This document shows, piece by piece, positions 1 through 64,000 of a stretch of 64,000 bases of DNA. Position 1 is the first letter of the stretch; the number at the start of each line of letters is the position of its first letter. The stretch covers positions 270,307 through 334,306 of the forward strand of contig PTET01000001.1 of NCBI GenBank assembly GCA_004359435.1. The letters run 5' to 3'. The DNA comes from Flavobacteriaceae bacterium (lineage in GTDB: Bacteria > Bacteroidota > Bacteroidia > Flavobacteriales > Weeksellaceae). Position numbers and translations under genes: made by a program. Below the pieces are notes generated by a model, which was given only the letters and a program-made list of their open reading frames with translations, was not told the DNA's origin and ran no database searches.

Positions 1-1
1 C

Positions 2-1369
2 AAAGTCTTTTCAATTTACAGATTGGGCGATGTAGGAATCATTCTTGCCATGTGGGCGAGCCACCATCTTTGGCACGAAAACATCACCTTTATGAAACTC
101 AACGACCAAACTCTGGTACATGAGCATCTAACGGAACACTCTGGAGTGGGGATTTTCATCTCTTTGATGCTGCTTTTGGCAGCGGCGGCAAAATCGGCAC
201 AACTTCCATTTTCTTCTTGGCTTCCAAGAGCCATGGAAGGGCCAACACCTTCCAGTGCCATTTTTTATGGCTCTTTGTCTGTGCATTTTGGTGCCTTTTT
301 GCTACTGAGAACTTTGGAATTCTGGCATGAACAAACCTCAGTGAGAATCATCATTGGACTTTTGGGACTCTCTTCTGCCCTTGTGGCAACGGCCATTTCT
401 AGGGTGCAGTCTTCGGTAAAAACCCAAATTGCCTATTCTTCCATCGCACAAATCGGAATCATTTTCATCGAAATCGCTTTGGAATTGGAGGTTTTGGCAC
501 TGGTTCACTTTGCTGGAAATGCCTTCTTAAGAACCTACCAGCTTCTCACTTCCCCTTCTGCGGTGAGTTATTTGATACGGGAGCAAGTGTACAATTACCA
601 GGAAGAACCCAAAACAGACATTCCCTTTTCCAAAAGAATGGTGGCAACCCTATACCAACTTGGGGTGATGGAATTTAGATTGGATGAGTTCTTGCACAGA
701 TTTGTCTTTCGACCTCTTCGAAATTTGGGGCACAAATTGGATTTTATCGCTCCCAAAAATGTTTTGTATTTGCTGCTTCCAACCTTCTTGCTGGGATGGA
801 GATTGCTTTTGTGCAAAGAAAGCATCCAACTTGGTGAATACGAAAAATGGCTTCCCAACCTTTTTTCATTCTTGGGATTGCTCCTTGTTTTGAGAGCCTT
901 TGGTGAGAAAAAATCGCCCAAACTGGCATTTCTGCTTTTGATGTTCGGTCATCTGTGGATGACTTTGGCCATCGGTTTTAACGAAACTTTTTCCAATCAA
1001 GAAATTCTGATTTATCTCTCTGGAATTCTTTTGGGAGGATTTTTGGGGGTTTTGAGCCTTTGGATTCTGAGAAACAAAGAGAAGGGAAACTACGGACTAG
1101 ACAAATACTACGGACACGTGTATGAACATCCAAGGCTTGCCTTTGTATTTCTGATTTCTTGTTTGTGTTTGATGGGATTTCCTATTACCAGTACCTTTTT
1201 GGGGGTAGACATCATTTTTAGCCACATCAGACAAGACCAGTTTTTCTTGGCATTTTTCAATGCAATGGCTTTTGTCATTGGTGGGATGGTTTGCATGAGA
1301 ATTTATGGGAGAATCTATCTGGGAAGACACATCAAAACCTATCACGAGGTCCCGTACAAATCCAATTGA
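2..1369 (+). CDS. NuoL/DabB-like proton-conducting membrane subunit (partial, 5' end outside window)
   Basis: Reading frame is open to the window start (KVFSIYRLGDVGIILAMW...). Contains FISLMLLLAAAAKSAQLPFSSWLPRAMEGPTPSSA, the proton-conducting transporter signature of complex I-like antiporter subunits. Followed by a SulP transporter. Confidence 0.8.
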   Translation, partial: KVFSIYRLGDVGIILAMWASHHLWHENITFMKLNDQTLVHEHLTEHSGVGIFISLMLLLAAAAKSAQLPFSSWLPRAMEGPTPSSAIFYGSLSVHFGAFLLLRTLEFWHEQTSVRIIIGLLGLSSALVATAISRVQSSVKTQIAYSSIAQIGIIFIEIALELEVLALVHFAGNAFLRTYQLLTSPSAVSYLIREQVYNYQEEPKTDIPFSKRMVATLYQLGVMEFRLDEFLHRFVFRPLRNLGHKLDFIAPKNVLYLLLPTFLLGWRLLLCKESIQLGEYEKWLPNLFSFLGLLLVLRAFGEKKSPKLAFLLLMFGHLWMTLAIGFNETFSNQEILIYLSGILLGGFLGVLSLWILRNKEKGNYGLDKYYGHVYEHPRLAFVFLISCLCLMGFPITSTFLGVDIIFSHIRQDQFFLAFFNAMAFVIGGMVCMRIYGRIYLGRHIKTYHEVPYKSN

Positions 1370-1464
1370 CACAGTTTTTTCAAATCAAAATCTTCGGGGT
1401 AAAATAAACACACAACACACTTCACTTTTTCTACTATTTAAATATTATATAAAAAATATACATC

Positions 1465-3063
1465 ATGTTTACAAACGATAAAACCAAAAAAATTCCAGCA
1501 GATGGATTGGCTGGACTCAAAGAAAATTTCAAGGACGATGCCATTTCTGGATTCATTGTCTTTTTGCTTGCTCTTCCCTTAAGTTTGGGGATTTCTAAGG
1601 CATCAGATTTTCCACCCATTATGGGGCTTTTCACTGCTATTATTGGAGGAATTGTGGTGAGTTTGATAATGGGGTCTAAACTCACCATCAAAGGACCTGC
1701 TGCTGGACTGATTGTGATTGTGGCGGGTTCTGTAGCCGATTTTGGAAAAGGAGACCCCATTTTGGGATGGAAATTGGCATTGGGTGCCATGTTTGTTGCA
1801 GGTATAGTGCAGATTCTCTTTGGACTGCTCAAAATGGGAAAATTGGCGGATTTTTTTCCCCTTTCTGCCATTCACGGGATGCTGGCTGCCATTGGAATCA
1901 TCATCATTGCCAAACAGATTCCCATCCTGCTGAACGACAATCCAGCACTAGCCAAAGGACATGGACCTCTGAAACTCATAGCGGACATTCCTACGTTTAT
2001 CATGAATATGGATCCCAAAGCATCCATCATTGGATTTGTGAGTTTGGCCATTATGATGGGTTGGCCTTACATCAAAAATTCAAACATCAAAATGATTCCC
2101 GCTCCGCTGGCGGTGCTTCTTTTTGCCATTCCAGCAGAACTTTTCATGCACTTCAAAGAGACAGAACCTGCCTATGCCTTGGTGAAAATTGGGTCTGTGA
2201 TGGACAATCTAAATATCAATGTCAGTTTTGATGGAATTTCTGAGGTTTCAACCTTTGTAAAATATGTCATCATGTTTGCTTTGGTGGGTTCTTTGGAATC
2301 TTTGCTGACTGTCAAAGCCATAGACATGGTTGACCCATACCGAAGAAAAAGCGACGCGAACCAAGATTTGATTGCCGTTGGAATTGGAAATACCATCGCA
2401 GCGGTGCTTGGAGGGCTTCCCATGATTTCTGAAGTCGCTCGTTCTTCTGCCAATGTTACAAACGGAGCCAAAACCAGATGGGCTAACTTTTTCCACGGTT
2501 TTTTCATTCTGGTTTTTCTCTTCATGGCTTCACCCATTCTGGAAATGATACCCAACGCCGCACTCGCTGCCATGCTCATTACCGTTGGGATCAAACTGGC
2601 TCACCCAAAAGAATTCATCCATACGTTCAAAATTGGAAAAGAACAATTGGCGATTTTTCTGGTTACCATTTTTTTCACTTTGTATGAAGACCTTTTGATA
2701 GGAATTGCAGCGGGAATCTTACTCAAAATCCTCATTCACCTGTACAATGGAACGCCCGCTTCTTCCCTTTTCAAGGCTCCCACAGAGGTATCTTTCAATG
2801 GAAATAAGTATTTGGTGGAAATCAGCCAGTCGGCGGTATTCACCAACTACTTGGGAATCAAAAGCAAGCTGGATGCCATTCCAGCGGGTTCTTCTGTTAC
2901 CATAGACTTGAAAGGAACCAAACTGGTTGACCATTCTGTGATGGAAAACCTAGAAAATTTCAAAAAGGATTTTGAGGAAGATGGAGGAACTGTGACCATC
3001 ATCGGTCTTGAAAATCACCATCCGCTTTCTTCTCATCCCCTTGCAGGAAGAAAGACTTCTTAA
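1465..3063 (+). CDS. SulP family inorganic anion transporter with C-terminal STAS domain
   Basis: 532 aa; N-terminal 'DAISGFIVFLLALPLSLGISKASDFPPIMGLFTAIIGG' typical of SulP; STAS-like C-terminus. Confidence 0.9.
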   Translation: MFTNDKTKKIPADGLAGLKENFKDDAISGFIVFLLALPLSLGISKASDFPPIMGLFTAIIGGIVVSLIMGSKLTIKGPAAGLIVIVAGSVADFGKGDPILGWKLALGAMFVAGIVQILFGLLKMGKLADFFPLSAIHGMLAAIGIIIIAKQIPILLNDNPALAKGHGPLKLIADIPTFIMNMDPKASIIGFVSLAIMMGWPYIKNSNIKMIPAPLAVLLFAIPAELFMHFKETEPAYALVKIGSVMDNLNINVSFDGISEVSTFVKYVIMFALVGSLESLLTVKAIDMVDPYRRKSDANQDLIAVGIGNTIAAVLGGLPMISEVARSSANVTNGAKTRWANFFHGFFILVFLFMASPILEMIPNAALAAMLITVGIKLAHPKEFIHTFKIGKEQLAIFLVTIFFTLYEDLLIGIAAGILLKILIHLYNGTPASSLFKAPTEVSFNGNKYLVEISQSAVFTNYLGIKSKLDAIPAGSSVTIDLKGTKLVDHSVMENLENFKKDFEEDGGTVTIIGLENHHPLSSHPLAGRKTS

Positions 3064-3098
3064 TAGGGAAAAAAATATCAAATTAGATAATAATCCTC

Positions 3099-3139
3099 AA
3101 AAATGCCAAACAGGAGAATTTCTCTTGTTTGGCATTTTT
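3099..3139 (+). terminator. Rho-independent terminator-like hairpin
   Basis: AAAAATGCCAAACAGGAGAA / TTCTCTTGTTTGGCATTTTT, near-perfect stem (one G-U) directly after the SulP gene. Confidence 0.75.
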
Positions 3140-3164
3140 GTATCTTGTACAAAAATTTATACCT

Positions 3165-3953
3165 ATGGTCTGCATCATCACTGGAGCCTCTTCTGGAGTA
3201 GGAAAAGCCTGCGCTGAATATTTTTCAAAACAAGGATACAAAGTTTATGGATTTAGCAGAACTAAGGTGGAAAATGCGAGTTTTGAAAGTCTCAGCGTAG
3301 ATGTAACCAATCTGGAAGTGGTGAAAGCGGCAGTGGAGCAAATTTTAAGCAAAGAATCTCAAATTGATTTTGTTCTGAACAACGCTGGAAAAGGTATGTT
3401 GGGCTCTTTTGAAGATGCCACAAAACAGGAGATTTTTGATTTGTTCAATTTGAATTTGATAGGATGCCTGAATTTGGTCAAAGCCGTCATGCCACAGATG
3501 AGGAAACAAAACAGCGGAATTTTCTTCAATGTTTCTTCTGTTGGGAGCAGCATGGGGCTTCCTTTTAGGGGATATTACTCCGCTTCCAAAGCGGCACTGG
3601 ACAAATGCACAGAGGCCTTTCGTTTTGAAATTAAAAATACAGGCATTCAAGCCTTAACCCTCAATTTGGGCGATGTGGATACCAACATCGCTTCGGGAAG
3701 AATCCTAAGCGAGGTTTCAACTCACTATAAAGACGTGTACAAAAGGGTCACAGACAAAATAGGTGAGCATGTAAGCGCTGGTTTTGACCCAATTGAGGTG
3801 GCCTACTTTGTGGAAAAGTGTCTAAAGAGTAAAAAAAGACTCAAAAGTTCCTATACTCTCGCTCCTTTTTCCCAAAAACGTGGGGTGATACTCAAGAAAT
3901 TTTTGCCCAAAAACCTCTACGAAAAACTGCTTGCCAATTATTCTGGGGTTTGA
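3165..3953 (+). CDS. SDR family oxidoreductase
   Basis: MVCIITGASSGVGKACAEYFSKQGYKVYG...NNAG...YYSASKAALDK. ATG at 3165 preferred over the ORF-track start at 3129, which lies inside the terminator hairpin. Confidence 0.9.
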   Translation: MVCIITGASSGVGKACAEYFSKQGYKVYGFSRTKVENASFESLSVDVTNLEVVKAAVEQILSKESQIDFVLNNAGKGMLGSFEDATKQEIFDLFNLNLIGCLNLVKAVMPQMRKQNSGIFFNVSSVGSSMGLPFRGYYSASKAALDKCTEAFRFEIKNTGIQALTLNLGDVDTNIASGRILSEVSTHYKDVYKRVTDKIGEHVSAGFDPIEVAYFVEKCLKSKKRLKSSYTLAPFSQKRGVILKKFLPKNLYEKLLANYSGV

Positions 3954-4020
3954 TGAATTCTATATATTTACTTTTAGAGATAGACCAAAAGACAAACAAC
4001 GCCAACCAAACCAGTGCAAA

Positions 4021-4722
4021 ATGAAAATCGTTTATGTTCAAACCAACCCTGTTTTTGGAGAAAAAAAGCAGAACTTTAATCAGGTAGAATCAATGCTTCA
4101 GGGAGTGAGTGCTGATCTGATTGTGCTTCCAGAGCTTTTTGCCACAGGGTATACTTTTACCTCCAAAGAAGAAGCTTTTGCTTTGGGTGAAGATCACAAA
4201 GGAGAAACCATTGCGTTTTTAACCCAAATGGCCCAGAAAACAGGTGCTACCTTTGTGGCGGGTTGGATTGAAAATGAGAACGACTGCTGCTATAATGCTG
4301 CTGCGGTGGTAAACGCGGATGGTTTTATAGATTCGTATCGAAAACTCAACCTTTTTAACCGAGAGACCCTTTGGTTTTCTCCTGGAAACAAACCCTTAAA
4401 AACCTATACCATCTCTGGGGTAGAAGTTGGAGTAATGATTTGTTTTGATTGGTATTTCCCAGAGATCACCAGAAAACTCACCCAAATGGGGGCTTCGGTC
4501 ATTGCTCATCCATCCAATTTGGTTTTGCCCAATTGTCCAGATGCCATGGTGACTAGATGTCTTGAAAACAGAATTTTTGCCATCACAGCAAACAGAATTG
4601 GAAACGAAAAAAGAGGAGAAGATGATTTCACCTTTATTGGGAAAAGCCAAATAACAGCACCAGGTGGGGCGATTCTCTCTAATAGATATCGAATTTGCAC
4701 AACCCAAACCTTTTTATTCTAA
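4021..4722 (+). pseudogene. Carbon-nitrogen hydrolase (nitrilase superfamily), C-terminally truncated
   Basis: MKIVYVQTNPVFGEKKQNF...DLIVLPELFATGY...KLNLFNRE...VGVMICFDWYFPE: catalytic Glu/Lys/Cys motifs present. Homology ends at ...ITAPGGAILS (~4680), followed by a short unrelated tail NRYRICTTQTFLF*. Confidence 0.75.
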
Positions 4723-4795
4723 AATTTGTGTTCTTTTGGGTGTGGCTTTAAGTTTTGTGAGTTTGATGGTTCAACTCAAAAAGATGGAAAAATAA
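4682..4795 (+). pseudogene. 3' remnant of an AtpZ/AtpI-like gene
   Basis: Frame 2 reads IDIEFAQPKPFYSKICVLLGVALSFVSLMVQLKKMEK*, like the C-terminus of AtpZ, in the expected position upstream of atpB. No start codon or N-terminal half present. Confidence 0.55.
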
Positions 4796-4798
4796 GTA

Positions 4799-5059
4799 AT
4801 GGGGATACTTTATTTGCTTCTTGTTGTAAGTTCGGCGCTTTTGCTGATAACTCTTAAACTCATTTCACTGAAAAAAGATGAAAACCTAGGTTTTGTCTAT
4901 TTGTTTTTGCTTACATTAAAATTGGTGGTTTTGGGCTATCTTTCTAGCAAAATGAACCTTCAGATCCCAAAAGTTGAAAAATTGATTTTTGTATTGGCTT
5001 GCTTCTTTTTTTCTTTTGTGGAAGTGTATTTTTGCGCAAAATTGTTAAAAGATGTGTAA
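4799..5059 (+). CDS. Small membrane protein in the ATP synthase operon (AtpI-position)
   Basis: 86 aa, hydrophobic; starts 3 nt after the AtpZ-like stop and lies directly upstream of atpB. Confidence 0.6.
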   Translation: MGILYLLLVVSSALLLITLKLISLKKDENLGFVYLFLLTLKLVVLGYLSSKMNLQIPKVEKLIFVLACFFFSFVEVYFCAKLLKDV

Positions 5060-5152
5060 AGGATGATAAATCGCACCATCAAAAATCTTTCATTTGGGAA
5101 TATTTCTCTATTTTTGCAGAAAATTTTTTTGAAACGATTCATTCAAAATACA

Positions 5153-6286
5153 ATGATCAAGCAAATACTAAAAAGCAGTTTGATAATGGCCAGTGTGCTG
5201 TTGATGTCATTTCCTCTAAAGGCAAACCCGGTAGAAGGGAAGCCTACTCAAGAGGCTCACTCGCAAGAAAGCGGACATCATGGAGGTGCAGTAGACTCTA
5301 AAGAAGAAGTAAGTGAGTATATTGCGCACCACGTAAAAGATTCTCATGACTTTACTTTGTTTGCCGATGGAGAGAAAGGTACCCACACAGGGTTTCATTT
5401 GCCTGTAATTCTTTGGGACAAACAAAGCGGGCTTAAAATGTTTTCTTCTTGCCTTTTTGACTATGAAAACAATGTAGCTACAGTAGGTGGAGACAGTTAT
5501 AGATTACACCACGGTAAAATATATAAAACAGACAAAGCGGGAAATTTGACTTATGATGCAAAACATGGTGAGCATCCAACCAACCAAATGCCTTTGGATT
5601 TTTCTATCACCAAAACGGTTTTGGGAATGCTTTTAACCAGTCTGCTTTTGCTTTTAGGTTTTGGCTCTTTGGCAAGAGGATATAACGCCAACGCCCTTCC
5701 AAAAGGAATCGGAAGGTTTTTAGAGCCACTTGTGATTTATGTAAAAGAAGAAATTGCCATTCCAAACATTGGAGAGAAAAAATATAGAAAATACATGGGC
5801 TATTTGCTTACTGTGTTTTTCTTTGTTTTGCTTGCAAATTTACTCGGTCTTACGCCTTTAGGGCTTAATATTACGGGGAATTTAGCGGTAACCGCTTGCT
5901 TGGCTTTGATTACCTTTTTGATTGTTCAGTTTTCTGGAAATAAAGATTATTGGAAACACATTTTCTGGATGCCAGGAGTTCCAGTGCCGCTAAAAATACT
6001 TTTGGCTCCCATTGAACTTTTTGGGATCATTGTAAAGCCCATTGCTCTTATGTTGCGTCTTTTTGCCAACATGACCGCTGGTCACATAGTGGTTATGGCG
6101 CTTATTTCGATTGCTTTTGTGGCCAAACAAAAATTAGGAACACCAATGGCTTCTGGGATGTCGCTTTTTTTCACCCTTTTCATTATGTGTCTTGAACTAT
6201 TGGTTGCCTTTTTGCAAGCGTATATATTTACCTTACTTTCTGCTTTGTACATAGGTACGGCAGTAGAAGAACACGATCATCATTAA
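5153..6286 (+). CDS. atpB: F0F1 ATP synthase subunit a
   Basis: Contains LLANLLGLTPLGLNITGNLAVT, ...IKPIALMLRLFANMTAGHIV. Start at 5153 preferred (signal-peptide-like MIKQILKSSLIMASVLLMSFPLKANP). Confidence 0.93.
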   Translation: MIKQILKSSLIMASVLLMSFPLKANPVEGKPTQEAHSQESGHHGGAVDSKEEVSEYIAHHVKDSHDFTLFADGEKGTHTGFHLPVILWDKQSGLKMFSSCLFDYENNVATVGGDSYRLHHGKIYKTDKAGNLTYDAKHGEHPTNQMPLDFSITKTVLGMLLTSLLLLLGFGSLARGYNANALPKGIGRFLEPLVIYVKEEIAIPNIGEKKYRKYMGYLLTVFFFVLLANLLGLTPLGLNITGNLAVTACLALITFLIVQFSGNKDYWKHIFWMPGVPVPLKILLAPIELFGIIVKPIALMLRLFANMTAGHIVVMALISIAFVAKQKLGTPMASGMSLFFTLFIMCLELLVAFLQAYIFTLLSALYIGTAVEEHDHH

Positions 6287-6334
6287 TAGAAAAACTTTTT
6301 TAATTATTATTTTAACTATTTTAAATCATTCATT

Positions 6335-6526
6335 ATGGAAATTCCAACTTTAGTAGGAGCCGGGCTAATTGTAATTGGTGCTGGACTAGGTATCGGTAAA
6401 ATTGGTGGTTCTGCCATGGAGGCAATCGGGCGTCAGCCAGAAGCTTCTGGTAAAATCCAAACAGCTATGCTTATTGCTGCTGCACTTATCGAGGGATTGG
6501 CTTTGGCTGCACTTTTTGCATCTTAA
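6335..6526 (+). CDS. atpE: F0F1 ATP synthase subunit c
   Basis: 63 aa, GAGLIVIGAGLGIGKIGGSAMEAIGRQPEASGKIQTAMLIAAALIEGLALAALFAS; canonical c subunit with the carboxylate in helix 2. Confidence 0.96.
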   Translation: MEIPTLVGAGLIVIGAGLGIGKIGGSAMEAIGRQPEASGKIQTAMLIAAALIEGLALAALFAS

Positions 6527-6540
6527 GACCCAACAAAAAG

Positions 6541-6580
6541 ACAAATCCATCCAACGATTGGTTGATGGATTTGTTTTTTC
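6541..6580 (+). terminator. Intra-operon terminator/attenuator-like hairpin between atpE and atpF
   Basis: ACAAATCCATC (6541-6551) pairs perfectly with GATGGATTTGT (6564-6574), followed by a T-run (TTTTT). Confidence 0.6.
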
Positions 6581-6612
6581 TTTAAAACAATAATTAAAAA
6601 AACACATCATAC

Positions 6613-7113
6613 ATGGATAAGTTAATTCACGATTTTGGATTAGGACTGTTTTTCTGGCAAGCCGCTATCTTTTTAGCCTTACTTTTCTTACTAAGAAAAT
6701 TCGCTTGGAAACCCATTTTGGATGCCTTGGATGAAAGAGAATCTTCTATAGAAGACGCCCTAAACAATGCCAAGAAAGCCAGAGAAGAAATGGATCTTCT
6801 AAAGGCTGAAAACCAAAAAGTGCTCAAAGAAGCCAAAATTGAAAGAGACAATATGCTTAAAGAAGCAAGAGACTCTAGAGATAAAATTATAGAGGAAGCA
6901 AAAACCAAAGCATCTGCAGAGGTGGCTACCATGATGGAAATTGCCAAAAAATCAATCGAAAACGAGAAAATGTCTGCCCTAGTTGAACTTAAAAACAATG
7001 TAGCGCAACTTTCTATCGAGATGGCAGAAAAAGTATTGGGTGGAGAACTTAAAGACAAACCTGCCCAAGAAAACTTGGTAAAATCACTGATTAAAGACGC
7101 AAATTTAAGCTAA
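6613..7113 (+). CDS. atpF: F0F1 ATP synthase subunit b
   Basis: N-terminal TM helix, FAWKPILDALDERESSIEDAL, then long charged coiled coil. Confidence 0.94.
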   Translation: MDKLIHDFGLGLFFWQAAIFLALLFLLRKFAWKPILDALDERESSIEDALNNAKKAREEMDLLKAENQKVLKEAKIERDNMLKEARDSRDKIIEEAKTKASAEVATMMEIAKKSIENEKMSALVELKNNVAQLSIEMAEKVLGGELKDKPAQENLVKSLIKDANLS

Positions 7114-7114
7114 G

Positions 7115-7678
7115 ATGGTCAATTACAAATTAGCCAGAAGATATGCCAAAGGGCTCTTAAAGTTCGCGGTTGAAACTAAGCAAGAAGAACTTATCTCCAG
7201 CGACATTCAAAAGCTTTCTACGCTTTTGCAAAATAGCCCAGATTTGGCTTCTTTTCTTGCTTCGCCTATTATAGATAAGGCAAAGAAATCAGAAGTTTGC
7301 GCCGAAGTATTCAAAGGTTTTTCTGCTCCTGTTAGCAAATTTGTACAGGTAGTTTTGGATCACGGAAGAGAATCAGAACTTAAACCTATTTTAAAGCAAT
7401 ATGGCATAATTGCCAAAGAAGAACAAGGCATCAACAAGGTGGTTATTACCTCTGTGGTTGAGCTTCCAAAAGAGCAACAAGATCAAATTATTTCTAGCAA
7501 TGCTTCTTTTTTCAATCTAAAAACCAGCCAATACGAGATAATCAACCGAATAGATCCTAGCCTTATTGGTGGATTTATTCTTCGCATTGGAGATCTACAA
7601 CTCGATGCAAGCATCAAATCAAAATTGAACAAACTAAAGAAAGATTTCAACGTAAATCATTATACACCTAAATTTTAA
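7115..7678 (+). CDS. atpH: F0F1 ATP synthase subunit delta
   Basis: [15 protein letters not shown]..., [32 protein letters not shown]-terminal signature. Confidence 0.94.
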
Positions 7679-7692
7679 GAAATACACTTGCC

Positions 7693-9270
7693 ATGGCAGA
7701 TATAAATCCAGCTGAAGTATCAGCAATATTAAAGCAACAACTGGCCGGTTTTCAATCGGAAGTTGAATTATCAGAAGTAGGTTCCGTTTTACAAGTGGGT
7801 GATGGTATTGCTCGTGTGTACGGTCTTAACAACACCCAATATGGTGAACTTGTTGAGTTCGAAAATGGTACCGAAGGAATCGTATTGAACCTAGAGGAAG
7901 ACAATGTTGGGGTTGTACTTTTGGGTGAGTCCAAAGACATTAAAGAAGGAAATGTTGTTAAAAGAACAGGTCGAATTTCTTCTATCAGAGTAGGAGAAGG
8001 AATGCTAGGACGTGTGGTTAACACATTGGGTCAACCTATCGATGGAAAAGGTCCTATCACTGGGGAACTTTTGGAAATGCCTCTTGAGAGAAAAGCTCCT
8101 GGAGTAATTTTCCGTCAACCTGTAGATGAGCCTATGCAAACCGGTATCGTTTCTATCGATTCGATGATTCCAATTGGAAGAGGACAAAGAGAGCTTATTA
8201 TTGGTGACCGTCAAACTGGAAAAACCTCTGTGGCTATTGACGCGATCATCAACCAGAAAGAGTTTTATGACAGAGGAGAGCCTGTATTTTGTATCTATGT
8301 GGCCATCGGTCAAAAAGGTTCGACCGTTGCTCAAATCGCAAAAACATTGGAAGAAAAAGGAGCTTTGGCTTATACCGTAATCGTTGCAGCCAATGCATCA
8401 GATCCTGCTCCAATGCAAGTATATGCTCCATTTGCAGGTGCTGCCATTGGAGAATTCTTCAGAGATACTGGGAAACCAGCACTTATCGTTTATGACGACC
8501 TTTCTAAACAAGCCGTTGCATACCGTGAGGTGTCTTTGCTACTTAGAAGACCACCAGGGCGTGAGGCTTATCCTGGAGACGTTTTCTACCTTCACTCTAG
8601 ACTTTTGGAAAGAGCTGCAAGGGTAATTAAAGATGACAACGTGGCAAAAGAAATGAACGACTTGCCAGAGTCTTTGAAAGGAAGAGTAAAAGGAGGAGGA
8701 TCACTTACTGCACTTCCAATTATCGAAACCCAAGCGGGAGACGTATCTGCATACATTCCAACCAACGTAATTTCTATTACAGATGGACAAATTTTCTTGG
8801 AGTCAGACCTTTTCAACTCTGGGGTAAAACCAGCGATCAACGTGGGGATTTCTGTATCCAGAGTAGGTGGAGCGGCACAAACCAAACCGATGAAAAAGGT
8901 ATCTGGAACCCTAAAATTAGACCAAGCACAATATAGAGAGCTAGAGGCATTCGCCAAATTTGGATCTGACCTTGATGCTGCAACCATGTCTATCATTGGG
9001 AAAGGAGAAAGAAATGTAGAGGTTCTTAAACAAGATGTAAATTCTCCAATTTCGGTGGAAAATCAAGTTGCTATTATTTATGCTGGAACCAATGGTCTTT
9101 TGAAAGATGTTCCGGTTAAAAAAGTGAAAGAATTTCAAGAAGACTATCTTTCTGCGCTTAACCAAAACCACAGTGGAGTTATGGAAGAGCTTAGAAAAGG
9201 AAAATACACCGATGAAATTACCGATGTATTGAAATCAGTCGCTTTGGATTTAGCAGGAAAATACGCATAA
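7693..9270 (+). CDS. atpA: F0F1 ATP synthase subunit alpha
   Basis: [10 protein letters not shown]-loop, [17 protein letters not shown]; 525 aa. Confidence 0.98.
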
Positions 9271-9284
9271 AACCAGTCTAAAAA

Positions 9285-10154
9285 ATGGCAAATTTAAAAG
9301 AGATACGTAACCGAATTACCTCTGTCGCCTCTACCATGCAGATTACCTCTGCTATGAAAATGGTTTCGGCTGCAAAGCTAAAAAGAGCGCAAGATGCAAT
9401 TACCCAAATGCGTCCTTATGCAGAAAAGCTGCAAGAGCTTATGCAAAACATATCTTCTACCCTAGAGGGAGAAGTGGGTGGCGCATTTACCAAGCAAAAT
9501 GCAAGCGAAAAGGTACTTCTTGTGGTATTTAACTCTAATCGTGGACTTTGTGGAGGATTCAACTCTTCTATCAACAAAGAGGTGATTAAAGCAGCCAAAG
9601 GACAGTTTAAGCAAGGTGGACTTGATGTATTTGCTATTGGTAAAAAAGGTCTTGAGATCTTTAATAGAGAAGGTATCAAGGTGGTAGACAATCTACAAGA
9701 CATCGTAAATAAACCTACTTTCGATCAGATTACAGAAGTAACTGCTTGGGCCATGGAAAAATATTCTAATGGAGAATATGGTAAAGTACTTGTGGTTTAC
9801 AACAAGTTTAAAAATGCTGCAGTTCAAGAGGTTACTTTTGAGCAAGTATTACCCGTGGAACTTCCCAAAAGTGGAAATGCTGTATCTTCAGAGTATATCT
9901 TCTCCCCAAGTAAAGAGCAGATATTGGTTGATTTGATTCCTAAAACCATCAAAACCCAAATGTTCAAAGCCTTGCTAGATTCTGCTGCTTCTGAACACGG
10001 GTCTAGAATGACTGCCATGCACAATGCCACAGACAATGCTGGGGCGCTTAAAAGTGAACTTACCCTTACTTACAACAAAGCACGTCAAGCGGCCATTACC
10101 AACGAAATTTTGGAAATTGTTTCGGGAGCAGAAGCGCTTGCCTCTGGAAACTAA
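9285..10154 (+). CDS. atpG: F0F1 ATP synthase subunit gamma
   Basis: ANLKEIRNRITSVASTMQITSAMKMVSAAKLKRAQ N-terminus; NKARQAAITNEILEIVSGAEAL C-terminus. Confidence 0.97.
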   Translation: MANLKEIRNRITSVASTMQITSAMKMVSAAKLKRAQDAITQMRPYAEKLQELMQNISSTLEGEVGGAFTKQNASEKVLLVVFNSNRGLCGGFNSSINKEVIKAAKGQFKQGGLDVFAIGKKGLEIFNREGIKVVDNLQDIVNKPTFDQITEVTAWAMEKYSNGEYGKVLVVYNKFKNAAVQEVTFEQVLPVELPKSGNAVSSEYIFSPSKEQILVDLIPKTIKTQMFKALLDSAASEHGSRMTAMHNATDNAGALKSELTLTYNKARQAAITNEILEIVSGAEALASGN

Positions 10155-10170
10155 GACAAATTCTATCCAT

Positions 10171-10201
10171 AAAAAAGCCACGAGATTCTCGTGGCTTTTT
10201 T
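10171..10201 (+). terminator. Rho-independent terminator after atpG
   Basis: AAAAAAGCCACGAG ATT CTCGTGGCTTTTTT, perfect stem. Confidence 0.85.
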
Positions 10202-10214
10202 GTTGGTAGTTATT

Positions 10215-10781
10215 TTACTTTCCCCATCTAAGACTTTCCATCAGCACCACAAGATCTTTTTTGAGATAGTCTACTGAGGGAGAAAGCGAGTCTGCATTGG
10301 GATTGGCTTTAAAATAGAGCGACCCCGAAAGAAAATGTTTTGTCGAATCTGTAAGGTAAAATTGCAAATTAGAGGCCACATCCCCTTTGATTTGGTATAG
10401 TTTTCCATAGGTTTTGTTGGAAGGGTTCTCAAAGCTTTTTGGGACAATGGCACTGGCCTTAATTAGGTGCTTGTACGCCAAAGTTTCACTGTCTTGGATG
10501 AGTTTGGGAAGATTCCCTTCAACCTTGTAATAGGTTAAAAATACCGTTGCGTTTAACTCTGGATACAAAAGATTGTACCAATTCTGCTTTTTTGCTTTTT
10601 CTAGGTTTGCCAGCTTGCTTTTTTCAAATTCAAAAGGAAGAAAACTCTCCGAGTAATTTTGGTACACAGCCACTGGAAAATCAACCCGAACATATCCTTT
10701 GGGTTTTGGCGTAGGGTTGTTGTTACACTGACAAAAAAGAATCAGACTTAGGGCTAAAAACAAATTTTTGACAGAAATCAT
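10215..10781 (-). CDS. gldD: Gliding motility lipoprotein GldD
   Basis: Lipoprotein signal ...LILFCQC; PTPKPKGYVRVDFP and C-terminal LKKDLVVLMESLRW; downstream of ssb as in other Bacteroidetes. Confidence 0.85.
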   Translation of the reverse strand: MISVKNLFLALSLILFCQCNNNPTPKPKGYVRVDFPVAVYQNYSESFLPFEFEKSKLANLEKAKKQNWYNLLYPELNATVFLTYYKVEGNLPKLIQDSETLAYKHLIKASAIVPKSFENPSNKTYGKLYQIKGDVASNLQFYLTDSTKHFLSGSLYFKANPNADSLSPSVDYLKKDLVVLMESLRWGK

Positions 10782-10827
10782 GGCTTAAAAATGTATACCC
10801 AAAGGTACTTATTTTAAGCCATGATTT
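10775..10827 (-). promoter_or_regulatory. Perfect 16-bp inverted repeat spanning the gldD start codon
   Basis: AAATCATGGCTTAAAA (10775-10790) and TTTTAAGCCATGATTT (10812-10827) are exact reverse complements separated by 21 nt; gldD ATG (10779-10781, minus strand) lies inside one arm. Confidence 0.6.
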
Positions 10828-10836
10828 TGATTTGGA

Positions 10837-11181
10837 TCATGGATTTTTTAGACTGATAAATTCTATCTTGTCTGCATAAATCTCTGTGATGTATTTGGTT
10901 TGGCCAGATTCATCATCCCATTTTCTGTTCTTAATTTTTCCCTCCAAGTATATTTTGTCTCCTTTGTGTAAATTGCCTTGGCAAACTTCTGCCAGTTTTC
11001 CTTTGGCAACAATGGTATGCCATTCTGTTTTCTGTATTTTTTCTTGGGTGGCTTTGTCGGTGTAAGATTCGGAGGTAGCAAGGGGAAAACGAGCCAAAAG
11101 TTGATTAGATTCGAATCTGTGAATTTTGATGTCATCTCCTAGATTGCCTAGCAAGATAACTTTGTTGATGGTACCATTCAT
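10837..11181 (-). CDS. ssb: Single-stranded DNA-binding protein
   Basis: MNGTINKVILLGNLGDDIKIHRFE...TEWHTIVAKGKLAEVCQGNLHKGDKIYLEGKIKNRKW; OB-fold SSB signature. ATG at 11181 preferred over 11217. Confidence 0.92.
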   Translation of the reverse strand: MNGTINKVILLGNLGDDIKIHRFESNQLLARFPLATSESYTDKATQEKIQKTEWHTIVAKGKLAEVCQGNLHKGDKIYLEGKIKNRKWDDESGQTKYITEIYADKIEFISLKNP

Positions 11182-11206
11182 GGCGCAATTAGATTTTGGT
11201 TTGACC

Positions 11207-12205
11207 TTAAGGTACAAATTTTTTTAGAAAATCTGCCAAAGGTTTGGGAACAGGGAATTTATCTAAGTCATTTTTTTGCGCTACTGTGTAGTTGTTTTTC
11301 TCTCCAATTAGCTCAAATTCTGCCCTGGAGTCTATTTTCTTATGCCAAAAGCTGAGTTGTAATCTCTGATGCGTTAAAAGGTGATTTTGGCTATGAATTA
11401 GCTCTAAATCTTCAACCGGTTTTTGTGCCATTTCTGGAAAATCAAAAAGCCCTTGCCAGATGTCTTTTTGTTTTCTTTGTTTTAGATAAAAAAGATCTTG
11501 AAACTGGTAAAACACATAATGAATTTCCCTGTTTGTTGTTTTGATTTTCTTAGATGAGAAAGGATAGAGATGGGTTTTTCCAGTCTGGTAAGCCAAACAT
11601 TCGCTCTTTAGTGGACAGGAAGTACAACTTGGATTCTTCGGCACACAGATAGAAGATCCAAGATCCATGATTGCTTGATTGAGATCTCCCATGTCAAGTT
11701 TTTTGTTTTGAAGCATCTCGCTTATCTTTTCAAACAAAAAAACACTGCTGCTACTTTTATGGATGTCTATTTCTAAGGCAAAAACACGGGTATATACCCG
11801 AAGGGCATTGCCGTCTATCGCGGGTGTTTTGTGGTTGTAACAGATTGAGCAAATTGCCGCAGCGGTATATCTTCCTACGCCTTTAATCTGTAACCAGCCT
11901 TTAAAATCTTCTGGAAACTTTTCGCTTTTAACAATCGATTCCGCCCCAAGGCGCAAATTTCTTGCCCTTGAATAATAGCCTAGCCCTTGCCATAGTTTTA
12001 ACACTTCTTGTTCTTTGGCGTGGGCCAAATCTTCAACACTAGGAAAAGCTTCTATCAAGCGATAAAAATAATCTAAACCTTGTTTTACTCTGGTTTGCTG
12101 TAAGATTATTTCTGAAATCCAAACCTTGTAGGGGTCTTTGTCTTCTCTCCAGGGAAGTTCTCTTTTGTTAATCCCGTACCAATCCAGTAATAAATCTACG
12201 TTCAT
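11207..12205 (-). CDS. mutY: A/G-specific adenine glycosylase
   Basis: GIGRYTAAAI-like KGVGRYTAAAICSI, LDGNALRVYTR-like IDGNALRVYTR, Fe-S CVPKNPSCTSCPLKSECLA. Confidence 0.93.
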   Translation of the reverse strand: MNVDLLLDWYGINKRELPWREDKDPYKVWISEIILQQTRVKQGLDYFYRLIEAFPSVEDLAHAKEQEVLKLWQGLGYYSRARNLRLGAESIVKSEKFPEDFKGWLQIKGVGRYTAAAICSICYNHKTPAIDGNALRVYTRVFALEIDIHKSSSSVFLFEKISEMLQNKKLDMGDLNQAIMDLGSSICVPKNPSCTSCPLKSECLAYQTGKTHLYPFSSKKIKTTNREIHYVFYQFQDLFYLKQRKQKDIWQGLFDFPEMAQKPVEDLELIHSQNHLLTHQRLQLSFWHKKIDSRAEFELIGEKNNYTVAQKNDLDKFPVPKPLADFLKKFVP

Positions 12206-12275
12206 AAGTGTAAAGGTAATGGAAGAAGGTGAAAAAAAATAATGAAAAAAAGATTCGTAAGCTTAAACTTTTCAG

Positions 12276-12283
12276 TATATTTG
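12276..12283 (+). promoter_or_regulatory. Bacteroidetes -7 element (TAnnTTTG) upstream of HU gene
   Basis: TATATTTG, exact match to TAnnTTTG, 52 nt upstream of the HU ATG. Confidence 0.5.
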
Positions 12284-12334
12284 CACCTCTAAAACACACA
12301 TTGAGTAACTATAACATTAAATAGAAAAGGAACA

Positions 12335-12625
12335 ATGACTAAGGCTGAAATCGTAGCGAACATTTCCAACAAATTGGGATGCGAAAAATCTGACACGCAA
12401 AGAATCGTAGAGGAATTTATGGAAGAAGTGAGAACTTCAATGCTTTCGGGCGAGAATGTATATTTAAGAGGCTTTGGGTCTTTCACTATCAAGGAAAGGG
12501 CTGAAAAAACTGCCAGAAACATTTCCAAGAATACAACCATTATTATTCCGGCTCATAATATACCTGTATTTAAACCTTCCAAATCTTTTGTGGAGAAGGT
12601 AAAACAAAAAGTCAAAATAAAATAA
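12335..12625 (+). CDS. HU family DNA-binding protein
   Basis: MTKAEIVANISNKLGCEKSDTQRIVEEFMEEVRTSMLSGENVYLRGFGSFTIKERAEKTARN. Confidence 0.93.
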   Translation: MTKAEIVANISNKLGCEKSDTQRIVEEFMEEVRTSMLSGENVYLRGFGSFTIKERAEKTARNISKNTTIIIPAHNIPVFKPSKSFVEKVKQKVKIK

Positions 12626-12635
12626 AAAGAACATT

Positions 12636-12728
12636 ATGCCAAGCGGAAAAAAAAGAAAAAGACACAAGGTTGCGACCCACAAGCGCAAGAAAAGACGTAG
12701 ACAAAACAGACACAAGAAGAAGAAATAA
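12636..12728 (+). CDS. 30-aa highly basic protein (candidate ribosomal small protein, AURKAIP1/COX24-like)
   Basis: ATG..TAA translated by eye: MPSGKKRKRHKVATHKRKKRRRQNRHKKKK*. Not in the supplied ORF track (too short). Lies between HU and a terminator. Confidence 0.75.
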   Translation: MPSGKKRKRHKVATHKRKKRRRQNRHKKKK

Positions 12729-12751
12729 TCTTTCTTTTTGAACTTTATCAC

Positions 12752-12783
12752 GCACTTCTTAGATTGTTTAAGAAGTGCTTTTT
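12752..12783 (+). terminator. Rho-independent terminator
   Basis: GCACTTCTTA (12752-12761) / TAAGAAGTGC (12769-12778) followed by TTTTT. Confidence 0.75.
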
Positions 12784-12805
12784 CTGTTATCTACAATTCT
12801 AATCC

Positions 12806-14368
12806 ATGAACAAAGAACTTATACTAAGTGCACAGGAGGAGAAAATTAGAATTGCACTATTGTTAGATGGTAGACTGATTGAATTGCACACCCAAACTCT
12901 TGCTAATAAATTTTCGGTGGGAGACGTGTATGTAGGGAAAGTTAAAAAATTGGCCACAAATCTGAATGCTTCTTTTGTCGATATAGGACATCCGAAAAAT
13001 GGATTTTTACACTATCAAGATTTAGGGCCTCATTTGTTGAGTTTTTCGAAATACTATTCTTTAGTTAGATCAAAAAAAATAAATAGTCCAAAGCTAAGTA
13101 ACTTCACCAAGGAGGAAGAGATTCCCAAAGACGGAAAAATCGAAACGATTTTAAACCCGGGAGACAACATCATTGTACAAGTTTCTAAAGAACCTATTTC
13201 TACCAAAGGACCAAGACTTACTTCAGAGATTTCCCTTGCGGGTAGATTTTTGATTTTACTTCCTTTTTCTAAGAAGATTTCGGTTTCTCAAAAAATCAAG
13301 GAAATTTCAGAGAAAAAGAGGCTAATTCGGCTTTTAAAGCAGGTTACTCCACAAGGTTTTGGTGTTATTGTAAGAACTGTAGCCGAGGGAAAAGAAGTAG
13401 AGGAAATTAGAGGAGATTTAGAGAATTTACTCAGCCGATGGGCGGTTTTACACAAAACCTTAGAAAAAGCACCGATTCCCTCTAGAGTTCTCTCAGAAAT
13501 GGATCGAGCCTCTTCTATCATTCGGGATACTTTTACAGATCAGTTTACCAAAATTGTCTGTGATGATCCTCATTTGACCTTAGAATTAAAAAATTACATT
13601 AACGGCATTGCGCCAGGAAAAGAGAAAATTGTGAGCTTACATGACAACCCCATTGTTCCAATTTTCGAGGAACATTCCATTGAAAGACAAATCAAACAGT
13701 CTTTTGGTACAACGGTAAACATCCCAGGTTCTAAAGGAGCTTATCTGGTAATCGAACATACAGAGGCTCTTCATGTAATCGATGTGAACTCTGGAAATAT
13801 TTCTAACAAAATCAAAGCCGATCAGGCCGAAAACTCACTTCGGGTAAACCTTCAGTCTGCTACAGAAATTGCTCGTCAACTTAGGCTTAGGGACATGGGA
13901 GGAATTATTGTGGTAGACTTTATAGACATGGCTTCACCAGAGGCCAGAAAAGAGCTTTTCGATCACCTTACCGAGGCGATGAAAGACGATCCAGCCAAGC
14001 ACAAGATTTTGCCTCCGAGCAAATTTGGACTCATCCAAATTACAAGACAAAGAGTAAGACCTGAGACAGATCTAAACACAAAAGAAAAAAATCCTTCTTT
14101 AATAGACTTGGTAGAAGCGCCTATTACTTTGCTTTCTAAATTTGAATCTGAAATTCGTGTAATTTTAAACGAAAATCCCAAAAGCAAAATTTATTTACAC
14201 CTGCATCCTTTTGTGGCGGGATATTTAAAAAGTGGATTTCCATCACCTAGACTAAGATGGTTTTTCAAACACAAAAAATGGATCCACATTATTCCAAGAG
14301 ATGCGTACAGTTATTTGGAATACAACTTTTTGGATCACAAAAGCCAGCCGCTAATCAAAAAAGACTAG
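12806..14368 (+). CDS. rng: Ribonuclease E/G family protein
   Basis: S1-like N-terminus (VGDVYVGKVKKLATNLNASFVDIGHPKNGFLHYQDL), catalytic IDVNSGN, RDMGGIIVVDFIDM. Confidence 0.94.
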   Translation: MNKELILSAQEEKIRIALLLDGRLIELHTQTLANKFSVGDVYVGKVKKLATNLNASFVDIGHPKNGFLHYQDLGPHLLSFSKYYSLVRSKKINSPKLSNFTKEEEIPKDGKIETILNPGDNIIVQVSKEPISTKGPRLTSEISLAGRFLILLPFSKKISVSQKIKEISEKKRLIRLLKQVTPQGFGVIVRTVAEGKEVEEIRGDLENLLSRWAVLHKTLEKAPIPSRVLSEMDRASSIIRDTFTDQFTKIVCDDPHLTLELKNYINGIAPGKEKIVSLHDNPIVPIFEEHSIERQIKQSFGTTVNIPGSKGAYLVIEHTEALHVIDVNSGNISNKIKADQAENSLRVNLQSATEIARQLRLRDMGGIIVVDFIDMASPEARKELFDHLTEAMKDDPAKHKILPPSKFGLIQITRQRVRPETDLNTKEKNPSLIDLVEAPITLLSKFESEIRVILNENPKSKIYLHLHPFVAGYLKSGFPSPRLRWFFKHKKWIHIIPRDAYSYLEYNFLDHKSQPLIKKD

Positions 14369-14392
14369 AACTGGATTTTTGATCATCAAATA

Positions 14393-14423
14393 AAAAAGCC
14401 CTCATTTATTTAGAGGGCTTTTT
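14393..14423. terminator. Terminator hairpin between convergent rng and lysC
   Basis: AAAAAGCCCTC / GAGGGCTTTTT; A- and T-runs on both sides so could act bidirectionally. Confidence 0.75.
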
Positions 14424-14441
14424 TTATAAAGAAAATTAATG

Positions 14442-15704
14442 TTACACCATCACAATCTGCAAGGTGTTTTTGATTTTTTGTTTGAGAAGAACAGGTTTTC
14501 CCTCTGTGATTTTTTCTTCAGAATCTTTGTCGTAGTGGCGAATGGTGTACAGATTTACATCTTTTTGTACACTGCAATTGTAGGTGGAAGATATTTGCTC
14601 CAAGAATCCATCCAGACCACGAAGTTTGTCCTCCAATACCAAAGAGAGATGGATGGCGGAGTTCTGAATCATGTTCACTTTTACTCTGTGCTGAGCCAAA
14701 ACCGTAAAAATTTCCGAGAAATGGTCTTCTGTGATAAAAGTGAAATCTTTGGTGGAAAGCTCCATCAAAATTTGGTCTTTTTTCAGAATGAAACAAGGTG
14801 TGTAAGGTTCCAATGCTGCACCTTTTTTGATGGCAGTGCCGTCTTTTTCTGGGTTCAAAAAGGATTTGACAAAAAACGGAATTTCCTTTTTCTGTAAGGG
14901 TTGCAGGGTTTTTGGGTGAATGACAGAAGCTCCATAATAACTCAGTTCTATGGCCTCTTGGTAGGAAATGTGGTTGAGAAGAACCGTGTCCTTGAATACC
15001 CTTGGGTCTCCGCTTAAAACCCCAGGAACGTCTTTCCAAATGGTCATGCTTTGTGCATCTAGGCAGTAGGCGAAAATAGCTCCCGTATAATCCGAACCTT
15101 CTCTTCCCAAAGTGACCATCATCCCATCTTCATTGGAACCCAAAAATCCTTGGGTGACATAGAATTTGCTTTTGTCCAGTCCGGAAATGGCTTTTTGGGT
15201 TTCTTCCCATTGGATTTTTCCCTCTCTGAAGTTGGAATCCGTTTTGATATAATCTCTTACATCCAGCCAGATGTTGGAAAAGCCTTCTTGGTTTAAATAT
15301 TCGGATACAATCACCGTGGAAACCAGCTCTCCGTAACCGATAACTTGGTCATATACAAAATTGTATTTTGGGGATTTGTTTCTCTCCAAGAATCCTTGTA
15401 GTTCAGCAAAAAATCCATCCACCTTCGCATTGACTGTTGTTGGGTCTGCAAAAAGTCCAGAGATGATTTCTTTGTGATACAAAGCGATTTCTTGGATTTT
15501 GTTTTGGTAAAGGGAGGGGTCTTGGGCGTGACTTTGGTAGAGCTCAATTACTTCTTCCAGTGCATTGGTGGTTTTTCCCATGGCAGAGACCACCATCAAA
15601 ATTTCTTTGTTTGCAGAAGGTTCTGCGATTTCCAATACGGATTTGACATTTTTTACCCCTTCTGCATCTTTCACAGAAGCACCTCCAAATTTAAATACCT
15701 TCAT
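14442..15704 (-). CDS. Aspartate kinase
   Basis: MKVFKFGGASVKDAEGVKNV; GREGSDYTGAIFAYCLDAQSMTIWKDVPGVLSGDPR. Start at 15704 (second Met) preferred. Confidence 0.93.
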   Translation of the reverse strand: MKVFKFGGASVKDAEGVKNVKSVLEIAEPSANKEILMVVSAMGKTTNALEEVIELYQSHAQDPSLYQNKIQEIALYHKEIISGLFADPTTVNAKVDGFFAELQGFLERNKSPKYNFVYDQVIGYGELVSTVIVSEYLNQEGFSNIWLDVRDYIKTDSNFREGKIQWEETQKAISGLDKSKFYVTQGFLGSNEDGMMVTLGREGSDYTGAIFAYCLDAQSMTIWKDVPGVLSGDPRVFKDTVLLNHISYQEAIELSYYGASVIHPKTLQPLQKKEIPFFVKSFLNPEKDGTAIKKGAALEPYTPCFILKKDQILMELSTKDFTFITEDHFSEIFTVLAQHRVKVNMIQNSAIHLSLVLEDKLRGLDGFLEQISSTYNCSVQKDVNLYTIRHYDKDSEEKITEGKPVLLKQKIKNTLQIVMV

Positions 15705-15858
15705 CTGATAGTTATATGTTTTCATTTATAAAGTCTAGCCAAATTTTAATTTAGATAGAGCTCTAAGTATTTGTGGTAAAGGTAAAAATTATCCCCTTTA
15801 TAAAAGTTAGTTTTTGTTTCAAAATTCCCATCTTTGTACAAATAATCTAAGCCAAAGT

Positions 15859-16875
15859 ATGAAAAAAGAGACCACCCAAACCCTTGGTGAATTCATCATC
15901 GACAAACAAGAAGATTTTCAGTATTCTTCTGGAGAACTCTCTAGACTCATTAGTTCCATCAAGTTAGCTGCCAAAGTAGTAAACAGAGTGGTGAATCAAG
16001 CTGGACTGGTTGGGATTAATGGATCTGCAGGTGGAGAAAATATTCAGGGAGAAGAACAGCAAAAGCTAGATGTTTTTGCAGACCAAGCCTTTATCAAAAC
16101 CCTTTCTTCCAGAGAGGTGGTTTGCGGAATTGCCTCAGAAGAACAAGATGAGTTTGTAACCATTGTGGGTTCAGAAGACTCTAAAAGCAGCAAATATGTG
16201 GTACTTATTGATCCTTTAGATGGGTCTTCGAACATTGATGTGAATGTAACGGTAGGAACCATTTTTTCTATTTATAGAAGAATTACTCCTATCGGAACGC
16301 CCGTTGAGCTCAAAGATTTCTTGCAACCCGGGAATAAACAAGTAGCCGCTGGATACGTGGTATATGGTTCTTCTACCATGCTGGTCTACACCACTGGAAA
16401 TGGCGTGAATGGATTTACCCTAGACCCATCGGTTGGTACTTTCTATCTTTCTCACTCCAATATAATCATACCTCAAGAAGGAAAGATTTATTCGATTAAT
16501 GAAGGAAACTACATTAAGTTTCCCAAAGGAGTCAAAGAATATATCAAATATTGCCAAGAAGAAGACCAAAACTCTAACAGGCCATATACTTCTAGGTATA
16601 TTGGTTCTCTGGTGGCCGACTTCCACAGAAATATGCTCAAAGGAGGCGTATATATCTATCCTACAACTTCATCTTCGCCCAATGGTAAATTAAGATTACT
16701 CTATGAATGTAATCCTATGGCTATGTTGGCGGTACAAGCTGGAGGAATGGCGACAGATGGAATCAATGATATTCTGGACATTCAGCCTACCGCGCTCCAT
16801 CAAAGGACTTCTTTCTTTTGCGGTTCTTCTAAAATGGTAGAAAAAGCCAAATCTTTTATGGTAAAAGAAAGTTAA
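15859..16875 (+). CDS. fbp: Fructose-1,6-bisphosphatase class I
   Basis: [48 protein letters not shown]. Start at 15859. Confidence 0.95.
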
Positions 16876-16901
16876 GACTTGGGGAAATTTCACAAAAAAA
16901 A

Positions 16902-16924
16902 TACCCTCAAAAAAATTGAGGGTA
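16902..16924 (+). terminator. Hairpin downstream of fbp
   Basis: TACCCTCAA / TTGAGGGTA with A-rich upstream; T-run on the + side is weak. Confidence 0.5.
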
Positions 16925-17023
16925 AATAAACACACATGAGTTAATCTATTGAAATAAATAGTTTTAGCTCGAGGCAAATATATCTTTTTTATATTAAAAA
17001 GCTATTATTTTTTTCTGTTAAAA

Positions 17024-17731
17024 TTACGCCATAGAATGATACACGTTCTGCACGTCATCATCTTCCTCAATTCTCTCTAACAATTTTTCTACATCGGCAA
17101 TCTGCTCCTCGGTCAGTTCTTTGGTAACTTGTGGGATTCTTTCAAAACCAGAAGAGAGAATTTCCAATCCTCTGCTTTCCAATTCTTTCTGGATGGCTCC
17201 AAATTGGGCAAAAGGACCATAGAGCATAATTCCGTCTTCATCGGCAAAAACCTCTTCTACCCCCACGTCAATCATTTCTAGTTCCAGTTCTTCTGGGTCT
17301 ATTCCGTCTGCTGGAATGCGGAAATTGCAAGTGTGGTCAAACATGAATTCCACAGAACCAGAGGTGCCCAGTTGTCCTCCGCATTTGTTGAAATAACTTC
17401 TGATGTTGGCCACAGTTCGGTTGTTGTTGTCGGTTGCAGTTTCAATCAAAATGGCAATTCCATGGGGTGCGTAGCCTTCAAACAAAACCTCTTTGTAGTC
17501 TGCAGAATCTTTGTCTGTGGCTTTTTTGATGGCACGCTCTATGTTGTCTTTGGGCATGTTTTCGCTCTTGGCGTTCTGGATGGCTGCCCTTAGTTTGGAA
17601 TTGGTTTCTGGGTCTGGACCTCCTTCTTTGGCGGCCATCATGATGCTTTTTACAAGTCTTGGAAACAGGGTGGACATTCCAGCCCAACGTTTCATTTTTC
17701 TGCCTTTTCTAAATTCAAATGCTCTTCCCAT
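17024..17731 (-). CDS. YebC/PmpR family DNA-binding regulator
   Basis: MGRAFEFRKGRKMKRWAGMSTLFPRLVKSIMMAAKEGGPDPETNSKLRAAIQNAKSENMPKDNIERAIKKA. Confidence 0.95.
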   Translation of the reverse strand: MGRAFEFRKGRKMKRWAGMSTLFPRLVKSIMMAAKEGGPDPETNSKLRAAIQNAKSENMPKDNIERAIKKATDKDSADYKEVLFEGYAPHGIAILIETATDNNNRTVANIRSYFNKCGGQLGTSGSVEFMFDHTCNFRIPADGIDPEELELEMIDVGVEEVFADEDGIMLYGPFAQFGAIQKELESRGLEILSSGFERIPQVTKELTEEQIADVEKLLERIEEDDDVQNVYHSMA

Positions 17732-17764
17732 TGTATATTTTTTTGACTAATTTATTGTGGATGT

Positions 17765-20700
17765 TTATCCTACGATATTGATGATTTTTCCAGGAACAAT
17801 GATGATTTTTTTGGGTGAATTTCCTCCCAGTTGTTTGAGGGTACGCTCGTCTTGAAGCACAATTTCTTCTATTTCTTCTTTGGACAAATCCAGTGAAAGA
17901 TTGAGTGTAAAACGGGTTTTTCCGTTGAAAGAAACGGGATATTCTCTCTGTTTTTCTACCAAATATTTTTCTTCAAATTTGGGAAAAGAAACCCGAGAGA
18001 TGGATTCTTTGTGTCCAAGTTGAAACCACAATTCTTCTGCGATGTGTGGTGCATAAGGGGAAATCAGAACCGCAAGAGGCTCCAAGATGGCTCTGTGGTG
18101 GCATCTTTGCTGTTGCAATTCGTTCACACAAATCATAAACTGGGCAACCGAGGTGTTGAAAGAGAAATTCTCTATGTCTTCGGTGACTTTTTTGATGGTT
18201 TTGTGTAGGGTTTTGTACATCTCAGCTGTTGGTTCTTCACCTGAAACAATGCTTCCGTTTTGGTCGAAATACAATCTCCACAATTTTTTTAGGAATCCAA
18301 AAACCCCAGAAATCCCAGCGGTGTTCCATGGTTTGGCCTGTTCTAGCGGCCCCAAAAACATTTCGTACAAACGCAAGGTGTCGGCTCCATAGTCATTGCA
18401 AATGTCGTCTGGGTTTACCACATTGTATTTGGATTTGGACATTTTTTCTACCTCTCTTCCTACGATGTATTTTCCGTCTTCTAAGATGAACTCCGCATTT
18501 TTGTAATCGGAGTACAAAGGATGAGCTTTGAATTTTTCGATATTCAACTCATTGTTTACCTCGTTGATGCAGGATAAGTCTACGTGGATGGGATGTACGT
18601 TTTTTCCCTCTATGAGTCCTTTTGAATAAAGGGTTTTGGAGTCTTCACTTCTATATACAAAAGCACTCATTCCCAATATCATCCCTTGATTGATGAGTTT
18701 TTTGAACGGTTCTTCTGTTGGTGCAAAACCTCTGTCTTTCAGAAACTTATTCCAAAAGCGAGAATAGAGCAAATGTCCTGTTGCATGTTCAGACCCACCG
18801 ATGTACAAATCCACATTTTGCCAATACTGTAACGCGTCTTGGCTGGCGAATTCCTCTGGATTTTTTGCATCCATGTATCGCATCCAGTACCAAGAAGAGC
18901 CAGCCCAACCCGGCATGGTGTTCAGTTCCAATGGAAAAATTGTTTCCTCCCCCAACCCCTCCGAAGGAGGGGAGATAAGTTCGTTTGAGACAACTTTGTT
19001 ATTCACTGTATCCCATGCCCAATTCGTGGCATTTCCAAGAGGAGGTTGTCCATCTTCGGTAGGCAAATATTTTTCTACCTCCGGCAAAACGATGGGCAAA
19101 TGTTTCACATCAATCATTTGTGGAAGTCCATCTACATAATACACGGGAAAAGGTTCTCCCCAGTATCTTTGACGTGAAAATACCGCATCGCGAAGGCGAT
19201 AATTCACTTTGGCTTTTCCTGCCCCCAATTTTTCCAGTTCTTCTATGGCTTTTTTCGTTCCAGATTTGTAGTCCAATCCGTTTAGAAAATCCGAATTTAC
19301 CAGCTCGAATCCCTCTTTTGAGGCAAAGGCACAATCCTCCCCCAACCCCTCCGAAGGAGGGGAGCTAAGGCTAAATATATTTTTTATAGGAATACCAAAA
19401 TGCTTGGCAAAAGCGTAATCTCTTTCGTCTCCACAGGGCACCGCCATTACCGCTCCTGTTCCATATCCAGCCAGTACATAGTCTCCAATCCAAATGGGAA
19501 TGGCATTTCCAGTAAAGGGATGTTTTGCATAGGCGCCTGTAAATACGCCAGAGATGGTTTTTACATCAGCCATTCTTTCTCTTTCGGAGCGTTTTGCAGT
19601 GGCTTCAATATAGTCGTTCACCGCTTGTTTTTGCTCAGGGCTTGTAATCTCTGCCACCAATTCGTGCTCAGGGGCTAGAGTCATAAAGGTTACTCCAAAA
19701 ATGGTGTCTGGGCGGGTGGTGAAGACTTCAATCCCCTCCCCAACCCTCCCCGAAGGGGAGGGAGTAGAAGAAACTGGAAGAGATTCTCTTGACTTCAATT
19801 CAAGCTCTATTTTATTTAAAACTTCTGATATTTTTTTGTTTACTTCTTCATTAGAAAAACGAATTACTTTAAAATCGTGTTTTTGTTCTAATTCTAAAGT
19901 TCTTTCCTTATCAAGTTCAATTTGTTCTTTTGAATTGTGATATTCACCATCTACTTCAATTATCAATCTTTTTTCCAAACAAACAAAATCAACAATATAT
20001 CTTCCAATCAAATGCTGTCTTCTAAAACGGACATCCAATCTTTCTCTACGTAAATTATCCCAGAGAATGGCTTCCGACAATGTTGGTTCTTTTCGCATTT
20101 TCTTAGCATGAAGAAGTAAATCTTTAGCTATTGAAGTGTCACCTGTTAAATATTTTGGATCCGATATTAAAGAAGTTTCTTCTCCCCCTCCTTGGGAGGG
20201 GGTTGGGGTGAGGATCTCAAACCTTACACTAGCCCCAACACTTTTCCCAATCCAGTTTTCTTGAGAATCTTTCAGAGACTGGGTCCAATCCAGTTCTTTG
20301 AGGCCATCCAATAATCTTTGGGCATAGGCGGAAATTCGCATCGACCATTGGGTCATTTTTTTTCGAACCACGGGATGTCCGCCACGCTCGGAAACTCCGT
20401 TTACAATTTCGTCATTGGCAAGCACGGTTCCAAGGGCTGGACACCAGTTTACCTCTGTTTCTGCCAAATAAGTGAGTCTGTATTGCAGCAGAATTTTTTG
20501 TTTTTCCCCTTCAGAGAACCTGTTCCACTGTTCTGCGGAAAAAATCTCTATGTTTGGGTCGCAGGCAGCATTTACTTGGGCATTTCCTTGTTTTTCAAAA
20601 ATGGAAACCAAAGTTGTTATGTCTTCTGCTTTGTCTGTGTCCTTATTATACCATGAGGCAAAAAGCTGAACAAAAATCCACTGGGTATGTTTGTAATAGT

Positions 20701-21088
20701 CTGGACTGGAGGTTCTTACTTCCTTTTCCCAATCAAAAGAAAAACCGATTTTGTCTAGCTGTTCTCTGTATCTGGCAATGTTTTCCGCTGTGGTTTTTTC
20801 TGGATGTTGCCCTGTTTGGATGGCATATTGTTCTGCAGGAAGCCCGAAAGAATCATATCCCATGGGGTGCAAAACATTGAATCCTTGGTGTCTTTTGTAT
20901 CTGGCAACAATGTCCGAGGCGATGTATCCTAGAGGATGTCCCACATGCAAACCCGCTCCAGAGGGGTAAGGGAACATGTCTAGCACATAATATTTGGGCA
21001 AACCAGACCCAGAGAGGGTTTCAAAAGTTTGGTTTTCTTTCCAGTGTTTTTGCCATTTGGCTTCGATGTCTGTGGGACGATATTCCAT
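17765..21088 (-). CDS. leuS: Leucine--tRNA ligase with in-frame repeat and DUF559 insertions (1107 aa)
   Basis: MEYRPTDIEAKWQKHWKEN...PYPSGAGLHVGHPLGYIASDI (HIGH-like), KMSKSKYNVVNPDD (KMSKS), FTTRPDTIFGVTFM editing motif. Length is inflated by insertions at SPPSEGLGEE (x2) and LTPTPSQGGGEE...DUF559...TPSPSGRVGEG. Confidence 0.95.
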   Translation of the reverse strand: MEYRPTDIEAKWQKHWKENQTFETLSGSGLPKYYVLDMFPYPSGAGLHVGHPLGYIASDIVARYKRHQGFNVLHPMGYDSFGLPAEQYAIQTGQHPEKTTAENIARYREQLDKIGFSFDWEKEVRTSSPDYYKHTQWIFVQLFASWYNKDTDKAEDITTLVSIFEKQGNAQVNAACDPNIEIFSAEQWNRFSEGEKQKILLQYRLTYLAETEVNWCPALGTVLANDEIVNGVSERGGHPVVRKKMTQWSMRISAYAQRLLDGLKELDWTQSLKDSQENWIGKSVGASVRFEILTPTPSQGGGEETSLISDPKYLTGDTSIAKDLLLHAKKMRKEPTLSEAILWDNLRRERLDVRFRRQHLIGRYIVDFVCLEKRLIIEVDGEYHNSKEQIELDKERTLELEQKHDFKVIRFSNEEVNKKISEVLNKIELELKSRESLPVSSTPSPSGRVGEGIEVFTTRPDTIFGVTFMTLAPEHELVAEITSPEQKQAVNDYIEATAKRSERERMADVKTISGVFTGAYAKHPFTGNAIPIWIGDYVLAGYGTGAVMAVPCGDERDYAFAKHFGIPIKNIFSLSSPPSEGLGEDCAFASKEGFELVNSDFLNGLDYKSGTKKAIEELEKLGAGKAKVNYRLRDAVFSRQRYWGEPFPVYYVDGLPQMIDVKHLPIVLPEVEKYLPTEDGQPPLGNATNWAWDTVNNKVVSNELISPPSEGLGEETIFPLELNTMPGWAGSSWYWMRYMDAKNPEEFASQDALQYWQNVDLYIGGSEHATGHLLYSRFWNKFLKDRGFAPTEEPFKKLINQGMILGMSAFVYRSEDSKTLYSKGLIEGKNVHPIHVDLSCINEVNNELNIEKFKAHPLYSDYKNAEFILEDGKYIVGREVEKMSKSKYNVVNPDDICNDYGADTLRLYEMFLGPLEQAKPWNTAGISGVFGFLKKLWRLYFDQNGSIVSGEEPTAEMYKTLHKTIKKVTEDIENFSFNTSVAQFMICVNELQQQRCHHRAILEPLAVLISPYAPHIAEELWFQLGHKESISRVSFPKFEEKYLVEKQREYPVSFNGKTRFTLNLSLDLSKEEIEEIVLQDERTLKQLGGNSPKKIIIVPGKIINIVG
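18945..18979 (+). repeat. GC-rich palindromic repeat copy R1 (inside leuS)
   Basis: tcctcccccaacccctccgaaggaggggagataag; core CCCCTCC-GAA-GGAGGGG. Confidence 0.9.
19335..19369 (+). repeat. GC-rich palindromic repeat copy R2 (inside leuS)
   Basis: tcctcccccaacccctccgaaggaggggagctaag; 34/35 identical to R1, same orientation and reading frame. Confidence 0.9.
19732..19770 (+). repeat. GC-rich palindromic repeat copy R3 (left boundary of DUF559 insertion)
   Basis: tcccctccccaaccctccccgaaggggagggagtagaag; core CCCTCCCC-GAA-GGGGAGGG. Confidence 0.88.
20182..20215 (-). repeat. GC-rich palindromic repeat copy R4 (right boundary of DUF559 insertion, inverted)
   Basis: ctccccctccttgggagggggttggggtgagga; reverse complement tcctcaccccaaccccctcccaaggaggggg matches the R1/R2 pattern, i.e. 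inverted relative to R3. Confidence 0.85.
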
Positions 21089-21302
21089 AGGGATTATTTA
21101 GGTGTACAAATTTACGAAAAAAACTTAGTTTGAAAGTCTAGGCAGGGCTTGGCGCATAAAAAAGTAACTAAAAAACGATAAACTATAATCTTTATGCTTT
21201 TTTTGTGATTTTTTAGAATAATTCAAACTAAAATTTGTAATTTTAATATGATCTTTGTGTTCGGTTTGAACGGTGTAAAGCATCAAACCTGTAATAAATA
21301 TA

Positions 21303-21845
21303 ATGATGATGAAAAATTCAATTTTTATACTTTGTCTGGCTTTGTTTTCTGCTGGAGTTCAGGCGCAAGTTGCCATAGGAAAATCTGATGTAAACGGAAG
21401 TGCTACAATCTTAGATTTTGCCGAAGGCACTACCTCTGGAATAATTCTTCCTCGTGTGGAAAGTCTTCCACCAAGTGTTGGAGGTACTTTTGTTTATGAT
21501 GCCACAGATTTAAAAGTAAAAGTATATGGAAAGGTTTTGGATGAAAACGGAAATCCGGTTTCAACCAGTTGGATAGCGCTTACAGATACTCAAGGGGAAT
21601 TTGATTCTGCCATTCAAGATGATTTTGATGAAAAGCACGAAGGATCTATCATAGGGGCATCAAACTCTTCCAAAGAAGGGGTTTTGGTTTTAGAGTCATC
21701 AAACAAAGCTATGATTTTGCCTAAAATCGCTAATCCAGAGGTGAATGTAAAATCGCCAGAAGCGGGTATGATGTGCTACGATACAGTTACCAAAAATCTC
21801 TTGGTTTACAACGGAAAAGAGTGGTATTCTTGGAGTATAGACTAA
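21303..21845 (+). CDS. Secreted protein with two related repeats (unknown function)
   Basis: Signal peptide MMMKNSIFILCLALFSAGVQAQ; repeats ILPRVESLPPSVGGTFVYDATDLKVKVYGK and ILPKIANPEVNVKSPEAGMMCYDTVTKNLLVYNGKEW. Confidence 0.6.
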   Translation: MMMKNSIFILCLALFSAGVQAQVAIGKSDVNGSATILDFAEGTTSGIILPRVESLPPSVGGTFVYDATDLKVKVYGKVLDENGNPVSTSWIALTDTQGEFDSAIQDDFDEKHEGSIIGASNSSKEGVLVLESSNKAMILPKIANPEVNVKSPEAGMMCYDTVTKNLLVYNGKEWYSWSID

Positions 21846-21856
21846 GAATCTTCTTG

Positions 21857-22312
21857 TCAAATGCTTCTTTTGAGAGCCATACAATAACCTAGGTGTAAAG
21901 ATTCATGCACTAGGTTAAAAGAGATCGCATCTGTGATGTTTTCTAGTTTTGATCCAAAGCTGGTTGCATAGGGAACATAACTTACAAATCTACCTGCTTT
22001 TAAGTCATTTTCTAGCTTGTCTGCAGTTGATACCAGCAATTCTTTTAGGTAATCAACATCATTTTTGCTGATTCTTTGGTTGGGTTTGCTTCCTTTTTTA
22101 TAGGCCAAAACATATTCTTCTGATACGTACATTTCAAGGGAAGAAAGTTTGTAACACAAAAGTTGCTGAGTAACCACGCTGTGAGCAATATTCCAAAAAA
22201 TAGAATTGTTGTATCCCGAAGGAATTTTAGAGAGCGCATGCAAATCTAGTTGGTTTAAATAATTTAGATAATGTGAGCGGGTGGTTCTTAAAAGGTCTAG
22301 AGAATTTTGCAT
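21857..22312 (-). CDS. DinB-like family protein
   Basis: 151 aa helical; NIAHSVVTQQLLCYKLS and HESLHLGYCMALKR pattern of DinB/YfiT-type bundles. Confidence 0.65.
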   Translation of the reverse strand: MQNSLDLLRTTRSHYLNYLNQLDLHALSKIPSGYNNSIFWNIAHSVVTQQLLCYKLSSLEMYVSEEYVLAYKKGSKPNQRISKNDVDYLKELLVSTADKLENDLKAGRFVSYVPYATSFGSKLENITDAISFNLVHESLHLGYCMALKRSI

Positions 22313-22416
22313 GGAATAAAAATTGATTGAATCTGAAAATTAATAAATTTCAAACCAAAGACAAACAAAGAGTATAAAATAATTTGTTTTGTATCTTTAC
22401 CGAAAATAACACAAAA

Positions 22417-23517
22417 ATGGCTTTGCAAAAATTAGAGGTACAACAATTGTTGGAAGAATTAGAGCTCACCCCAATGGTGAAAAATATTCAAATTTTTGAC
22501 AATGAAGTTCAGTTAGACTTAGAAGTAAAGTCACCAGCGTTGCATCAGAAGAAAAAGTTTGAGGAGGCCATTTCTCAGGCTTTTCAAGATAAGTTTGGCC
22601 CTGAAGTTTCAACCAAATTGCACTTTGTGGTAGAAGCCAAAGAGAGTCTACCTCCCATTGCTGGAAAAGCCATCCCAGGTGTTAAGCATATTATCGCGAT
22701 TTCTTCTGGAAAAGGAGGAGTGGGAAAATCTACCGTTACCTCTAATTTGGCGGTGAGCCTACAAAAAATGGGCTTTAAAGTAGGGGTTTTGGATGCGGAT
22801 ATTCACGGACCTTCTATGCCTATTATGTTCGATATCGAAGATCAAAAGCCAAGGCAAATTCATATTGAGGGTAAATCTAAAATGCAACCTATTGAGAGTT
22901 ATGGCATCAAAATTTTGTCCATAGGATTTTTTACCGACGCAAATCAAGCCATTGTTTGGAGAGGCCCTATGGCTGGAAAAGCTTTGCATCAAATGATTCA
23001 TGACGCCCACTGGGGAGAACTAGATTTCTTGCTTTTGGACCTCCCTCCAGGAACCGGAGATATTCACCTTTCATTGGTGCAACAAATACCAATTACCGCA
23101 ACGGTAATTGTTTCAACACCTCAAAACGTGGCCATGGCCGATGTAAAAAGAGGGGTAAACATGTTTTCTCTGGATAGCATCAATGTTCCTATCCTTGGGA
23201 TTATCGAAAACATGGCCTATTTTACACCCCTTGAACTTCCTCAGAACAAGTATTATATTTTCGGTGAAAGCGGGGCCAAACATATGGCAGGGCAATTAAA
23301 TATTCCATTTTTGGGAGAAATCCCATTGGTACAAGGCATTCGAGAGTCAAGCGATGTGGGTAGGCCAATTTGTTTGCAAGAAGAAAATCCCGTTACTTTG
23401 GCTTATCATCAAATCACCCAAAACATGATTGAAAGTTTGGGAAAAAGAAATAAAAATTTGCCTCCAACCGAGGTTGTTAGAATTACCACCATGGCTGGTT
23501 GTTCGCCTAAGAAATAA
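22417..23517 (+). CDS. Mrp/NBP35 family Fe-S carrier ATPase
   Basis: IIAISSGKGGVGKSTVTSNLAVSL, DADIHGPSMP, LLLDLPPGTGDIHLSL. Start at 22417. Confidence 0.94.
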   Translation: MALQKLEVQQLLEELELTPMVKNIQIFDNEVQLDLEVKSPALHQKKKFEEAISQAFQDKFGPEVSTKLHFVVEAKESLPPIAGKAIPGVKHIIAISSGKGGVGKSTVTSNLAVSLQKMGFKVGVLDADIHGPSMPIMFDIEDQKPRQIHIEGKSKMQPIESYGIKILSIGFFTDANQAIVWRGPMAGKALHQMIHDAHWGELDFLLLDLPPGTGDIHLSLVQQIPITATVIVSTPQNVAMADVKRGVNMFSLDSINVPILGIIENMAYFTPLELPQNKYYIFGESGAKHMAGQLNIPFLGEIPLVQGIRESSDVGRPICLQEENPVTLAYHQITQNMIESLGKRNKNLPPTEVVRITTMAGCSPKK

Positions 23518-23522
23518 ATAAG

Positions 23523-23753
23523 ATGCAAGAAAAAATACAAAAAATAGAACAGGCGCTTTTGGAAATTAGACCTTTTCTGAAATCTGATGGTGGAGACATA
23601 GAGTTTGTTTCCCTAGAGAATGATATAGTTACCGTTCGGCTACTTGGCGCTTGCACAGGCTGTTCTGTTAACGAATCTACCCTAAAATTGGGTGTAGAAA
23701 ATACCATCAAAAAATATCTACCCGAAATCAAAGAGGTAATCAATTTGGCTTAA
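23523..23753 (+). CDS. NifU C-terminal domain protein (Fe-S scaffold/carrier)
   Basis: IRPFLKSDGGDIEFVSLENDIVTVRLLGACTGCSVNESTLKLGVE with CxxC. Confidence 0.92.
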   Translation: MQEKIQKIEQALLEIRPFLKSDGGDIEFVSLENDIVTVRLLGACTGCSVNESTLKLGVENTIKKYLPEIKEVINLA

Positions 23754-23760
23754 ACCTACT

Positions 23761-25362
23761 TTAGGGTAAAGCCTGAATCTGCTGCTCTTTGGGATATTTG
23801 ATTTCGTACTGGTTGTACAAAATCACTTGTTTTCCACTTCCTATGGTTTGAACCCATGAGAGTTTACCAAGGCTGGCGTCAAATTCTGCTCCCCCCGTTG
23901 GAACCTTGTTTTCTACGATAATGCTTCCCTCTTTTGAAACCGGAACACGGTCTACAATCTCTATGTTGATGGGTCTGTTTTTCTGGTTGGTGATTTTAAT
24001 CTCCCACTGATAAAGTGTGTTTTCTTTGTTAGAAGTTAGCCCTGAAGATTTTTTGCTTCCCGCCAAATTGGTATATTCAACCATAATGTTGTCGTCTTTT
24101 CCAAGGGAAATTTCAGAAAAAGTTGCAGATTGCTCTAGGTTTAATTTGCCCACATAACTTTGTTGGTAATAAACCGAGGCTTCTCCTGGAAGAACATTCA
24201 GTTGAGCAAAGTTTTCGATTTTTGCCGTTAAATAGGCCTTTTTGTCTTGATAGGGTAGGGCTTTGTACTGGTAAGTAGCAGGTACGCTTTGAGAATGGAA
24301 AACCACATCCATGTTTTTGACTCCATTTTCCACGGTAAAAGGCGAACTGAGTTGGTACTCAAAAAAGCTGGATCCATCGCTGTAATCTGCCTGTGGAGCA
24401 GAGGCCACCATTTCTTTATATTCATTACCATCTTCTTTCTTCAAACTCGACATTTCCATCACAGCATTTTTTTTAACCGTCTTAACCTTTTCTGATTCTG
24501 AATAAAAATCATTATCTTCAGATCTAAAGTTTAACGGAAAAGGAGAAAAATTGGGTAAATTTTGGTTTACCGATGGATTGGCAGAAGAGAAAATCAGCTT
24601 TACATCTTTCCAATCTTCTCCTGTATTTTGAGATATTTTGGCCTGATAATTTAGAGTTAATGGCTGACCAATGTCTTCTACTTTAATCTGGTATTTGGGC
24701 GACCAAAAGGCCTGTCTTGTAAAATAGGTGATTTCTAGTTTTGCGTTTGCTAGATCTGTATCACTTTGGGTGGTTATCTCTATGCCAGAGGTAGGTTTTT
24801 CAGAACTTTGGTTGGTTCTAATCTGCTGGTTTAATTTCTCTAACTCTTTTTGTTTGGCGTTGATTTCAAACTGCAAGGCGACTTTTGCTTCTTTTACTTT
24901 TTTGATGTTTTCTCTAAAATTCTGTTCAATTTTAGCCAGTTCCAAAGAGGAAATAGGTTCGTCTTTACCTGTTACCACTTTGTTGGAAGTCAAAAAAGAT
25001 TCCCATTCTACAAGCGATTCCATGTTTGCATTTTGCAGCGCGATACTTTTTTCTAACTTTTCTTTCTCATCAAGGAGAATTTGGCTGGCTGTTGAACTGG
25101 CTTGGCCTTTGAGCCAATTGGCCCTGTGCTCTACACCGGTAATGGTAAAATCTCCATATCCTTTTACAGAAATGCTGTTTGGGTCTACATCATAAGGGAG
25201 ATTTGGGATAGAAAGAGTAGTTCTACCATTTTCAATTTTAACCCAAGCAGTTCTTTTGATCATCGCACCAGAGCGATACAAAACAACCTGAGTTACTTTG
25301 CTTTCACTAGCCAAAAGTAAAGCTGAACAAAAAAGCAGTAAACAAGATAGAAATGATTTCAT
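23761..25362 (-). CDS. DUF4139/DUF4140 (MuiA-like) family protein
   Basis: VTQVVLYRSGAMIKRTAWVKIENGRTTLSIPNLPYDVDPNSISVKG; signal peptide. Confidence 0.75.
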   Translation of the reverse strand: MKSFLSCLLLFCSALLLASESKVTQVVLYRSGAMIKRTAWVKIENGRTTLSIPNLPYDVDPNSISVKGYGDFTITGVEHRANWLKGQASSTASQILLDEKEKLEKSIALQNANMESLVEWESFLTSNKVVTGKDEPISSLELAKIEQNFRENIKKVKEAKVALQFEINAKQKELEKLNQQIRTNQSSEKPTSGIEITTQSDTDLANAKLEITYFTRQAFWSPKYQIKVEDIGQPLTLNYQAKISQNTGEDWKDVKLIFSSANPSVNQNLPNFSPFPLNFRSEDNDFYSESEKVKTVKKNAVMEMSSLKKEDGNEYKEMVASAPQADYSDGSSFFEYQLSSPFTVENGVKNMDVVFHSQSVPATYQYKALPYQDKKAYLTAKIENFAQLNVLPGEASVYYQQSYVGKLNLEQSATFSEISLGKDDNIMVEYTNLAGSKKSSGLTSNKENTLYQWEIKITNQKNRPINIEIVDRVPVSKEGSIIVENKVPTGGAEFDASLGKLSWVQTIGSGKQVILYNQYEIKYPKEQQIQALP

Positions 25363-25398
25363 GGGTTGTATTTTATAAAGATTAAAGCTGTTTCGAGC

Positions 25399-26196
25399 TT
25401 ATTTGTAGAATTTAAGTGGCTCTACTAAATTTTTGTATTCTTCCAAATCTGCTTTGAGCGAACCTACCAAAATATCTGCTTTCACCTGAATGGGCACCAA
25501 ATTGCTGTCTTCACTAACATAAATGGTTAAACTCTCTTTCTCTTTGAAAATTCTCCCTGCTTGTACAAGTGGTTTGAGGGCAATGCATTTGATTTTTCCA
25601 AATTTGGTTTCTTTTACAACCCCTTTGGCTGTAATTTTCACTTTGAAGGGGTAAATTTCTTCGTCTAAGAAAATATCCATATCAACAGAATCCCCGACTT
25701 TCTTTTTGGAAAAGTCTTGGTTTCTAAGGTAGTAAAGAGATGAAAGCATGTCTTGAATCTTTGCATGCACTTTGTAACTTTTATTGGTTCCGTTTTTTTT
25801 GTCACTTACCGTAGCGCTATTTTTGGCATGGTTAAAATAGGTTACTTGGTTTTTGGTGTAACCTCCTTCATTGATGTTTCTAACGCTTTTAGAAGGAATC
25901 CCCGTGGCTTTGTTGATATAGCTTTCGTAGTGATCTTCTACCTTGAAGAAAGAACTAACTACACCGGTGCTGTATCCATATCCTTTGATGTAATGATGAG
26001 GCTCATTGTTATACTTGGCATCGTACACCGTTAAGGTGGCGAAACCAGCATTCATACTCCCGTAATGAAAGCGGTATTTTAAGAATTCACCTGCTTTATA
26101 TCCAAAGGTAGTTTGCTGAGTGTTTATTGAATGTTGTTCAAAAGAGCTAAGTAAGAACAAAGCAAAAACAAAAAGTAGGCTTAAAGAATGTTTCAT
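25399..26196 (-). CDS. DUF3108 domain-containing secreted protein
   Basis: GEFLKYRFHYGSMNAGFATLTV..., KIKCIALKPLVQAGRIFKEKESLTIYVSEDSNLVPIQVKADILVGSLKADLEEYKNL. Confidence 0.75.
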   Translation of the reverse strand: MKHSLSLLFVFALFLLSSFEQHSINTQQTTFGYKAGEFLKYRFHYGSMNAGFATLTVYDAKYNNEPHHYIKGYGYSTGVVSSFFKVEDHYESYINKATGIPSKSVRNINEGGYTKNQVTYFNHAKNSATVSDKKNGTNKSYKVHAKIQDMLSSLYYLRNQDFSKKKVGDSVDMDIFLDEEIYPFKVKITAKGVVKETKFGKIKCIALKPLVQAGRIFKEKESLTIYVSEDSNLVPIQVKADILVGSLKADLEEYKNLVEPLKFYK

Positions 26197-26264
26197 AAAT
26201 TTGGTTTTATTCTCTTGGAGAATGCTTTAGATAAGATAGTACAAAATATTTGCCAAAAAAATAT

Positions 26265-26912
26265 TTAGACTGAAATATTTGTGTTTTTTAATAGGCTCAA
26301 GAATTTTTCTCTAGGTATTTCTTTGGCGCCAATTCTTTCCAAATGAGGGTTGTAAACTTGACAATCGATAAGTGTATATAGGTTTTGGTTACAAAGATGC
26401 CAAAGGGCTATTTTAGAAGTGTTTTTTTCTATACTAAACATGCTTTCACCACAAAAAATTGAACCGACCTCAACTCCATAAAGGCCTCCAACCAGTTCTT
26501 GTTTTTGGTTCCAAACCTCAAAACTATGGGCCCATTGGTGTCTATGAAGTTCAAGATAGGCTTCGATTATTTCAGAGCCAATCCAAGTTCCATGGCCGTC
26601 TTTTCTTTTTGCATTTTTACAGGCCAAAACAACTTCTTTAAAGCAGAGATCTTGAGTTACTTTGTATTTGTTTTGAGAGATTAGTCGCTTGGTATCTTTG
26701 TCTAATTTTAAATCACTTGGGTTTAGCACCATTCTGTTTTCTGGACTAAACCAAGCGATAATTTCCCCAGGATTATACCAAGGGAAAATACCACTTTTGT
26801 AGGCTAATTTCAGTCTTTCTACCTTTAAATCTCCTCCCAAGGCCAGGATTCCATCAGAATTGCTTAGGGAAGGATCTGGAAATTCTAGCTTGTTTGGATT
26901 TAAAAGTACCAA
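26265..26912 (-). CDS. aat: Leucyl/phenylalanyl-tRNA--protein transferase
   Basis: FPDPSLSNSDGILALGGDLKVERLKLAYKSGIFPWYNPGEIIAWFSPENRMVL; GSIFCGESMFS. Confidence 0.95.
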   Translation of the reverse strand: MVLLNPNKLEFPDPSLSNSDGILALGGDLKVERLKLAYKSGIFPWYNPGEIIAWFSPENRMVLNPSDLKLDKDTKRLISQNKYKVTQDLCFKEVVLACKNAKRKDGHGTWIGSEIIEAYLELHRHQWAHSFEVWNQKQELVGGLYGVEVGSIFCGESMFSIEKNTSKIALWHLCNQNLYTLIDCQVYNPHLERIGAKEIPREKFLSLLKNTNISV

Positions 26913-26924
26913 AACCTAGATTGA

Positions 26925-27296
26925 TTAGAATGGAAGATCGTCGCTTGGGTCTTCTTCCCCTGGATCTGCTGATAAATTTTGTGGCGCACCAGTAGGCATC
27001 GGAGCATCGGGTGCAGATGATTGGGCAGCATTTTCTATTCTCCAACCTACAATGCTGTTGAAGTATTTGGCCACGCCCTCTGGATTAATCCATTCTCTTC
27101 CTCTAATGTTGATGGAGATTTTCACGTTCTGATCCTCAGCGTAATTGTTTAATAAATCCACTTTGTCTTGGGTAAATTCTACCAAGATTTGTTGAGGATA
27201 TTGCTCTTGGGTCATCAGTACCACTTCTCTTTTTCTAAACCCACTTGGGAAAGTTTGGGCGTCGAAGATTTTCTTAATTCGTCCTGTTAATTCCAT
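26925..27296 (-). CDS. DUF3127 domain-containing protein
   Basis: MELTGRIKKIFDAQTFPSGFRKREVVLMTQEQYPQQILVEFTQDKVDLL; SSB-like acidic tail DPSDDLPF. Confidence 0.85.
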   Translation of the reverse strand: MELTGRIKKIFDAQTFPSGFRKREVVLMTQEQYPQQILVEFTQDKVDLLNNYAEDQNVKISINIRGREWINPEGVAKYFNSIVGWRIENAAQSSAPDAPMPTGAPQNLSADPGEEDPSDDLPF

Positions 27297-27380
27297 GTCT
27301 TAAGTATTTTGTACAAACAAAGATACAAATAGAGTACTAATTTTGATGAGAATTATTTTTTTTCTAAATCTAAATTCACT

Positions 27381-27388
27381 TATATTTG
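27381..27388 (+). promoter_or_regulatory. -7 element of tRNA-Leu promoter
   Basis: TATATTTG, exact TAnnTTTG, 12 nt before the tRNA 5' end. Confidence 0.6.
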
Positions 27389-27400
27389 CAATCTCTTTAA

Positions 27401-27482
27401 GCGGATGTGGTGGAATTGGTAGACACGCTAGACTTAGGATCTAGTGCCGCGAGGTGTGAGAGTTCGAGTCTCTCCATCCGTA
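27401..27482 (+). tRNA. tRNA-Leu (anticodon UAG)
   Basis: gcggatg...catccgt acceptor stem; anticodon arm CTAGA-CTTAGGA-TCTAG; long class II variable arm; TTCGAGTC T-loop. Confidence 0.93.
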
Positions 27483-27484
27483 CT

Positions 27485-27517
27485 AAAAAAGACCTTAGAA
27501 ATTCTAAGGTCTTTTTT
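27485..27517 (+). terminator. Terminator after tRNA-Leu
   Basis: AAAAAAGACCTTAGAA / TTCTAAGGTCTTTTTT. Confidence 0.85.
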
Positions 27518-27529
27518 TTGGTGTCTATT

Positions 27530-29872
27530 TTAGGAGTTTTTCACAAAGGGTTTCTTCCACCAAGGCACTTCTTTGGTTTGACCATAGCCATATCCGTACC
27601 CATATCCGTATCCTTTGGTAGTATCAACCGCGTTTAGCACAATACCTAGGGCCGTTTCTTTTTTGAGTTTGTCTCTAAAGTCGTGAAGATTTAGGCTGAA
27701 GCTCTTTTCGGTGTATTCCGATCGAACGGTGTATAAAATCGCATCCGCGAATTGGGTAATCAAACTGGTATCAACCACAGGAGCAGTTGGTGCAGTATCT
27801 ACAACAATGATATCATAATTCATTGATTCTATCTCCTTAAAAAACTCCTCAACTCTTGGGTGAAGCAAAAGTTCTGCAGGGTTGGGCGGAATTGGTCCTG
27901 AAACAATAGCGTCTAAGCCAAAGTTTCCAATGTTTTTCTGGGTAATTTTCTCTAGCGTTAAATCTGAATCTAAAACATAATTGACAAATCCGAAATCGCT
28001 TTTGATGTCAAAATTTTCTCCCACTTTAGGGTTTCGAATGTCCAGCCCAATATATAGTACTTTTTTCTCTGTAATGGCGTAGGCCATCGCTAGGTTCGAG
28101 GAGACAAAAGATTTCCCTTCTTTGGGAATGGTTGAGGTGACAAAAACCACCGGAGTATGATCGGGTTTTAATGACTGTAGAACCAGATCGACACTGCTTC
28201 GAAGAATTCTAAAGGATTCAGCTTCAGAAGCTACCGAAGATTTGTTCACCACGATATTTTCTCCTGTCGAATTTTTCACAATGGAAGCGTAAACTGGGGT
28301 TGAAGTCAGCTTTTCGATGGATTTTTTGTGATGCACCTTGGTATCCATCAGTTCTTTGAGGTAAACCAGTAAAAAGGGAACCAGAAGACCAAGTAGCAAT
28401 GCGCTAAGCAAGATGATCGATTTTTTCGGCGCTATGGGTTCTTCTAGTGCATAGGGAGCATCGATTACTTTGGCTTGTGGCTCTGTGATGGCCTGAGAAA
28501 CTCCGTTTTCTTCGCGTTTGGTAAGCAAAAACAGGTAAAGATTTTCTTTAATTTCTCTCTGTCTTTGGATATTTCTAAAAATTCTTTCTTGTTTGGGAAT
28601 AGAAGCAATTTTTCCGTTGACAATTTCTTCTTCACCCTTTAAGGTATTTAGATTGATCTGTTCTGCATTTTTTTGTTTTTGGAGACTCTGAGAAATGGTG
28701 CTTTTTAGATCTGCAAGTTGTCTGTCCAGCTCTGCTACCACCGGGTTGATGTGGGAAGATGAACTCAAAAGCCTGTTTCGCTCAAGGAATGTTTCGTTGT
28801 AAGTAGCAATCATAGAAGCTAATCCAGGATCGGTAAGGCCAATGTTGGAAGGAATAAGTACATCGTTTCCACTGGAAGAAATATAGTTTAGAAGAGTTTG
28901 CATCACCTCCAAACGGGTTTCACTCTCCAGGGACTTTTTCCTGAACTCATTAGAGTTTTCTAAGAAAATGCCTGCTTCAGACTGAATATCGGTCAGATTG
29001 TTGTTGGTTTTAAAATCTTCGGCTTCTTTTTCAATTACACCAAGATCGGCAGTAAGAAGTTCGATTCTTTCGTTTAAGAATTTTTCGGTGGCATTGTTCA
29101 CCAGAGATTTGTCCTCGATGGATTCTTGGTTGTATTTTTCGATGAGTTTGTCTAGAAAACTCACCAATTTTTCTTTGTTCTCCCCTTTTATGGAAAGACT
29201 AATGATATTTCCCTTTTCGTTTAGAACAGTCGCAACCAGACTGCTTTTTGCGCTTTTTTGGTCAAAGGAATTGAGGTTTATTGAATAAGACGCATCCTCA
29301 AGTAAACCTTTTTTAGAAACAATCAGGGTTCCGATCTCTGGAAAAGTAAAGGGTTTTCCAAAATTGGCTGTTTGGCTATGATCTTCATTGGAAATTTCAA
29401 ATTTTTGGCCGTCAATTTTTTCAAGAATCAGACTTTCTTTAGTCTTTTTGTCTTGATTTTCTTTTAAAATCTCAATTTGAATAGGGGAAGGAAAGATCTC
29501 CGTTTTTTTGATGTTCCCTTGGACAGCATATTGGTGTTGAAAATCATTTTTAGAAATCACCCTTTCTAAAAGAGATTTCGATTGTATAATCTCTATTTCG
29601 TCGATCAAATTGGCACTAGCGCCTCCCGTTAAAAGTCCCATGTCTTCAAACTGGCTAGTTAGCGCGCTGGCACCACCTTCTTCTTTGTTTTTAATGAGTA
29701 AACTTGCATTAGCCTGATACATAGGCGAAGCATAACGCAAATACACAAAAGCCAATGCAAGAGATACAAGGGCTCCAAACACAAACCATGGCCAAGACCT
29801 AAGGTAAGGTGCTATGAGTTCTTTTAAATCTATTTCTTCCTCTATATTTTCCGGGTAGGAGGTATTTTCCAT
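27530..29872 (-). CDS. Wzc-like polysaccharide co-polymerase / BY-kinase
   Basis: Wzz-type TMs, PVVFVTSTIPKEGKSFVSSNLAMAYA, DIIVVDTAPTAPVVDTSLI; C-terminal YGYGYGYGYG tail. Confidence 0.92.
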   Translation of the reverse strand: MENTSYPENIEEEIDLKELIAPYLRSWPWFVFGALVSLALAFVYLRYASPMYQANASLLIKNKEEGGASALTSQFEDMGLLTGGASANLIDEIEIIQSKSLLERVISKNDFQHQYAVQGNIKKTEIFPSPIQIEILKENQDKKTKESLILEKIDGQKFEISNEDHSQTANFGKPFTFPEIGTLIVSKKGLLEDASYSINLNSFDQKSAKSSLVATVLNEKGNIISLSIKGENKEKLVSFLDKLIEKYNQESIEDKSLVNNATEKFLNERIELLTADLGVIEKEAEDFKTNNNLTDIQSEAGIFLENSNEFRKKSLESETRLEVMQTLLNYISSSGNDVLIPSNIGLTDPGLASMIATYNETFLERNRLLSSSSHINPVVAELDRQLADLKSTISQSLQKQKNAEQINLNTLKGEEEIVNGKIASIPKQERIFRNIQRQREIKENLYLFLLTKREENGVSQAITEPQAKVIDAPYALEEPIAPKKSIILLSALLLGLLVPFLLVYLKELMDTKVHHKKSIEKLTSTPVYASIVKNSTGENIVVNKSSVASEAESFRILRSSVDLVLQSLKPDHTPVVFVTSTIPKEGKSFVSSNLAMAYAITEKKVLYIGLDIRNPKVGENFDIKSDFGFVNYVLDSDLTLEKITQKNIGNFGLDAIVSGPIPPNPAELLLHPRVEEFFKEIESMNYDIIVVDTAPTAPVVDTSLITQFADAILYTVRSEYTEKSFSLNLHDFRDKLKKETALGIVLNAVDTTKGYGYGYGYGYGQTKEVPWWKKPFVKNS

Positions 29873-29875
29873 TTT

Positions 29876-30652
29876 CTAGTTAAATAATATTGAAATAAGG
29901 GTAATTACGATTGAAGATACAGAAATTGCTACAGCCACAAAGGGGCCATATTTCGCATTTTGAGCGCGTACTTCATTGGGTTCTACGTACAAAACATCAT
30001 TTTGTTTTAAGTAGTAGTATTCAGAAGAAATGACATCAGAAGAGGTTAGATCTATCCTTTGGGTAATTCTTTGCCCATTTTCTTCTCGAATCAGCATGAT
30101 TCCATCTCTTTTTCCTTGAATGGTTAAATCTCCTGCCAGTCCAATTGCCTCTAAGATGCTTATCTTTTCATCTTCTACATCGTAGGTCCCAGGTTTGTTT
30201 ACTTCTCCTAGTATGGTTATTTTGTAATTGACAATGTTGATATTAACAATAGGGGTTTTAAGGTAGGGTTGTAATTTTTGAACGAGTTCAGAAGTAAGTT
30301 GACTTTTGGTCATTCCTTTGATGTAAAGTCTACCTAAAACAGGAAAATTGATATACCCTAGCTCGTCCACTTTGTAGGGGCTATTGGTGAGTGTACCTAC
30401 GCCATTTTGATTACTCGATGGATTGGTGACAATTGAATTAAAAGGTCTTGCGGTTTCAGGATTTATATTCGAAACAGAAATGGTGAGTAAATCCCCAGAT
30501 TGAATCTGAGGGTTGTTGGCTGATTTTTGGATGGCACTTACCTCTTCTTCTATGTCTTGAAAGTACACTACTTTTTTAGAAGAAGTACAGCTGGAAATCA
30601 AGAGATTCATCAAAAGCAGTAGTGTAAATGTATATCGGGGCATTGTTTTCAT
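29876..30652 (-). CDS. Polysaccharide export lipoprotein (Wza-like)
   Basis: Lipoprotein LLISSCTSSKKVVYFQD; IQSGDLLTISVSNINPE; NIVNYKITILGEVNKPGTYDVEDEKISILEAIGLAGDLT. Confidence 0.92.
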   Translation of the reverse strand: MKTMPRYTFTLLLLMNLLISSCTSSKKVVYFQDIEEEVSAIQKSANNPQIQSGDLLTISVSNINPETARPFNSIVTNPSSNQNGVGTLTNSPYKVDELGYINFPVLGRLYIKGMTKSQLTSELVQKLQPYLKTPIVNINIVNYKITILGEVNKPGTYDVEDEKISILEAIGLAGDLTIQGKRDGIMLIREENGQRITQRIDLTSSDVISSEYYYLKQNDVLYVEPNEVRAQNAKYGPFVAVAISVSSIVITLISILFN

Positions 30653-30660
30653 GAATAATT

Positions 30661-32604
30661 TTAAGATAGGTCTAAAGTCTGGTAATCTGAGTTCATGCTT
30701 TTGAACTCTGGAACAATTTTTTTAAGTTCAACCACCACCTGGGTTGAATCTGCATGGGTAGAAGATTCTATTAGCGCATCAATTTGAATGGATAAATCGT
30801 TGTATTCTATCGCTTCTTCTTGGCTAATGAGAATTTTTTTGTGGTGGGTGGGAAGCGTTTTGGCGCTCTGGGTTAAAAGTTCTTCGTATAGTTTTTCCCC
30901 GGGTCTAAGACCAATTTCTTTGATTTTGATGTCTTTTTCAGGAATAAAACCAGAGAGCCTAATCATCTTTTTGGCTAGGTCGATGATTTTGATCTCTTCT
31001 CCCATGTCAAAAATGAAAATTTCCCCTCCTTTTCCCATGGTTCCAGCCTCAAGAACAAGCCCGCAAGCCTCTGGAATGGTCATAAAGTATCGAACCACCT
31101 CTCTATGGGTAATGGTTACAGGACCTCCTTTGGCAATTTGCTCCTTGAATAAAGGAACCACCGAGCCGTTAGAGCCAAGGACATTCCCAAATCTTGTGAT
31201 GATGAATTGGGTTTTGTTTTCAGGTTTATTTTGGAGAGATTGCACCAACATTTCTGCCACTCTTTTGCTGGCACCCATCACATTGCTAGGGTTTACTGCC
31301 TTGTCCGTGGAAATCATCACAAATTTTTGTGTTTGGTATTTTTGGGCGCACTGGGCAATGATTTTGGTTCCAAGTACATTGGTGAGAATTGCTTGGCAGG
31401 GATTTTTTTCCATCAGTGGAACATGCTTGTAGGCTGCAGCATGATAAACCAAAGTAGGTTTGTAGTTTTGGAAATGAAGTTCCATTTTTTTGTGGTTTCG
31501 AACGTCATCGATCAGAAATATTTTTTCAACTTCTGGAAAATTATGCTCTAATTCTAGCTGCAACTGATGAAGTGGGGTTTCACCAAAGTCTAAAAAGATT
31601 ACTTTTTTAGGTTTTAAGGTGCAAATTTGTCTTGAAATTTCACTTCCAATAGAACCCGCTGCCCCAGTGATAAGTACTGTACTTTGGCTTACCAAACTGA
31701 TGGTTTCTGGATTGGTGAGTTCGATGACATTTCTTTGCAACAAATCTTCTATCTGGATATTTTTGATTTGGTTAGACAAATCTTTGGGATCCATATTTTG
31801 ATCGATACTGGGAGTGTTAATTACTTCGATATCATTTTGCAAGCAAAGGTCTACTAGTTTAAGTTTTTTCTCCAAATACAGGTTTTCATCTGCCAAAATT
31901 AGGGTTGAAACTTTCCTGTCCTTTAAAAATTGAATCAGGTCGTTGGTGTAATGAATGGTTTTGTTGAAAATCTGTTTTTTTTGGGGTCTTTTTAGCCAAA
32001 CTTCATCTACCAAACGTATAAACCCCATAATCTGGAATCGTTTTGGATTTTCAAGAAGTAGGGCATTGGCTGTAGCAATGGCATTTTGATTTTTCCCTAA
32101 AATAAAAGCCTCTTTTCTATTTCCACCTACCCAAAAAAGATCGAACAACTCTTTATAGAAAAGCCTTGATATAAACATCAGACAAAATAAAAAAAGCGAA
32201 AATATAAGAAGGGCCGTTTCTTGAAATAGATTCGATTTAAATTGAATATGGTAGAGAAAACTAGTCAGTACAAGAAAACAAAAGGTAGTGGAGATGGATG
32301 AAAAAATCTTAAGCGCATCCATTGAGCTGGAGTAACGGATGATTCCAGAATAGGTATTGAAAAAGAAAAAACTCAAGGCATGAACTCCTACAAAAAAAAG
32401 GTATTTGAATGCTTCATGTAGTAGAATCCCAGAAGAAAAAAGAGGCATAATAAGATACTGTGTTAGCCAAACTGAAGCTAAAACAAAAAACAAATCAATA
32501 AGCAGCACCAGCCATCTTGGAGAGTGTCTAAGCTGATTGTTTTCGAGTCTATGTTGCTGATAGACCCGAAGGGTTTCCTTTATTTTAGGTAAAAATTTTA
32601 TCAA
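30661..32604 (-). CDS. Membrane-anchored NDP-sugar 4,6-dehydratase (PglF/WbpM/CapD-like)
   Basis: VLITGAAGSIGSEISRQICTLKPKKVIFLDFGETPLHQL; MISTDKAVNPSNVMGASKRVAEM; N-terminal TMs. Confidence 0.93.
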   Translation of the reverse strand: MIKFLPKIKETLRVYQQHRLENNQLRHSPRWLVLLIDLFFVLASVWLTQYLIMPLFSSGILLHEAFKYLFFVGVHALSFFFFNTYSGIIRYSSSMDALKIFSSISTTFCFLVLTSFLYHIQFKSNLFQETALLIFSLFLFCLMFISRLFYKELFDLFWVGGNRKEAFILGKNQNAIATANALLLENPKRFQIMGFIRLVDEVWLKRPQKKQIFNKTIHYTNDLIQFLKDRKVSTLILADENLYLEKKLKLVDLCLQNDIEVINTPSIDQNMDPKDLSNQIKNIQIEDLLQRNVIELTNPETISLVSQSTVLITGAAGSIGSEISRQICTLKPKKVIFLDFGETPLHQLQLELEHNFPEVEKIFLIDDVRNHKKMELHFQNYKPTLVYHAAAYKHVPLMEKNPCQAILTNVLGTKIIAQCAQKYQTQKFVMISTDKAVNPSNVMGASKRVAEMLVQSLQNKPENKTQFIITRFGNVLGSNGSVVPLFKEQIAKGGPVTITHREVVRYFMTIPEACGLVLEAGTMGKGGEIFIFDMGEEIKIIDLAKKMIRLSGFIPEKDIKIKEIGLRPGEKLYEELLTQSAKTLPTHHKKILISQEEAIEYNDLSIQIDALIESSTHADSTQVVVELKKIVPEFKSMNSDYQTLDLS

Positions 32605-32665
32605 TTTTTCTCAAAATTAGCCAAAGACGAAAGTACAATAATTAAAGCAACTGGGCAACTTAATT

Positions 32666-33433
32666 CTAAAGGCTTAATGCCTTGGCTCTTAGGTAATCTT
32701 CCTGCGTGTCAATTCCAAGGCTAGAATGGGCAGTTTCAATCATCTGGATAGAAATACCAAGGGAGAGGATTCTTAGTTGTTCGAGTTTTTCTGTTTCTTC
32801 CAAATCGGTCGAAGGGGTCTCTGTAAAGGTTTTCAAAACCTCTTTTTGATACCCGTAAATGCCCAAATGTTTGAAAGCAGAAATGTTCTGTGGAATATTC
32901 ATTTCTTTGTCCTTTTCCCATGCATTTTTGAGCGCTTCAAATTCATCTCTGCAAAAGGGAATGGGGCTTCTGGAAAAATACAAGGCTTTCCCATCTTTGT
33001 CTGTAACCACTTTCACGCAGTTTGGACTAAAATATTCTTCTGTTTTTTTTATGGGGGTTTTGGCTGAAACCATACCACTTCCCTGTTTTAGAGCCTCTGC
33101 GATATCTAAAATGAGTTTGGGATCTACAAAAGGCTCGTCTGCTTGTACGTTGACAATGGCATCAAAATCGATTTTTTGGGCAACCTCATAAATTCTGTCA
33201 CTCCCGCTGGGGTGCGTTTTTTTGGTGAGAAAAACCGCTTCTTTGGGAGCAAATTTCAGGGCTTCTTTTTCCAAAATTTCATCATCCACAGCCAAGAAAA
33301 TGTCTTGAATACCAGATTTTTGGCAAGAGAGATAGGTTCTTTCCAGCACAGATTTTCCGCCCAAGTCCAGTAGCAATTTGTTTGGAAGTCTTGTGGAGGC
33401 AAGTCTTGCGGGAATGATGATGGCAATTTTCAT
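32666..33433 (-). CDS. kdsB: 3-deoxy-manno-octulosonate cytidylyltransferase
   Basis: IIPARLASTRLPNKLLLDLGGKSVLERTY; NVQADEPFVDP; LYFSRSPIPFCRD. Confidence 0.93.
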   Translation of the reverse strand: MKIAIIIPARLASTRLPNKLLLDLGGKSVLERTYLSCQKSGIQDIFLAVDDEILEKEALKFAPKEAVFLTKKTHPSGSDRIYEVAQKIDFDAIVNVQADEPFVDPKLILDIAEALKQGSGMVSAKTPIKKTEEYFSPNCVKVVTDKDGKALYFSRSPIPFCRDEFEALKNAWEKDKEMNIPQNISAFKHLGIYGYQKEVLKTFTETPSTDLEETEKLEQLRILSLGISIQMIETAHSSLGIDTQEDYLRAKALSL

Positions 33434-33466
33434 TGTTCTAAATTTTTCGTTCTGATTTGTTTGCTC

Positions 33467-34582
33467 TTAAACAAAACAGGTTTGTATCACCTCACAAACT
33501 CTTTTCAAATCTTCTTCTGATAAGTTCGAGCCACTGGGAAGACAGAGTCCTTTTTCAAACAATTCTTCAGAAACACCCTCACCATAAAAAGACACACCTT
33601 CAAAAATCGGTTGCAAATGCATGGGTTTCCATAGGGGTCTAGACTCTATGTTTTCTGCTTCTAGGGCCAAACGGATTTGTTCTCGTTTTTCAAAAGAAGG
33701 GGTAAGGATGGTGGTGAGCCAGCGGTTGGAATACATGTTTTCTTTTTCTTCAACAAACTCTATAGGAAGTTCTTTTAGGGCAGATTTGTAGTGGTCGAAG
33801 TTTTTTCTTCTAAGGGCTATGTGTTTGTCCAAAACTTCCATTTGTCCTCTTCCAATTCCAGCGGTAATGTTGCTCATTCTGTAATTGAATCCAATATGGC
33901 TGTGTTGGTAGTGTGGAGCTTCATCCCTTGCCTGTGTCGCCAAAAAAGTGGCTTTTTGGATAAGCGTTGGATCTTTGGAAACCATGGCTCCACCCCCAGA
34001 GGTGGTGATAATTTTGTTTCCGTTGAAAGAATAAATCCCCATAAGTCCAAATATTCCTAGTTTTTGTCCCCTGTAGGAAGAACCAAGGGCTTCCGCTGCA
34101 TCTTCAATGAGTGGAATTTGGTGTTTTTCGCATACAGAAAGAATCTCTTCCATTTTGGAGGGCATCCCATACAAATGCACCAAAATGACCGCTTTGGGTT
34201 TGTTTCCTTTCTGCATTCTATCCTCGATAGCCTTTTCAAGAGCAATGGGGCACATGTTCCAAGTTTCTCTTTCTGAATCCACAAAAATTGGGGTGGCATG
34301 TTGGTAACAAATCGGGTTGGCAGTTGCACAGAATGTAAAGGTGGAACAGATCACTTCATCTCCCTGTTTTACACCCAATAGAATGAGTGCCAGATGGATG
34401 GCTGCCGTACCAGAGCTCAAGACCGTGGCGGAAGAGACTTGGTTGTAGTTTTTCAAATCTTCTTCGAATCCATTTACATTGGGGCCAAGAGGAGCCACCC
34501 AGTTGGTGTCGTAAGCTTCTTGTACATATTTCATTTCACCACCGCCCATGTGCGGGGATGAAAGCCAGATTTTTTCTTTCAT
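33467..34582 (-). CDS. DegT/DnrJ/EryC1/StrS aminotransferase (PglE-like)
   Basis: WLSSPHMGGGEMKYVQEAYDTNWVAPLGPNVNGFEEDL; SFNGNKIITTSGGGAMVSKD. Start at 34582. Confidence 0.93.
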   Translation of the reverse strand: MKEKIWLSSPHMGGGEMKYVQEAYDTNWVAPLGPNVNGFEEDLKNYNQVSSATVLSSGTAAIHLALILLGVKQGDEVICSTFTFCATANPICYQHATPIFVDSERETWNMCPIALEKAIEDRMQKGNKPKAVILVHLYGMPSKMEEILSVCEKHQIPLIEDAAEALGSSYRGQKLGIFGLMGIYSFNGNKIITTSGGGAMVSKDPTLIQKATFLATQARDEAPHYQHSHIGFNYRMSNITAGIGRGQMEVLDKHIALRRKNFDHYKSALKELPIEFVEEKENMYSNRWLTTILTPSFEKREQIRLALEAENIESRPLWKPMHLQPIFEGVSFYGEGVSEELFEKGLCLPSGSNLSEEDLKRVCEVIQTCFV

Positions 34583-35124
34583 CTGATAAATATAGTTTTT
34601 AATATGATTATGCAATCCAAAATCAGGGATTGATTATAATAATAATCCAGATTCATTCTCACTTTATCTGGAAAAATGATTTGGTCGTTGTACTGTTTGG
34701 GATTTGATTCTTTGGCCAAAATTTGTTCTTCTTTTCTGTATTTGATGGCAGCCAGACTGGTTAGACCAGGCTTCAATTCTAATATATTTCTATCTTCTCC
34801 TTCCAGTTTGTCATAATATCCGCCAATGTCTGGTCTGGGACCTACAAAAGACATTTCACCTTTTAGGATGTTAAATAGCTGCGGAAGTTCATCCAACTTG
34901 CTTTGGCGAAGAAAAGTTCCGATTTTTGTCGGAACCTTTGTCTCTGGAGCGATGGTTCTAATTTTGTAAATCAAAAAGGGTTTTCCAAATTGGCCTATTC
35001 TTTTTTGGGTGAAAAACCCGATTTTTCGGGTGTCTAAAGAACTTACAAGCAGCAACAACAAAATTACAAAACACGCTGGAACCAGCAAAATGAGGGCTAG
35101 GGTATAGTCAAAGAGGGTTTTCAT
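34579..35124 (-). CDS. Polyprenyl-phosphate sugar-1-phosphate transferase (PglC-like), copy 1
   Basis: GFFTQKRIGQFGKPFLIYKIRTI..., LRQSKLDELPQLFNILKGEMSFVGPRPD. Confidence 0.88.
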   Translation of the reverse strand: MKTLFDYTLALILLVPACFVILLLLLVSSLDTRKIGFFTQKRIGQFGKPFLIYKIRTIAPETKVPTKIGTFLRQSKLDELPQLFNILKGEMSFVGPRPDIGGYYDKLEGEDRNILELKPGLTSLAAIKYRKEEQILAKESNPKQYNDQIIFPDKVRMNLDYYYNQSLILDCIIILKTIFIR

Positions 35125-35753
35125 TCAATTTCATTGTACTTGATTATTTTCCCTGGATTCCCAACCACAACTGCAAAATCTGGAACATCTCTTATCACCA
35201 CTGCCCCTGCACCTATGGTTGCCCATTTCCCTATTTTGATTCCTTGTAAAATTGTCGAACCTGTACCCAAATAATTTCCAACCTCCAAAGTTGTTTCTCC
35301 TGATACATTTACTCCAGGCATAATAGAACAATAGTCTTTAATTACACAATCATGACCTATAGTAGAATTTAGATTGACAATTGCAAAGTCATCAATTTTG
35401 ATATTTGTAGTTAAACTTACTCCTTTACATATAATATTTCCAACGCCTAGGGAAATCTGATTGTTTTGAATTTCTACATTTGGATGAATCAAATTTGGAA
35501 ATGAAGATTTCTCGAAAGTATTATTAAAAATAATTCTTTTCTTAGTTGTAGGATTTCCAATAGCCAATACCAGTCTGAGATTAGGACTATGTTTTTTTAT
35601 ATCTGTAATTTTGCCTATCACATTTTCCACTAAAGTATTGTCATCAAAAAAGCCAATAAAATTATATTGGTTTTTATTTTGGTTTATAGCTGTAATCAGA
35701 GACAATACTTCTTGCCCAAAACCACCAGCGCCAATAATTGCAATATCTTCCAT
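35121..35753 (-). CDS. NeuD/PglD-like sugar acetyltransferase, copy 1
   Basis: IAIIGAGGFGQEVLSLI; left-handed beta-helix hexapeptides; GAGAVVIRDVPDFAVVVGNPGKII. Confidence 0.9.
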   Translation of the reverse strand: MEDIAIIGAGGFGQEVLSLITAINQNKNQYNFIGFFDDNTLVENVIGKITDIKKHSPNLRLVLAIGNPTTKKRIIFNNTFEKSSFPNLIHPNVEIQNNQISLGVGNIICKGVSLTTNIKIDDFAIVNLNSTIGHDCVIKDYCSIMPGVNVSGETTLEVGNYLGTGSTILQGIKIGKWATIGAGAVVIRDVPDFAVVVGNPGKIIKYNEIE

Positions 35754-35755
35754 AC

Positions 35756-36358
35756 CTATTCTCCAGTGAATTTTTCCATTGTCTTGCTTGTATTTGAAGA
35801 AATGCCTTCTGATACAAATACTTTTTTGACAGTTAAGATAAGAATTTTGACATCCAATAAAAAACTGCAGTTTTTAACATACCAAACATCATATTCAAAT
35901 TTCTCCTTCCATGAGATGGCATTTCTTCCATTTACTTGAGCCCAGCCAGTAATACCCGGTTTTACATCGTGCCTTTTGGCTTGTTCTTTGGTGTACAAAG
36001 GCAGATATTCTGGAAGCAGAGGTCTTGGACCTATTAAACTCATATCTCCTTTGAGTACATTGATGAGCTGGGGAATTTCATCCAGAGAAGTTTTTCGAAC
36101 AAAACCGCCTACTTTGGTAAGCCTTTTTTCGTCTGGAAGCAGATTTCCGTTTTCATCTTTGTTGTCGTTCATGGTTTTGAACTTGATGATTTCAAAAATT
36201 TTTCCATTTTTCCCAGGTCTTTTTTGAAAAAATAGGGGCGTTCCTTTGTTGGAGAGGGCAAGAAAGAAAAAAACCAACAAAAAAATGGGGAAAAGAATAA
36301 TGCACCCTAAGAGGGAACCCACAAAGTCTATACAGGGTTTGATAAGTTTAGGATACAT
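35756..36358 (-). CDS. Polyprenyl-phosphate sugar-1-phosphate transferase (PglC-like), copy 2
   Basis: PLFFQKRPGKNGKIFEIIKFKTMND, VRKTSLDEIPQLINVLKGDMSLIGPRPLLPEYLPLY. Confidence 0.92.
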   Translation of the reverse strand: MYPKLIKPCIDFVGSLLGCIILFPIFLLVFFFLALSNKGTPLFFQKRPGKNGKIFEIIKFKTMNDNKDENGNLLPDEKRLTKVGGFVRKTSLDEIPQLINVLKGDMSLIGPRPLLPEYLPLYTKEQAKRHDVKPGITGWAQVNGRNAISWKEKFEYDVWYVKNCSFLLDVKILILTVKKVFVSEGISSNTSKTMEKFTGE

Positions 36359-37601
36359 AGTTTGTTTTTTGCATTAACTCTTGCATGTATTTCTCTGCCA
36401 ATACTACTCTATCAAAATGAATTTTAGCATAATTGTATCCGTTTTCACCCATCGATTTTAATTCTTCTTTTGGTAAATTCATGAGTTTTTTTACAGCCAT
36501 TGAAATTTCACTAATGTTTTCTGGTTCTGCATATAAACCACAATTTGCCTTCTCTATGAGGTCTCTAGATACACCGTCTATCGCTAATAAAATAGGAATT
36601 TTACAGGACATATAATCAAAAGTCTTGTTAGAGTAGATGGTTTTGAAAGTGTCCACCTTTTTTAAAATGGAAACACCAACATCTGATGATAAAATATACT
36701 TAAAAACTTCTTGTTTTGAAACTGAGTTTCTAAATATAACATTTTTTAAATTTCTTTTTTTTGCCTCTGACACAAGAAATTCTTTTTGCATTCCATCACC
36801 AATAAGTTGGAAAATCACATTTGTGTTTTTAAGCTCTTCTGCCACCAATATTAATTGAAATAAATCGTTCGCTAGTCCATGTGCTCCAACATAAGTAATA
36901 ACAAATTTGTCTGAGAAACCTAATTCCTTTTTGAATTCCATAGCATTAAAATTTGAAGACAATTTTTCTGCCAGACTAAAATCTGATGCATTGGGTATCA
37001 TGATGATTTTTTCTGAGGGAACTTTTTTTTCAGTAATAAGTTTGTCTCTAAAAGCAGGTGTCAAGGTGTTGATGAGAACAGCTTTTTTATACATAAAGGC
37101 CTCGAACCAATATGCAAATTTTATGAGAAATTTGTTCTGTAAAACACCATTATCTATAGCTGATTCTGGCCACAGATCTCTTATTTCAAATACAAATGGA
37201 ATACTTTTTACTTTTGACAAAATATAAGCTGTTATTCCAACAAATAGAGGAGGAGAGGTAACCAAAATGATATCGAATTTTTTATTGGTCTTAAAAATCC
37301 CAGTGAATAGACTAGAAAAGACAAATGAAAAATATCCCCAAAGTCTTCCTATAAAATTAACATTATAACTTTCTGAAACGTGTGATCTTAGGACATGAAC
37401 TCCTGGATAAAAATCTTTATCAAAAAAGGTGTATTTCCCTTTGTATCTATCTAACTTTTTTCCTGTAGAGTAATGTACCATTCCAGATAATACAGTAACA
37501 GTATGACCCTGTCTTGACCATTCTTGACTCATTTCGTTAAATCTAGAACCGCCTCCATCACCTTTCTCCAAAAAATATTGATGTATTAGAAGAATATTCA
37601 T
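36348..37601 (-). CDS. Glycosyltransferase family 4 (WbuB-like)
   Basis: ILLIHQYFLEKGDGGGSRFNEMSQEWSRQGHTVTVLSG; typical GT-B fold length. Confidence 0.88.
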   Translation of the reverse strand: MNILLIHQYFLEKGDGGGSRFNEMSQEWSRQGHTVTVLSGMVHYSTGKKLDRYKGKYTFFDKDFYPGVHVLRSHVSESYNVNFIGRLWGYFSFVFSSLFTGIFKTNKKFDIILVTSPPLFVGITAYILSKVKSIPFVFEIRDLWPESAIDNGVLQNKFLIKFAYWFEAFMYKKAVLINTLTPAFRDKLITEKKVPSEKIIMIPNASDFSLAEKLSSNFNAMEFKKELGFSDKFVITYVGAHGLANDLFQLILVAEELKNTNVIFQLIGDGMQKEFLVSEAKKRNLKNVIFRNSVSKQEVFKYILSSDVGVSILKKVDTFKTIYSNKTFDYMSCKIPILLAIDGVSRDLIEKANCGLYAEPENISEISMAVKKLMNLPKEELKSMGENGYNYAKIHFDRVVLAEKYMQELMQKTNYVS

Positions 37602-38767
37602 CTTTTTATCTTTTTTACATTTGTTGTGATGCCATTATTGTGAAGACAAAAGCTGATAAAGATCCAAAATTCAGGTCTAAGCCAAAATGAAGAGCTGACT
37701 ATAAGCCTACCCATTGACGTTACAAAAAAAATCAAGAATATAATTTTGAAATTGTTGTCGGAACTTCTAAGAGCTTTAAATATGTTTTTAATCAAGAAAA
37801 AGACAAAAAAGAAAAGTCCAAATATACCAAATGAAACCACTATGTCTAGAAATATATTATGATAATATGATGCTCCTGTATCTATCATTGATACATTTAG
37901 AGGAGAACCCAGAATAGGGGATTCTTTAAAACGTGAAATCGCTGTTTCGTAAATTTTATCTCTACCAGAAGAAGTAGATGCAAGTGAGTTTCCTAAAACC
38001 AAATTCGCGTATTTTGTTAATGCATATGAAGAGTAACCATATCTGGCTAATGTGGTAATTGTAAAAAGTATAATGGATTTAATATTTAAAAAAAGGGTAA
38101 CAATACAAATGAGTATGAAAAATTTAGTAGATGGTTTAATTCTTGATACAATGAAAATATAAAAAAACATAAAAATCAAAAGGGTCAATGTTGCACCACG
38201 AGCTCCAAAAACAAACAGTTCGATAAAAGACAAGGCGAATAATATCCAAGCACTTTTTCTTCTTTTTTTATCAAAGATATAAGCGAAAGAAAAGAAAACA
38301 GTTGGCAAAAGGGAGTATCCAAACCTCATATAATTTATTTCATCTCCGTAGATGGGTGTGAGAGGCAAAAAACAGATTAACAGGAAGTTTATCCATGCCA
38401 ACTTATATCCATATAACAGAAAATCAGGATAAGAAAACTTTATTGAACCAATAATAATCGCTGAAATTCCTATCGAAATATAGGACTGTAACAATTCTAA
38501 GGCAACCGAATATCCACTTTTGTCATATTCCTCAAAGGGTAATTTTAAGAGCAAAAGCATAAGAGGTAAGATGATAATTACAACTAGTTTCGGCGTGATA
38601 GAAATACGTTTGGTTAGAAAACAGTAACCCAATAAGAGTGATGTGAATGCAACAATGGCGTATTGTCCTCTAAAAAGTATAGTGAAAGGAAGCAAAAATC
38701 CATACTGAAAAAAATACAAGATTAAGATAAGTGCATTGCTTTTCCTATATTCAGTTGGGTTTAACAT
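37598..38767 (-). CDS. O-antigen/capsule polymerase-like membrane protein (Wzy candidate)
   Basis: 389 aa, ~10 TM segments; SSGRDKIYETAISRFKESPILGSP...YYHNIFLDIVVSFGIFG, typical of O-antigen ligase/polymerase proteins. Confidence 0.65.
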   Translation of the reverse strand: MLNPTEYRKSNALILILYFFQYGFLLPFTILFRGQYAIVAFTSLLLGYCFLTKRISITPKLVVIIILPLMLLLLKLPFEEYDKSGYSVALELLQSYISIGISAIIIGSIKFSYPDFLLYGYKLAWINFLLICFLPLTPIYGDEINYMRFGYSLLPTVFFSFAYIFDKKRRKSAWILFALSFIELFVFGARGATLTLLIFMFFYIFIVSRIKPSTKFFILICIVTLFLNIKSIILFTITTLARYGYSSYALTKYANLVLGNSLASTSSGRDKIYETAISRFKESPILGSPLNVSMIDTGASYYHNIFLDIVVSFGIFGLFFFVFFLIKNIFKALRSSDNNFKIIFLIFFVTSMGRLIVSSSFWLRPEFWIFISFCLHNNGITTNVKKIKR

Positions 38768-38793
38768 GGTTATTTTTTAAATTGATTTCATTT

Positions 38794-39705
38794 TTAGTCC
38801 CCTATAAAATATGTTTCGAAAGAATTTTGTTCGATATAATCTAGCCAACACAATAATTCATTTGCAAATACAGTATTTGTGTTTAAAGTTTGGATTGATG
38901 TTAATTTTAAAAAACGTTTCAAAGGGCTTTCTAATAATATGAATTTCAGACTTTTGTAAAATTGATTATCATGGGTTTCTCTAATTAGTCTATTCTGATA
39001 AATAGAAAAGCTGTGAAAATTTATATTAATATAGTCTAATTTATTGATGTAATTTTCAACTGTAGATAATTTAAAAAAATCAGGAGATAGGTTTACCAAT
39101 TCTTCTTTGCCTTTTATAGACCTAATCTTAATTGATGTAACTGGATATTCTTTTATCCCATTTTTTGTTTGGTAGACATTGTTCTTTTCAATTTCTCCAG
39201 TTACAAGGTTGATGGTTGGTTTTTCTTCTTTTTGTAAGATTGAACTGTTTTTGTAACCTGATTCAAACAATGAGTCATAATAGAACTCGTTTACACTAAA
39301 ACCTCCAGGCCTGAATGAATTGACATGAATATTTTGGGACTGAAAAAAGTCTTTTGCATAGACCAACAATTCTTTTTGTTTGTTCAAATCATATTTGTTG
39401 AATTCATCGTATTTGGTCTCAAAACTAACGGGTAAATTCAAAGCATGAAGATGTGGTTCAATTTTGATGTTTTCATAGGATTTCAAACTATGCAACAACC
39501 ATTTGATGAATTCTAAATAGATTGATTGATCAATTTCATTTTGTTTGGAAGAAAGACTAATGAAAAATGTTCCTTTTAATTGCCTTTTTCTCATTTCTTC
39601 TGCAATAAACATAGATGCCAAATATACGCCTGTAAGGTAATTCGAGTCCTTGCTAATACCAGAAACAATGGTTTCTATATCAAAGGTTAAGTAAATTTTT
39701 TTCAT
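38794..39705 (-). CDS. Polysaccharide deacetylase-like (NodB-like) protein
   Basis: IYLTFDIETIVSG, KGTFFISL, IEPHLHALN, NSFRPGGFSVN: NodB-like motif order. Confidence 0.7.
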   Translation of the reverse strand: MKKIYLTFDIETIVSGISKDSNYLTGVYLASMFIAEEMRKRQLKGTFFISLSSKQNEIDQSIYLEFIKWLLHSLKSYENIKIEPHLHALNLPVSFETKYDEFNKYDLNKQKELLVYAKDFFQSQNIHVNSFRPGGFSVNEFYYDSLFESGYKNSSILQKEEKPTINLVTGEIEKNNVYQTKNGIKEYPVTSIKIRSIKGKEELVNLSPDFFKLSTVENYINKLDYININFHSFSIYQNRLIRETHDNQFYKSLKFILLESPLKRFLKLTSIQTLNTNTVFANELLCWLDYIEQNSFETYFIGD

Positions 39706-40757
39706 TTCAAAAATTTTTGCTTTAATGCGATGATTTTAGATAAATATTTCTTTAGAACTGGAAATAGATTTTGAAATAGAAAATATCTAATATTAGAATG
39801 CTTAAAATGAATTGTAATATAGGGCTCAGTAAGAGTTGGGTTAAACATTCTCTTGAATCTTTGTACTTCTTCTGGACCACCATAAGAAATATCATAATAT
39901 TGTAATCCTAACTTTGATGCCAATACCATGCTCTCCGTCTGTAGGAAATATCCAGTTAATAAATCTGGTTTATTTCTTAATACCCCACCCATGGTATAAT
40001 GTAAAGTGTTTTGAGATTTTTCTAACAATACAGCTCCCTGTAATTTCTCCTCATACCATGCGGTTAATAGATATGCATTTTCTTTTTTTGTACTATAGAT
40101 AATAAAATCATTCATTTCTTTCCAAGACCTTACTTGATAACCCTTTTCTTTTGCGTTTCTCTCAATGCAGGAATATGCGGATTTCAATTCATCTTCAGTT
40201 TTTGCTAATTTGGACGTCAATCCCTTTCGATAAGATGCTCTAGAATCTCTTCTTCCATTAGAAGAAAAAGTGTTTATCAATTTTTCTTTATCAAAAGTTG
40301 AATCATCAGGACACAATGAAATTATATTGTGATACTTTGCACAAGTAACGGGTGGAAAAATTGCCCCAGAAATATAATTTTCAGATATAGAAAATGTTTT
40401 GGATATGGTTAATTGTGAGGTAAATGCATTTAATTCTTTTGCTCTGGAATGAAATTTCTCTATGTATGCATTGAAATCTTTGTATTCAAATCTTTCAAAT
40501 TCTGGACTAATGCTTGGTCCATAAGAACAAACATAAATCTTTAGAAACGCCATCTTTACGATTATATTTGCAGACCCCATTAATATTTTCTCGTCCTGAT
40601 CATCCATATAAATCAAGAGCTCCCAATCCATTCCATATTTTCGATATGAATCTACCCTTCCAATAGATTGTAAAAACACACTTTCTTTGTCTGAGAAAAT
40701 AAATTCATCCCATTTGTTTAACCATTTTTGGTCTGATGTAACTATCCATCTTCTCAT
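39702..40757 (-). CDS. FemAB/GNAT-like aminoacyl- or acyltransferase
   Basis: FLQSIGRVDSYRKYGMDWELLIY...; TFSSNGRRDSRASYRKGL; LLTAWYEEKLQGAVLLEKSQNTLHYTMGGVLRNKPDLLTGYFLQTESMVLASKLGLQYYDISYGGP. Confidence 0.75.
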   Translation of the reverse strand: MRRWIVTSDQKWLNKWDEFIFSDKESVFLQSIGRVDSYRKYGMDWELLIYMDDQDEKILMGSANIIVKMAFLKIYVCSYGPSISPEFERFEYKDFNAYIEKFHSRAKELNAFTSQLTISKTFSISENYISGAIFPPVTCAKYHNIISLCPDDSTFDKEKLINTFSSNGRRDSRASYRKGLTSKLAKTEDELKSAYSCIERNAKEKGYQVRSWKEMNDFIIYSTKKENAYLLTAWYEEKLQGAVLLEKSQNTLHYTMGGVLRNKPDLLTGYFLQTESMVLASKLGLQYYDISYGGPEEVQRFKRMFNPTLTEPYITIHFKHSNIRYFLFQNLFPVLKKYLSKIIALKQKFLK

Positions 40758-42070
40758 TTAGGTGATTTTATTTTTAATATCTGAACGAAATCTACCTTTA
40801 AATATTTTTTCGAAAAATAGAGACAAAAATAGCAAGAAGCTAACAAAATTAGGCACCCTGTAATATATTTGATTGTATCGTTGTTTATTTTGTTGATTAA
40901 ACTTGTCGAAAAAATAAAAGATACTGCTACAATTGACAATTTCAAAAAAGTTGGGTTGAGTTGAATTTGATACATTTTTTTCACGGCAATAGACATAAGT
41001 GCCATATGAATTGCACCCATCAGAAATAAAGAATATCCAAGTCCAGTTAATCCAAAGTATTTATATAAAATCATTGTAAATAAAAATTCTAGAATTCTAT
41101 AAACAATAGAGATTATTGTATAAATCTTGAGGTTGTTCTTTGCAACTAATATCAAATCAATTTGATTTGAGCATATGGATATGAGAGTACCATAGATTCC
41201 AATTTTCACAAAATCAATGATTGGATAAAATTCTTTCGAATATAAAAAACGGATAATAATTGGCAACAAGAATAGAAACAGAACAATGAGTGGAAGAACA
41301 ATTAGCAAACTTACTATTGATTGTTGGTTTAGTTCTGATTGTAATTTTTTATTGTCTGAATTTATTGCAGAAATTCTTGGGAAATAATCTGTGGTTAGGG
41401 CATTTATAACTACACTAAAATAACCTACCATAATCATAGTTCCAGCATTGTAAAATCCTACCATTTTCAACCCCCCATGGTTGCTTAAATACGATGATAT
41501 GAGGAATGTTGAAAGTTGACTTAAAAATACCGTAAATGTTAGAGCCATCCCCATTTTAATCATCCCATTTCCTTTGTTGTATAATTCTTTTACATTAAAA
41601 TTAATTTTATGTGAAACCAGTTTTGAAGTAAAGTATTTTGAAAGAAGATAGGCACTCAAAGGTGTTATGATTAGAACAGGAATCACTCCATTTTGTTTAA
41701 ATATCAAATAAATTGGTACTGAAATTATAAGCCCCAAAACACCACCAAAAATATTTGATTTTGCCAATAGAGTTTGTTCTCGTATTCCTTTTAGTATTGC
41801 AGTTTGTCCTTCCCATAAGATTGTCAAAGACACTGCAAAAGACAATAACAAAAAATCATTGGTTCTGAAAGTGTTTCCGAATGCAAAAACACTCAGATAT
41901 TGAGATAAAACCAAGGAAAGAATAAATCCAATCAAAGAAGTGAAAACTGTAATACTTACCGTCAGGTTGATTGCATCTTCTAGTCTACTTTTATTTTGAG
42001 ACTCATTGGCTTCAGAAATTTCTCTTATTGAGCTTTGTGAAATCCCTAAACTGGCACCAGTTTTTAACAT
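40754..42070 (-). pseudogene. Wzx-type oligosaccharide flippase, N-terminally truncated
   Basis: Starts inside the family (MLKTGASLGISQSSIREISEA); the usual first TM helices are missing. Frame is open a few codons upstream (SSTIG) then runs into the truncated GT2 gene. Confidence 0.65.
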
Positions 42071-42669
42071 ACCGATTGTCGATGACCCATGTCTACTTCA
42101 TCTGAATACATGAACAAATTTTCATCCTGCAATCCGACTTTTTCGTAAAATTCTCTTTTTGCCAGATTCATTCCTCCAGTAAGTGCCTGGCAATAGTTTG
42201 TTTCCTTCTGAATTGAATCAATTTTCTTGCCTTGATATTTGGGCAACATTATCAGTGAATCAGAAATTTTACACCCAAAGTCCTCAATTGTAATTTGGTC
42301 TTTGCTAATTATTATAGGAGCAATCATACCCAAATTATTATCGCTAAATAGAAAGTTATGCAATAAGGTAGAAGCTCCTTTCTCCAATCTTATGTCATTT
42401 CCTATCAGCATGATAGAATCTACGTCTTTATTTGAAAGTGCAAATCTTATTCCGTCGTTGTAGGCTCCAGTACAACCTCCATTTGTTGTTCTTTCAATGA
42501 TATGAGAGCTTGTGAAAGTTTCTTTAACTTTATTCAAATACGTTTCATCTGAATGATTATCTACAATAATGTGCATGTAAAACTCATCTTTATGTTCCAA
42601 ATAGTGAGAATACCATTCGTTGAACTTGTAGTCGTCATTGTAGGTGATACTTATTGCAGCTATTTTCAT
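42064..42669 (-). pseudogene. Glycosyltransferase family 2, C-terminally truncated
   Basis: IAAISITYNDDYKFNEWYSHYLEHKDEFYMHIIVDNHSDETYLNKV; ends abruptly at FMYSDEVDMGHRQSVC*, just after the conserved DEVDMG motif. Confidence 0.7.
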
Positions 42670-42716
42670 TTCTGGTTAAACTTTGAAGTATAGAATTGTT
42701 TTTTAAATCAGGAGTA

Positions 42717-43439
42717 TTAAATAGTGCCATTATCTACATGAATATTTTGTCCAGTAATTGAACACGCATCCTCTGATAATAAAAATGCTACTGTTTTGGC
42801 TACAGACAGAACAGCTGTTGCTTCTTTCATAGATGTTCTGTTATATATTCTATTCTTTTGATCTTCTGATAAAGTTGCACTCATTGCTGTTTCCATAAAA
42901 CCAGGCACAACAACATTAGAACGAATTCCTAAAGCGCCCCATTCTCTTGCTGTATTTTTGGAAAACGCCTCTAAAGCACCTTTGCTCGAAGCATACATGG
43001 CTAATCCCTTATAACCAGTATGAGCACTGATGGAGGAAATATGTACTATACTACCTTTAGTCTTATTGAAAATCATATTACGAATTGCATACTTTACTAA
43101 AATAAGAGGTGAAAAAACATTTGTTTTATACATTTCCTCTAATTTTGACAAATTTAAATTCGTAATTATATCATCATAAGCATGAGCTGCATTATTTATA
43201 AAGCCATGTAGAGGAATTGAATTTGTAACAAATTCTTTAAAAACAGTTTGATAAATTTTTTCAGCATTTGAAAGATCTATGCTTTTGAAAAACAACTTCC
43301 CTTTATAGGTGACTTCTAAATCTGCAAATTCGGAAGTATGACTTCTACTAATTGCATAAACAGTATTTCCTTTTTCTAATAAAACCTTACATATTTCTAA
43401 ACCGACTCCTCTTGAAGCACCTGTCAATAATATATTCAT
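42717..43439 (-). CDS. SDR oxidoreductase (FabG-like)
   Basis: NILLTGASRGVGLEICKVL; NNAAHAYDD; YASSKGALEAFSKNTAREWGALGIRSNVVVPGFMETAMS. Confidence 0.92.
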   Translation of the reverse strand: MNILLTGASRGVGLEICKVLLEKGNTVYAISRSHTSEFADLEVTYKGKLFFKSIDLSNAEKIYQTVFKEFVTNSIPLHGFINNAAHAYDDIITNLNLSKLEEMYKTNVFSPLILVKYAIRNMIFNKTKGSIVHISSISAHTGYKGLAMYASSKGALEAFSKNTAREWGALGIRSNVVVPGFMETAMSATLSEDQKNRIYNRTSMKEATAVLSVAKTVAFLLSEDACSITGQNIHVDNGTI

Positions 43440-44656
43440 AACCTTTTCAATTTCCCTGTTCTAGTTAATGTGAAGGATTCTACAAATTTTATTCGTCTTG
43501 GTATCTTAAAATCTTGGATATTTTTAGACAAATAAGATCTTATTTTAGATTCATCAATATTAACACCATCCATTAATTTTATTTCAGCACAGAGTATATT
43601 ACCCAAAACCGAATTAGGTTTCCCATAAACAATTGCCTCTTGTACTTCCATCATATTTAAAATAGCTAGTTCAACTTCGGAAGGGTTTACCTTATACCCC
43701 CCTACATTTATCAACTCATTTTTTCGACTTATAAAACGAAAATAGGTATTAGTTTCGTCTACAAACTCAATTATATCTCCAGTTTTATAATAGCCATCTT
43801 CCAATATTAAATCCTCAGATTGCCCCAACAAACTCTTACAAATCAATAATTCTTGATTTTCAATTTTAAATTTATCTTTAAATTCTAAAGGAATCTTAAA
43901 GAATTCTCCTTTAGAAATCAGCAAAGACCCGGCTTCTGTTGAAGCATATATATTATTAATTTTTGCATTGGGGAATATTTTCTTGATATTTTCATGCAGT
44001 TTTTCAGCCGATTTCTCACCTCCAAAAGTAATTCTTTTTAAAGTCAAAAATTCCTTTTCAAAAGGTAGTAATAATCTATAAAAAGTTGGCGTTGCAGAAA
44101 TATTTGTGATAGAATACTTTTCAATTGCTTCATATACTTCACGTCTGGAAGAATTAAAAATATTTACCAAAGTATTTTGATTTGAAAAAGCTTGAAAAAA
44201 TACTTGTAAACCAGCTATATGGGTAGGATTATATGCAAAACCCCAAGTTTGGCCAATATTGGTGTGAGATTTTCTTACTGCTTTACTTAATGTCGCTATT
44301 GAATGAATTATTTTCTTGGGTTGGCCAGTGGTTCCAGATGTAAATATTGTTATCGCAGATTTAGATAAAATAATTTTCTCCAACAACTCATCAACTGTCT
44401 TAAAAAACAAAGGTTTAATTTTCTTTTCTGTGATTACATTTTCTTCCAAACCTGAATTAATTAATTCAGATGCACTTAAGTCAGAGTCTAATAAAATTAT
44501 ATCATTTTCGGAAGCAATTGCAATAATAAAATTTAAAAAAAATGAGTATAGATTGTCTGATTTAAAAGCATAATTATAAAAATTACTTTTATTTATGTCA
44601 TTTAATAACTCATCATATTGCCTTATTTCATCTCTATCGATTAAGAATGGTAGCAT
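43436..44656 (-). CDS. AMP-dependent acyl ligase
   Basis: AITIFTSGTTGQPKKIIHS (AMP-binding P-loop), YKTGDIIEF, LINVGGYKVNPSEVELAI, TRTGKLKR. Confidence 0.93.
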   Translation of the reverse strand: MLPFLIDRDEIRQYDELLNDINKSNFYNYAFKSDNLYSFFLNFIIAIASENDIILLDSDLSASELINSGLEENVITEKKIKPLFFKTVDELLEKIILSKSAITIFTSGTTGQPKKIIHSIATLSKAVRKSHTNIGQTWGFAYNPTHIAGLQVFFQAFSNQNTLVNIFNSSRREVYEAIEKYSITNISATPTFYRLLLPFEKEFLTLKRITFGGEKSAEKLHENIKKIFPNAKINNIYASTEAGSLLISKGEFFKIPLEFKDKFKIENQELLICKSLLGQSEDLILEDGYYKTGDIIEFVDETNTYFRFISRKNELINVGGYKVNPSEVELAILNMMEVQEAIVYGKPNSVLGNILCAEIKLMDGVNIDESKIRSYLSKNIQDFKIPRRIKFVESFTLTRTGKLKRL

Positions 44657-44880
44657 TATTTTGCCAGTTTTATGTAAATTTCCCCAACTGTATTTACCAA
44701 TCCATTTTCAAAAATATCAATATCAAACTCATCTTCAATATACACTGTCAATTCTGCTAAATCAAATGAATTTAAACCAATATCATTTCTCAAATCATCA
44801 GTTTCATTTAAACAACTAAGGCTATCTAATTGTTTATTTAATCTGATATTATTTATTATTTCTAATATTTTGCTTTCCAT
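44656..44880 (-). CDS. Acyl carrier protein
   Basis: 74 aa; DLRNDIGLNSFDLAELTVYIEDEFDIDIFE with the LNSFDLAEL phosphopantetheine site. Confidence 0.9.
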   Translation of the reverse strand: MESKILEIINNIRLNKQLDSLSCLNETDDLRNDIGLNSFDLAELTVYIEDEFDIDIFENGLVNTVGEIYIKLAK

Positions 44881-44937
44881 TTTTTTAAGTTTTTTTTACA
44901 CTTCTTTATTATATCATTACTGTATTTTCATTTTAGT

Positions 44938-45642
44938 TTATTGTTTTTTTAAAACAATCTTATTTCGCATAAATTCTTTCAATGAAATTGCTGGAGTTCC
45001 TATCCAAGTATCATATATATTTCTTTTCAAATTTGTCACAATTGAGGAGCCTACTGTAACCAAAATATTTTCATCAACACAAATATCATGAGTAGATGAA
45101 ACACCTGCCCCAATATAGCAATTAACACCTATTATGACACCACTTGATAAATTTACCCCAGAACCCATAGAAACATTATCATTTATAATTGTTTCATGGG
45201 CGATATTGCAACCATATCCAACATGCACGTTAGTTCCTAATCTTACTTTCGAGCCTAAAATACACCCCGCATTTATAACGGTTCCTAGCCCTATATCGAC
45301 ATCTTCATAAATAATTACAGAAGGATGAATAATTGTTGCAAAATTATTCGTATATTTTTTTATTCGATTAAAAACTTGTTTTCTTACAATCCTATTTGTC
45401 GGATTTGCAATTGAAGAAACAAAGTATGCGTCAGAATATTCTTTACCGTCTTCTATATTTCCAAGTACTCTGTAGCCCATTATTTCTTCTCCTAACAATT
45501 CAGAATTATCATCCAAAAAACCTAGAATTTTCCACTCGTTTTTAATTTTATTTATTGAATTTATAATACAAATGACATCCATTCCTGACCCTCCAGCGCC
45601 TACAATAATAATTTCTTTCATATTATTTTTTTTTAAATTCAA
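44938..45642 (-). CDS. NeuD/PglD-like acetyltransferase, copy 2
   Basis: KEIIIVGAGGSGMDVICIINSI; hexapeptide repeats; WIGTPAISLKEFMRNK. Confidence 0.88.
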   Translation of the reverse strand: MNLKKNNMKEIIIVGAGGSGMDVICIINSINKIKNEWKILGFLDDNSELLGEEIMGYRVLGNIEDGKEYSDAYFVSSIANPTNRIVRKQVFNRIKKYTNNFATIIHPSVIIYEDVDIGLGTVINAGCILGSKVRLGTNVHVGYGCNIAHETIINDNVSMGSGVNLSSGVIIGVNCYIGAGVSSTHDICVDENILVTVGSSIVTNLKRNIYDTWIGTPAISLKEFMRNKIVLKKQ

Positions 45643-46294
45643 CTTGTTTTATATATAATTTGCCGTTCTCATCTTCGATATATCCATTTGGATATGGATC
45701 TTCTAAGCATCTAAAAAAGTTATATAATTCTTCCGTATTCATTTTGAGTAAATCTTCTTTTTTTAAACGGCTATCAATAGGGTTTCTTTTTTGTCTTACT
45801 ATAGATTCTTCAGGCCATTCTTGCCAAGAAATATTTGGCATATCATCCAAATATCTATTAAACAAAACTATACTTGTAGATGTCATTTGATATAAAACAT
45901 CAGACATATTCCCTGACAAATCTAAATCAACTTCGTGCGAAAACAATCTATTATGAGTGTGAGCTCTTTTGGAATATTTATCGAAAGTGAAACTAAATAT
46001 TCTGTGTTTTGTTCTAGTAACACCATCTATAATTTGGAGCTGCAAAGGTGATCCGTAAGAATATCTATCTAATTCTGCACAATGTACTCCAATCGCCTCA
46101 ATTTTTGAAGTTATTTCATCACCTAATTCTTCACTCCAACCACAGGAGATAATTAAATCAAATTTGTTTAAATTTAATTTTAAAAGTTCATCGTGTGTTT
46201 TACACAAGACGCTTTCTTCAACCCTAGGGTGTTTTTTAATTGATGGATAAACATCTAAAGACCACTGCCTGTACGCTAAAAAAATAATTTTCAT
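45623..46294 (-). CDS. Formyltransferase-like protein (sugar N-formyltransferase candidate)
   Basis: MKIIFLAYRQWSLDVY; GVHCAELDRYSYGSPLQLQIIDGVTRTKHRIFSFT; FFRCLEDPYPNGYIEDENGKLYIKQV formyltransferase C-terminal pattern. Confidence 0.72.
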   Translation of the reverse strand: MKIIFLAYRQWSLDVYPSIKKHPRVEESVLCKTHDELLKLNLNKFDLIISCGWSEELGDEITSKIEAIGVHCAELDRYSYGSPLQLQIIDGVTRTKHRIFSFTFDKYSKRAHTHNRLFSHEVDLDLSGNMSDVLYQMTSTSIVLFNRYLDDMPNISWQEWPEESIVRQKRNPIDSRLKKEDLLKMNTEELYNFFRCLEDPYPNGYIEDENGKLYIKQVEFKKK

Positions 46295-46306
46295 ATAAGT
46301 ATTATT

Positions 46307-47362
46307 TTATAACCACCATCCACAAGGAATGGCTACAAATTTAGATTTAAATTCATTTACTCCCTTTAAATTTACATTATTATTAAAAACAGAATAGATA
46401 TTATTGTTAATGTGTACACCAGTCGCAAAAAATCCTTTGGATTTGAAATGCTCAATAGTTTGGTTTTTGTTTTGTGAAAGGGTACCAAAAACCCAATAAT
46501 TGGGATTTGTATTGTTGTTTATTTCGAGAGGTTGGATGTTTTGACTTTCTTTTAGTTGGGCTGTCCATTTTTCACCATTCCTCTTCTGCTTTTGCAGCAG
46601 CTCTTCAATTTCTTCCATTTGTTTGACTCCCAGAAAAGAGTTTACTTCGCTCATCATTCCCCCAAAACCTTCAAGGTGTATATCACAATCTGGATTTATT
46701 TCTCCATCAGCTGTTCTGAAATTTTGCCTATCAATACCAAAATCTCTAATTAAAACGGCTTTATCATATAATTTTTTGTTTTTAAATACTATAGCACCTC
46801 CTTCAATGGTATTGGGTAATCTAACAGTCTGGAAAGAAAAAACTGTTACATCAGTCCCCAAATTTCCTAACCTTTTGCCATTGTATTCAGAACCAAATGC
46901 TTCAATTCCATCATCAATAATTGGGATGTTGTATTTAATACCCAATGAATTTATTTTATCAATTTCTCCAACATATCCACAAAAATGATTGTGGAAAATT
47001 GCTTTTGTTTTATTTGTGATTTTTTGTTCTACATCTTTTGGGCACAAAGTTCCTGTATTTGGATTGATATCTGCCCAAACGACTTTCAATTTTCGTGTAA
47101 CAAATGGTTGATTTGATGCCAAACAGCTTACTGGACTTGCGATAATTTCATCTCCTGGTTGTAAATCTAGAGTTGAAAGTAGAATTAACATCGCCATGTT
47201 GTAAGAATTTACACTCAGAACAAATTCAGTACCTATAAATTTTTTTAATTGAGCTTCAAATTGTTGTCCATATTTCCCAAATCCAAGCTGACTAGAATAT
47301 AGGATGGTTTCTAATTCTTTGGTAATCCCTTCAGGCATATATGGTTTATATATAGGTATCAT
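46307..47362 (-). CDS. DegT/DnrJ/EryC1/StrS aminotransferase, copy 2
   Basis: IPIYKPYMPEGITKELETILYSSQLGFGKYGQQFE; SVNSYNMAMLILLSTLDLQPGDEIIASPVSCLASNQP; VFSFQTVRLPNTIEGGAIV. Confidence 0.9.
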   Translation of the reverse strand: MIPIYKPYMPEGITKELETILYSSQLGFGKYGQQFEAQLKKFIGTEFVLSVNSYNMAMLILLSTLDLQPGDEIIASPVSCLASNQPFVTRKLKVVWADINPNTGTLCPKDVEQKITNKTKAIFHNHFCGYVGEIDKINSLGIKYNIPIIDDGIEAFGSEYNGKRLGNLGTDVTVFSFQTVRLPNTIEGGAIVFKNKKLYDKAVLIRDFGIDRQNFRTADGEINPDCDIHLEGFGGMMSEVNSFLGVKQMEEIEELLQKQKRNGEKWTAQLKESQNIQPLEINNNTNPNYWVFGTLSQNKNQTIEHFKSKGFFATGVHINNNIYSVFNNNVNLKGVNEFKSKFVAIPCGWWL

Positions 47363-47363
47363 C

Positions 47364-48452
47364 TTACCAACCTCTCTTAATTATCTCAATCATTTTTTCT
47401 TTATCTTCATTCGAGAGCCACCATCCACAAGGCAGATGAACCATCTCTTTGTAAAACTGGTCGAAAACGGGTAATTCTGTTCTGGACTCTTTAAATAGGG
47501 AATGCCTGTCATTTCTTAAATGCAACTCTGAGGCTGTAATTCCATTTTCGGCTAATTTTTTGATGAATCCTTCTCTATTTTGTACTTTCATTGTATACAA
47601 CCAGTACGATGGTGAAGTATTTGGGTTGTATTCCAACAATGAGACACCGGTTATATTTTTTAGATTCTGGTCAAAATACAATCCATTTTCAATATACTTG
47701 CCTAAAATATTATTTATATGATTCATCTGCACAATTCCAATGGTAGCATTCACATTGTTCATATGATATTTGTAACCAGGTATCGTGATATCATTTTCTA
47801 ATCTTGGCTTTGTTTTGTCTAAACCAAACCAACGAAGCAATTTTCCTTTTTTGTAATTTTCTTCAGACTTTACACAAAGGAATCCTCCATCAACAGTTGT
47901 CATGTGTTTTATAGCTTGGAGAGAGAATATAGTATAGTCTGAATGTGAACCTATTGGTAAGCCATTGTATTTTGCACCAAGAGCGTGAGCTGCATCTTCA
48001 ATTATTGGAATATTAAATTCCTTAGATATCGCAATAAATTCGTCCATATTGCAAACCATTCCTGCATAATGGACCAACATAATTGCTTTTGTTCTAGGGC
48101 TGATTTTTTCACGTACACTCTTAGGGTCAACCAATCCAGTGTTGGCTTGTACATCTGCCCAAACAACTTTTGCTCCAACAAGCTTTATGGCTACATTGGT
48201 TGGTTCGGCAGTTAGAACAGTACTAATCACCTCATCACCCACTCCAACTCCAGCCAATAATAATGACAAATGCAATGCTGCCGTACCTGAATTCAGAGAA
48301 AGTGATAAAGGGTTTCGAATAAAATTTGAAAATTGATTCTCAAATTCATATACTTTTTCTCCTTCTGCAATATATCCGCTGTAGAGAGTTTCTTGGAGTG
48401 CAGGAATTAATTCTTCAACAGGAGGAATAAAAGGCTTAACAATGGGAATCAT
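47364..48452 (-). CDS. DegT/DnrJ/EryC1/StrS aminotransferase, copy 3
   Basis: IPIVKPFIPPVEELIPALQETLYSGYIAEGEKVYEFE; IIEDAAHALGAKYNG; TIFSLQAIKHMTTVDGG. Confidence 0.92.
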   Translation of the reverse strand: MIPIVKPFIPPVEELIPALQETLYSGYIAEGEKVYEFENQFSNFIRNPLSLSLNSGTAALHLSLLLAGVGVGDEVISTVLTAEPTNVAIKLVGAKVVWADVQANTGLVDPKSVREKISPRTKAIMLVHYAGMVCNMDEFIAISKEFNIPIIEDAAHALGAKYNGLPIGSHSDYTIFSLQAIKHMTTVDGGFLCVKSEENYKKGKLLRWFGLDKTKPRLENDITIPGYKYHMNNVNATIGIVQMNHINNILGKYIENGLYFDQNLKNITGVSLLEYNPNTSPSYWLYTMKVQNREGFIKKLAENGITASELHLRNDRHSLFKESRTELPVFDQFYKEMVHLPCGWWLSNEDKEKMIEIIKRGW

Positions 48453-48455
48453 ATC

Positions 48456-49478
48456 TTAAGAATCTTGGTTGGCTAACTCTTTTTTCACATAATCCAATGT
48501 TAACAACAAAGATTTTAATTCTTCGACATTTAATTGGTTTGTATTGTGGGAGTTGTATTCGTCTTTGGTTAATGAAGGTCCATCTTCCTGGACATATTTG
48601 GTGTAATTCAAATCTCTATAATCTGCGGGAACTCTATAAAATCCACCCAAATCTTCGGCTTTAGCCATTTCTTCTTTGGAACACAAAGTTTCGTACAATT
48701 TTTCTGAATGTCTTTCTCCTATTATTTTGACTTCATTATTTGCGTTGAATAATTCTTTTAATGATTGAGCCAATGTAGCAATTGTTGCTCCAGGTGATTT
48801 CTGTACGAAGATATCACCAGGAGAGCCATTTTTGAATGCATACATTACAAGTTCAACCGAGTCTTCAAGGGACATCATGAATCGGGTCATGTTAGGATTT
48901 GTAATTGTCAATGGCTTACCTTCTTTGATTTGTTTAATAAACAACGGGATTATGGAGCCTCTTGAGCACATTACATTTCCATATCGGGTAGCTGTATAGA
49001 TGGCTTTAGATTTTTGAACCCTTGAGTCCCTTGCCTTAGAAATAGCCAATTTCTCCATCATCGCCTTTGATATTCCCATCGCATTTATTGGATAAACAGC
49101 TTTATCTGTACTTAATACAACTACTCTTTCAACATTATTTCGAGCAGAAGCTTCCAGCACATTTTCAGCCCCCAAAATGTTTGTCTGTACAGCTTGTGTT
49201 GGGTAGAACTCACAAGAAGGCACTTGTTTTAAAGCTGCAGCATGAAAAACATAATTTACGTCTTGCATCGCGTTATTTATACTATCAAAGTCTCGAATAT
49301 CTCCTACGACAAAATTCAATTTGTCATTTTTGTACTCGATTCGCATATCTTCTTGCTTCTTTTCATCTCTACTAAAAATGCGAATTTCCTTTAAGTCTGA
49401 GTTTAAAAAACCTTTTAACATCGCATTTCCAAAGGAACCTGTTCCACCAGTTATTAGCAAAATTTTATCTTTAAACAT
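48456..49478 (-). CDS. NDP-sugar dehydratase/epimerase (CapE/PseB-like)
   Basis: MFKDKILLITGGTGSFGNAMLKGFL; AALKQVPSCEFYPTQAVQTNILGAENVLEAS; STDKAVYPINAMGISKAMMEKL. Start at 49478. Confidence 0.92.
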   Translation of the reverse strand: MFKDKILLITGGTGSFGNAMLKGFLNSDLKEIRIFSRDEKKQEDMRIEYKNDKLNFVVGDIRDFDSINNAMQDVNYVFHAAALKQVPSCEFYPTQAVQTNILGAENVLEASARNNVERVVVLSTDKAVYPINAMGISKAMMEKLAISKARDSRVQKSKAIYTATRYGNVMCSRGSIIPLFIKQIKEGKPLTITNPNMTRFMMSLEDSVELVMYAFKNGSPGDIFVQKSPGATIATLAQSLKELFNANNEVKIIGERHSEKLYETLCSKEEMAKAEDLGGFYRVPADYRDLNYTKYVQEDGPSLTKDEYNSHNTNQLNVEELKSLLLTLDYVKKELANQDS

Positions 49479-49483
49479 ATTTG

Positions 49484-50695
49484 TTATTTTAACACCCCAC
49501 AAAAATCAAGTACAATTTGATTTTCTTTTAATTTCATGTATTTAAATTCATCATGAGCAACTAGCAATACAACTATATCAGCTTTTTCAACAGCCTCTTT
49601 GTAACTTGTAAGCTTGAAGACATTGTGAGAATCTATATTTGGCTCAACAATAAAGTATTCACCATTGTTGTCGTCTTGCAACACTTTTTGCGCAATATAT
49701 TTGGCTGGAGACTCCCTTAAGTCATCAATATTGGGCTTAAAAGCAAGCCCCATGAGTGCCACTTTGGGTTTTCTTTTGTTATCAAGTTCAAATTGTAATT
49801 TGGCATTTTGTATTTTTTCTGCACACCAAAAAGATTTGTAATTGTTTACTTCCCTTGCCATTCCAATTATTTTGGATTCCATTGGGTAGTCTGACACGAT
49901 AAAATATGGGTCAACTGCAATACAATGTCCACCTACACCACAACCTGGTTGCAAAATATTTACTCTTGGATGTTTGTTCGCGAGCTCAATAAGTTCCCAG
50001 ACATTAATAGATGCCTTGTCACATATCAGAGATAGTTCATTGGCAAAGGCAATCTGAACGTCGCGAGATGCATTTTCTGTTAACTTGCACATTTCAGCTG
50101 TTCTTGCATTGGTTGGATGCAATTCGCCTTTTACAAACTGACTATAAAATGCGATGGATTTTTGGGTTGATTCCTCATTTACTCCACCTATAACTCTGTC
50201 GTTATGTACCAATTCGTGCATGACATTCCCTGGTAAAACTCTTTCCGGGCAATAGGCGAGATATATTTTCCCCTCGAGCTCTGGCCTTTCAGAATAAATG
50301 TATTGCATCATTTTTTCTGTAGTCCCAACTGGAGATGTAGATTCAATAATATATAAATCTCCATTTTTCAAAAGTGGTAATATTGCTTTTGTAGCAGCTT
50401 GAACAAAAGAGATGTCTGGTTCGTTTTTTGCTTTAAAAGGAGTGGGTACCACAACAAGATATACATCTGCTTCTATAGGCTTGGTATCCGCTCTTAGATA
50501 TCCATCAAACACAGCCTTTGCAACTGCAGTATCCAAACTTGGTTCTACTATATGTATTTTTCCTTGATTAATGGTATCTACTACCTGTTTGTTTACATCT
50601 ACACCATGTACATAGATACCATTGTTGGCAATCAGTGCTGAAGTGGGAAGGCCGATGTACCCAAGACCAATTGTAACTACTTTATTTTGACTCAT
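49484..50695 (-). CDS. wecC: UDP-N-acetyl-D-mannosamine dehydrogenase
   Basis: [63 protein letters not shown]. Confidence 0.94.
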
Positions 50696-52140
50696 AGCTC
50701 AATTTCTTTTATAAATTTCACAATCCTTTCACAGGCTTTTCCATCTCCATACGGATTGTGTAAGGCACTCATTTTGTTGTAATCTTGTGAATTGTCTAAC
50801 AAATTTAGACAATTTTGAACGATTTTTTGTTTTTCAGTTCCTACCAAAATCACAGTTCCAGCTTCTACAGCTTCTGGTCTTTCTGTAGTATCACGCATAA
50901 CAAGAACAGGTTTTCCCAAACTTGGTGCTTCTTCTTGAACACCTCCACTGTCTGTGATAATCAGATAAGATTGGTTCATCAACCAAACAAATGCAGGGTA
51001 ACTCAGAGGTTCAATGAGTTTTATGTTTTGAATATTTCCTAATATCTCAAATACAGGACCTTTTACATTTGGATTCAGATGTACAGGATATATGATTTGT
51101 ACTTCCTCAGATTTAGTTTGGGCAATTTCTTTCAAAGCTGAACAAATCTGAACAAAACCATCTCCGTGGTTTTCTCTTCTATGACCCGTTACCAGGATGA
51201 GTTTTTTTGTTGAATCGATTGTATTTTTTAGAGACTCAATTTCTGGATTGGTTAAGGTATTGACCTTGTCAGAGCTCTCCAATAGTGCGTCTATAACTGT
51301 GTTTCCCGTAACCAAAATTGTAGATTCATTTACTTTTTCGTCTAGTAGATTATTTTTAGAAGTGATAGTTGGAGCAAAATGTATGTCAGCTATTCTTCCT
51401 GTTATTTGTCTGTTGATTTCTTCCGGAAAAGGAGAATATTTGTTGTGTGTACGTAGTCCAGCCTCAATGTGGCAAATTTTCGCTCCAGAATAAAATGCAG
51501 AAATACTCGCTGCCATGGTTGTTGTTGTATCTCCGTGAACATAAACAAAATCGGGTTTGAACTCTTCGAAAATAGGTTTTAGACCCATGATAATGTCGCA
51601 GGTTAGACTATGTAGATTTTGACCAGGTTTCATCAAGTTTAAATCGTAATCGGGTTTTAATGAGATTCCTGTGAAATTGTCAATTTCGCCTTTTCTTGCC
51701 TTGGCATACAGACCCTTAATGTCCCTTTCTTCGCACTTTTCAAGGGGTGTACTTACATAAACCTCAAAGTAGTTTTCTTCTCCAACAATGTTTTTTACCA
51801 GTTCTCTGTCTTTGCTTAAAGGTGAAATAAATGCACCTAGGGTTATGATGCCCGCATCGATGAAAAGTTTGGCGATTTCCGCAACTCTTCTGATGTTTTC
51901 ACCACGGTCTTCCTGGCTAAATCCAAGGTTTTTGTTGATTCCTAGGCGAATGTTGTCTCCATCCAAAAGGTAGGTTTTGTAGCCATTGTTGTAAAGTTCT
52001 ACTTCAAGAGCATTGGCAAGAGTCGATTTTCCTGAGCCAGAAAGCCCAGTAAACCAAATGAGTCTGCCTTTTTGACCTTGCAATTTCTCTCTGTGCTGCC
52101 TTTGAAGACTAAAATTTTGTGAAAATAAATCTGTATTCAT
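50692..52140 (-). CDS. In-frame chimera: N-terminal adenylylsulfate kinase (CysC) fused to UDP-GlcNAc 2-epimerase (WecB) lacking its N-terminus
   Basis: Residues 1-160: [65 protein letters not shown] (CysC). From ~161: [20 protein letters not shown]...[14 protein letters not shown]...HIEAGLRT...[10 protein letters not shown]...[27 protein letters not shown] (WecB). Confidence 0.88.
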
Positions 52141-52202
52141 ACCCTAACAATGGTGAACAAATGTAGCGCTATATAATCTGTTTGAGAAGTTTATTTGCCT
52201 AA

Positions 52203-52631
52203 TTATTTGTCTTTTAAGACTTCTTTGTTCATTACTTCTTTTCTAAGTCCAGAGCTCGAAAACCTATGGTTTCTGCTATTGAAATAGAATTCAATCCCTT
52301 GTTTTTCGCAATATTCTCTTCCAGTAAAGGGTTTGTTGATGTATTCATCACCAATAATTCTCACATCAATTTTGAAAGAACGCAAAATATCTTCTAAATC
52401 TTGTTCAGTAATGTAAGGGACAATCTCATCTACATATTTACAGCCTTTGAGTTGAATATACCTCTCAACGATGGTCTGTGTAGGACTGTTTTTATCTTTT
52501 CTGTCTAGGGAAGGATCTATTTGTAAACCGCAAATTAAATAATCGCATTGGCTTTTGGCTTCTTCTAGCATTTTGATGTGCCCTGCGTGCAAAAGATCGA
52601 AGGCGCTGAATGTAATTCCTACTTTTTTCAT
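52203..52631 (-). CDS. Cytidylyltransferase-like nucleotidyltransferase (TagD-like)
   Basis: VGITFSAFDLLHAGHIKMLEEAKSQCDYLICGLQ; HxGH motif; 142 aa. Confidence 0.9.
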   Translation of the reverse strand: MKKVGITFSAFDLLHAGHIKMLEEAKSQCDYLICGLQIDPSLDRKDKNSPTQTIVERYIQLKGCKYVDEIVPYITEQDLEDILRSFKIDVRIIGDEYINKPFTGREYCEKQGIEFYFNSRNHRFSSSGLRKEVMNKEVLKDK

Positions 52632-52636
52632 GTTTG

Positions 52637-53656
52637 CTATTTATATCTCTTCAAATACCATTCAACGGTTTTTACAATCCCAGTCTCGAAGTTTTCTTCT
52701 GCCTTCCAGCCCAAATTGTTTTCAATTTTGGTGGCATCAATGGCATAACGTCTGTCATGGCCGGCTCTGTCTTCTACATAGGTAATTTGCTCGGTATAGC
52801 TTTTTCCGTCTTCTCTTGGGGAGAGTTTGTCTAGCAGCGTACAGATGGTCTGGGCGATTTGGTTGTTGTTTCGCTCGTTTCTCCCTCCAATGTTGTAGAC
52901 TTCTCCAGAGATTCCTTTTGCGTAGGCAATTTCTATGCCTTTGCAGTGATCTAGTACATACAACCAGTCACGGATGTTTTTTCCGTCTCCATAAATGGGG
53001 ATGTTTTCTCCATTTAGAGCTTTTCGAATGACTGTTGGAATCAATTTTTCATCGTGCTGTTTGGGTCCGTAATTGTTGGAACAATTGGTGATGATGGTGT
53101 TCATCCCATAGGTATGATGATAACTCCTGATAATCATGTCCGATGCTGCTTTGGAAGCGCTATACGGAGAGTTGGGAGCGTAGGGAGTGTCTTCGGTGAA
53201 GAGTCCTGTTTCACCCAAAGTCCCATAGACTTCATCTGTGGAGATGTGCAAAAATCGTGCATTTTCAAACTCCTTCTTGTACACAAAAGGTTTCTCCATC
53301 CAAGATTTGTAGGCGACATCCACCAAAGTGAATGTTCCGTTTACATTGGTTTCCACAAAAACCCCAGGGTTTTTGATGGAATTGTCCACATGGGATTCCG
53401 CCGCAAAATGAATCACCCCAGAAATGTTGTGTTTTTCAAAGAGAGATTCAACCAGAGTCCTATCGCAGATGCTTCCCTGAACAAAAATATGTCTGGGATG
53501 ATTTTCCACCTCTTTTACGTTTTCCAAATTTCCTGCATAAGTTAGGGCATCCAAATGAATGAGTGTAACGCCTGGATGTTTTTCCAAATAGTAAGGCACA
53601 AAGTTGGATCCGATGAATCCTGCGCAGCCTGTTACCAGTATGGTTTGTGGGTTCAT
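52637..53656 (-). CDS. rfbB: dTDP-glucose 4,6-dehydratase
   Basis: ILVTGCAGFIGSNFVPYYLEKHPGVTLIHLDALTYAGNLENV; YSASKAASDMIIRSYHHTYGMNTIITNCSNNYGPKQ. Confidence 0.95.
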   Translation of the reverse strand: MNPQTILVTGCAGFIGSNFVPYYLEKHPGVTLIHLDALTYAGNLENVKEVENHPRHIFVQGSICDRTLVESLFEKHNISGVIHFAAESHVDNSIKNPGVFVETNVNGTFTLVDVAYKSWMEKPFVYKKEFENARFLHISTDEVYGTLGETGLFTEDTPYAPNSPYSASKAASDMIIRSYHHTYGMNTIITNCSNNYGPKQHDEKLIPTVIRKALNGENIPIYGDGKNIRDWLYVLDHCKGIEIAYAKGISGEVYNIGGRNERNNNQIAQTICTLLDKLSPREDGKSYTEQITYVEDRAGHDRRYAIDATKIENNLGWKAEENFETGIVKTVEWYLKRYK

Positions 53657-53662
53657 GCTTAT

Positions 53663-54550
53663 TTATTTCTTGTTTTTTTCATTGGCTTTTTTGATCAAAT
53701 ATTGACCATAAGCATTTTTTTTCAGTGGTTCTGCAAGCTCCAACAATTGTGCCGAAGAAATATACCCTTTCTCAAATGCGATTTCTTCTAGACATGCAAC
53801 CTTGAGCCCTTGTCTTTTTTCAATGGTATGGATAAAGTTTGATGCCTCGAGCATAGATTCGTGGGTTCCAGTATCCAGCCAAGCGAATCCTCGTCCCATT
53901 TTCTCTACATGTAGGGTGTCAAGGCTCAAATATTCTGCATTGACCGAGGTGATTTCTAGTTCTCCTCTGTCGGAAGGTTCGACTTTTTCTGCGATTTCTA
54001 CCACAGAATTGGGGTAAAAATACAGACCTACCACTGCATAATTGCTTTTGGGAACTTTGGGTTTTTCTTCGATGGAAAGGGCTTTTCCTTTTGGGTCGAA
54101 ATCGACCACGCCATATCTTTCGGGGTCATCTACATAATAGCCAAACACGGTGGCTTTGTTTTCAGTTTCTGCTTTGTGTACCGCATTTTGAAGCAGACCC
54201 GAAAGTCCCGTTCCATAAAAAATGTTGTCTCCCAAAACCAAACAAACAGAATCATCCCCGATAAATTCTTTTCCCAAAATGAAGGCCTGAGCCAAGCCAT
54301 CAGGGGAAGGCTGTACTTTGTAGCTTAGGGAAATGCCCAAGTTGGAACCGTCTCCCAAGAGTTTTTCAAAGTTTGGTAAGTCTTCAGGGGTTGAGATAAT
54401 CAGAATTTCACGGATTCCAGCCAGCATCAAAACCGAAAGGGGATAATAGACCATGGGTTTGTCATAAATGGCCAAAAGCTGTTTGGAAACCCCTTTGGTC
54501 AGTGGGTAAAGCCTTGTTCCAGAGCCTCCTGCAAGTATTATTCCTTTCAT
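53663..54550 (-). CDS. rfbA: Glucose-1-phosphate thymidylyltransferase
   Basis: [57 protein letters not shown]. Confidence 0.96.
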
Positions 54551-54595
54551 AAATTTGGTCTTTGGCGCTAAGGTATTAAAAATGCAGAACTTTTC

Positions 54596-56107
54596 TTAGG
54601 TTTCCTTTATCAAAGAAAGCATCTCTTCTATGTATTCTCGAGTATTGGAAAGCCTAGGCACCTTGTTTTGCCCGCCAAGTTTGCCTTTTTTTTCTAACCA
54701 AAGGTGAAAAAGTCCTTTGGGAGCCACAACCACACGGGGAGTTTCTAAGGTGAGATTATTTTCTCTTTTGGCCTTGTAGTCTGAGTTGAGACTTTGAAGT
54801 TTTTGATCTAGAAAATGGGTGAAGCTTTCTAGATTATCGGGTTTTTTTTCAAATTCGATGAGCCATTGGTGCGAACCTTTGCTCTTTTGATCCATAAAGA
54901 TGGGCGCAGCAGTGTAATCAATTAGGTTTGCTTTTGTTTTCTGGCAGGCTTCCTCAAGGGCTTGTTCTGCATTATCGATGATCAGCTCCTCTCCAAAGGC
55001 ATTGATAAAATGTTTGGTTCTTCCTGTAATTCGGATTCGAAAGGGGGCAAGGCTGGTGAATTTTACTGTATCGCCAATTAGGTATCTGTATAATCCTCCA
55101 TTGGTGGTAATTACAAGGGCATAATTTTTATCAATTTCTACCTCTTCTAAGCTCAGGGCTTTGGGATTTGGCAGATCAAACTGATCCATGGGAATAAATT
55201 CATAGAAAATTCCATAATCTAGCATCAAAAGCAAATCTGAGTTTTCGGCCCTATCTTGGATGGCAAAAGTTCCTTCCGAGGCATTGTAAATTTCCCAAAA
55301 TCGAAGTTCTTTGCTGCTTAAGCTTTTGTAAATTTCTCGATAAGGAGAAAAGTTAATGCCTCCATGGAAAAACACTTCTAGATTGGGCCAAAGAGCATCC
55401 AGAGTTTCTGCGTTTTTTTCTTTTAAAAGTCTAGATAAAAGCACCAACATCCAAGAAGGAACACCCGTTAAACAGCCTACATCTTGGTTGTAAACAGCAG
55501 AAATGATGGCGGGCATTTTTTCTTCCCAATTGGCCATAAGGGAAATTTCTTTGTTTGGGACGTTTTTTAGTTCTGCCCAAATGGGTAGATTTTGGATCAA
55601 AATAGAAGAGAGGTCACCCGTTATAACATCTGCTTTTTTGTCCAAAACATTGCTTCCGCCTAGTCTTAGGTTTTGGTGAGAAAATATGTCAGTGTCTGGG
55701 TAGGCCATTGCATAGAGGGTAAACATGTCTTTCCCTCCTTTGTAATGACAATCTTCCAAAGAGTCTACACTGATGGGGATAAATTTGCTTTGAGCATTGG
55801 TGGTACCTGAAGATTTAGAAAACCACTTGGTTTTTCCAGGCCAAAGCACATTTTTTTCACCCATCAAAGCTTTTTCTATGTAGGGATGAAAGTTTTCGTA
55901 GGTGGTAATGGGAACTTCTTTTCTAAATTTTTCTAGACTATCAATTTGACCAAAATTGTGGTTTTTCCCAAACTGAGTATCTTTGGCTTTGAACAAAATA
56001 GAATGAAGCTGTTTTTGTTGTACATCAAATGGATAAGATTTGAAGATCTCGATTTGATGCATTCTATTTTTCATCCACCAAAAAAGTGGTCCACTAAGAA
56101 GTCTCAT
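54596..56107 (-). CDS. GH3 family protein
   Basis: KWFSKSSGTTNAQSKFIPIS; YNASEGTFAIQDRAENSDLLLMLDYGIFYEFIP; LYRYLIGDTVKFTSLAPFRIRITGRTKHFINAFGEELIIDNAEQAL. Confidence 0.92.
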   Translation of the reverse strand: MRLLSGPLFWWMKNRMHQIEIFKSYPFDVQQKQLHSILFKAKDTQFGKNHNFGQIDSLEKFRKEVPITTYENFHPYIEKALMGEKNVLWPGKTKWFSKSSGTTNAQSKFIPISVDSLEDCHYKGGKDMFTLYAMAYPDTDIFSHQNLRLGGSNVLDKKADVITGDLSSILIQNLPIWAELKNVPNKEISLMANWEEKMPAIISAVYNQDVGCLTGVPSWMLVLLSRLLKEKNAETLDALWPNLEVFFHGGINFSPYREIYKSLSSKELRFWEIYNASEGTFAIQDRAENSDLLLMLDYGIFYEFIPMDQFDLPNPKALSLEEVEIDKNYALVITTNGGLYRYLIGDTVKFTSLAPFRIRITGRTKHFINAFGEELIIDNAEQALEEACQKTKANLIDYTAAPIFMDQKSKGSHQWLIEFEKKPDNLESFTHFLDQKLQSLNSDYKAKRENNLTLETPRVVVAPKGLFHLWLEKKGKLGGQNKVPRLSNTREYIEEMLSLIKET

Positions 56108-56152
56108 CCGTGTTTTAATTTGTAGCTTTAGGCTAAAATATAAAATCTTTGA

Positions 56153-56944
56153 ATGAAGTTAGAAGGAGTTTTCAAAAAGATGAGTAGCCAAAACAAAAAG
56201 CCTGTTGAATATTTTTTGCTTTTGGGTGACGATTTACTTTGTTTGAACCAATTAATAGGTAGAAAAATCAAAATCAAACACAGTTTTAACCAGTGTTTGC
56301 ATTGTCAAAAGGATTTGCCCATTTATCGAATGGGATATTGCAAGACCTGTTTTTTTCTGGTGCCACAAACCAATGAAAGCATACTTCGGCCAGAGCTTTC
56401 CACCGCCCATATGGGTATAGAACAAAGAGATTTGGCCTTTGAAAAGGAGCTAGAACTTCAGCCTCATATCGTGTATTTGGCGGTTTCTTCGGGCCTCAAA
56501 GTAGGAGTGACCCGAAAATCCCAAACCCCAACGCGTTGGATAGACCAAGGAGCGAGCTTCGCACTGCCCATTTTGGAATGTGAAAACCGCTACCAAGCGG
56601 GGATTACAGAGGTTGCATTGGCACAGCATGTCGCAGATAAAACCAATTACAGAAAAATGCTCACAGGAGACATTCCTCAGTTGGATTTGGTCTTGGAAAG
56701 AGACAAAATTCGTGAGTTCATTCCCAAAGAAACCGCCCATTTTTTTCTGGAAAAAGAGGAAATTCAATATTTTGTGTATCCTCTGCCGAACTTAGATAAA
56801 ATCACTTCTCTTTCACTCGACAAAAACCCAGAAATCGAAAAAACACTACTTGGAATCAAAGGACAATACTTGGTTTTTGATGACTTTACCGCACTGAATG
56901 TTCGCTCCTTTGAAGGCTATGGGGTGGAGGTGGAAGTGGGTTAG
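56153..56944 (+). CDS. DUF2797 domain-containing protein
   Basis: CLHCQKDLPIYRMGYCKTCFF; VYLAVSSGLKVGVTRKSQTPTRWIDQGASFALPILECENRYQAGITEVAL. Confidence 0.88.
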   Translation: MKLEGVFKKMSSQNKKPVEYFLLLGDDLLCLNQLIGRKIKIKHSFNQCLHCQKDLPIYRMGYCKTCFFLVPQTNESILRPELSTAHMGIEQRDLAFEKELELQPHIVYLAVSSGLKVGVTRKSQTPTRWIDQGASFALPILECENRYQAGITEVALAQHVADKTNYRKMLTGDIPQLDLVLERDKIREFIPKETAHFFLEKEEIQYFVYPLPNLDKITSLSLDKNPEIEKTLLGIKGQYLVFDDFTALNVRSFEGYGVEVEVG

Positions 56945-57019
56945 AGGAATACCAAAAACGGCAGAAAAGATTCTCTTCTGCCGTTGTAAGTAATTCCCAA
57001 AGGGTGAAATTATATTTCC

Positions 57020-58321
57020 TTAATATCTGTAATACTCTGGTTTGAATGGTCCCTGAACTTCAACCCCGATGTATTTGGCCTGCTCATCCGAAAGGGTTTC
57101 CAGTTCTACAGAGAGTTTTTCTAGGTGCAAACGCGCCACTTTTTCGTCCAAATGTTTGGGAAGCATATAGACTTTGTTTTCATAAGCCGAAGCGTTTTGC
57201 CAAAGTTCCAATTGAGCCAAAGTTTGGTTGGTAAAGGAGTTGCTCATCACAAAACTCGGATGTCCCGTAGCACAACCAAGGTTTACCAGTCTTCCTTCGG
57301 CCAAAATCAAAATGTCTTTCCCAGCAATGGTATATTTGTCCACCTGAGGTTTGATTTCAATTTTTGATGCTCCGTGGTTCCCATTGAGCCAAGCCATGTC
57401 GATTTCGTTGTCAAAATGCCCGATGTTGCAAACAATGGCTTTGTCTTTCATCTTTTGAAAATGTCTTCCTACCACGATGTCTTTGTTTCCCGTTGTGGTG
57501 ATGATGATGTCCGCATTTTCGATGACAGAATCGAGTTTCTTCACTTCATATCCATCCATAGAGGCTTGCAGAGCACAAATTGGGTCGATTTCTGTTACCG
57601 TTACAATGGAACCCGCTCCACGGAAAGAAGCTGCAGTTCCTTTTCCTACGTCTCCGTATCCGCAAACCACCACTCTTTTTCCTGCCAACATTATGTCTGT
57701 GGCACGTCTTACCGCATCCACAGCGGATTCTTTGCATCCGTATTTGTTGTCGAATTTGGATTTGGTTACAGAATCGTTCACGTTGATAGCTGGCATAGGA
57801 AGGGTTCCCGCCGCCATACGCTCATAAAGGCGGTGTACTCCCGTTGTGGTTTCTTCCGAAAGTCCTTTGATTCCGGAAACCAGTTCTGGATAACGGTCAA
57901 TCACCATGTTGGTAAGGTCTCCACCATCGTCCAAAATCATGTTGAGCGGTTTTTTGTCTTCACCAAAGAAAAGGGTTTGTTCTATACACCAGTCAAATTC
58001 TTCTTCGTTGAGCCCTTTCCACGCATAGACAGAAATTCCCGCTTCTGCAATGGCAGCGGCAGCATGGTCTTGGGTAGAAAAAATATTGCATGAACTCCAG
58101 GTTACTTCTGCTCCCAAATGGGTGAGGGTTTCAATTAGAACCGCAGTCTGAATGGTCATGTGTAAGCATCCTGCAATTCTGGCACCTTGTAGGGGTTTGG
58201 AATCTCCAAATTCTTTTCGCAGTGCCATCAGTCCAGGCATTTCTGCCTCGGCCAATTCTATTTCTTTTCGTCCCCAAGCAGCTAGGGAAATGTCTTTTAC
58301 TTTGTAGGGAATGTAGGTCAT
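57020..58321 (-). CDS. ahcY: Adenosylhomocysteinase
   Basis: [82 protein letters not shown] terminus. Confidence 0.97.
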
Positions 58322-58410
58322 GGGTTGATAGGGTGTTTTTCGGATGCTTTTAGAAACACAAAGTTACTTAACTTTTTGCAAAACACTTTGGCTTTGGATA
58401 AGGAAAAAAA

Positions 58411-59679
58411 TCACATCTTTTTAAGGCAATGCAGAAAATAGAAATGGCTTAGACCCCCTGAAATCAAAAAAGAAAAAAAAGTAGCCAAGGCGGCACCTTC
58501 TATTCCCCATCTGGGGATGAGTAAGCAGTTGAGCAAAACGGCAACTATAACGGTTATTGCAGCAATGAGGGCATTGTTTTTAGCCTCTCCCATGGCCGAA
58601 AGTAGATTTCCAAGAGGTGTTCTAAATATCATCGAGGCAAAGGTAGCCAAGGTTAAAATTTTAAAAGTCTGGGCATCTTGGTACTCTTTCCCAAAAATTA
58701 GCGGAAACATAAAATCACCAAAGATAAATACCACCAAGACCATCAAAAGACCTATGATCATAAAGAACCGAAAGAATGAATAGTAATACTGTTTTAAAAA
58801 CGCTTTGTTGGAATGGTTCTTAGATAATTTTGTAAAATCTGTTTTGGTGAATATTTGAGGTAAGAACAGTAAATTAATAGGAATCATGGAAGACACTTTA
58901 TAAAGCGCGATTTCTTTGCTGTCAGAAAGAAAATATCCTAGACAAAAGACGTCAATTACAAGTATCAACTGGGTTAAACAACTGGTAAAAGAAGTGAGAA
59001 TTCCATAAGTCCAAAATTCTTTTTTGGAGATTATATTTCCTATTTCTTTGGGCCATGAAAGGCTAAATTTCTTATCACCCATCGAACTTAAAACTAGATA
59101 AAGGTAAGCCAAAAAGGGCGAAAGAATGAGCGACCAAATATATCCTTGTGCATCAAAAAAGTAAGTGAGCCCAAAACTCATCAAAAGGAATACAACACTA
59201 TAGGCATTGTCAATGTGGGCATAATGCTGGTTTTTTCCCAGTGCTCTGTAATGGTTTTTTCTTTGTTCCAACAGAAACCAGCCCAAAAATCGGAGTGAAA
59301 AAAGTCCCAAAATTTCTTTTGCCTCCGGTAGATTGTAGGTCATAGGACTTTTAAAGGTAAAGATGAATCGGGCAATAGCCAAACTGCCCAAAAGCCCTAG
59401 ACTAAAACTATAGATAGAAAGTGCATTTTTGGCATTTTCTCCTTGAACTTGGGGAGAAAATCTGGCCAAACTCTGTGCCGACCCTGCGCCTACAAAAGGC
59501 AAGAAAAAGGAAAGCAAACTAAAGGCATAAGCGATATTTCCATAATCTTCTTGGTTAATCCATCTCACCACAAAAACGGCATTGACAAACAAAACAATTT
59601 TGTTTATAACCGATGAACCAAACATATTGGCTCCTTTGTTTTGAAGGAAGGAAGTAAGAAAACTAAGAATCGATTTCAA
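58411..59679 (-). CDS. Lipopolysaccharide/oligosaccharide flippase-like protein
   Basis: 422 aa, polytopic; NMFGSSVINKIVLFVNAVFVVRWINQEDYGNIAYAFSLLSFFLPFVGAGSAQSLARF; full-length N-terminus. Confidence 0.82.
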   Translation of the reverse strand: MKSILSFLTSFLQNKGANMFGSSVINKIVLFVNAVFVVRWINQEDYGNIAYAFSLLSFFLPFVGAGSAQSLARFSPQVQGENAKNALSIYSFSLGLLGSLAIARFIFTFKSPMTYNLPEAKEILGLFSLRFLGWFLLEQRKNHYRALGKNQHYAHIDNAYSVVFLLMSFGLTYFFDAQGYIWSLILSPFLAYLYLVLSSMGDKKFSLSWPKEIGNIISKKEFWTYGILTSFTSCLTQLILVIDVFCLGYFLSDSKEIALYKVSSMIPINLLFLPQIFTKTDFTKLSKNHSNKAFLKQYYYSFFRFFMIIGLLMVLVVFIFGDFMFPLIFGKEYQDAQTFKILTLATFASMIFRTPLGNLLSAMGEAKNNALIAAITVIVAVLLNCLLIPRWGIEGAALATFFSFLISGGLSHFYFLHCLKKM

Positions 59680-59747
59680 GATCTTTTTTTGCGAAAATAC
59701 GCCAAAAACTTTTTTCCATCCTGCACTTGTTGTTAATTTAGAGCCGT

Positions 59748-60452
59748 ATGAAAAATAACTCCATCAAACACGCCTTTTTCGACCTAGACAACACCCTTTG
59801 GGATTTTAGAAAGAACTCTAAATTTGCCTTAGAGCAAATGTATCTTCAGAACGACATTGGACAGCGGTTTGGTGTTGAATTTGAGATTTTCGAATCTACC
59901 TATCAACAAAGAAACGAAGCTCTTTGGGCGGATCTTAGAGACCAAAAAGTAACCAAAGAAGAGCTTCGGGCAAGGCGTTTTCCTGAGGCTTTTGTGATTT
60001 TAGGCATAGAGGATATTGCCCTTGCCCAAAAGTTTGAGGCCGAATATTTTGACCAGATTGTAAAGTTTGACTATTTGGTTGAAGGTACAAAGGAGCTTTT
60101 AGACTATTTAAAACCCAAGTACAAAATTCATGTTCTAACCAATGGGTTTTTAGAGGTATCAAGACGAAAAATTTACCAATCAGATCTTCATCCTTATTTA
60201 GATTCTTGGTGCAGCGCCGAAGAAGCCGGAGGGAGAAAGCCTAGCCCAGAAGTATTTGCTTATGCCTTAGAAAAAGCGGGCGCAAAAAAACAAGAAAGCG
60301 TCTACATTGGCGATGACTGGATTGCTGATGCCCTAGGTGCACACCACTTTGGACTTACTTCTTTCTTTTTTAACATTGACAATCTCAAAGTGGAGCTACC
60401 AGAAAACGTCTTTGAAATCAAAAAGTTATTGGAAATAAAGAGGTGGTTGTAA
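59748..60452 (+). CDS. YjjG-type HAD phosphatase (noncanonical pyrimidine nucleotidase)
   Basis: HAFFDLDNTLWDFRKNSKFALEQMY; HVLTNGFLEVSRRKI; SVYIGDDWIADALGAHHFGLTSFFFN. Confidence 0.88.
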   Translation: MKNNSIKHAFFDLDNTLWDFRKNSKFALEQMYLQNDIGQRFGVEFEIFESTYQQRNEALWADLRDQKVTKEELRARRFPEAFVILGIEDIALAQKFEAEYFDQIVKFDYLVEGTKELLDYLKPKYKIHVLTNGFLEVSRRKIYQSDLHPYLDSWCSAEEAGGRKPSPEVFAYALEKAGAKKQESVYIGDDWIADALGAHHFGLTSFFFNIDNLKVELPENVFEIKKLLEIKRWL

Positions 60453-60527
60453 ATTGGTTGAATTTGGATTTTAGAAATAAATGACAAAATAAATGTATAT
60501 TGCTAATAAATTTAAAATCAATTTATT

Positions 60528-61532
60528 ATGAAAAAAATATATTTAACATCTCTAATAGTAGGTTTGCTCATGCACTCATGTAAACAAGATGAATACATTC
60601 ATCCCCCTAGTCAATCAATCGACAAGTTAGTTTCATCTAGAGAGATCGATCCGTGTTTAACTGTTGATCAAGAACCTAAAAATGAAGCTTCAAAATATAA
60701 TACTAGGGGAGTTTCTAGTTTCGAAGTGAAAAAATTTGTAAGAGGTGAAAAAAATTCAACTGATACGAGCACTGTATTGCATGAGTTTGGGCATGTTTTA
60801 GGTCTTGTACACGAGCAGCTTTCACCCAAATTTAACGGCTGTTTAGTTAGGGATAAAGTATATAAATATTTCTATGATAATCAGAACTGGGATAAAGATA
60901 AAGTAGATGTTCAAATTTTTAATAAAATTTCAGAGCCAATGTTAGTGGCTAGTACTGATTATGACGAAAGGTCTATTATGCATTATTATTTTCCTGGTTC
61001 AATTACATGTAATGGATTGCCCATTGGAGGAGCAAGTGTCATATCTCCAAAAGATGTCGAAATTATTAGACTGATCTATTTAGATTATTATAAATGGAGT
61101 AAATATGGAAATGCAGTAGGATTAGTTAGGTTATCCAAAGGTAGTAGTTATTTAATAAACACAACGATAAGTGAGGTCAATAAAAGTATAGCAAATGGAT
61201 ATAAAGTTGAAAAGATTATGGGGTATTCACCAATCAGCTCTAGAAAAGATACAACCCCATTTTATAGCCTATATAACCCAAAAATTGGAGCATATTTCTA
61301 TTCTTCTGACTTAAATGAAGCTAATCTTGCAATTAGTAGAGGATATACTCTTAGGAATAATAATATGGGTCATGTTTTTATTTATAAAATTGCAAACACA
61401 GAAGGAATATCTAGGTTTTATGATAAAAAATCAAATACATATTATTATTCTTATGATATCCAAGACATTCGATTAGCTCAAAGCAAAGGGCTTTATTATG
61501 AAAATACGATAGGATATGTTTATAATCAATAA
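60528..61532 (+). CDS. Astacin/M12-like secreted zinc metalloprotease with C-terminal DUF5648-like repeats; catalytic domain appears shortened
   Basis: Lipoprotein signal LLMHSC; VLHEFGHVLGLVHEQLSP (HExxHxxGxxH); RSIMHYYFPGS Met-turn; C-terminal PFYSLYNPKIGAYFYSSDLNEAN / RFYDKKSNTYYYSYDIQDIRLA. Confidence 0.75.
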   Translation: MKKIYLTSLIVGLLMHSCKQDEYIHPPSQSIDKLVSSREIDPCLTVDQEPKNEASKYNTRGVSSFEVKKFVRGEKNSTDTSTVLHEFGHVLGLVHEQLSPKFNGCLVRDKVYKYFYDNQNWDKDKVDVQIFNKISEPMLVASTDYDERSIMHYYFPGSITCNGLPIGGASVISPKDVEIIRLIYLDYYKWSKYGNAVGLVRLSKGSSYLINTTISEVNKSIANGYKVEKIMGYSPISSRKDTTPFYSLYNPKIGAYFYSSDLNEANLAISRGYTLRNNNMGHVFIYKIANTEGISRFYDKKSNTYYYSYDIQDIRLAQSKGLYYENTIGYVYNQ

Positions 61533-61550
61533 CTTCTTTAGATGTCTAAA

Positions 61551-61586
61551 AAAAACACCTTAGAAAAGTTTCTCTAAGGTGTTTTT
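61551..61586 (+). terminator. Terminator hairpin downstream of metalloprotease
   Basis: AAAAACACCTTAGA / TCTAAGGTGTTTTT. Confidence 0.8.
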
Positions 61587-61629
61587 AAATGTATCATTCA
61601 ACTGCTAGTTTTTTTGGACAGAGAACTTG

Positions 61630-62828
61630 TTACCAAAAAAAACTTCCTGAAAATTGGAGTAAAGCACAAAAAGTAAGGGTAGTTAAAAAAAGTGTATTTA
61701 ATGTCTGTTTAGTACATTCTATTAGTGTCAACAAAAAGTAAGGAAAGATAAACAACATCGCTCTAGCTGTTTCACCAGTTTTGTATGCCCCTGTTGCAAA
61801 TATTAACAATAGTGTAAGCATGCCAGAAATAAAAATCCGAATGTTTAGATTCTTGAAATTTAATTTCTTATGCGTTAATCCAATCACCAAAATCAAAGGA
61901 TTTAATAAAACCACAATGTCAAAAATATTTTCAATTCTAGATAATGTAAAGTACGTTGTATTGATAAACAATCTATATCCAGCTCTGTTTTCAAGTATTG
62001 AAGCTTGAATAAACGATTCAAAATGATTGTAATTGTAAAACTTATTTAGGAAAATTGAAACAAAAACAAATACAATGGCTAAAATCAAATAGGCAACCAC
62101 TAATTTTTTGAAACTTTTTAGGTTTAGTGCTAATACAAGAACACTTAAGCCTACTAAAAACATAGAGCCGAAGGTTAACAAACTCGAAATTGTGAAACCA
62201 ATAACCATAAGCAAAACCCCTATGCGTTTTTCTTGTAGAACCAAAAACAGACCTAACAAATAAGTAGTAAAAAAAGTAACTATAATGGAATCTAACCCAC
62301 CAATTCCATAAATGTTCACTGCAGGAATTACAAAAAACAAGCTCAATAAACTTTTTTGCGATTCAATATTTGTTTTGAGAAGGGTTAAAATTTCTTTGAT
62401 TAGAAAAAAATTGACACTATAAATAAGTAAAAAGGCCATGCTTAAACCCAAAACAGATTGGCCAATCCACTTATAGATCCAATAATGAATCAATACTGAA
62501 AACGGTGGGTGTGTTCTTGTATGGGGTAGGTAGCTGAGCTTCATTTCGCTGAAAGTAGCCAACCATTCTTTAGGATTTTCAATTTTAAGTGCATCATGAA
62601 AATACTCGTATGCATTGTTTGTCTTACAAGAAAAATAATCATGTAGGGCAGTCCCGCCCAATTAATTTTGAAGAAGTAAATAGAAAACGGATAGACTTTG
62701 GGTATGTCTATTATAGAGTTTGTTGCTTTTAGAAATATAGATAATCCTTGCATTAAGCCTAAAAAAAATAAGATTATGAAAATCATAATCTTACCTTTTT
62801 TATTTAAAAACTCATTGGTTTTCATCAA
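61630..62828 (-). pseudogene. Polytopic membrane protein (glycosyltransferase family 39-like), split by a frameshift near 62655
   Basis: N-terminal ORF 62541-62828 (MMKTNEFLNKKGKIMIFIILFFLG...YFFKIN) and C-terminal ORF 61630-62661 (GGTALHDYFSCKTNNAYEYFHDALKIENPKEW...) overlap in different frames and together give one ~395-aa protein. Confidence 0.65.
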
Positions 62829-63118
62829 TCCGCTAGAACAATCGCTTTGTTGTTGTTGAATTCAATCACTCCGCCCTTAATTGAGAATTGCAGAATTTTA
62901 TCATCCAGTGGAGAAGTTTGCACTTTTCCGTTTCCATTTTGGTAGTCTTGGAATTCTTGGGTGTGGGTATGCACTTCAATGATCCCTTCTTTCAAACTAG
63001 AAACAATGGCAGCGTGATGGTTTAAGATGTGAAATCTTCCATCTGTTCCAGGCAAGTTGATAGAATCTACTTCGCCTTCAAAAAGTGTTTTTTCTGGAGT
63101 AATAATCTGTACGTACAT
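62825..63118 (-). CDS. atpC: F0F1 ATP synthase subunit epsilon
   Basis: MYVQIITPEKTLFEGEVDSINLPGTDGRFHILNHHAAIVSSLKEG. Confidence 0.93.
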   Translation of the reverse strand: MYVQIITPEKTLFEGEVDSINLPGTDGRFHILNHHAAIVSSLKEGIIEVHTHTQEFQDYQNGNGKVQTSPLDDKILQFSIKGGVIEFNNNKAIVLAD

Positions 63119-63129
63119 CGTTCTTATTT

Positions 63130-64000
<871 letters not shown>

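Follow-up and report, generated by a model that had tools for sequence, protein, structure and literature searches.

Homing nucleases have been held to need self-splicing introns or inteins in order to enter conserved coding sequence (review PMC3943268). Among the EDxHD/Vsr homing endonucleases, I-Bth0305I (PDB 3r3p) lies within a group I intron that is self-splicing, and it has additional parts for DNA binding. Inteins with homing nucleases lie in frame inside host enzymes, are thought to be spread by the nuclease and excise themselves from the protein. Palindromes in frame in protein genes occur as the Rickettsia palindromic elements (RPEs), which to our knowledge carry no nuclease, and in the REP/RAYT family (REPINs) palindromes, often in inverted pairs, are tied to a DNA-processing enzyme, the Y1 HUH transposase. 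Homing genes are also found fused in frame to fungal mitochondrial rps3, without an intron. EDxHD homing nucleases in introns, in-frame inteins, in-frame RPEs and REPs with a partner enzyme are thus parts that are known separately.

The window (the whole stretch of 64,000 nucleotides that was analysed) contains a leucyl-tRNA synthetase (LeuRS) gene, leuS, into which a DUF559 nuclease with palindromic ends is inserted in frame. The insert has the catalytic fold and the active-site region in common with I-Bth0305I, and its transfer into the same site independently of the host gene is likewise that of EDxHD/Vsr homing endonucleases. It differs in being without an intron or intein, the nuclease staying in the host protein, and in being without an added DNA-binding domain of the kind found in I-Bth0305I. 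An intron-borne element was rejected, as no Rfam intron family was matched even at E up to 1 and the frame reads through without a stop. An intein was rejected as well. No intein model (Hint or splicing domain) was among the Pfam and NCBIfam hits, the splice-junction residues (an initial Cys, Ser or Thr and a final His-Asn) are missing from an insert that starts ILTPT and ends GEG before I, and the insert is read through where inteins excise themselves. As with RPEs, palindromes lie in frame in protein genes (four in leuS, others in aroA and in leuS of other species), but in the present case a nuclease is enclosed by many of the copies, and the repeat has a Bacteroidota sequence. The tie of palindromes, often inverted pairs, to a DNA-processing enzyme is shared with REP/RAYT, although the enzyme here is DUF559. 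Whereas the fungal rps3 fusions are terminal and organellar, DUF559 inserts are internal, read through and bounded by palindromes. The NGO0050 endonuclease-like protein (PDB 3hrl) and E. coli PRK09767 belong to the same DUF559 family, but are small separate proteins whose function is not established.

The best explanation, to which a rough probability of 55% is attached, is a nuclease-plus-palindrome element that lies in frame in its host enzyme and moves between alleles by homing. The chances are about even that it stands for an undescribed class of selfish element, in which unspliced in-frame homing nucleases have palindromic ends that are at once DNA termini and flexible linkers sparing the host, in around a dozen conserved enzymes of Bacteroidota. 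A literature search, with subscription papers mostly outside its scope, gave no account of palindrome-flanked DUF559 or of DUF559 within leuS. The element appears to dispense with splicing and to be tolerated as an extra domain and, if this is true, it would be a third way for selfish DNA to inhabit essential genes. It would also give a plausible function to DUF559, a family named for having none, and would account for the odd additional domains of LeuRS, IleRS, MetH, RecG and further enzymes of Bacteroidota. Whether the nuclease spreads its own host allele is a directly testable question.

The leuS gene and the anatomy of its insert

The features of the gene, all on the minus strand, are as follows.

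17765 to 21088 (-): leuS, leucyl-tRNA synthetase, 1107 aa (ORF; Pfam; NCBIfam TIGR00396; the single full-length match in its own genome)
19733 to 20215 (-): in-frame mobile insert of 483 bp = 161 codons, LeuRS aa 292-452, boundaries uncertain by ~1 codon (alignment with insert-less LeuRS and with metagenome contig L031)
20177 to 20215 (-): palindromic end on the 5' side of the insert on the leuS strand, encoding the linker ILTPTPSQGGGEE; hairpin CCCCCTCC-CAA-GGAGGGGG (inverted repeat I1; hairpin; frame)
19731 to 19769 (-): palindromic end on the 3' side of the insert, encoding the linker STPSPSGRVGEG; hairpin CCCTCCCC-TTC-GGGGAGGG (inverted repeat I1; hairpin; frame)
19796 to 20116 (-): DUF559 (PF04480) nuclease domain, LeuRS aa 325-431, active site VDF...IEVDGEYH intact (Pfam E=4e-31; alignment; match to I-Bth0305I by profile and fold)
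19335 to 19369 (-): third in-frame palindrome of the same family, without a nuclease, encoding LSSPPSEGLGED, aa 574-585 (direct repeat D1; frame; leuS of F. columnare, L185, has a palindrome at the corresponding place)
18945 to 18979 (-): fourth in-frame palindrome, 97% identical to the third, without a nuclease, encoding LISPPSEGLGEE, aa 704-715 (repeats, alignment, frame)

A preliminary description of this DNA had proposed that a DUF559/Vsr-type nuclease with inverted palindromic ends was inserted in frame in leuS and that the host enzyme was read through. Each of these points was borne out. Alignment with insert-less LeuRS delimits the 161 codons, the frame of 1107 codons is open throughout, and the catalytic and editing domains of LeuRS recognised by Pfam flank the DUF559 domain, whose identity is upheld by Pfam, profile and fold matches. 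The two ends of the insert are inverted repeats of each other (39 nt, 79% complementary), and within each arm 19 nt make up a perfect GC-rich hairpin. A stand-alone nuclease made from an internal Met, also suggested, found no such backing, since this Met is not conserved and is missing in 10 of 46 active LeuRS copies and in most other hosts. The fourth palindrome is missing from relatives, which read NQLID-NKTIFPLE at that point.

The window's own genome (a 1.65-Mb assembly, 83% complete) yielded a single DUF559 and a single full-length leuS, and therefore the working LeuRS must be the chimera; a second, insert-free copy of leuS was looked for in this 83%-complete assembly and none was found. 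By pattern search the exact sequence CCCCTCCNNNGGAGGGG has three copies in the 1.65-Mb genome, all within leuS, and the reversed control pattern has none, from which it follows that the palindromes are not due to chance. The idea of a repeat-associated element thus stood as regards the palindromes at the ends of the insert, but the repeat is almost confined to leuS in its own genome. The only other clear palindromes of the same shape there (L179, G000 contig 1, 437968-438111) are an intergenic, REPIN-like inverted pair 127 bp apart.

Across every palindrome in the window, four or more of the six frames are open. AlphaFold modelling of the complete chimera gave pLDDT values under 50 for the palindrome-encoded joints (aa 296-313 and 438-450) and again for aa 577-582, inside the product of the third palindrome, with DUF559 folding at a pLDDT of ~70-85. 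On the strength of these predictions the best reading is that the palindromic ends double as flexible protein linkers.

The history of the gene as a whole is a separate matter. The window LeuRS is up to 83% identical to that of Flavobacterium and groups away from the LeuRS sequences of its genome's family. By contrast, Mrp/ParA, a neighbouring gene (22384-23517), lies at much the same distance from Flavobacterium and from that family. A Flavobacterium-like donor may have supplied the entire leuS.

The nuclease domain and its other hosts

The match to the DUF559 profile covers positions 4-108 of 109 and scores 107.5 bits against a curated cut-off of 20.6. A profile built from 39 diverse copies matches both PDB 3hrl (E=9e-31) and 3r3p, the catalytic domain of I-Bth0305I (E=2.3e-6), and the same two structures are the best fold matches of the predicted domain (pLDDT 89), I-Bth0305I ranking second in Foldseek with a probability of 1.00 and TM 0.68/0.79. 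The homing-endonuclease model of PADLOC (HEase) is also matched (E=3e-6). Profile and predicted fold thus mark DUF559 as kin of the EDxHD/Vsr-type homing nucleases. The invariant columns of the 39 copies include E19, W23, Q38, D47, E58, D60, G61, H64, D73 and R76, and dN/dS is 0.05-0.11 in active pairs where it is measurable, values that indicate purifying selection on the insert.

The layout of palindrome, DUF559 and palindrome was found in frame in ~12 enzyme families across Bacteroidota, in some with decayed ends. Besides LeuRS the hosts are IleRS, MetH, RecG, HisD, HemD, chorismate synthase (AroC) and a UvrD-type helicase, together with HsdR, HsdS, an Eco57I/DUF7814-type methylase and a Type ISP enzyme. 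MetH has two insertion sites, one before the B12-binding domain and one inside the activation domain. A search for DUF559 copies without flanking repeats, put forward earlier as a check, showed that the inserts in LeuRS, HsdR, HsdS, RecG, MetH and Type ISP carry palindromic ends, many of them intact. Solo DUF559 genes have palindromes in their flanks too; those with an N-terminal MWKGAP-type motif (L004-L015, L128) are flanked by CCCTTTAGGG-type palindromes, a type distinct from that of the in-protein copies.

Distribution and transfer of the insert

The nearest LeuRS relatives are without the insert, contrary to the possibility, raised in the preliminary description, that all close relatives share it as an ordinary domain. 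They have instead a short loop of variable length at the entry to the CP1 editing domain (VRFQL-QDNNQF-IEVFTTRPDT in L071, VTFNL-KNHDAV-IEVFTTRPDT in L070), so that the insert replaces a few loop residues and splits no invariant motif. The loop at the empty site of L089 contains a short direct repeat, TTCCAACTTCCAACTTCCAACT, which suggests that it tolerates unrelated insertions.

The distribution of the insert is patchy. DUF559 was present at the same site in 67 of the 105 LeuRS examined, a sample biased towards carriers because one search pattern was derived from the insert, and the carriers belong to Flavobacteriaceae, the window's own family, Sphingobacteriaceae and Chitinophagaceae. Strict end hairpins are absent from all 21 LeuRS copies whose active site is broken, whereas 28 of the 46 active copies keep at least one; the 21 are mostly one clade and the joint loss of hairpins and active site amounts to ~4 independent events. 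In LeuRS of the Polaribacter/Tenacibaculum type the IEVDG-H site of the domain is lost and the end hairpins are gone, and two genomes of this type contain one palindrome and none.

The DUF559 of the window insert is 88% identical to that of L031 and at most 62% identical to any other. Between the two LeuRS cores identity is 81%, and each has closer matches among insert-less Flavobacterium alleles, the window core at up to 83% and that of L031 at up to 91%. In a comparison restricted to the palindrome-free part of the insert, of the codons that specify the same amino acid, 76/110 (69%) were identical within the insert, as against 341/714 (48%) for the core; no other among the 2188 pairs gave a stronger result (p=2e-5). 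At four-fold sites the blocks of the core are 20-50% identical, and the insert taken as a whole is 79% identical. On the DUF559 domain alone the four-fold-site test gave p=4.6e-4, which fails correction over all 1538 pairs, whereas the codon test, which has more sites, survives. In quick trees of the LeuRS core the window core (L001) is sister to the insert-less L071 (SH-aLRT 97) and seven changes of presence are needed, at least six of them forced by well-supported branches. A clade of the window and L031 cores was rejected by the AU test (p=0.0047). No clear co-conversion of the flanks was seen in this pair.

A recG pair from Flavobacterium-type genomes (L211/L212) has identical codons at 102/104 positions in the insert and 498/619 in the host (p=2.4e-7), with a plateau of 98-100% DNA identity over the insert and near flanks that falls to ~93% farther out, a pattern that points to a more recent transfer than that of the window and L031. 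An IleRS pair (L188/L190) shows a like excess in the insert (p=5e-4). There is no such excess in the control pairs L033/L213, L209/L215 and L125/L126, which means that the insert does not simply evolve slowly. From the discordant leuS, recG and ileS pairs it follows that the insert is transferred independently of the gene that hosts it and arrives at the same site, and its description as a mobile element compatible with coding sequence is upheld.

The tree of 126 DUF559 domains tracks the host gene, with 19 label changes against 55 for shuffled labels, and the sole visible mixture across genes is of HsdS with HsdR. DUF559 copies thus form lineages specific to host and site, which resembles homing more closely than it does free hopping of the REP or MITE kind. 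Possible sources of the insert in phages and plasmids gave only distant matches, to two phages at ~34% and to 27 plasmid records, all below 60%.

Homing, palindromes and the rival explanations

Transfer into the same site independently of the host, combined with a conserved homing-type nuclease, makes homing without splicing the simplest account. In the proposed mechanism the DUF559 nuclease would be translated within LeuRS and never spliced out. The GC-rich palindromic ends, readable in most frames, would encode linkers rich in Pro, Ser and Gly, and it is proposed that because these are flexible the host enzyme still folds and works, so that the chimeric LeuRS would be fully active. The EDxHD/Vsr-type nuclease would cut an empty leuS allele, and the break, when repaired with the filled allele as template, would gain a copy of the insert at the same site. 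Once the site was fixed selection on cutting would lapse, and nuclease and palindromes would decay together, as in the LeuRS of Polaribacter/Tenacibaculum. As the insertion site is a short variable loop, persistence of the site may be partly a matter of tolerance. A caveat is that homing alone does not account for the palindromes that occur without any nuclease, both in frame and between genes.

It is these palindromes that give weight to the main rival, in which DUF559, in the manner of REP/RAYT, would nick or cut its own palindromes and copy either the palindromes or whole palindrome-nuclease-palindrome units, in-frame copies being the survivors of selection. Palindromes flank both inserted and solo DUF559 genes, and their number tracks the presence of DUF559. 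The median per genome of palindromes of the same shape was 11 in 148 genomes of the family whose DUF559 match is strong, compared with 1 in 150 others that lack such a match, an association that was also significant within three genera, kinship being accounted for to the genus level only. Many of the palindromes of F. rivuli are intergenic inverted pairs 60-130 bp apart, like the single pair in the window's own genome, and nuclease-free palindromes lie in frame in leuS, in aroA and in other genes. Within F. rivuli these include aroA (EPSP synthase, named from its translation; L147) and a frame of 858 aa (L140). The canonical form of the REP/RAYT family, to which the layout had been likened, was not found, as Y1 genes are present but adjoin other palindromes, e.g. 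GTCGCGGAGCGAC. None of the 20 loci with Y1 (PF01797) genes that were read shows the insert's palindrome type alongside, and the Y1 transposases are therefore not obvious movers of the leuS family; with other palindromes beside their Y1 genes, such genomes give the two the look of parallel systems. Copying by DUF559 would explain the dispersed palindromes better than homing does and may be what spreads those without a nuclease. It explains less well than homing that DUF559 copies keep to lineages specific to the host gene without scatter, the transfers observed enter the same site, and neither a target duplication nor an excision footprint has been established. As an account of the insert it is considered doubtful.

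Two further explanations are each considered improbable. An ordinary accessory domain of LeuRS, vertically inherited with many losses and perhaps active in defence or in binding tRNA or DNA, would agree with the same site being filled in four families, with purifying selection and with the conservation of the Polaribacter-type domain even though its active site is dead, as if it had been domesticated there. Already disfavoured, it is opposed by the conflicting histories of insert and host gene in the leuS, recG and ileS pairs, by the weak correlation of insert and core identity (rho=0.27) and by the occurrence of the same DUF559-palindrome unit in ~12 unrelated enzymes. Plain homologous recombination of the whole insert after transformation or transduction, the nuclease playing no part, would draw on the host sequence on both sides of the insert, on the short shoulders of high identity in the recG pair and on the existence of naturally competent relatives, but it leaves unexplained both the invariant active-site residues in 39 diverse copies and the entry into ~12 unrelated genes. 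Homing remains the preferred reading.

Two minor observations concern the wider family of repeats. Rfam whalefall-1 (RF01762), found in whale-fall metagenomes only, weakly matches the window at 20182-20215 and 19334-19365, as well as L164 and L169. The assignment was not adopted, as the matches of the palindromes fall below the gathering score, and whalefall-1 may itself belong to the repeat family of these palindromes instead of being a non-coding RNA. Y1 (PF01797) transposase-like domains were also found in frame in very long proteins, of 1245 aa (L243, G003 contig 133) and 1270 aa (L237, G165), the former with in-frame palindromes CAAGGGGATTAATCCCCTTG (KGINPL) surrounding the Y1-like domain, and DUF559 may not be the only domain to live in frame.
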